A DNA stretch of 64,000 nt from Salvelinus alpinus (taxonomy: Eukaryota; Chordata; Actinopteri; Salmoniformes; Salmonidae). The stretch covers positions 22,248,969-22,312,968 of the forward strand of contig NC_092092.1 of NCBI RefSeq assembly GCF_045679555.1, read 5' to 3'. A program made the translations under genes and the position numbers. Position 1 is the stretch's first letter, and each line of letters opens with the position of its first letter. Below are positions 1 through 64,000 of the stretch, in pieces. Under the pieces are notes generated by a model, which saw nothing but the letters and a program-made list of their open reading frames with translations, made no database searches and had not been told where the DNA came from.

Positions 1-24
1 TGAAACTGATGATGGTTTATTATT

Positions 25-382
25 GCCTAAATCAAGGGTTCTCAAAGTGATCTCATATAAATATATATTTTTTAAAATCTTGACATTACATTTTTTTTAT
101 GAATATAACAACATATTAAACGAATTTCCGAATTTCCCAGGGTCCGAGACCTGGGAAATCATACTTATTTCTATGTGACAAATAAAATTTGATTTGATGA
201 TTTGATTTGGTTCGTCCGGTGGCACCGGCCATGCACTGCCGAAGTCGATATATAATTTATTGTATACATTTTTTTCTTATCTCACTCGAGTTGTGTTCTG
301 ATTATGAGGGGGTCCCTGATGAATTTGCTATGACAAATGGGTCCCAGGCCCCAAAATTTGTGTGAGAACCCCTGGCCTAAAT
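25..382. mobile_element. hAT-type non-autonomous element with 8-bp target duplication
   Basis: The element runs 33-374. Its ends are imperfect inverted repeats: CAAGGGTTCTCA on the left and the complement of TGAGAACCCCTG on the right. It is flanked on both sides by the same octamer GCCTAAAT (25-32 and 375-382). An 8-bp duplication and a CAGGGGTTCTCA-like terminus are hallmarks of the hAT superfamily. It encodes no protein. Around 160-205 it contains a retroposon-type tail (TGTGACAAATAAAATTTG followed by TTTGAT repeats), probably a separate older insertion. Confidence 0.75.
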
Positions 383-699
383 TATAGGACTATATAGCCT
401 AGGACTACTAGGGCAGGCTACCATATTCATCATGACGTTATGTATGCATTGACTAACTAAGTTACTATTCTTGCAAAACCTATAGACTACACCATGGCGA
501 TAGAAACATTACTATAGTCTGAAATAATAGCCTAGAAAGAAAATCACTTTATTCAAATAAATTAATGAACAATTGATTGTGATACCTTGATTTACTTTGC
601 ATGTTTCCACAACGCTGTCATTATACGCGTCAACTGCCTTATATTCGCAGACCTTGTCGTTGCAGTGCTAATTGTGTTACCGGTGACAAAAGTTTTTCT

Positions 700-1169
700 T
701 TCAAGAATATGAATAACGTAATGCACCTGTTCCACGCTCCACTAGTCGAAGCCTGACTACAGTACCCACGACACCTTGCGCCCACTCTGTGCTCTGCGCC
801 AGTCTGTTCAGGGAACCAGTTCGCTTAGCCTTTTTTCTGCCTTCTCACTGTTGCCTGGTGCCAACCTACGCCGAGAAGATATCCCTCCCTCTTCCCCCTT
901 CAGCGGCTGCTTCCAATTTGCTTTCATTTTTCTTATCACGAGCACGATTGGCTTTTGTGCTGCCAGTCAGACGCCTCTACCGTAGCTGGAGTTGAGTAGC
1001 AACAGCTCGGAAACATCTGGCTGCCGCAGCCCTTCTATCTCCGCTCGCTCGCTCCGTCTTTCCTGCCACTGCAGGTTGTTATGGAAATTTGTTGAAAGTC
1101 AATCTAGTTATTTTTCAACCCCAAGAGGATTTGACGAAGGAAGCAGGAAGACATTGGAGCTTGTTGTCT
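700..1169 (+). other. zbtb18: Probable 5' UTR exon of zbtb18
   Basis: This stretch is less AT-rich than its surroundings and ends in a good splice donor (TTGTTGTCT then GTAAGTGCC, cut after 1169). No convincing coding frame runs through it. The zbtb18 coding exon begins at a splice acceptor (5290/5291), so an upstream exon must exist, and this is the best donor I found in the right place. The 5' boundary is a guess. The human isoform beginning MCPKGYEDS needs an upstream exon ending in ATG plus three codons and a G; I did not find one here, so initiation at the exon 2 methionine is more likely. Confidence 0.45.
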
Positions 1170-4100
1170 GTAAGTGCCTTTAATACCAGAGTCCGATTAA
1201 GGGTGATGAAAGGGGGTTAAAGAATGGAAGGGGAAAAAGTAACAATCCTTTGTAGCGTGTGTTGCGTTCATATAATAGTTGCTATATTAGCTCCTTCGAG
1301 ACCCTGTAGTGCCATGGTCTGCATAGCATCGGGGCCTGCTACTGAACTGCAATACTACTGATCGAACGTTTACTTTCTGCCACCATGGCTAGCTAGCTTG
1401 ATTGCTTGGGTCAGTGTGTGTGTGTGCGCGCGCGAGATATTGTAGTCTTGCGAATGTTCTGTTGTGTTGCTGGCGACGGTCTTACATTCTGTAACCAGCA
1501 GCACAGATACATGTTGGTAGCCAGCCTATAGTCACCCTCGAGGAGTAAGTTGTCTACAGAGCTTGACAGATACATTGATCAGATAGTTGCTCGTATCGAG
1601 AGTAACGTGTCATGTCCGGTTTCATGAAGTTTATAGAAGTAATGGCTAATTTATGACAGTTGTTTCTTGGCTTTGGATATTTTTTTGTAGACTGTCTGTA
1701 AGCTATTACGATAAAAGGCAATGGGAAAATAGCCTAATGAAAATGCTAGGCTGAAATTAATGATGTATTATTGGATAGTCTAGACTAGAGTGATGTGTGT
1801 TGCAAGTTGTAATATTAATGTTGCAACATTGTTACCAACATTCACTAAGGCTATTTAATGATACATTCTACCATTTTCTGTGAAAGGAATATGTTCTGTG
1901 AAAAGTTATCGTACCGGAATCAGTAATATTGTAGCCTAATTATTTAGTTGCAACTCTAATTTTACAATTTTGCATGCAGAGTCGTTGAAACTTTGAAGGT
2001 TATGTATGAATAACATAATAAGATATCTGGCCAGAGGTTTGTTCTTGTAGCCTATATATTCGTGTTTCTCCTCCTCTTTCTTAAGTATAGGCTACACTCA
2101 GCATAAATAGCAATTAATTCCTAAAGGTTTTGATCTTGTAAATATTCATAATAAACGTGTGGATTTTAATACGCTTATGTCAACAGGAACATGTTGAATA
2201 TCTTGAATATCTATAGATATTAAGTTCATATCTATAAAGCCTACACAATAATGTGAATATGTTATATAGCCTACTGTTATTGTTTGATATGAATAATAAT
2301 GGACTGTATATAGATGCGTTATTGTGATCCACTCACATAGCAGAGAAATAAATAAATTCCTTGTGGAATAAAAAGACCACCTGAAAAATTCACACGGAAG
2401 AGTGAAATACTTTCACAAAAGAAAGCCGAGGCTGTAGTCAGTTTTAGCCGGCCCAACAAGGAATAGTGTAGCTTTTGTTTAGAATCTCACTCATGAGGTC
2501 TATACTATTGTTCCCATTGTTACTTTTTCATTTTTTTCTGTCAGTTGTATGAAGGGTTAGGGAAATGAATGATGGTAATGGTGAGGGCAGTGAACCGTAA
2601 AGAAGTCGAAAACAATATCAGCTGCGTGGGTCTGTCAGTTGCAAATGTGCTGTGCTGGCCTTTGTTTATGGTTACTGGAAGTTGAGCAGGCAGCAAAAAA
2701 AACTAAACTTGATGGTATTTAAATTCACTGCGCAGGAAACTAGTCTGGGAAACTAGGTTAGAAAAAGTGTTGGATTTCACACAGACCTATTTTCTAAAGT
2801 TCTCCTTTACTTTAGAGTAAAGAGGTAGGGGGAAGTTGGCTAGTTTTCCACACAAGCACCTCACTACATTTACCTCCTTTTTTTGAGAGAGGAGAGAAAA
2901 AGAAACAAAGTTGTATAAAGGAGAGGCTGGTGGCAAGAGTGTAGAGGAGTAGCATATGGCTGTAAAAGGAGCACAGCTGGAGGTAGCATTTCCATCTGAA
3001 CATGATGTCAGAGCAGCTGACAGGCTGCCATCCCCCAGTCTTTTATTCTAACGCACAGACTGGGAGTTAGTGTGTGTGCGGATCTGTGTGCAGGAGGAGG
3101 TATCTCATTCCCCTCCAACATCTCCTCCACTTTGCATCTGTCTCTCACAGTTAGCTTTTTTTCTCTCCTACCCCCTCATTGATTCTGCAAAAGAGCTGCA
3201 GCCGGCCCAGCTTTTCTACTACAGCGGACTTAATCAAGTTGATGCATACTGCAGGTACTGTCTATGGGAAAGGGTCCGGGGCACTGGGATGGTTTTGTTT
3301 TGTACGGGAAGCTCTGGCTTTTCCAGGGCTTTTCCCAGTGTCTGGCTACTTTTAGTCAGAGCTCTATGGAACGGGAAGTGAAAGAGTTGTATGTGTACAG
3401 TAGTTGTGTACTGTAGCTAAGCAGGAGCCTGGTGTTTTTGTTGTCAGGAAGAGGTTTCCAAGTGAGATTTTAACTGATCCATTTGTTTGTGGATATAGTT
3501 TTTCTTTGGTTTGTTGTGAGCAGGTTGGGCTTGGAGTTGATTGTTGGTCCTTTGATTGTTGAATGTATGTTGAAATTATTATCTTTTTTGTGGAAATTAT
3601 TTTTATTTGTTTCAACCAAAATATATTTCTTAATTTGTGTTAACTAAAAAAGCAATTTAACATGTTTTTATTGTCTGGTAAACACACAGTATTACTTTCT
3701 GCTACTATCAACATGTTTGATATTTTTCCTCAAAGTTATTCTGGCTAAAACATCCCAGAACCATGTAAAAAAAAATATCAATATGGTCATTTTTACTAAG
3801 AATAAGTCAATGTCTTAAATCTAAATGGCTGTGAAATTACTTGAAAGCCCAATGTCCTCTTTCCCAGGCTTGTGTTCATTTTTTCTGTTGGTGGTGACTA
3901 ATTTAGAACTTGCAGATTTGAGCTGCCTGAATTGGCTAGACAGCTGTAATCGCACTCCTTCTAGTCTTAATCTCTTTATCTGGGCAGCAGCTGCCATATG
4001 GCCCCAGTCAGCTGGATCAGATGTTTGTAAGCCTCCTTGTCTGTCCCTCTCTGTCCTCGCAGACCCCTAATTTGATCGCTGCTACCTTGTGAGTTGTCCT

Positions 4101-5290
4101 GCTATCTTTATTTTTAGACATTTTAAGGATTAGGATTGATGTAGACTACAGGGCACTTAGAGTGATTGTATTCTAAATCTTCAGTGCTGGTCTCTTTGAG
4201 AAGGATGTGCAGTTTCTTGAAAGATTTGGGGAGGGGGAGCGTGGGGTGGTGGGGGTTTGCTGGGGGGTTGGACATCCTTGTCCCTGTAAGCCTCTCATTA
4301 AAGAAAATCTGAACTCCGCTCCAATGAGGGGGATCGCACACTTGTTCACTCACATTGAAATGGGTTTATTTAACTGCTTTGGTTGATGTTCAGGCTCATG
4401 TATTATTTCAGACGAGAAAAAGCTACTTGGTTAACAGGTGTGGGGGGGGTTTCTCATTCAAATGTCTGAATCTGCTATTATGAAAGTTTATTTAGAAAAA
4501 CTTCAGAGAAATATTCATAAAATATATTTTATGAACAGGATTCTCCTTTTTTTATTGGATCTAACTAACAGTGGGAGTTGGCAATAAATCACCTTTTGTA
4601 ATTTACCAACAAGGCAACTTGTTTTTCAAACCCTTAAATTCCGTGTGTACAGTCGTCATTCTCAGTGTACTTAGGCCTCTGGAATAGGTAGCTTGTGTAT
4701 GTGAGGACTGTTTCTGTACCTGAAAGCCTGTTACCTAAAGAGGCTGGCCAGGCCAGTCCAAAGTGGGTTATTAAAAATAACCACACTAGGAGTTGGGAGA
4801 GTAAAGCGTGGAAGCAGTTGAGTTAGCAGGCGGGCATCTGTGTGACCAGGAGGAGCTCAGCTGCTGAAGGCTCTCTGTGATCATGTGGAACGGCCATAGA
4901 TCGCAGTCTAGAGCAACACCTCTCCCAAATATCATCTGGATACATTTAGGTTTATGGAGCAATTAGACTTTATCAGTTTTTTATTTGGTGTTTGTGTCTG
5001 AAAGTTTGAATTTGTTGATGGTAAAACATGTTAGAATTTAAAAGGAAAATGTCTCTTTGGTGATATTTTAGAGACATTTAGTTTTGTAGATATAGTTTAA
5101 AATGCCAAGGATTTCATGTGTAGGCTAATTTGTTTTCATCTGTTCCTTTTTGAATGCGAGTGAGTGCAATTGTGTGTGCATGAGGTGAGAGAGTAAGATA
5201 TGAGTGGATCCAGACAGGTTGTCTACAAGCTGAAACAAAACAGTAGCTGTTCTAAAATAATGTGCCTCTAACATCTGCTGTCTGTTCTAG
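1170..5290 (+). other. zbtb18 intron (putative)
   Basis: This is the 4.1 kb between the candidate 5' UTR exon and the coding-exon acceptor TGTTCTAG (ending at 5290). It is AT-rich single-copy-looking DNA. The short open frames here (for example 3070-3381 and 3825-4070) resemble nothing I recognise and have no splice support. Regulatory elements would be expected in such a developmental gene, but I cannot identify any by eye. Confidence 0.4.
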
Positions 5291-5304
5291 GTTATGAAGA
5301 CAGC

Positions 5305-6951
5305 ATGGAGTTCCCAGACCACAGCAGACATTTGCTACAGTGTCTGAGTGAGCAGAGGCATCAGGGTTTCCTTTGTGATTCCACTGTGCTGGTCGGCGAT
5401 GCCCAGTTCCGAGCCCATCGAGCAGTGCTGGCTTCATGCAGCATGTACTTCCATCTCTTTTACAAGGACCAGCTCGACAAAAGGGACATTGTTCATCTGA
5501 ACAGCGACATTGTTACAGCCCCGGCGTTCGCTCTCCTGCTAGAGTTCATGTACGAGGGGAAGCTCCAGTTCAAAGCCCTGCCCGTGGAGGACGTGCTGGC
5601 TGCAGCCAGTTTCCTACATATGTACGACATAGTCAAGGTCTGCAAGAAGAAGCTGAAGTACAAAGCCACTGCGGAGGCAGACAGCACCAAGAAGGAGGAA
5701 GACGCCTCCAGCTGCTCTGACAAAGTAGAGAGCTTCTCTGAGGGCAGCACGGGCCACCCGGCAACGGCCGACCTACTGCCCAGTGACGATGAGGACCTGG
5801 AGGCCAAGCAGGACCCCAGCAACCTGTGGATGAGGCTACCCTCTGACCGCCCGGGCACCCCGGCCACCGCCACCAGCCCAAGGGAGGCTGACGCCCATGT
5901 CAGTCCCCCCAAACTGCAGTCCCCTGCCGGCAGCCCTAGCAGCTCTACTGGCTCCCTGTCCCGGAGGTCCCTGGGCTCCCGTGGCTCCCGAAGCTCCCGT
6001 AGCTCTCGCAGAGTGTCAGCGGATGCAGACTGTGTCCTGGACTTGTCTGTGAAGTCCAGCCTGACGGGGCCCAGCGAGTCCTTGTCCAACAACCCCTATT
6101 TCTGTGGCCGGGTGACGCCCGACAGCCTGCAGGGCACCCTCGTCCAGGTGAAGCAGGAGAAGAACACAGGCTCAGATGATGAGGGCCTGGTGCGTGGCGA
6201 CTATGAGATGGACCACAGCGGGCCCAAAGCAACCCCTCCCAGAACCAATGGAGGACTGAACCACCACGGGGTCGGCAGCCATGCTCACAGACGCCTGGGC
6301 CTGGAGGCCCACCTCTCGGCCCTACGTGATGCCTCCCTGGCCAGCGAGCTGGAGCGTGACGACAAGGTCAGCGACGATGACATGCTGGGGGGAGAGAGTG
6401 AGCGGGCCCAGGTCGAGGCGGCTAGCATCGACAGCGCCCTGCTGCCCTACGTGTCCAACATGCTGAACGCCCCTCACACTCAGATCTTCATGTGCCCCCT
6501 GTGCAACAAGGTGTTTCCCAGTCCGCACATCCTCCAGATTCACCTCAGCACACACTTTCGCGAGCAGGAGGGTGTGCGCGCCAAGCCCGCCAGCGATGTC
6601 AATGTGCCCACCTGCTCCATCTGCGGCAAGACGTTCTCCTGCATGTACACCCTGAAGCGCCACGAGCGGACTCACTCCGGGGAGAAGCCGTACACGTGCA
6701 CCACGTGCGGTAAGAGCTTCCAGTACTCCCACAACCTGAGCCGGCACGCTGTGGTGCACACCCGAGAGAAGCCGCACGCCTGCAAGTGGTGCGAGCGGCG
6801 CTTCACCCAGTCTGGGGACCTGTACCGCCACATCCGCAAGTTCCACTGCGAACTGGTCAACTCGCTCTCTGTCAAGAGTGAAGGCCTCAACCTCCCCAAC
6901 CTCCACAGGGACTGGGCCATAGAGGATAGTTCTCAAGAACTGTGGAAGTGA
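5305..6951 (+). CDS. zbtb18: Zinc finger and BTB domain-containing protein 18 (RP58/ZNF238)
   Basis: This is a 548-residue sequence-specific transcriptional repressor of the BTB/POZ zinc-finger family; in mammals it represses E-box-type targets during neuronal and muscle differentiation. The N-terminal BTB domain (about residues 1-117) begins [15 protein letters not shown] Ser/Arg/acid-rich linker follows, holding the CtBP-type motif VLDLS (244-248) and a VKQE sumoylation-type site near 282. Four C2H2 fingers follow (about 395-417, 435-457, 463-485, 491-514) with linkers HSGEKP and HTREKP, and the conserved end SSQELWK. All coding sequence is in one exon, as in mammals. The acceptor TAG at 5288-5290 leaves in-frame codons YEDS before the chosen Met, matching the longer human isoform; Met 5305 is the shorter-isoform start. 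The frame is intact. The linker has an expanded run of Ser and Arg (about residues 217-236) that I do not recall from the human protein. Confidence 0.97.
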
Positions 6952-9870
6952 AGCCTGCTGAAATGATCAGGACTTTGTTTTTAAGCTAAATGAGAGAGGT
7001 GTCAGTGAAGGTTGGGCAGAGAGGTAAGGGAGTTGGAGCAGGGTATGGGTGGGAGAGGGGTCTGAATCAGTCATGTTTCTTGTACGTAACATTGCAAAAT
7101 CTTGTTAAATGGCACTTTAATAGCACATGAACATGTTACTACTGTTTTCTGTTCCAGTCCTTTGTTTTATTCTATTTTATTTGTTCTGATTTCGTTAAAA
7201 AAAATGTATGTAAACATGGCCGCTGGTATCAGTAGCCAGCGTTGAGTTATTTTTAGATTTCTTGTGTATATACACAAATGTCTATACACTCCTTAAATCT
7301 AAGGCACACCTTCAATGACAACCATATGAAGTGTTCAGGTAATACACACTGAAGTTAGACTATTAGAATACACTAAACGGGTACTGTGATCATGAATATA
7401 TACCAGTACACATACATGTGTGTATGAATACATGTGTGTATAGTGCACTACTCTAATTTCATTATCAAATTTAATCTGTGTGAATGTGTGTGCGTTTAAA
7501 TTGTTTTACTCTGCAAAGAGGTCTGATTTAAATAGCTACAAGCTTCTGTTCCTTAAGCTCTTGTACATTTTGACTTGTGATAGGAAACTTGACTGATGAA
7601 AGACAAATGGCACTCATGCAATGTACAGCTTCATTTTTCACATTAATTGAAGTATTTTCTAAAACCCTTTATAAATGATTATTTTAGAATTTCTTAAAAT
7701 CTCTATCTGCAGCTTTTAAACATCCTTTGTTGAACCGAATATAATTTAAGTTGGCTGTATTCTATAGGTTTCTGTAGTGATTAAATGGATTTATTTTTGG
7801 AAAATGGGATCTGTTATTGCATGAAGTCCAACCTGTATATTTGAAATGTGAATCGCTGTATTACTGTACACTGTAATTGAACAAATATAGAACAGACTAT
7901 GTGAATACTCCAAGGGTGCAGTCTGTTAAAAAAACTGAATTTTACAGCTATGGAAAATGCATGAATATGATTTATTGACCTTTTGTTGTACTTTTTTTTT
8001 TTGCATTTGAGGAGTGTATTTTAAATTAACTAATTATATTCTTAAGTAGTTTATTTCTTTTCTCTGCTCCTTTTGAGAGTCCGGTAGGACTCCTTTAAAA
8101 TGTTCTGCTGGGCTGTGAAGATTTTTTGTCAATGCACTGGTCTTGGGTTTGAGTTTGTGTAACGGTATGTGAGGTGAAGCTTGTCGTCAGACAGACAGAG
8201 GTGGGCAGTGTGGGCAGAATGCCAGCAGTGACCTAACTAACAAACTAATCTACAGAAGATCTCCACTAGTGTGTTTGCCTCCCGTCCACACAGCACTTCG
8301 TCACCGTCTACTTTGCTGCATGGTGGTCAGGGAGTTAAGGTTCCCAACTGCTGTATCTATCCAGTTAACGTTCTTCTTTGGTATTTTCTGCTCTCTCATT
8401 GACATCAAGTAAGCATTGTGGGTAATTGATTTATTTATATTTTCATTTGGCACTTGTTTCTAACTGTGCGGCCAATGAAAATGTGTCACACTTTTCTATC
8501 AGAGAGAGAGAGAGAGACTCACCTGTTCATATCTGAGTACTCTTGAAGGTTTATTCTGTTTCAAAACAAAGCTGAAGAATCGGAGAGCAGCACTATGCTT
8601 AACATCACGCTCCTAATTTGTATGTCTGTGTGTATCTGTTTGGATGCTCCTATGTACGTACTGTATGTATGCACGCGTGCGTGTTTTGTACTGAAAGCGC
8701 AATCCTTACTTTTGAAGGGGGAGAATTGGCATGCTTGCACCTTTTAAAGCTTATTTAACTGAGATTTATGCTGAAAAGATGCCTTTATGAAAATTATAGT
8801 TATAAATTATAGATTCAAGAAATCATGGATACTATTACATTCAAGAGGAGATGAAATTATTGAATTAACCTTAAATTATAATTTATCATTTTTTAAATTA
8901 AATTTGAACTGTTCTTTATTTTAATATTTTATTTTGAACTTATTTTGTATTTCTTTTTAATGAATGTGAACATTCGGGGAAAAAATCTGCACTCAAAATA
9001 TTTTTGTGCAGAAATACCATGGAATCAAGTAAATGCCCATTCTTGAGAACTGTCAAACAAAAGCAAAACTTTAACTATACCCAAACTCAGATGATAGTAA
9101 GTAGAGCTATGAATGTCTGCACTTGTGGGGAGATACTGGCATGCCCACACTGGCCCGGGGGTTTGGTTTGCTCTTCAGTGGATGTGGTGGTGGCAGCATC
9201 AGCTGGTGACATGGGTGCTCCTTGCCAACTGTGCACAGTGTCATGGCATTTTGCACAGTGGTAATTGATCTGTTTGCAACCACAAATATCATGGAAAATA
9301 TCACATGTGGGTTAACTCTCTATTTGAAGACTTATTTACAATTATTGATGGCTTTTCTTATTGTACTTGACCGCCTTAAAACTACTGTAAACAGCTTCTT
9401 TTTTTCCCACGTTGTCACTGGAACACTTAAGTTTGTAACTGGACTGTTTATTCACATTTTTAAAATAGAAGAAAGTAAGCTGTGAAATGACCTGATAAGC
9501 ATCTCCATTTATCATCAATCTAACTTTGGTTACTTGAAAACAGGAAAGGTCCAGTGGGGGGAAAAACATAAAAATGTAGAAGACAATATAGGAAGAGATA
9601 GGAGGGGGGAAATACATCTGTTGAAAAGGACAATCACTGTCTGAAAAAGAAGCAGATTTTGATTAAAATATACTTGCTTCCCTGCGAGATTTTGTTTCTT
9701 TGACATTGTTCTTTTTCTGGATTTAGACATTTTAGCTTTGACAATCATAGTATGTTTTATGTTCTCAAGGGGAGTAAATTCTAAGGCTGTTTAGTTTTGT
9801 ACTTTTTTGGTGTGCTGTTGTTGAAATTTTCAAATTGTGTGCAAACTGCAATAAATTATAAGAACCTTAA
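6952..9870 (+). other. zbtb18: zbtb18 3' UTR
   Basis: About 2.9 kb of AT-rich sequence with many TGTA and TTTAAA words follows the stop codon without another gene. It ends at the first good poly(A) signal I see (9850), with a T/G-rich stretch just downstream. Short open frames inside it (9004-9748) look like chance. The exact 3' end is inferred. Confidence 0.6.
9850..9855 (+). promoter_or_regulatory. Candidate poly(A) signal of zbtb18
   Basis: A canonical AATAAA is followed within about 30 bases by TGTGAATTTGTGTATTT, a GU-rich downstream element. I noticed no earlier AATAAA on this strand after the stop codon. Confidence 0.55.
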
Positions 9871-10348
9871 CTCAATTCCAATGTGAATTTGTGTATTTAA
9901 TTTGTCACCGAGTAAATAACATGGGTACCATTCAGTCGGTGTTGCATTCACAGGCACATTTGGAAGATTAGTTAAATGCTTATTACACTTATTAATATAG
10001 CTTAGAGCCACAGTCATATTTGAACAAGGAAGATGTAATCTGTAGAAATTGATTTTTTCTTCTTCTCCCATTTAGTCTCAGTGTTATAACAGACTAGACT
10101 CCTCAGAGGCCTGCCTATATGTATTAGATACAAGCTCAATCAAATGTTACAATTACACACACACACAACCCTAAGTGTGTATCATGTAATGGGTTATCTA
10201 AGCTATACCTACACATGAGTTATTCAACATATTCTAGCATTGCTCTTCATAACAGTAACTATAGTGGCTGATTCTGTATAATGAATTTCTATATACTATA
10301 TTTTTCAGCAATGAAAGTAAGAGAAGCATTGGCATCATTTCTTTTTCT

Positions 10349-10900
10349 ATGCCATGTTGTGTGGGTGGGTGTGTGGGTGGGTGGGGAGGCTGTGGATCTA
10401 GATTGGGCCCAGGTTGGGCACAGTGTGGTGCCCTGCATGGCCAGTGCGTGTGTGTGGTGCTGATATATCTAGCTGTTGCACTGGCTAAGGCGTGGGCTGG
10501 ACCTGAGAAAAAGTGCAGCAGCTTGTCGAGAACCACCCCCCTCAACACATACAGCCTCCTGCCAAAGCTCCTCAAGTACAGTTTTCCAAGAAACAAATCA
10601 GCTTTATCTAATGTCTTGCTGCTCTGCAAACCTGGCCTTACAGATGCATTAAAGACTGACCACTTTGAAGTAAGTGAGTGTTATTCATTAGGGCATCGCT
10701 ACAGATGGTCATATGCTGTAAGCCCCCCACCCCCACCAAGACTAACACCCTCATCTCCTAATTACTGGATGATTTTCTTCAGTTTTCACAGGCATGATAT
10801 TGTTTAAGAAACATGTAAGTGTTTGTAACTCTTTGAATTATTCATGTTGACTATAAAGAAAACTATATCAAGGCATAACATTCTTTCTAAATGATTTAAC
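10349..10900. other. Intergenic, no gene recognised
   Basis: A G/T-rich stretch with GGGTGGGTGTGTGGGTGGG repeats and an open frame of 152 codons (10349-10807). The frame is compositionally driven, its product has no domain I recognise, and it lacks splice or poly(A) context. Confidence 0.3.
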
Positions 10901-10929
10901 TATTCATTACACTTTTATTTATTATTTTA

Positions 10930-11180
10930 ATTACTTAACTATTTTCACTTGTCCATGTAGTATTACCCCGCACATTGACTAGGTACCCCCTGTATATAGC
11001 CTCTTTATTGTTATTTGATTGTGTTATTTTTTATTATGTTTGACTTTAGTTTATTTAGTAAATATTTTCTTAACTATTTCTTGAACTGCATTATTGGTTA
11101 AGGACTTATAAGTAAGCATTTCATGATAAGGTCTACCTACACCTGTTGTACTTGGCGCATGTGACAAATAAAATGTAATT
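10930..11180 (+). mobile_element. 3' tail of a salmonid non-LTR retrotransposon
   Basis: The block contains ACCCCCTGTATATAGCCTC, then GGTTAAGGACTTATAAGTAA, then GGCGCATGTGACAAATAAAA, and ends in a TTTGATGA-type tail. The same closing block ends the LINE at 53860-53955, which carries reverse-transcriptase sequence, so this is a 5'-truncated copy of the same family. No coding sequence remains. Confidence 0.75.
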
Positions 11181-14021
<2,841 letters not shown>

Positions 14022-14206
14022 GGCGAGCCAAGAGAGAGGGCGTCTCCAGGGAGCAGGCAGGCAGCTGTGGGAGATGAGGAATCCAGCTTTCCTCCCAGTC
14101 TAATATCGTTCATCATAACTTTACAAATCACTGCTAAACAAAGGTAGGGACAGTTACAGTAGACATGGAGGAGGACAGGTGTATCAAAATGATGCCCTTC
14201 CATGTA

Positions 14207-14403
14207 CAGTAGAGGCTGGTGGGAGGAGCTGTAGGAGTACGGGATCTTTGTAATGGCTGAAATGGAATCAATGGAATGGTACCAAACACATGGAAACAAA
14301 GTGCTTGTTTCATTCCATTTATCATTTATCATCATTCCATTTATTCCAGTACAGCCATCACAATGAGTCCATCCTCCTATAGCTCCTCCCACCAGCACCT
14401 CTG
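14207..14403. mobile_element. Palindromic MITE (CAGTAGAGGCTGGTGGGAGG family)
   Basis: The left end CAGTAGAGGCTGGTGGGAGG is nearly the reverse complement of the right end at 14380-14403, and the interior is also largely self-complementary (AATGGAATCAATGGAATGG against CATTCCATTTATTCC). ATGTA flanks both sides. A relative lies at 54668-54801. Termini beginning CAG fit a non-autonomous hAT-like element. No coding capacity. Confidence 0.7.
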
Positions 14404-17004
14404 ATGTACAGTGACATGTGGGAGCCACCACCATTGTATATGAGCTGAGTCACCTGAATGTGCCCATTACCTGTATTGTTTAATCTGCTTGTTGTAGATC
14501 GTTTCATTCCACTGCTTTTCTATGACAGGTACAGTGTACTCAGACTGTAGCACTGTAATCAGCAGAGCAGTGATAAGGTGTTTGTGTGTGAGAGTAGTAA
14601 GCCCTTAATTCCCGTAGCCTATGTATCCTTGCATAGTGTTTGAGCGTGTGTGGATGCTGCCTGCGTGGTTCAGGCCTGGTTCAGTGCAGGAACAGGAGTG
14701 TCACTATGTTCTCTCACCCCAAGATGCCAACCTCTCCGCTCCCTCCCAGCTCTGGCAAAGCAGGCCCCATCTGTCACCCCCCCCCCTCCCTCCCTCCCAA
14801 CCTGCAGCAGTGCTGGGGTGGCCCCAGGCCCACTCCCAGGATTAATGCTTGCATCCTGATCTGGGTTAGAGAGGGAGAGACGTGGGCCCAGCCTGTAGGA
14901 CCTGGCACAGGCAACGCAACACATTCTGCTGTATTATTTAAGGCAACATAATACCATCAGTCGGATATCAAAGGGAACTGTTGAAATGTGACATGGGGAG
15001 ATTTGTCCAATATCGGGTTGCAAGTGCATTGTGCAACACAGGTACTGTATGCATGTTGTCTATAAGGAAAATGCCTTATATGTGCTTTGTACATAGCATT
15101 CCTAGAGAACATCTGACAGGAGCAAATGGAAGTGGAAGATATTGTGATAATATAAGTATGATTCTGTTGCTGGAATTGTGTAAAATAAAAAATCAGGACT
15201 CAACCTTCACCTCCTCTAGTTGTGTTCTATTCAGACTTATTTAATTGACTATGCACTAGTGTCCACTGCTTGAGGCAATTAGCATATCTAACAAGATTCT
15301 TCTGGAACCAGATATACAGAGTCCTCCCAGGGAAACCATTATCTCACACCTCTGGTAATTCATCTCGGACCGTAACTTACTAAAAGGCCAATTCTAACTC
15401 AGATCAGAAAAGCTTGAAATCTAATGCTTCAGTTTGTCTGTCTCCTAACCGGTCTCTGTTACACCTGTACAGCTGCGATGTGGAAGCCTCATAGAAGTGT
15501 TTGTTCCTACAGAAGGTCAGCTCTGAGCAGGCTGGACAGCATCTGTCATAATGTAAGGAGGAGCGGGGCACTGTAGACGGCTGTGTGAGTTAACGACGGC
15601 GCCCTCTCCCCGACCACATCTGCACATTGCATTATCATTAGAGCTCCTACATCTCCCAGGATTGCTGACAAAGTGAACAATACCAACAATCACCCCCATC
15701 AGCTGCAACCATATGGGCACCATACTTAGATTGCAGGGGGGAAGCAATTGTACTAGCATCTGTTTGGCAGTGTTCAGAAGTTACGTTTCAAGATGAATTT
15801 CACTGTGCGAAGAAAGTTTCTCCCTCCACCGCTCTCTCTCTCCTAGCTCTCTCTTTCTCTTGGACAGTAAAATGTATTGCTAGGTGCACTCCTGTCTGCT
15901 GTATCTTCAAACTACCAGCAGCCCCTTAATGTGGTATCTTAATGGGGCTGAGGGTTTGTCTGCTGTCCCAGATGGTAGAACAAGGTGCTTTCCACAACTC
16001 CCTCAGAGACTTTGAATCTAGCTGGATTACATTTTTTTTTACTGTAATTAGCTCTAACCCCAGCCTACACAGTGTCTTTAAAATAAAGATATAGGAAAAT
16101 GTTCTACCTTTCCTCTAATGGTATAATCTACAGAGTAAATTAAGAGACTTCAATAATGCCTTGAAAAACAGCCTGACGGTTGGATGTCACCTTCATAGGC
16201 ATTTAGGATGTTTATGAGTCAAGACTCATGGAAGGAGGATTTGCACACTATAAAATGATAAAAAATGATTATTGAATGGCAGTAGAATTCAGGCCCTGTA
16301 GCACATTTAACTCAGATGTTACTGTACATCCACTCTGCTGTCATCATTCATGAAGTGTGCGGCTACTTTTTCCTGTTTCTCTTATTTTTTTCTTTACAAT
16401 ACTAAACTATTTAAACAGAATAATAATTGCACTAAATGTGATGACATTATATGGTAAATGTCACTTCTGTATAATTGTCATTTTGACTAGTGGGCCCATC
16501 TTCCTCTGTTCCACAATATCAAATTGTCCTCCAAGCCTGCTAACATTCCAAAATGGACTTCCAAAGACTTTGGGAATTTGTGTTTTCCCCAAACACCCTT
16601 CCGTGGTGTCAAGTCAACTGTCTAAGTATCTTCTGTAGGTTTTATTTCCGTGACGCTGAGAAGCCACCCAGCTCTTTCAACCCCTTGCCCAAACAGGGCT
16701 GTCCCTCCTGGGCAAATATTTAAAGTCAAAACAGCCCAGGGTCCATAAAGCTGCCGGGTGGTGTGGCTACATCTGTCAGAGGGGGGAGGGGGTTGTGGCC
16801 GCAGCAGCTGCCGGAACGAGTCTGGACACTGCTGACGCCAACACCTGTCCGTTCCGGAGACACAGGGCCGGCAAATGTCCAGCCACATGCAGCCACAGCC
16901 TCATGCTGCTGCTGTTACTCAAGACAGAATGTTGTTTCTGTTTCTGGCCGATGACGACCACCACCGAGTCGCACTATATGGAGATCAGAGGGGAAAGGCA
17001 CTAA

Positions 17005-17058
17005 TTGTAAGTCGCACTGGATAAGGGCATCTGCTAAATGACTAAAATGTAAATGTAA
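17005..17058 (+). repeat. Short interspersed repeat tail
   Basis: TTGTAAGTCGCACTGGATAA followed by GGGCATCTGCTAAATGACTA and AAATGTAAATG is a block that recurs throughout salmonid and other teleost genomes as the 3' end of a retroposon. Only the tail is visible here. Confidence 0.55.
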
Positions 17059-20000
17059 GGCTGTGAAAGGTTTGGAAATCCTGATTTAGTCATGTTTCTT
17101 TGTTGTACAGTTTGTTTTATTTACCATCAAATAAAACCATTCACATAGTATATATTGACAGGAGAGATTGTATCAGGCAGGATTTCAAAGCTACTGTGCA
17201 CAACAACATGTACACATGTAATGGTGATAGGCTTTCTACCGATCCGTCTCATTATCATCCACAGAAAACAAATAGATACACATGTGCAATGACTAATGGA
17301 CGCTTCCAGTCACTCAAACTCAACAAGAAGGCTTTTTCACTCCCAGGTCTTTTGCCCTTGTGTTGACTGTCAGAGACCCTGGCTGCGGTGAACCCTCCCC
17401 TTCTTGCCCCCCCCCCTCAACCCCTACTCCCCCATCATACGTCCAATCAACTCGAACCCTTTCAACCCGGTCAGAGCAACAGCCACCACTACTGCTCCCT
17501 CATGAATTCCCCCTTTCCACCCAGCCTCACCCTACCCAAGGCAGGCCCACCCCTCCTCCGACCCACCCCCATCTGCTGCCTCCCTACCCCCATTAGGGGG
17601 TGAGGGTCAGGGATCAGGCAGGCGTTGGCCTAGGCTGCCCCTCAGTAAACAGCTGCTGGGCTTCTCAGGCCAATAGAAGCAGCAGAGGAAGGGGAGGGCA
17701 GAGACAGCCACAGCCTCACATCTGCTCTAATGAGACCGTTATGGGCCACCTGGCCTGGCCTGTTTGGCCCAGGCTACAGGCCTACCACACTTGGATTGGG
17801 AAGCTGGCCCATTCACCCACTGCCTGGTGATGGCTCATTCGTGACCATAGCACTTATACTGACCAGACCATCAGGCCAGAGAGAGAGAGAGAGACCCCTT
17901 TGTGTGTATTCATAACAGGGGGGCCATGCTTTTGGGCATGTGCTTTTTACGTCAATGGGATGTGGCGAGAACGGATGCAGTCCAAGGTGTGGACCTCATA
18001 ACCTCAAACCACTTTCAAGTAGGACCTGTATATTCTAGGTTGTGGAAAGTGACCATAGAGAACGTACAATTAAGCAATGCAATACACATACTGTATTATG
18101 GCTGTGAGGAACGCTTAAATTGAAATTTAGATGAAGCCATAAAACTGTCAATTATGTCCAAACTGCAGAGCGAGTGACCATATGACCTTAAGCTAAACAC
18201 AGGTTTTATTTGGTGGTGTAACTGCACATCCCCAGGCTTCTATAGCATTATTTGTGTCTAGGCCACAGGTGAAAGGCAAACAAACTGTCTTGGTTCCCAC
18301 AGCACTAATTTGGATGTCTGTAGGATCTGCTTAACCCTCTAGTATAACACAGTGGTGGCTGGCAAACAGAGTGGACGGCCCTGGGATGTATTCATTAGTC
18401 CGAGTCGGTTGCAAAACGTTATGCAACAGAAGGTTTACTCCAAATGAAAACGTTTTGCAACTTAAACGAGTTTTTATTCGACAAATTCAGGTAGGACCCT
18501 CCCTGTTTCGTTTGCCGTTAGGTTTCGTTTTGTTCCTACCGCAAACGGTAAACTGTTTCTTTCTAAACCGGAAAGAGAAGCAACAGCCTGCTGTGTGATA
18601 TGGTCTATCCGTGACTGGTCACACAATGGAGATGAGCTGAAGGCTGGCCTAAGCTTGACATCAATGCTCTGCGTCGTGTAGTAGCTCGAGCTGCTTATTT
18701 TATGAAGGTGATACATACCTGTTTGTATGGGCAATGATCAGCTGTTCTTATCCATGTCCTATCCCTGGTTGAGTTTCAACCTCCATCTCCCACCATGACT
18801 GGAATAACTGTTTTTATTTAGATGTAGTCAAATTAGCATGACCACTCTACTGATAACGAGAAGACAATGAAATTGAATAAAATACTTGAGGAAAACAGAG
18901 TTGGTACTGTATCTTATAGGCATGATTAATCATCATTGATAGTGCGAACTCCAATGATTAATATAAAACTATCCGTTATCCCATTTAGTTGTCTAATTCT
19001 CAGCTAGCAGTGCGTATTGCACCTTGACAAACGAAATACTATTCAAAGGTAAATGTCTCCCTCTGGTGGCCATGTAATGAAGTACACAGGCGATTGTGAT
19101 GATTATGCAGCAACCAGACAATATTTCCCTCGAAGAAATACACGGATGAATTTGATATATATATATATAAAACGGACATTTCCAATGTTTTTATTAGTTG
19201 GAATCTTGTTCTAGATTTGTATTGCCAGTTTGTCATTGATATTACTTTATTATTATTAAGAGCAAGACCAGTACTGTACAAATTACATTTGATAAACATG
19301 CACAACTACCCAGCCAGCACCACCATCTCCAAAAGTATATTCAACAAGCTACAATAAGACCAAGTTAATGGTACTGGAGTTCTACACACACTTAATACAG
19401 CAGCGATACAACGCAGAACTGAAAGTAGGTAAATATTCTCAAAACGGAGAAGACCAACGTGCGCAAATATGCGTTTACCTGTGCGATGTTCAAATGATTT
19501 TTTTTTTTTCAAATATTGGAGTTAGATGAAAAGCCTAATAGTCATCATGCCAATTCAATATTTCTCTTTTAAAAATGACAATGATTAAAATGCTGGAACC
19601 AGTTTAAACGCTATGGTTTCTTTACTGAGATGAGTAAACATGGGAAGACATTACTAGGAAGGGATAAACAGTAAAGCAAACTAATAACGTGGATTTATCG
19701 CCAAGATCAGGATATACTGTCTACATTTCCCTCTTCATTTAAAGATTTCCTGCCTTTGTCTCACCTTAACCGAACCAGTTAAGGACTATTCACATCAAAA
19801 ACTCATTTTGCACTCTACATGTTTGTTTTTGGCTAAAGAAGGCTTGTGAACTAATTTTACATGTTGCTCATCAAAGCCTAATTAACAGACATTTTTGTGT
19901 TTGAATGGGAGCCAATGTTGAGCATGGGAGCCAAACATTCTTCCAACATGTTGAGCTGATGTGGTGGGATAGAGAAAGCAAAATACTAAGCCGCCTTGAA

Positions 20001-20159
20001 GAGCAGGACCCGTTTGACAATTTTAATACACCCTTCTTTCCTTGAGGACATCACTGTAACATAGGTGAAAGCAATGGTGTAACCATCTTTTCACCTATCC
20101 ACTCACAGATGAGCCTCAAGGTAGAAATATACATTTTAGAGGTATTCAAACCAAATCAA

Positions 20160-20290
20160 AATGTGTATTCATCACATCAAATAAAATCTGATTGATCACA
20201 CACACACACATTTAGCAGATGTTATTGCGGGTGTAGCGAACAGGTGTAGTAGACCAACAGTGAAATGCTTAGTTACGGTTAAGATTTATG
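20160..20290 (-). repeat. Degenerate retroposon 3' end
   Basis: CATCACATCAAATAAAATCTG followed by a short AC run and GCAGATGTTATTGCGGGTGT resembles, in reverse orientation, the ATTTGACAAATAAAATTTGAT-type tail of the common salmonid LINE. It is degraded and non-coding. Confidence 0.45.
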
Positions 20291-22409
20291 GTAAATAAAA
20301 ACATGAAATAGTCTTGAACGGGAGCCCAAATGACAGTTAGTCCTGAAAAAACATGTCATAAGGCTGGGTGTCCGGATGTGTATAGTTTAGGATTAGCAAA
20401 CAGTAGAATGCCTTCACCTTGTATGGGGAGTTTCAGGTGGGTGTTGACACTACTGACGGGGTAAGTATCTCAACTGATTAGTTGCTGTTATATGTAAAGC
20501 AGAAAATGTTTACCACATTGTGGCCTATGGGCAGATCATCGGATAATCTATAGAAACAAGGATAAGCAGCATTTAAAGACATCCCATTAGTTTAATTTCC
20601 AGTGCATGTTTTCATCTTCGCACTGAGCATACTTTAGCGGAATACCATAATCGCTGATATAATCTTACAATCAAAAAGACACAGGGGAAGAACAAGACAG
20701 ACATCATATAGGCCTAGCAGAGATAACTGTTCTACTGAAGACAGACTTAACAATGTACCTGACAGATAGTAACTACGTATTGTGACACTAGTTTGACACT
20801 TCCATATTTGAAAGAGAAAGCACTTCTTCGCCACCAATGTAGAAACCCATTATTTCACAGAAGTCTACAGCCTTCTCTGTAGAGACCTACAGACACAAAA
20901 GCAAACTGATATTGTATGAGTAGTCTTCCATCTCTGCATGAATAGGCACCCATAGACAACTGTCATTCAAGGTTCAAAGTCAACCTTGAATACACGCCTT
21001 TCCTAGTAACAATTTTTCCATGTAATAATCAAGCCATTCCGATGTTGATGTATGGATCGAGTACATAAACAGAAGAGATCCTTTCATGTCTTTAAAAATC
21101 TTAATTTGAAATATTTAGATTGTATATCAGTGATGGGAAAACACATGATTAAATTCCATTTCAATTGAACAGCTCCAGTTTATAAAAGCAAAAGGTTATA
21201 TATAGTTGTTACCGAGTCAGGAGACAATCTGCTGTCTAATACGCTACATCTGCAGAAATACCCACACATCCAGCAGTTGCAGAAAAGAATCCATCATACC
21301 TAGTCCTAAAATCATTAAAATAGAAGTAAAATATATACACTGTTGTGATTGTGTAGAAGTCCTGAGACTAGAGTTTAGCATATCAACATCATGTGTTTGC
21401 GTTGGAGTTTAAACTTAGAATAGCATTGAAATACATTCTTGCGTCATTTCAATGTGGAGTTTGATAGAAGATCACCTATCAAAATGTTAACTGACCTCTG
21501 TTTTAATGTCCAGTAGTAACACAGCTTTTTCCTGCTTTGAAATACAAACTAATTTCTAGTCAGCTGGGGAAATTACTAAGAGGTTGTTTGATTGTGACGC
21601 CTCTAAAATGCCCATTTAAGATTGTATTTCTAGTAATGGCATCTATGTTGCGTGGAACAAGGTCATTATAACAGCAGCAACATATTCTACATTTCCTGCC
21701 ATTATTACAATTGTATACAGAGACATTGACAGTTGTCCATACAGAAACTTTGTATCTTAAGTTGCTCGAGTGGGTCGTTTCATGGCCATGGGCTCCTTGG
21801 CACATGCTAGGCATAAAGAACACATTTACACAAACTGTTTTCATCACAGTACAGGCACAGAAAATTGGTGTATGAATCAACCATGTCCCACTCCAGTACT
21901 GTACACATGAACATATCGTTTCTGACATTGGCTTGCAGACGGGTCAATGACAGTGTCACACTCCTGGATTTTAGTGTGGTTTTGTGTGTGATTTGAGTGT
22001 GTGTGGGGTGCGTGTGCAAGGATATCAGGATAACAGATCCGGCTCTGAGGGCTTTCTGACAAACCATACATGGGGAGTAACAGACGTAAGCTGGCAAGCA
22101 ACTGAAGTGTACTTCCCTGTTAACGCCTGAGGAGGCTATTTTGAAGAGTCCCACACAGGTCTCCAGAGACAGAGACAGACAGAGAGAGAGACTAAGGAGA
22201 GAGCGGGATCACGGGGGGATGTGATAAGAGCATCCCCAGGAGCAGCTCCCAGGTTGGTGTCTGTGGTATGGGAGTGAGTTGGGGATAGAGAGGAGTGGCA
22301 TGTAGCATAGGACCAGTTTCCCAAGCCACAGGCCCCTGGAACCAGGTAACCATCGGAAGAGAGGGGGGACTGAGGGTCTGGTGGTGGCTACAGTGTGGAG
22401 GAGAAGACC

Positions 22410-52576
<30,167 letters not shown>

Positions 52577-52671
52577 GACCATCTGCGTCTCTCTCTCTCC
52601 ACCGCAATCTGATGTTGGTAGTCGTGGTTGCAAACTAGCTAGCTCTGCGTGCGCTGTGAAAGACATCAGCG

Positions 52672-52679
52672 TCACGTCA
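52672..52679 (-). promoter_or_regulatory. CRE-like site upstream of adss2
   Basis: TGACGTGA on the minus strand, one base from the palindromic CRE TGACGTCA, lies about 100 bp upstream of the adss2 start codon. A single near-match is weak evidence, and the transcription start is not determinable from the sequence. Confidence 0.25.
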
Positions 52680-52887
52680 GCAACAACAAAAAAGGACCGG
52701 TCACGGAATTTCGAAATGTTTCAAAATAAAAGTCCCCTCATAATAGTAAAATAAATGTTATTAATAAAGGAAAAATCCACCAAAAACCACTCATTCCTAT
52801 AATTTACAGTGTTAACACTAATATGTGAGAACAATATTTTTTATGATGAAATGTTTCTGATTGGCATAATAATAAGGTAGGCTGATA

Positions 52888-53955
52888 GTCCCTGTGCCCA
52901 AGAACACCAAGATAACCTGCTTAAATGACTACTGACCCGTAGCACTCACGTCTGTAGCCACGAAAGGCTGGTCATGGCACACATCAACACCATCTCCCAG
53001 AAACCCTAGACCCACTCCAATTCGCATACCGCCCCAACAAATCTCTGTTGCACTCCAAACTTTCCTTTCCCACCTGGACAAAAGGAACACCTACGTGAGA
53101 AGGCTGTTCATTGACTACAGCTCAGCGTTCAACACCCTAGTGTCCTCAAAGCTCATCACTAAGCTAAGGACCCTGGGACTAAACACCTCCCTCTGAAACT
53201 GGATCCTGGACTTCCTGACGGGCCTCCCCCAGGTGGTAAGGGTAGGCAACTACACATCTGCCACTCTGATCCTCATCACAGGGGCCCCTCAAGGGTGCAT
53301 GCTTAGTCCCCTCCTGTTCTCCCTGTTCACTCACGACTGCGTGGCCAAGAACGACTCCAACACCATCATTAAGTTTGCAGACGACACAAGGGTGATAGCC
53401 CTGATCACCGACAACGATGAGACAGACTACAGGGTGGAGGTCAGAGACCTGGCAGTGTGGCAGGTCGCATGCCTATTCCCGCTTAAGAGACTGATAAAGA
53501 TTTGGCATGGGTCCTCAGATCCTCAAAAAGTTCTACAGCTGCACCATCGAAAACATCCTGACTGGTTACATCACCGCCTGGTATGGCAACTGCTCGGCCT
53601 CCGACCGCAAGGCGCTACAGAGGGTAGTGCATTTGGCCCAGTACATCACTGGGGCCAAGCTTCCTGCCATCCAGGACCTGTATATCAGGCGGTGTTAGAG
53701 GAAGGCTCTAAAAATTGCCAAAGACTCCAGCTACCCTAGTCATAGACTGTTCTCTCTGCTGTCACACAGCAAGCAGTACAGGAGCTCCAAGCCAAGGTCC
53801 ATAAGGCTTCTTAACAGCGTCTACCCCCAAGCCATAAGATTGCGGAACAGCTAATCAAAAACTGCATTGTTGGTTAAGGGTTTGTAAGTACGCATTTTAC
53901 GGTAAGGTCTACACCTGTTGTATTCGGCGCATGTGACAAATACAATTATATTTTA
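52888..53955 (+). mobile_element. 5'-truncated, internally deleted LINE just upstream of adss2
   Basis: The remnant includes reverse-transcriptase text in shifting frames: HLDKRNTYVR-type sequence, [20 protein letters not shown] and the catalytic box FADDTR (frame 53233-53739). It then jumps directly to [11 protein letters not shown] and the late region [20 protein letters not shown]. The finger-to-thumb part between is deleted near 53475. It ends TTCGGCGCATGTGACAAATA, the same tail as at 10930-11180. Its 5' limit lies about 310 bp upstream of the adss2 start codon, so it may abut or replace promoter sequence. Confidence 0.85.
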
Positions 53956-54540
53956 TGTGAAAATCGTTGTGGAAGTCTGTTGCAGTTTAAGTCGACTACA
54001 AAGTCCACAATGCAATGCTCTCTCTGTGGGCGGGCTGGCTGGCTGGCTTGCAAACAAACGTAGCTACTGTACACACAATAATACCAAAGAGGAGAGAGAG
54101 ATTGAGAGAGAAAGAAAGTATCCCACCACAGAAGTTAAAGAACAAAAAAGAAATAACAATGAATCTAAGACCCTTTTGTAAGCATCTGAGTTGTTTGGAT
54201 TTAAAAAATGGTTGACCAATAGTATTACTGTAAAGTTAATCTCCAAACAGATATCAGACCAACAGGATGTAACCTCTGCTTCTCAGAGGTGAGACAATTG
54301 GGGTTGGAGAGATCAACACAGAGAATGCTGAATTTCTAAGACAACACAGAGGAAAATCTTGCATACAGTTAAAAAGAAGAGTCAATTCAGAGGCTGGACT
54401 GCCCTACAACAGCTTAAAATGGGGTGCCTGGACACTATATGGTACGAATATAACACTGGAAGAAATAGAGACCCACACACTGTCCAAAACTGAGGTTTGA
54501 ATGCATATAAATATGTATAAATAAATGTGGATAAATAAAA
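53956..54540. other. No gene recognised
   Basis: Mixed sequence with a GA-rich stretch (GAGAGAGAGATTGAGAGAGA near 54090). No repeat class or gene is identified. Confidence 0.3.
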
Positions 54541-54557
54541 GGTGAAAACAAAACAAA

Positions 54558-54582
54558 CGTTTCAGCCTCAGGCCATCATCAG
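54558..54582 (-). ncRNA. Hammerhead-ribozyme core in a Penelope-like 3' end
   Basis: The minus strand reads CTGATGA, then a helix (GGCC, loop TGA, GGCT), then GAAAC. All invariant core positions of CUGANGA and GAAA are present. Directly after, GTTTGTT could make a 2-bp stem III (AC with GU) ending in a GUU cleavage triplet, and AACAA upstream can pair with TTGTT downstream as stem I. Hammerheads with very short stem III are described in Penelope-like elements. Activity is inferred only. Confidence 0.6.
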
Positions 54583-54667
54583 TGTAAATTGTTGGCACAC
54601 ACACCTGGTTTCTATTTTAATGAAGCTTGCATATGTCACATGATCGGGCAAGAAAATGCATCAAAAT

Positions 54668-54801
54668 CAGTAGAGGCTGCCGAGGGGAGAACGGCTCATA
54701 GTAATGGCTGGAACGGAGTCAATGTAATGTTATCAACCAAAGTGATTGATACCATTCCATTGACTCCAATTCAGCTGTCCTCCCCACAGTAGCCTCCACT
54801 G
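54668..54801. mobile_element. Short palindromic MITE inside the Penelope-like fragment
   Basis: CAGTAGAGGCTGCCGAGGGG on the left pairs with the reverse of CCCCACAGTAGCCTCCACTG on the right. The flanks are ATCAAAAT and ATCAGAAT, an 8-bp duplication with one mismatch, consistent with hAT-type mobilisation. The other Penelope-like end (near 56930) lacks the insertion and shows the unoccupied site. It is related to 14207-14403. Confidence 0.75.
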
Positions 54802-55280
54802 ATCAGAATATACATACATTATACCATGTGAACATTTCATCAGAATAAATGACACAGGATGGTAAGAGTAGGGCTCTAGAGACACCACTAGATTGGGTAT
54901 CGAACACAAATAAGAGGCAATATACCATTTACAGAAAACACTTCAAAAACTATTTTTGATTCATGCCTGATGGGTGGATAGTTTTTAAATAAAACATCCA
55001 CCTGCATTCTGTCTGGAGAAGACTTAATTCAAGATTACCACTCCTATGTGAAAATTTTATTTGCTGTATAGCACAGAAGGATATGGAAGAGACTGGGTGA
55101 CCGGCCTTTGAGAAATTACGTGCGATAGGCGAATTAGGGTCATTTCTCCTTACAGCCATCTTGTGTTCTATAATGGGTGTTCTTATCAGGTCTACTGGTG
55201 TTGCCTACATATTGCTTATTGCATGGACAAGAAATAAGGTATATGACGTTAGAAGAGTTGCATGTGAGGAACTGTTTGAT

Positions 55281-56731
55281 AGTGTATTGTTTGCAGTGGC
55301 GATTTTGGCATGTGAATCTTGGTGGGGCAAAAAAATATACTTTATTAGATGCATGCCAGCAAAGCCACTACACAACACAACACTAAACAATACATTAATT
55401 GCACTATAACGGTGACAAACGGTGCCCACAAACTGTTAGGGCCTACATAAAGCTGTCCCAACAGCAGAGCTTTCTTTTCAGCACCATGGAGCGAATCCTT
55501 ACAGCTGGCTATCAGTGGAGCCTTGTCTGGCAGCGAAACAGTTAATTCAGCCTCATTTACTGCCTTTTTAAAAAATGTAGGTGATATAGCTGACTTGCTG
55601 AAACAAATGTGGTTTCTACTGACAATTGAGATGTATGAACTATGGCATAAGGGAAGGTAGCGCGGCGGTCCTTTTTGTGGGCAACTTTTGTCATCAAAGT
55701 CTAGCATTCTCTGGATTTATGGTGCTTTCAAGACAACTGGGAACTCTGAAAAAAACAAGGTTGAATCCTGACATCAGTGATCTTCAGGTTTTAGAAAGAG
55801 GCCCGAGTTCCCGACTTGGAATTCTGAGTTGGATGACTGTTCAAAACGTATTTTCCCAGTTGGAACTAGTTTTTTCAGAGTTACCAGTTGTCTTGAACTC
55901 ACGGAAGTCATGCTGGATTGACAGCATGGCCAATGTATTCAACCTTGTCTGGCCCATGGTGTTGCATGTGAATGTTTATCCTTGGAAAAGAGACCCTTAA
56001 ACCCAGACTTGGACCACACACCCTCTCCACTGAGTAGCAGGCTAGTGATTAATTTGCAACGCTTGCAGTTAGCCACTGATTCCTTCCAAACCACTCATTG
56101 TTGAATTTGTGATTTCCAACTTCTTGTGTAATGTTTCTGTCCAATGGCCGATGAACACCGATACGTTTTATCTATAATTTCTCTTCACGTGACAAGGATT
56201 GAAAAGGATTTTCCAGTAGATTGTCGACTTGATTCATGATGATGACTGCTTGTCTAGATTGCTAGCTAAGATTTTGAAAGTATGATGTTGACATGATCAG
56301 TCCAATCAAAGCTGCGGTAGATATAACAAGATTTGACATCATTTTATCTGTGGCCAATGACATTGAGCCTTCTTGGATGGGCACTTCTAATGTTAATTTA
56401 TGGCAGCACCCAAGGGGCTTTAACTTTCTAGCTCTCCCTGTAGATTTTGCAGTGACGTGGTGTCCCCATGAGTTACAGAACACTGAGCCAATCACGGCGC
56501 AACTAGAGAACATTACCTACCCCTAAGCTCTGTATTTCCCGCTAGCTGCCCCACCACCACAGAAAGCACTGAGCTAGGCTGACATACCTGCATTTTGGAG
56601 CTGCCTTATTCAAGAAAGCAAAACAGAGACCATGTTAGTATGCGGCTTTATTAACTCAATTATTTTTTTAAACATTGTTTGCAAAATTATATTTGATGGG
56701 AATTACTGCCAAAATAACATACAAAACAGGT
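55281..56731. repeat. Unclassified repetitive block with an internal palindrome
   Basis: TCAAGACAACTGGGAACTCT at 55728 is the near-inverse of AGAGTTACCAGTTGTCTTGA ending at 55896, so 55728-55896 folds back on itself like a small foldback or MITE. The flanking sequence (AAACAGTTAATTCAGCCTCA and others) is not recognised. Open frames of about 120 codons here are not convincing as genes. Confidence 0.45.
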
Positions 56732-57051
56732 GTTCAATACCCCCACCTAGTGGTGTCTCTAGCTCCCTACTCTTACAATCCTGTGTTATTTATTCTGAGA
56801 AAATGTTCACATGGTATATGTATAAGAAATAATTGATGATGTTTCTCTTGTCTGCTTTTGTATATTTTGCATATTTCATATATAATCTAGATCATGCATT
56901 CTATTGTACTAGGTACTGATTTATAGACTTTCTGATGTATTTTCTTGCCCGATCATGTGACATATGCAAGTATCATTGAAATAGAAACCAGGTGTGTGCC
57001 AACAATTTACACTAATGATGGCCTGAGTCTGAAACATTTGTTTTGTTTTCA
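56732..57051 (+). mobile_element. Penelope-like 3' end, plus strand (inverted partner)
   Basis: GTTCAATACCCCCACCTAGT through GTCTGAAACATTTGTTTTG is, with substitutions, the reverse complement of 54543-54902 minus the MITE. Its hammerhead core (57012-57035) reads CTAATGA where CTGATGA is expected, so it is probably inactive. With the minus-strand copy it forms an outward-facing pair separated by about 1.8 kb. Confidence 0.7.
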
Positions 57052-58191
57052 CCTTTTATTTATACACTTTCTTGCACTATGATCTATTCTTTGGGCACCA
57101 TGATGTTTTAATAAACATCTTTATTTTGCATTCAAGCTTCAGTTTTGGATCCAATTATTTTTCGACAGTGTGCGGGTCTCTGGACAGACACTTTACAGTA
57201 GTAAGGACCTTATAAGAGCGCAGACGGCCTCTGATCGTTTACAAATATAGCACCGTACAGGAAAAAATATTATTTTTGCAGATGTTCCACTCACAAGTTC
57301 TTTCAGTAATTGCAGTGATTTAATTTCATCGGAATCCAAAACGTTTTTTGTGCATTGCTCAGATTGTGCTTCTCAACAATTAATTTAACTTTTGATACTT
57401 AGGTATATTTTAGCAAGTACATTTACTTTTGATACTTAAGTATATTAAAACCAAATACTTTTACACTTTTACTTAAGCAGTACTTTACTGGGTTACATTC
57501 ACTTTTACTTGAGTCATTTTCTACTAAGGTATCTTTACTTTTACTCAAGTATGACAATTGGTACTTAGTTCTTAAACATTACACCTCTATATTGCATAAT
57601 TGAACAATACCACAAGTAAATAAACAAGAATCATTACAATCAAAATAATGTTTGCTTTTTTATTCTATATTTTATACGAGTAGGTTATTATGTTCCTGAC
57701 ATTCATTTACTTAAATTCCAACCATTTCTGAATGTGCTCTACTTTATAATAATCTTCATTTTATATAAAGTAGTAATTCTCTCTTGACCCAACCCCCCCA
57801 TACATTAGTGTTTTTATTTTGAAGGCAAAATCCGAAAACGATAGAACTACTATGCTATACTAGTCTAGTGTTGCTGCCGTGACGCTAATCTGAAAGGCAG
57901 TGTATGACACACTAGCGCCACAACAGTCAGAGAGTGAGGGGATTCGATGAATGCCTGGGCGAACCGGGTTAGCGTTGCATTCGTTTTGGAACGGGTGTGG
58001 TGAAACTGATGGTTTGTTGACAACTGTAGCATTTTTGCCATGCCTAACCCAGCTACGGACAGAAGTGACTTTACGTAGCAGTTTAGATTAATTAACATAA
58101 CAGGTTAGGAGAATGAGGTAAAGCCGATTAGGAAAACTGTTGTCCCCGAAGCGACAACAAGATGGAACTGTGCTCCATCTATTCTACAAGG
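57052..58191. other. Mostly repeats; no gene recognised
   Basis: The block 57380-57570 alternates ACTTTTACTTGAGTCATTTT, TATCTTTACTTTTACTCAAG and similar phrases, typical of a teleost non-autonomous DNA element end. The part from 57840 to 58180 is less AT-rich (GTTGTCCCCGAAGCGACAAC is a short palindrome at 58138) but has no coding frame I trust. Confidence 0.35.
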
Positions 58192-59682
58192 TACAAACAT
58201 CCGAGGTAAAGACAGATTCAGGTTGGATATTCGCCTGTAGTTTTCCTTACGTCCACCAACAACAGTTAGGGACCGTCAACATAGTGACAAATCTAAATGT
58301 TCAAATTATAATATCTCTTTAACCATTACTCTTAAACTTTCAAAATTGGTTCTAGCTAACCCGTTGGCATAGACACACATTGCACACACTTTGATTTTGT
58401 TGATTTACATCTCGCACTATTTAAAATTATTTATTTACATTTTTGAATTTCAATAGCTCTTTGGTCATGTGACCTACTGACTTCAAACAAGGTTCAGAAT
58501 GTACACTCAGTGGGCCTACACATTGCACACCCTTTAGTTTGTCCATTCTCATCTCATGCAATTTTACATACATTTTCTATGTTTTTCAGTGTTTCTAATT
58601 TCAATGGCTCCTTGGTCATGTGACCAACTGACCTCAAACAAGGTTCAGAATGTCCACTGACTACCCTTCTATATTGCACACCCTTTAGTTTGTCTATTTT
58701 CATCTCACATGTTTTTACATTAATTTTTCAAACGTTCTAATTTCAGAATGTCCACGGACTGAAGGAGACGGTCGCCGTGAGGCATCCAGTGCGGTAACGC
58801 GACAGATCCCGGGGGAAGCTGGCGGGAGCCCCGGGGAGAGTTCTCTTTTCTTGTAAAGGGAAGGGTGCCCTGGAACGAGTTGGCCCCGAGGGAGTGGGCC
58901 AAGCCCTGGGAAGCGTTGCGGTTTCGGCAGCGTCCGGTGAACTCTCTCTGGCCCTTGAAAATCCGGGGGAGAGGGTGTAAATCTCACGCCGGGCCGTACC
59001 CGTATACGCATCAGGTCTCAAAGGGGAACAGCCTTGTAATAACAATGTAGGTAAGGGGAGTTGGCATTCTGAACCTTGTTTGAGGTCAGTAGGTCACATG
59101 ACCAAGGAGCTCTTGAAATTAGAAACATTGAAACATTGAAAATTAATGTAAAATCGTTTGAGATGAAAAGGGACAAACTAAAGGATGTGCAATATAGAAG
59201 AGTAGTCACTGGACATTCTGAACCTTGTTTGAGTCCAGTAGGTCACATGACGAAGGAGCTATTAAAATTTGAAAGTTTGAAAAATTCATGTAAAATCGTG
59301 TGAGATGAAAAGGGACAAACTAAAGGGTATGCAATGTGTAGGCCCACTGAGCGTACATTCTGAACCTTGTCTGAGGTCAGTTTGTCACATGACCAAGGAG
59401 CTTTTGAAATTCGATTGTAAAAAATGTTTGTACTTTTTTACTCTCCCTAACTAATTCAACTAGGAATAAAAAATGCTGCTCACATTTCCACATGTTTATT
59501 AGCTTTGCATAGCGAATTAACATCCAAATCGTGAAAATAAGACCTGTGTAATGTTGTGCTCAATTTTTCCAACATCATGACACTTATTTGGAGTCTGTGG
59601 CTCAAGTGGTTTGAAAGCTGTTGAGGTTTGAAAGCTCAAATATCCGTTGAATATCCAACCTGAGTCTTTACCTCGGTGTACA
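58192..59682. repeat. Palindromic array of ~150-bp units around an rRNA fragment
   Basis: The left arm has units containing GGTCATGTGACC, CAAACAAGGTTCAGAATGT and CACACCCTTTAGTTTGTC, with starts at about 58463 and 58613. The right arm has the same unit inverted (GAACCTTGTTTGAGG, GTCACATGACCAAGG, GGGACAAACTAAAGG) at about 59091, 59241 and 59383. Outermost, CCGAGGTAAAGAC with GGTTGGATATTC (58200-58232) is inverted as GAATATCCAACC and GTCTTTACCTCGG (59649-59678). The two arms meet on the 28S-like segment 58764-59065. Unit similarity is high but not perfect. Confidence 0.85.
58764..59065 (+). pseudogene. 28S rRNA fragment (about 300 bp)
   Basis: The segment carries unmistakable large-subunit rRNA text: CCAGTGCGGTAACGCGAC, CGGGAGCCCCGGGGAGAGTT, CTCTTTTCTT, GGCCCTTGAAAATCCGGGGG, AGAGGGTGTAAATCTC, CGCCGGGCCGTACCC and ACAATGTAGGTAAGGGGAG. 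It is in sense on the plus strand. Differences from the conserved vertebrate sequence are mainly C to T or G to A changes and a short deletion before ACAATG, so it is a non-functional copy. It starts and stops abruptly against the inverted repeat arms. Open frames of about 100 codons here (58715-59045) are by-products of its GC-rich composition. Confidence 0.88.
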
Positions 59683-59796
59683 AACAGTCAGTCCCAACAA
59701 ATCATCAGTATCATAACAGAGGACAACAGACTTGAAGTTTTGGTTGGTCGTATGGGATGTGTGGGTGCTGTACTACAGATTGAGATACTTTTAGTC

Positions 59797-60446
59797 ATGT
59801 AGTGTATGTGGACACCTGCTCGTTGAAAACAGCTCATTCCAAGATAGGGAGTTGGTCCCCCCTTTGCTGCAATAACAGCCTTCACTCTTCTGGGAAGGCT
59901 TTCCACTAGATGTTGGAACATTGCTGCAGGGACTTGCTTCCACAAGAGCATTAGTGAGGTCAGGCACTGATGTTTGGCGATTAGGCTCTCAGTTGGTGTT
60001 CCAATTCATCCCAAAAATGTTTGATGGGGCTGAGGTCAGGGCTCTGTGCAGGCCAGTAAAGTTCTTCCACACCGATCTCGACAAACAATTTCTGTATGGA
60101 TCTCGCTTTGTGCACTGGGCATCGTCATGCTTAAACAGGAAAGGGCCTTCCCCAAACTGTTCCCACAAAGTTGGAATCACATAATTATCTAGAATGTCAT
60201 TGTATGCTGTAGCGTTAAGATTTCCCTTCACTGGAACTAAGGGGCCAGGTCCAAACCATGAAAAACATCCCCAGACCATTATTCCTCCTCCACCAAACTT
60301 TACAGTTGACACTATGTAGCGTTCTACTGGCATCTGCCAAACCCAGATTTGTCCATCGGACTGCCAGATGGTGAAGCTTGATTCCTCACTCCAGAGAACG
60401 TGTTTCCACTGCTCCACTGAGTCCAATGGCGGTGAGCTTTGGACTA
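59797..60446 (-). mobile_element. Tc1-like remnant cut by LINE insertion
   Basis: It begins AGTGTATGTGGACACCTGCT (a terminus shared with 23164-23900). The minus-strand frame 59989-60426 gives transposase text: [20 protein letters not shown] around the first Asp, [20 protein letters not shown], and [15 protein letters not shown] at the second Asp, then a frame change before the Glu box. The homology stops where the LINE tail begins at about 60446, so the rest should lie beyond the window's right end. Confidence 0.78.
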
Positions 60447-60475
60447 AATTTTTATTTCAACTTTATTTAACCAAG

Positions 60476-60955
60476 GGCCTCCCGGGTGGCGCAGTGGTCT
60501 AGGGCACTGCATCGCAGTGCTAACTGCGCCACCAGAGTCTCTGGGTTCGCGCCCAGGCTCTGTCGCAGCCGGCCGCGACCGGGGGGTCCGTGGGGCGACG
60601 CACAATTGGCCTAGCGTCGCCCGGGTTAGGGAGGGTTTGGCCGGTAGGGATATCCTTGTCTCATCGCGCTCCAGCGACTCCTGTGGCGGGCCGGGCGCAG
60701 TGCGCGCTAACCAAGGGGGCCAGGTACACGGTGTTTCCTCCGACACATTGGTGGGGCTGGCTTCCGGGTTGGAGGCGCGCTGTGTTAAGAAGCAGTGCGG
60801 CTTGGTTGGGTTGTGCTTCGGAGGACGCATGGCTTTCGACCTTCGTCTCTCCCGAGCCCGTACGGGAGTTGTAGCGATGAGACAAGATAGTAATTACTAG
60901 CGATTGGATACCACAAAAAGGGGGGAGAAAATGGGATAAAAAAATAAATAAAAAA
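60476..60955 (+). mobile_element. Long SINE with tRNA-like head and 17-bp target duplication
   Basis: It starts GGCCTCCCGGGTGGCGCAGT. TGGCGCAGTGG fits a pol III A box and GGTTCGCGCCC a B box at tRNA-like spacing. A GC-rich body of about 400 bp follows, with an A-rich end (AAAAAAATAAATAAAAAAA). AACTTTATTTAACCAAG occurs on both sides (60459-60475 and 60956-60972) without mismatch and belongs to the LINE tail it landed in. It is a repeat, not a working tRNA gene. Confidence 0.88.
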
Positions 60956-61397
60956 AACTTTATTTAACCAAGTTGGCTAGTTGAGAACAAGTTCTCATTT
61001 GCAACTGCGACCTGGCCAAGATAAAGCAAAGCAGTTCGACACATACAACAACACAGACTTACACATGGATTAAACAAACATACAATCAATAATACAATAG
61101 AAAAATCTATATACAGCATGTGCAAATGAGGTAGGGTAAGAGAGGTAAGGCAATAAATAGGCCATGGTGGCAAAGTAATTACAATATAGCAATTAAACAC
61201 TGGAACGGTAGGATGTGCAGAAGATGAATGTGCAATTTGAGATACTGGGGTGCAGAGGAGCAAGACAAATAAATAAATACACTATGGGGTAGATGGGATG
61301 GGCTATTTACAGATGAGCTATGTACAGGTGCAGTGATCTGTGAGCTGCTCTGACAGCTGGTGCTTAAAGCTAGCGAGGGAGGTAAGAGTCTCCAGCT

Positions 61398-62282
61398 TCA
61401 GAGATTTTTACAGTTCGTTCCAGTCATTGGCAGCATAGAACTGGAAGGAGAGGCGGCCAAAGGAAGAATTGGCTTTGGGGGTGACCAGTGAGATATACCT
61501 GCTGGAGCGCGTGCTATGGTTGGTGCTGCTATGGTGACCAGGGAGCTGAGATAAGGCGGGGCTTTACCTAGCAGAGACTTGTAGATGACCTGGAGCCAGT
61601 GGGTTTGGCGACGAGTATGAAGCGAGGGCCAGCCAACGAGATCATACAGGTCACAGTGGTGGGTAGTATATGGGGCTTTGGTGACAAAACGGATGGCACT
61701 GTGATAGACTGCATCTAATTTGTTGAGTAGAGTGTTGGAGGCTATTTTGTAAATGACATCGCCGAAGTGGAGGATCGGTAGGATGGTCAGTTTTACGAGG
61801 GTATGTTTGGCAGCATGATTGAATGATGCTTTGTTGCAAAATAGGAAGCCGATTCTAGATTTAATTTTGGATTGGAGATGGTTAATGTGAGTCTGGAAGG
61901 AGAGTTTACAGTCTAACCAGACACCTAGGTATTTGTAGTTGTCCACATATTCTAAGTCAGAACCGTCCAGAATAGTGATGCTGGACGGGCGGGCAGGTGC
62001 GGGCAGCGATCGGTTGAAGAGCATGCATTTAGTTTTACTTGCATTTAAGAGCAGTTGGAGGCCACGGAAGGAGAGTTGTATGGCATTGAAGCTCATCTGG
62101 AGGTTAGTTAACACAGTGTCCAAAGAAGGGCCAGAGGTATACAGAATGGTGTCGTCTGCGTAGAGGTGGATCAAAGAATCACCAGCAGCGAGAGCGACAT
62201 CATTGATGTATACAGAGAAGAGAGTTGGTCTGAGAATTGAACCCTGTGGCACCTCCATAGAGACAGCCAGAGGTCTGGACAA
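61398..62282 (-). pseudogene. LINE reverse transcriptase, C-terminal part, copy 2
   Basis: A 294-codon open frame with VPQGSILRPTLFSVYINDVA, the catalytic box LYADDTILYTSG and a thumb region (LGVWLDCKLSFQTHINHLQS, RIGFLFCNKASF). Upstream codons continue the polymerase in broken frames (62171-62627: CLSKVFESQVNKQITDHF, FRAGHQCTTATLKVL), with a TAG-type stop ahead of FSDRVQC-like sequence. It keeps YADD and QGS where the copy at 33719 has lost both. Confidence 0.85.
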
Positions 62283-62624
62283 CAGGCCCTCCGATTTGAC
62301 ACACTGAACTCTATCAGAGAATTAGTTGGTGAACCAAGCGAGGCAATCATTTGAGAAACCAAGGCTGTTGAGTCTGCCAATAAGAATGTTGTGATTGACA
62401 GAGTCGAAAGCCTAAGCCAGGTTGATGAAGACGGCTGCACAGTAATGTCTATTATCGATGGCGGTTATGATATCGTTTAGGACCTTGAGCGTGGCTGTGG
62501 TGCACTGATGACCAGCTCTGAAACCAGATTGCGTAGCGGAGAAGGTACGGTGAGATTCGAAATGGTCGGTAATCTGTTTGTTGACTTGGCTTTCGAAGAC
62601 CTTAGAAAGGCAGGGTAGAATATA

Positions 62625-63710
62625 CACTGCTCAAAAAAATCAAGGGAACACTTAAACAACACAATGTAACTCCAAGTCAATCACACTTCTGTGAAATCAA
62701 ACTGTCCACTTAGGAAGCAACACTGATTGACAATACATTTCACATGCTGTTGTGCAAATGGAATAGACAAAAGGTGGAAATTATAGGCAATTAGCAAGAC
62801 ACCCCCAAAAAAGGAGTGATTCTGCAGGTGGTGACCACAGACCACTTCTCAGTTCCTATGCTTCCTGGCTGATGTTTTGGTCACTTTTGAATGCTGGCGG
62901 TGCTCTCACTCTAGTGGTAGCATGAGACGGAGTCTACAACCCACACAAGTGGCTCAGGTAGTGCAGTTCATCCAGGATAGCACATCAATGCGAGCTGTGG
63001 CAAAAAGGTTTGCTGTGTCTGTCAGCGTAGTGTCCAGAGCATGGAGGCGCTACCAGGAGACAGGCCAGTACATCAGGAGACGTGGAGGAGGCCGTAGGAG
63101 GGCAACAACCCAGCAGCAGGACCGCTACCTCCGCCTTTGTGCAAGGAGGTGCACTGCCAGAGCCCTGCAAAATGACCTCCAGCAGGCCACAAATGTGCAT
63201 GTGTCAGCATATGGTCTCACAAGGGGTCTGAGGATCTCATCTCGGTACCTAATGGCAGTCAGGCTACCTCTGGCGAGCACATGTAGGGCTGTGCGGCCCC
63301 ACAAAGAAATGCCACCCCACACCATGACTGACCCATCGCCAAACCGGTCATGCTGGAGGATGTTGCAGGCAGCAGAACGTTCTCCACGGCGTCTCCAGAC
63401 TCTGTCACGTCTGTCACATGTGCTCATGTGCTCAGTGTGAACCTGCTATCATCTGTGAAGAGCACAGGGCGCCAGTGGCGAATTTGCCAATCTTGGTGTT
63501 CTCTGGCAAATGCCAAACGTCCTGCACGGTGTTGGGCTGTAAGCACAACCCCCACCTGTGGACGTCGGGCCCTCATACCACCCTCATGGAGTCTGTTTCT
63601 GACCGTTTGAGCAGACACATGCACATTTGTGGCCTGCTGGAGGTCATTTTGCAGGGCTCTGGCAGTGCACCTCCTTGCACAAAGGCGGAGGTAGCGGTCC
63701 TGCTGCTGGG
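62625..63710. mobile_element. Tc1-like copy C, self-inverted, right terminus lost
   Basis: Forward from the terminus CACTGCTCAAAAAAATCAAG it follows copy A up to 63205 (equivalent to about 30053 in copy A). It then switches to the minus-strand sequence of the same element, running from the equivalent of about 30452 back to 29958, and stops at 63710 against LINE sequence. The last 97 bases (63614-63710) are the exact reverse complement of 63109-63205, giving a 97-bp perfect stem around a 408-bp loop. The right terminal repeat is absent, so it cannot move by itself. Confidence 0.88.
62925..63205 (+). pseudogene. Truncated Tc1-like transposase N-terminus in copy C
   Basis: The frame corresponds to copy [21 protein letters not shown], then [20 protein letters not shown], ending at NVHVSA where the inversion joint is reached. 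It runs on into antisense sequence as a meaningless chimeric frame to 63440. The catalytic region is present only in inverted orientation. Confidence 0.8.
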
Positions 63711-64000
63711 ATAGTGATTGCTGTGATCTTGGTTGAAAAGAGCAGATGTTTATTTGGAGGGCAAGTTGGTTAGGATGATATCTATGAGCGTGCCCGTGGT
63801 TACGGATTTGGGGTTGTACCTGGTGGGTTCATTGATAATTTGTATGAGATTGAGGATATCAAGCTTAGATTGTAGGATGGCCGGGGTGTTAAGCATGTCA
63901 CAGTTTAGGTCACCTAGCAGCACGAGCTCTGAAGATGGATGGGGGGCAATCAATTCACATATGGTGTCCAGGGCACAGCTGGGGGCAGAGGGTGGTCTAT

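Follow-up and report, generated by a model that had tools for sequence, protein, structure and literature searches.

The window is a 64-kb stretch of the Salvelinus alpinus genome (contig C7, 22248969–22312968) and belongs to a 2.37-Gb assembly of 928 contigs, which was the genome searched throughout. It contains, at 58200–59677, a complete, non-autonomous DNA transposon of the foldback type that is internally deleted and bears a segment of 28S rRNA (Table 1). The extent of the element is supported by its terminal inverted repeat, by its target duplication and by genome matches that start and end at these positions. The original prediction had placed it at 58192–59682, coordinates that fall inside the left and right target duplications, respectively. 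To the right of the element, 59830–60440 looks like a Tc1-type transposon remnant, which is followed by what we take to be a tRNA-derived SINE typical of salmonids (60474–60960).

Table 1. Features of the 28S-bearing element and its flanks, in positions of the window.
Feature	Positions	Strand	Basis
Left target-site duplication GTACAAACA	58191–58199	.	identical 9 bp at 59678–59686
Foldback-type transposon copy, 28S-bearing	58200–59677	+	terminal inverted repeat, target duplication, match boundaries
Left end (LE): ~32-bp terminal inverted repeat and unique sequence	58200–58378	+	start points of copies
Left arm: ~150-bp tandem units (partial; 58441–58591; 58592–58742)	58379–58756	+	
Last unit of left arm, truncated, ending CAGAATGTCCACG at the 28S junction	within 58379–58756	+	
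28S rRNA segment (core), captured	58757–59066	+	Rfam match, genome-wide matches, shared left junction
Right arm: inverted units 59065–59213, 59214–59355 and partial 59356–59414	59065–59414	−	
Right end (RE): unique sequence and terminal inverted repeat	59415–59677	+	
Right target-site duplication GTACAAACA	59678–59686	.	perfect 9-bp match to the left one

Termini, arms and core of the element

Apart from the window copy, 37 of the 40 scored left-end copies start at query positions 4–12 (58195–58203), and the remaining two at query positions 24 and 28. The short inverted ends of most copies start with ACCGAGGTAAAGAC; the termini read ACCGAGG...CCTCGGT in most copies compared, with T in place of the first A in the window copy. 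Nine copies have both termini readable, and all nine are flanked by 9-bp repeats matching at 7 or more positions (judged by eye). The repeats are identical in the window copy, L003, L021 and L029, match at eight of nine positions in L013, L022, L034 and L056 (in L013 and L034 only with one extra base beside the terminus), and at seven of nine in L051. Defined termini with a target duplication of ~9 bp, as in foldback elements, are thus present in every two-termini copy. The duplication also lies in the 8–10-bp range of Mutator, a feature that is not exclusive to Mutator, and its length suggests the Mutator/FB group as the superfamily of the element.

The inverted arms of ~150-bp units that had been predicted are clearly present, with six inverted arm pairs (including 194 nt at 77% and 146 nt at 88% complementarity) and tandem arrays of period 151 (58446–58727) and 142 (59065–59411). 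Two left units were counted correctly, with an additional partial one; the right arm consists of two full units and a partial third rather than three. As a single DNA strand, 58441–59414 folds to −296.5 kcal/mol; 20 shuffles average −119.5 (sd 6.75). The resulting z of −26 rules out a chance inverted repeat. The predicted fold is a long stem with the 28S segment in its loop, in agreement with the proposal that the rRNA is held as the spacer of an inverted element, and the arrangement of tandem-repeat inverted arms enclosing a variable middle is that of foldback transposons. The identity of the core is confirmed by Rfam: LSU_rRNA_eukarya (58778–58986, model 1630–1836, 88.4 bits, E 2e-19) is the sole match at gathering score in the 64 kb.

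Junctions of the core and the longer cargo

A genome search with the core returned 95 candidates, 40 of which were scored, with at least 40 matches at 79–100%; 30 were taken as loci. Junctions were compared in a set of 42 scored loci that excludes L001 and L039 (the window again), L052 (the place of L014), L079 and L080 (the places of L023 and L034) and L065 (cargo fragments only). The arm/28S junction, ...CAGAATGTCCACG followed directly by GACTGGCGGAGA, is present in 31 of the 42 loci, including 25 of the 30 core-search loci, and was not found at the other 11. Among the core-search misses, ~490 bp of other sequence separates arm from core in L013 and L038, the junction is shortened in L030, and no arm was found in L018 and L035, the latter retaining 28S-like sequence upstream. 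The common left junction in 25 of the 30 core-search loci points to one capture, followed by amplification.

The right side behaves differently. More 28S follows here in 25 of the other 29 core-search loci. L022 and L029 skip ahead to 28S sequence further on, the core of L026 meets an arm unit at another base than that of the window copy, and L037 exits to other sequence. Among the 30 core-search loci, the right 28S/arm junction is thus private to the window copy. The left junction is therefore ancestral, the right junction is a later, private deletion, and the ~300-bp core is what is left of a cargo that was once longer. A symmetrical capture, with the arms meeting exactly on both sides of the 28S as first described, is ruled out by this asymmetry. 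The core is indeed bounded by the words CAGAATG and CATTCTG, although of the two junctions other copies have the left one only. By the test that had been proposed for an rDNA-carrying family, many copies do have an rRNA endpoint in common, namely the left one.

In the long copies (six mapped copies, among others), the cargo runs in 28S from the left junction to ...GACTCTCTTAAGG, continues with an insert X (~1.0 kb in L017, 1.3 kb in L081), and then returns to 28S for its final part and extends past the 3' end of 28S; inverted arm units follow. Uninterrupted 28S as the whole cargo is ruled out, since X interrupts it in these copies. X is missing where the 28S jumps in L022 and L029; L029 keeps the 3' part of 28S, which reaches model position 3399 of 3401, and its cargo extends ~480 bp past the 28S 3' end. 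In L087, the cargo past the 28S 3' end (395–717) is expanded into repeats spaced ~28 bp apart. A single derived deletion that fuses 28S to X is common to 17 of the 42 loci, and the shortest cargoes read include those of the window copy, L026 and L022.

Insert X begins at the word CTCTTAAGG in five loci, where the word is intact (L017, L081) or has one or two bases changed (L012, L082, L087), and is followed by a TAGCC 3' flank in four others (L010, L020, L033, L065). We take CTCTTAAGG/TAGCC to be the R2 insertion site, which places X at the R2 target site of 28S. In the same four loci, the stretch preceding TAGCCAAATGCC repeats, in diverged form, the 28S that lies immediately upstream of the R2 site, so that the end of X imitates this part of 28S, with differences shared between the four. 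X is not a second intact 28S, to which it is similar in two short patches only (74–75%). The X-specific search gave at least 72 candidates, of which 40 were scored, and the ten loci returned (L079–L088) all contain arm units and other cargo; among the other matches, those within known loci were read, and X may also occur outside the element.

No reverse transcriptase or other long ORF was found in X of L017 and L023, and one X ORF had no Pfam match (E up to 1); Rfam (E up to 5) returned neither an R2 nor an HDV-like family for L012 and L017. With its position at the R2 site but neither a long ORF nor an R2-type Rfam match, X is referred to here simply as an R2-site insert. It resembles R2 retrotransposons in its start and in the flank after it, and differs from them in the missing ORF and ribozyme family match and in its 28S-like end. 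R2 is listed for Atlantic salmon and has been recovered from teleosts (part of PMC5035012); 28S duplications at R2 junctions have also been described, at the 5' end (part of PMC3774820).

An intact native 28S gene was not found in the assembly, which may lack the rDNA arrays. Three genome places contain a 28-base pattern spanning the R2 site (up to one mismatch), all of them short 28S fragments. These (L075, C24:27901686; L076, C6:68229477; L077, C18:1709608) each lie in a different context and have ~86–92 bp in common across the uninterrupted site. The C24 region L078, inspected for a native 28S unit, holds a short 28S fragment only. Sequence immediately downstream of the R2 site in 28S matches 26 places, of which 3 are short uninterrupted fragments, 12 are near element-search places and 11 are elsewhere (e.g. 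C13:866241, C17:14375281 and C29:45371159); the last may represent R2 insertions, fragments of rDNA or additional elements.

Copies in the genome and orientation of the cargo

Searches with the whole interval (527 first-look candidates, 40 scored, at least 196 matches) and with the left end only (at least 243 candidates, 40 scored) give lower bounds for the family, as up to 40 candidates were scored in each. Thirty left-end loci of ~3.2 kb (L039–L068, including the window itself and the place of L014) were inspected for cargo within the locus, and five of them hold cargo of the 28S type, which therefore marks a subfamily. Different centres unrelated to 28S are common to several family members (L040, L041, L004, L060, L062, L053 and L047), and a separate one is common to L045 and L066; this suggests that cargo was acquired more than once or that these centres survive from the original middle. 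The 28S carriers are thus a single subfamily within a family whose centres vary. Two left-end loci contain Tc1-like sequence, judged from ORFs.

Copies bearing the 28S core or X occur at 62 or more places on 31 contigs after merging of the core and X searches, or at 60 if the two places without arms (L018, L035) are excluded. Twenty-two of these places are known from X alone; eight were read (L081–L088) and 14 were assigned by the X match alone. Two close pairs exist: C6 at 56.195 and 56.266 Mb (L023, L034; 71 kb apart), which represents one insertion with a nearly identical right flank and thus a local segmental duplication, and C24 at 38.18 and 38.23 Mb. Thirty core copies diverge from their own majority by a median of 5.6%, or 3.8% outside CpG (both without L018 and L035), and the window copy is among the most diverged (8.5%). 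The 9-bp duplications and the many dispersed copies point to transposition and confirm the suggestion of a mobile element carrying rDNA, making a satellite, a template switch or an assembly error needless as explanations. A satellite is also ruled out by the few units per copy.

No transposase or autonomous copy was found: in addition to the X ORF, four ORFs from core-less element loci were checked against Pfam (E up to 1) without a match, and the element is probably mobilised in trans. Nine two-ended copies have 28S between LE and RE and show the organisation of Pack-TYPE elements, namely a host gene fragment between the inverted ends of a non-autonomous transposon.

Because LE and RE differ in sequence, the direction of the cargo can be read. 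It was determinable in 32 of the 42 loci (10 have no readable end) and is evenly divided, 16:16. On the junction side, LE was read in 13 loci and RE in 15, and the end at the far side gave another 3 LE and 1 RE by inference; the ratio is 15:16 if L023 and L034 are counted once. Each of the nine 28S copies with two ends pairs an LE with an RE, as do L051 and L056. Mixed cargo directions with one end of each type are as expected if the arms flip the loop. The 17 copies with the derived deletion include both directions (LE in 9 plus 1 inferred, RE in 5, 2 unreadable), so that at least one turn occurred after that deletion. All four determinable R2-junction copies and both copies of the L022/L029 type have the RE orientation. 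The number of turns is not countable, since the core tree is near-star with no starred branch; orientation labels placed on it (14 LE and 13 RE rows) require 9 changes, compared with a shuffled mean of 9.3–9.4, and show no clustering.

The simplest reading of these counts would be that recombination between the arms turns the loop over. The two orientations might instead stem from swapping of ends between elements, as ectopic recombination among copies has been reported for Galileo (part of PMC3573991). Such swapping should also yield LE-LE and RE-RE copies, whereas all those with both ends are LE-RE. Same-end products might be immobile and hence unseen, and end swapping is regarded as possible, if somewhat unlikely.

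Origin of the rDNA cargo and related elements

We estimate a probability of about 0.87 that a non-autonomous foldback DNA transposon, mobilised in trans, took up a long piece of rDNA at the DNA level. The ends of the element, the 9-bp duplications, the dispersal, the one common 28S junction and the longer cargo elsewhere are supported directly. The captured piece would have comprised the 3' half of a 28S gene already interrupted by an insert at the R2 site, together with the 28S 3' end and what follows it. Its acquisition may have taken place within the element, through repair of a break or filling of a gap. Copies with the cargo would then have spread by transposition, and internal deletions, some at short homologies, probably shrank the cargo, with the window copy as one such derivative. 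The inverted arms may recombine and invert the loop, which would leave 28S in both directions relative to the ends. No function is seen for the 28S piece, which is most likely passenger DNA. A more speculative version, in which the arms are an inversion device, an R2-type break or insertion in the donor helped the capture, and X is an R2-dependent, non-coding retroelement that imitates the target with its 3' end, appears doubtful as a whole.

The private right junction could be taken as a sign that the 28S was captured once by chance at the window locus, or that this locus is misassembled. Core or companion insert are found at about 60 places, dozens of which have the same left junction and anatomy, some with target duplications of their own, and an isolated event is thus extremely unlikely. 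rRNA-derived SINEs exist, and the three short 28S fragments that span the R2 site elsewhere and the 11 further places that match 28S downstream of it would be compatible with a mobile unit that is itself an rRNA-derived, SINE-like retroposon of 28S with incidental foldback arms. However, the target duplications are at the foldback ends (the only ends inspected), the cargo of L029 passes well beyond the 28S 3' end, and the 28S edge meets the identical arm-unit position in 31 of the 42 loci, which makes a retroposon very improbable. Repeated independent captures at a preferred site are conceivable in that abundant 28S could serve as a donor many times, but the left junction and the derived deletion are shared so widely that common descent is simpler, and we consider independent captures highly unlikely. 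Uptake of one long rDNA piece by a foldback transposon remains the preferred explanation.

The closest known elements are Tetris/FB, Tm1 (Mutator/Foldback) and the Pack-TYPE elements of plants. Tetris is a foldback element of Drosophila virilis (part of PMC4079207), which has inverted ends with ~220-bp internal tandem repeats, a variable non-coding middle, 8–10-bp target duplications and no autonomous copy found, and which its authors placed in Mutator. The fish element differs in its ~142–151-bp units, its apparently distinct termini and, in one subfamily, a middle that is a long rDNA fragment present in both directions. Tm1 Mutator/Foldback elements of root-knot nematodes share composite, repeat-filled inverted ends of variable length and 8–10-bp, mostly 9-bp, target duplications, and a Tm1 subgroup bears a histone-hairpin motif as a further likeness; they differ in their 13–15-bp units, in a known transposase-encoding member and in that rDNA cargo is not described in the portion of the report cited here (PMC3169594). 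Galileo of Drosophila (P superfamily) also has long inverted ends with internal repetition, and shows chimeric copies as well as internal regions that have recombined, but its target duplications are 7 bp long and its transposase is of the P type (part of PMC3573991). Pack-TYPE elements (Pack-MULEs) of plants are likewise non-autonomous, have inverted ends and take up host sequence, which they amplify; the sequence described there is coding DNA, in contrast to an rRNA gene within foldback arms in an animal (part of PMC8903248).

The original statement that no named element has such a layout does not apply to the foldback frame, which is already known from Foldback, Tetris and Tm1; what was not found described is the rDNA cargo and its free orientation. 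Among titles and abstract openings of open-licence PubMed Central papers, no description of a foldback element carrying 28S was found.

Dispersed 28S-bearing copies can confuse 28S probes, primers and the filtering of rRNA reads. Supernumerary 28S signals on whitefish chromosomes have been ascribed to retrotransposons, on evidence described there as indirect (part of PMC3585787). The fish element does not explain that case, because the extra part in whitefish includes the 28S 5' end; it provides sequence evidence that a DNA transposon can distribute a portion of an rDNA unit over dozens of sites on the chromosomes. If the arms keep inverting the loop, one captured rDNA segment would give rise to a near-equal mix of directions across the genome. 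The near-equal cargo directions are a countable test of inverted-arm recombination inside eukaryotic foldback transposons.
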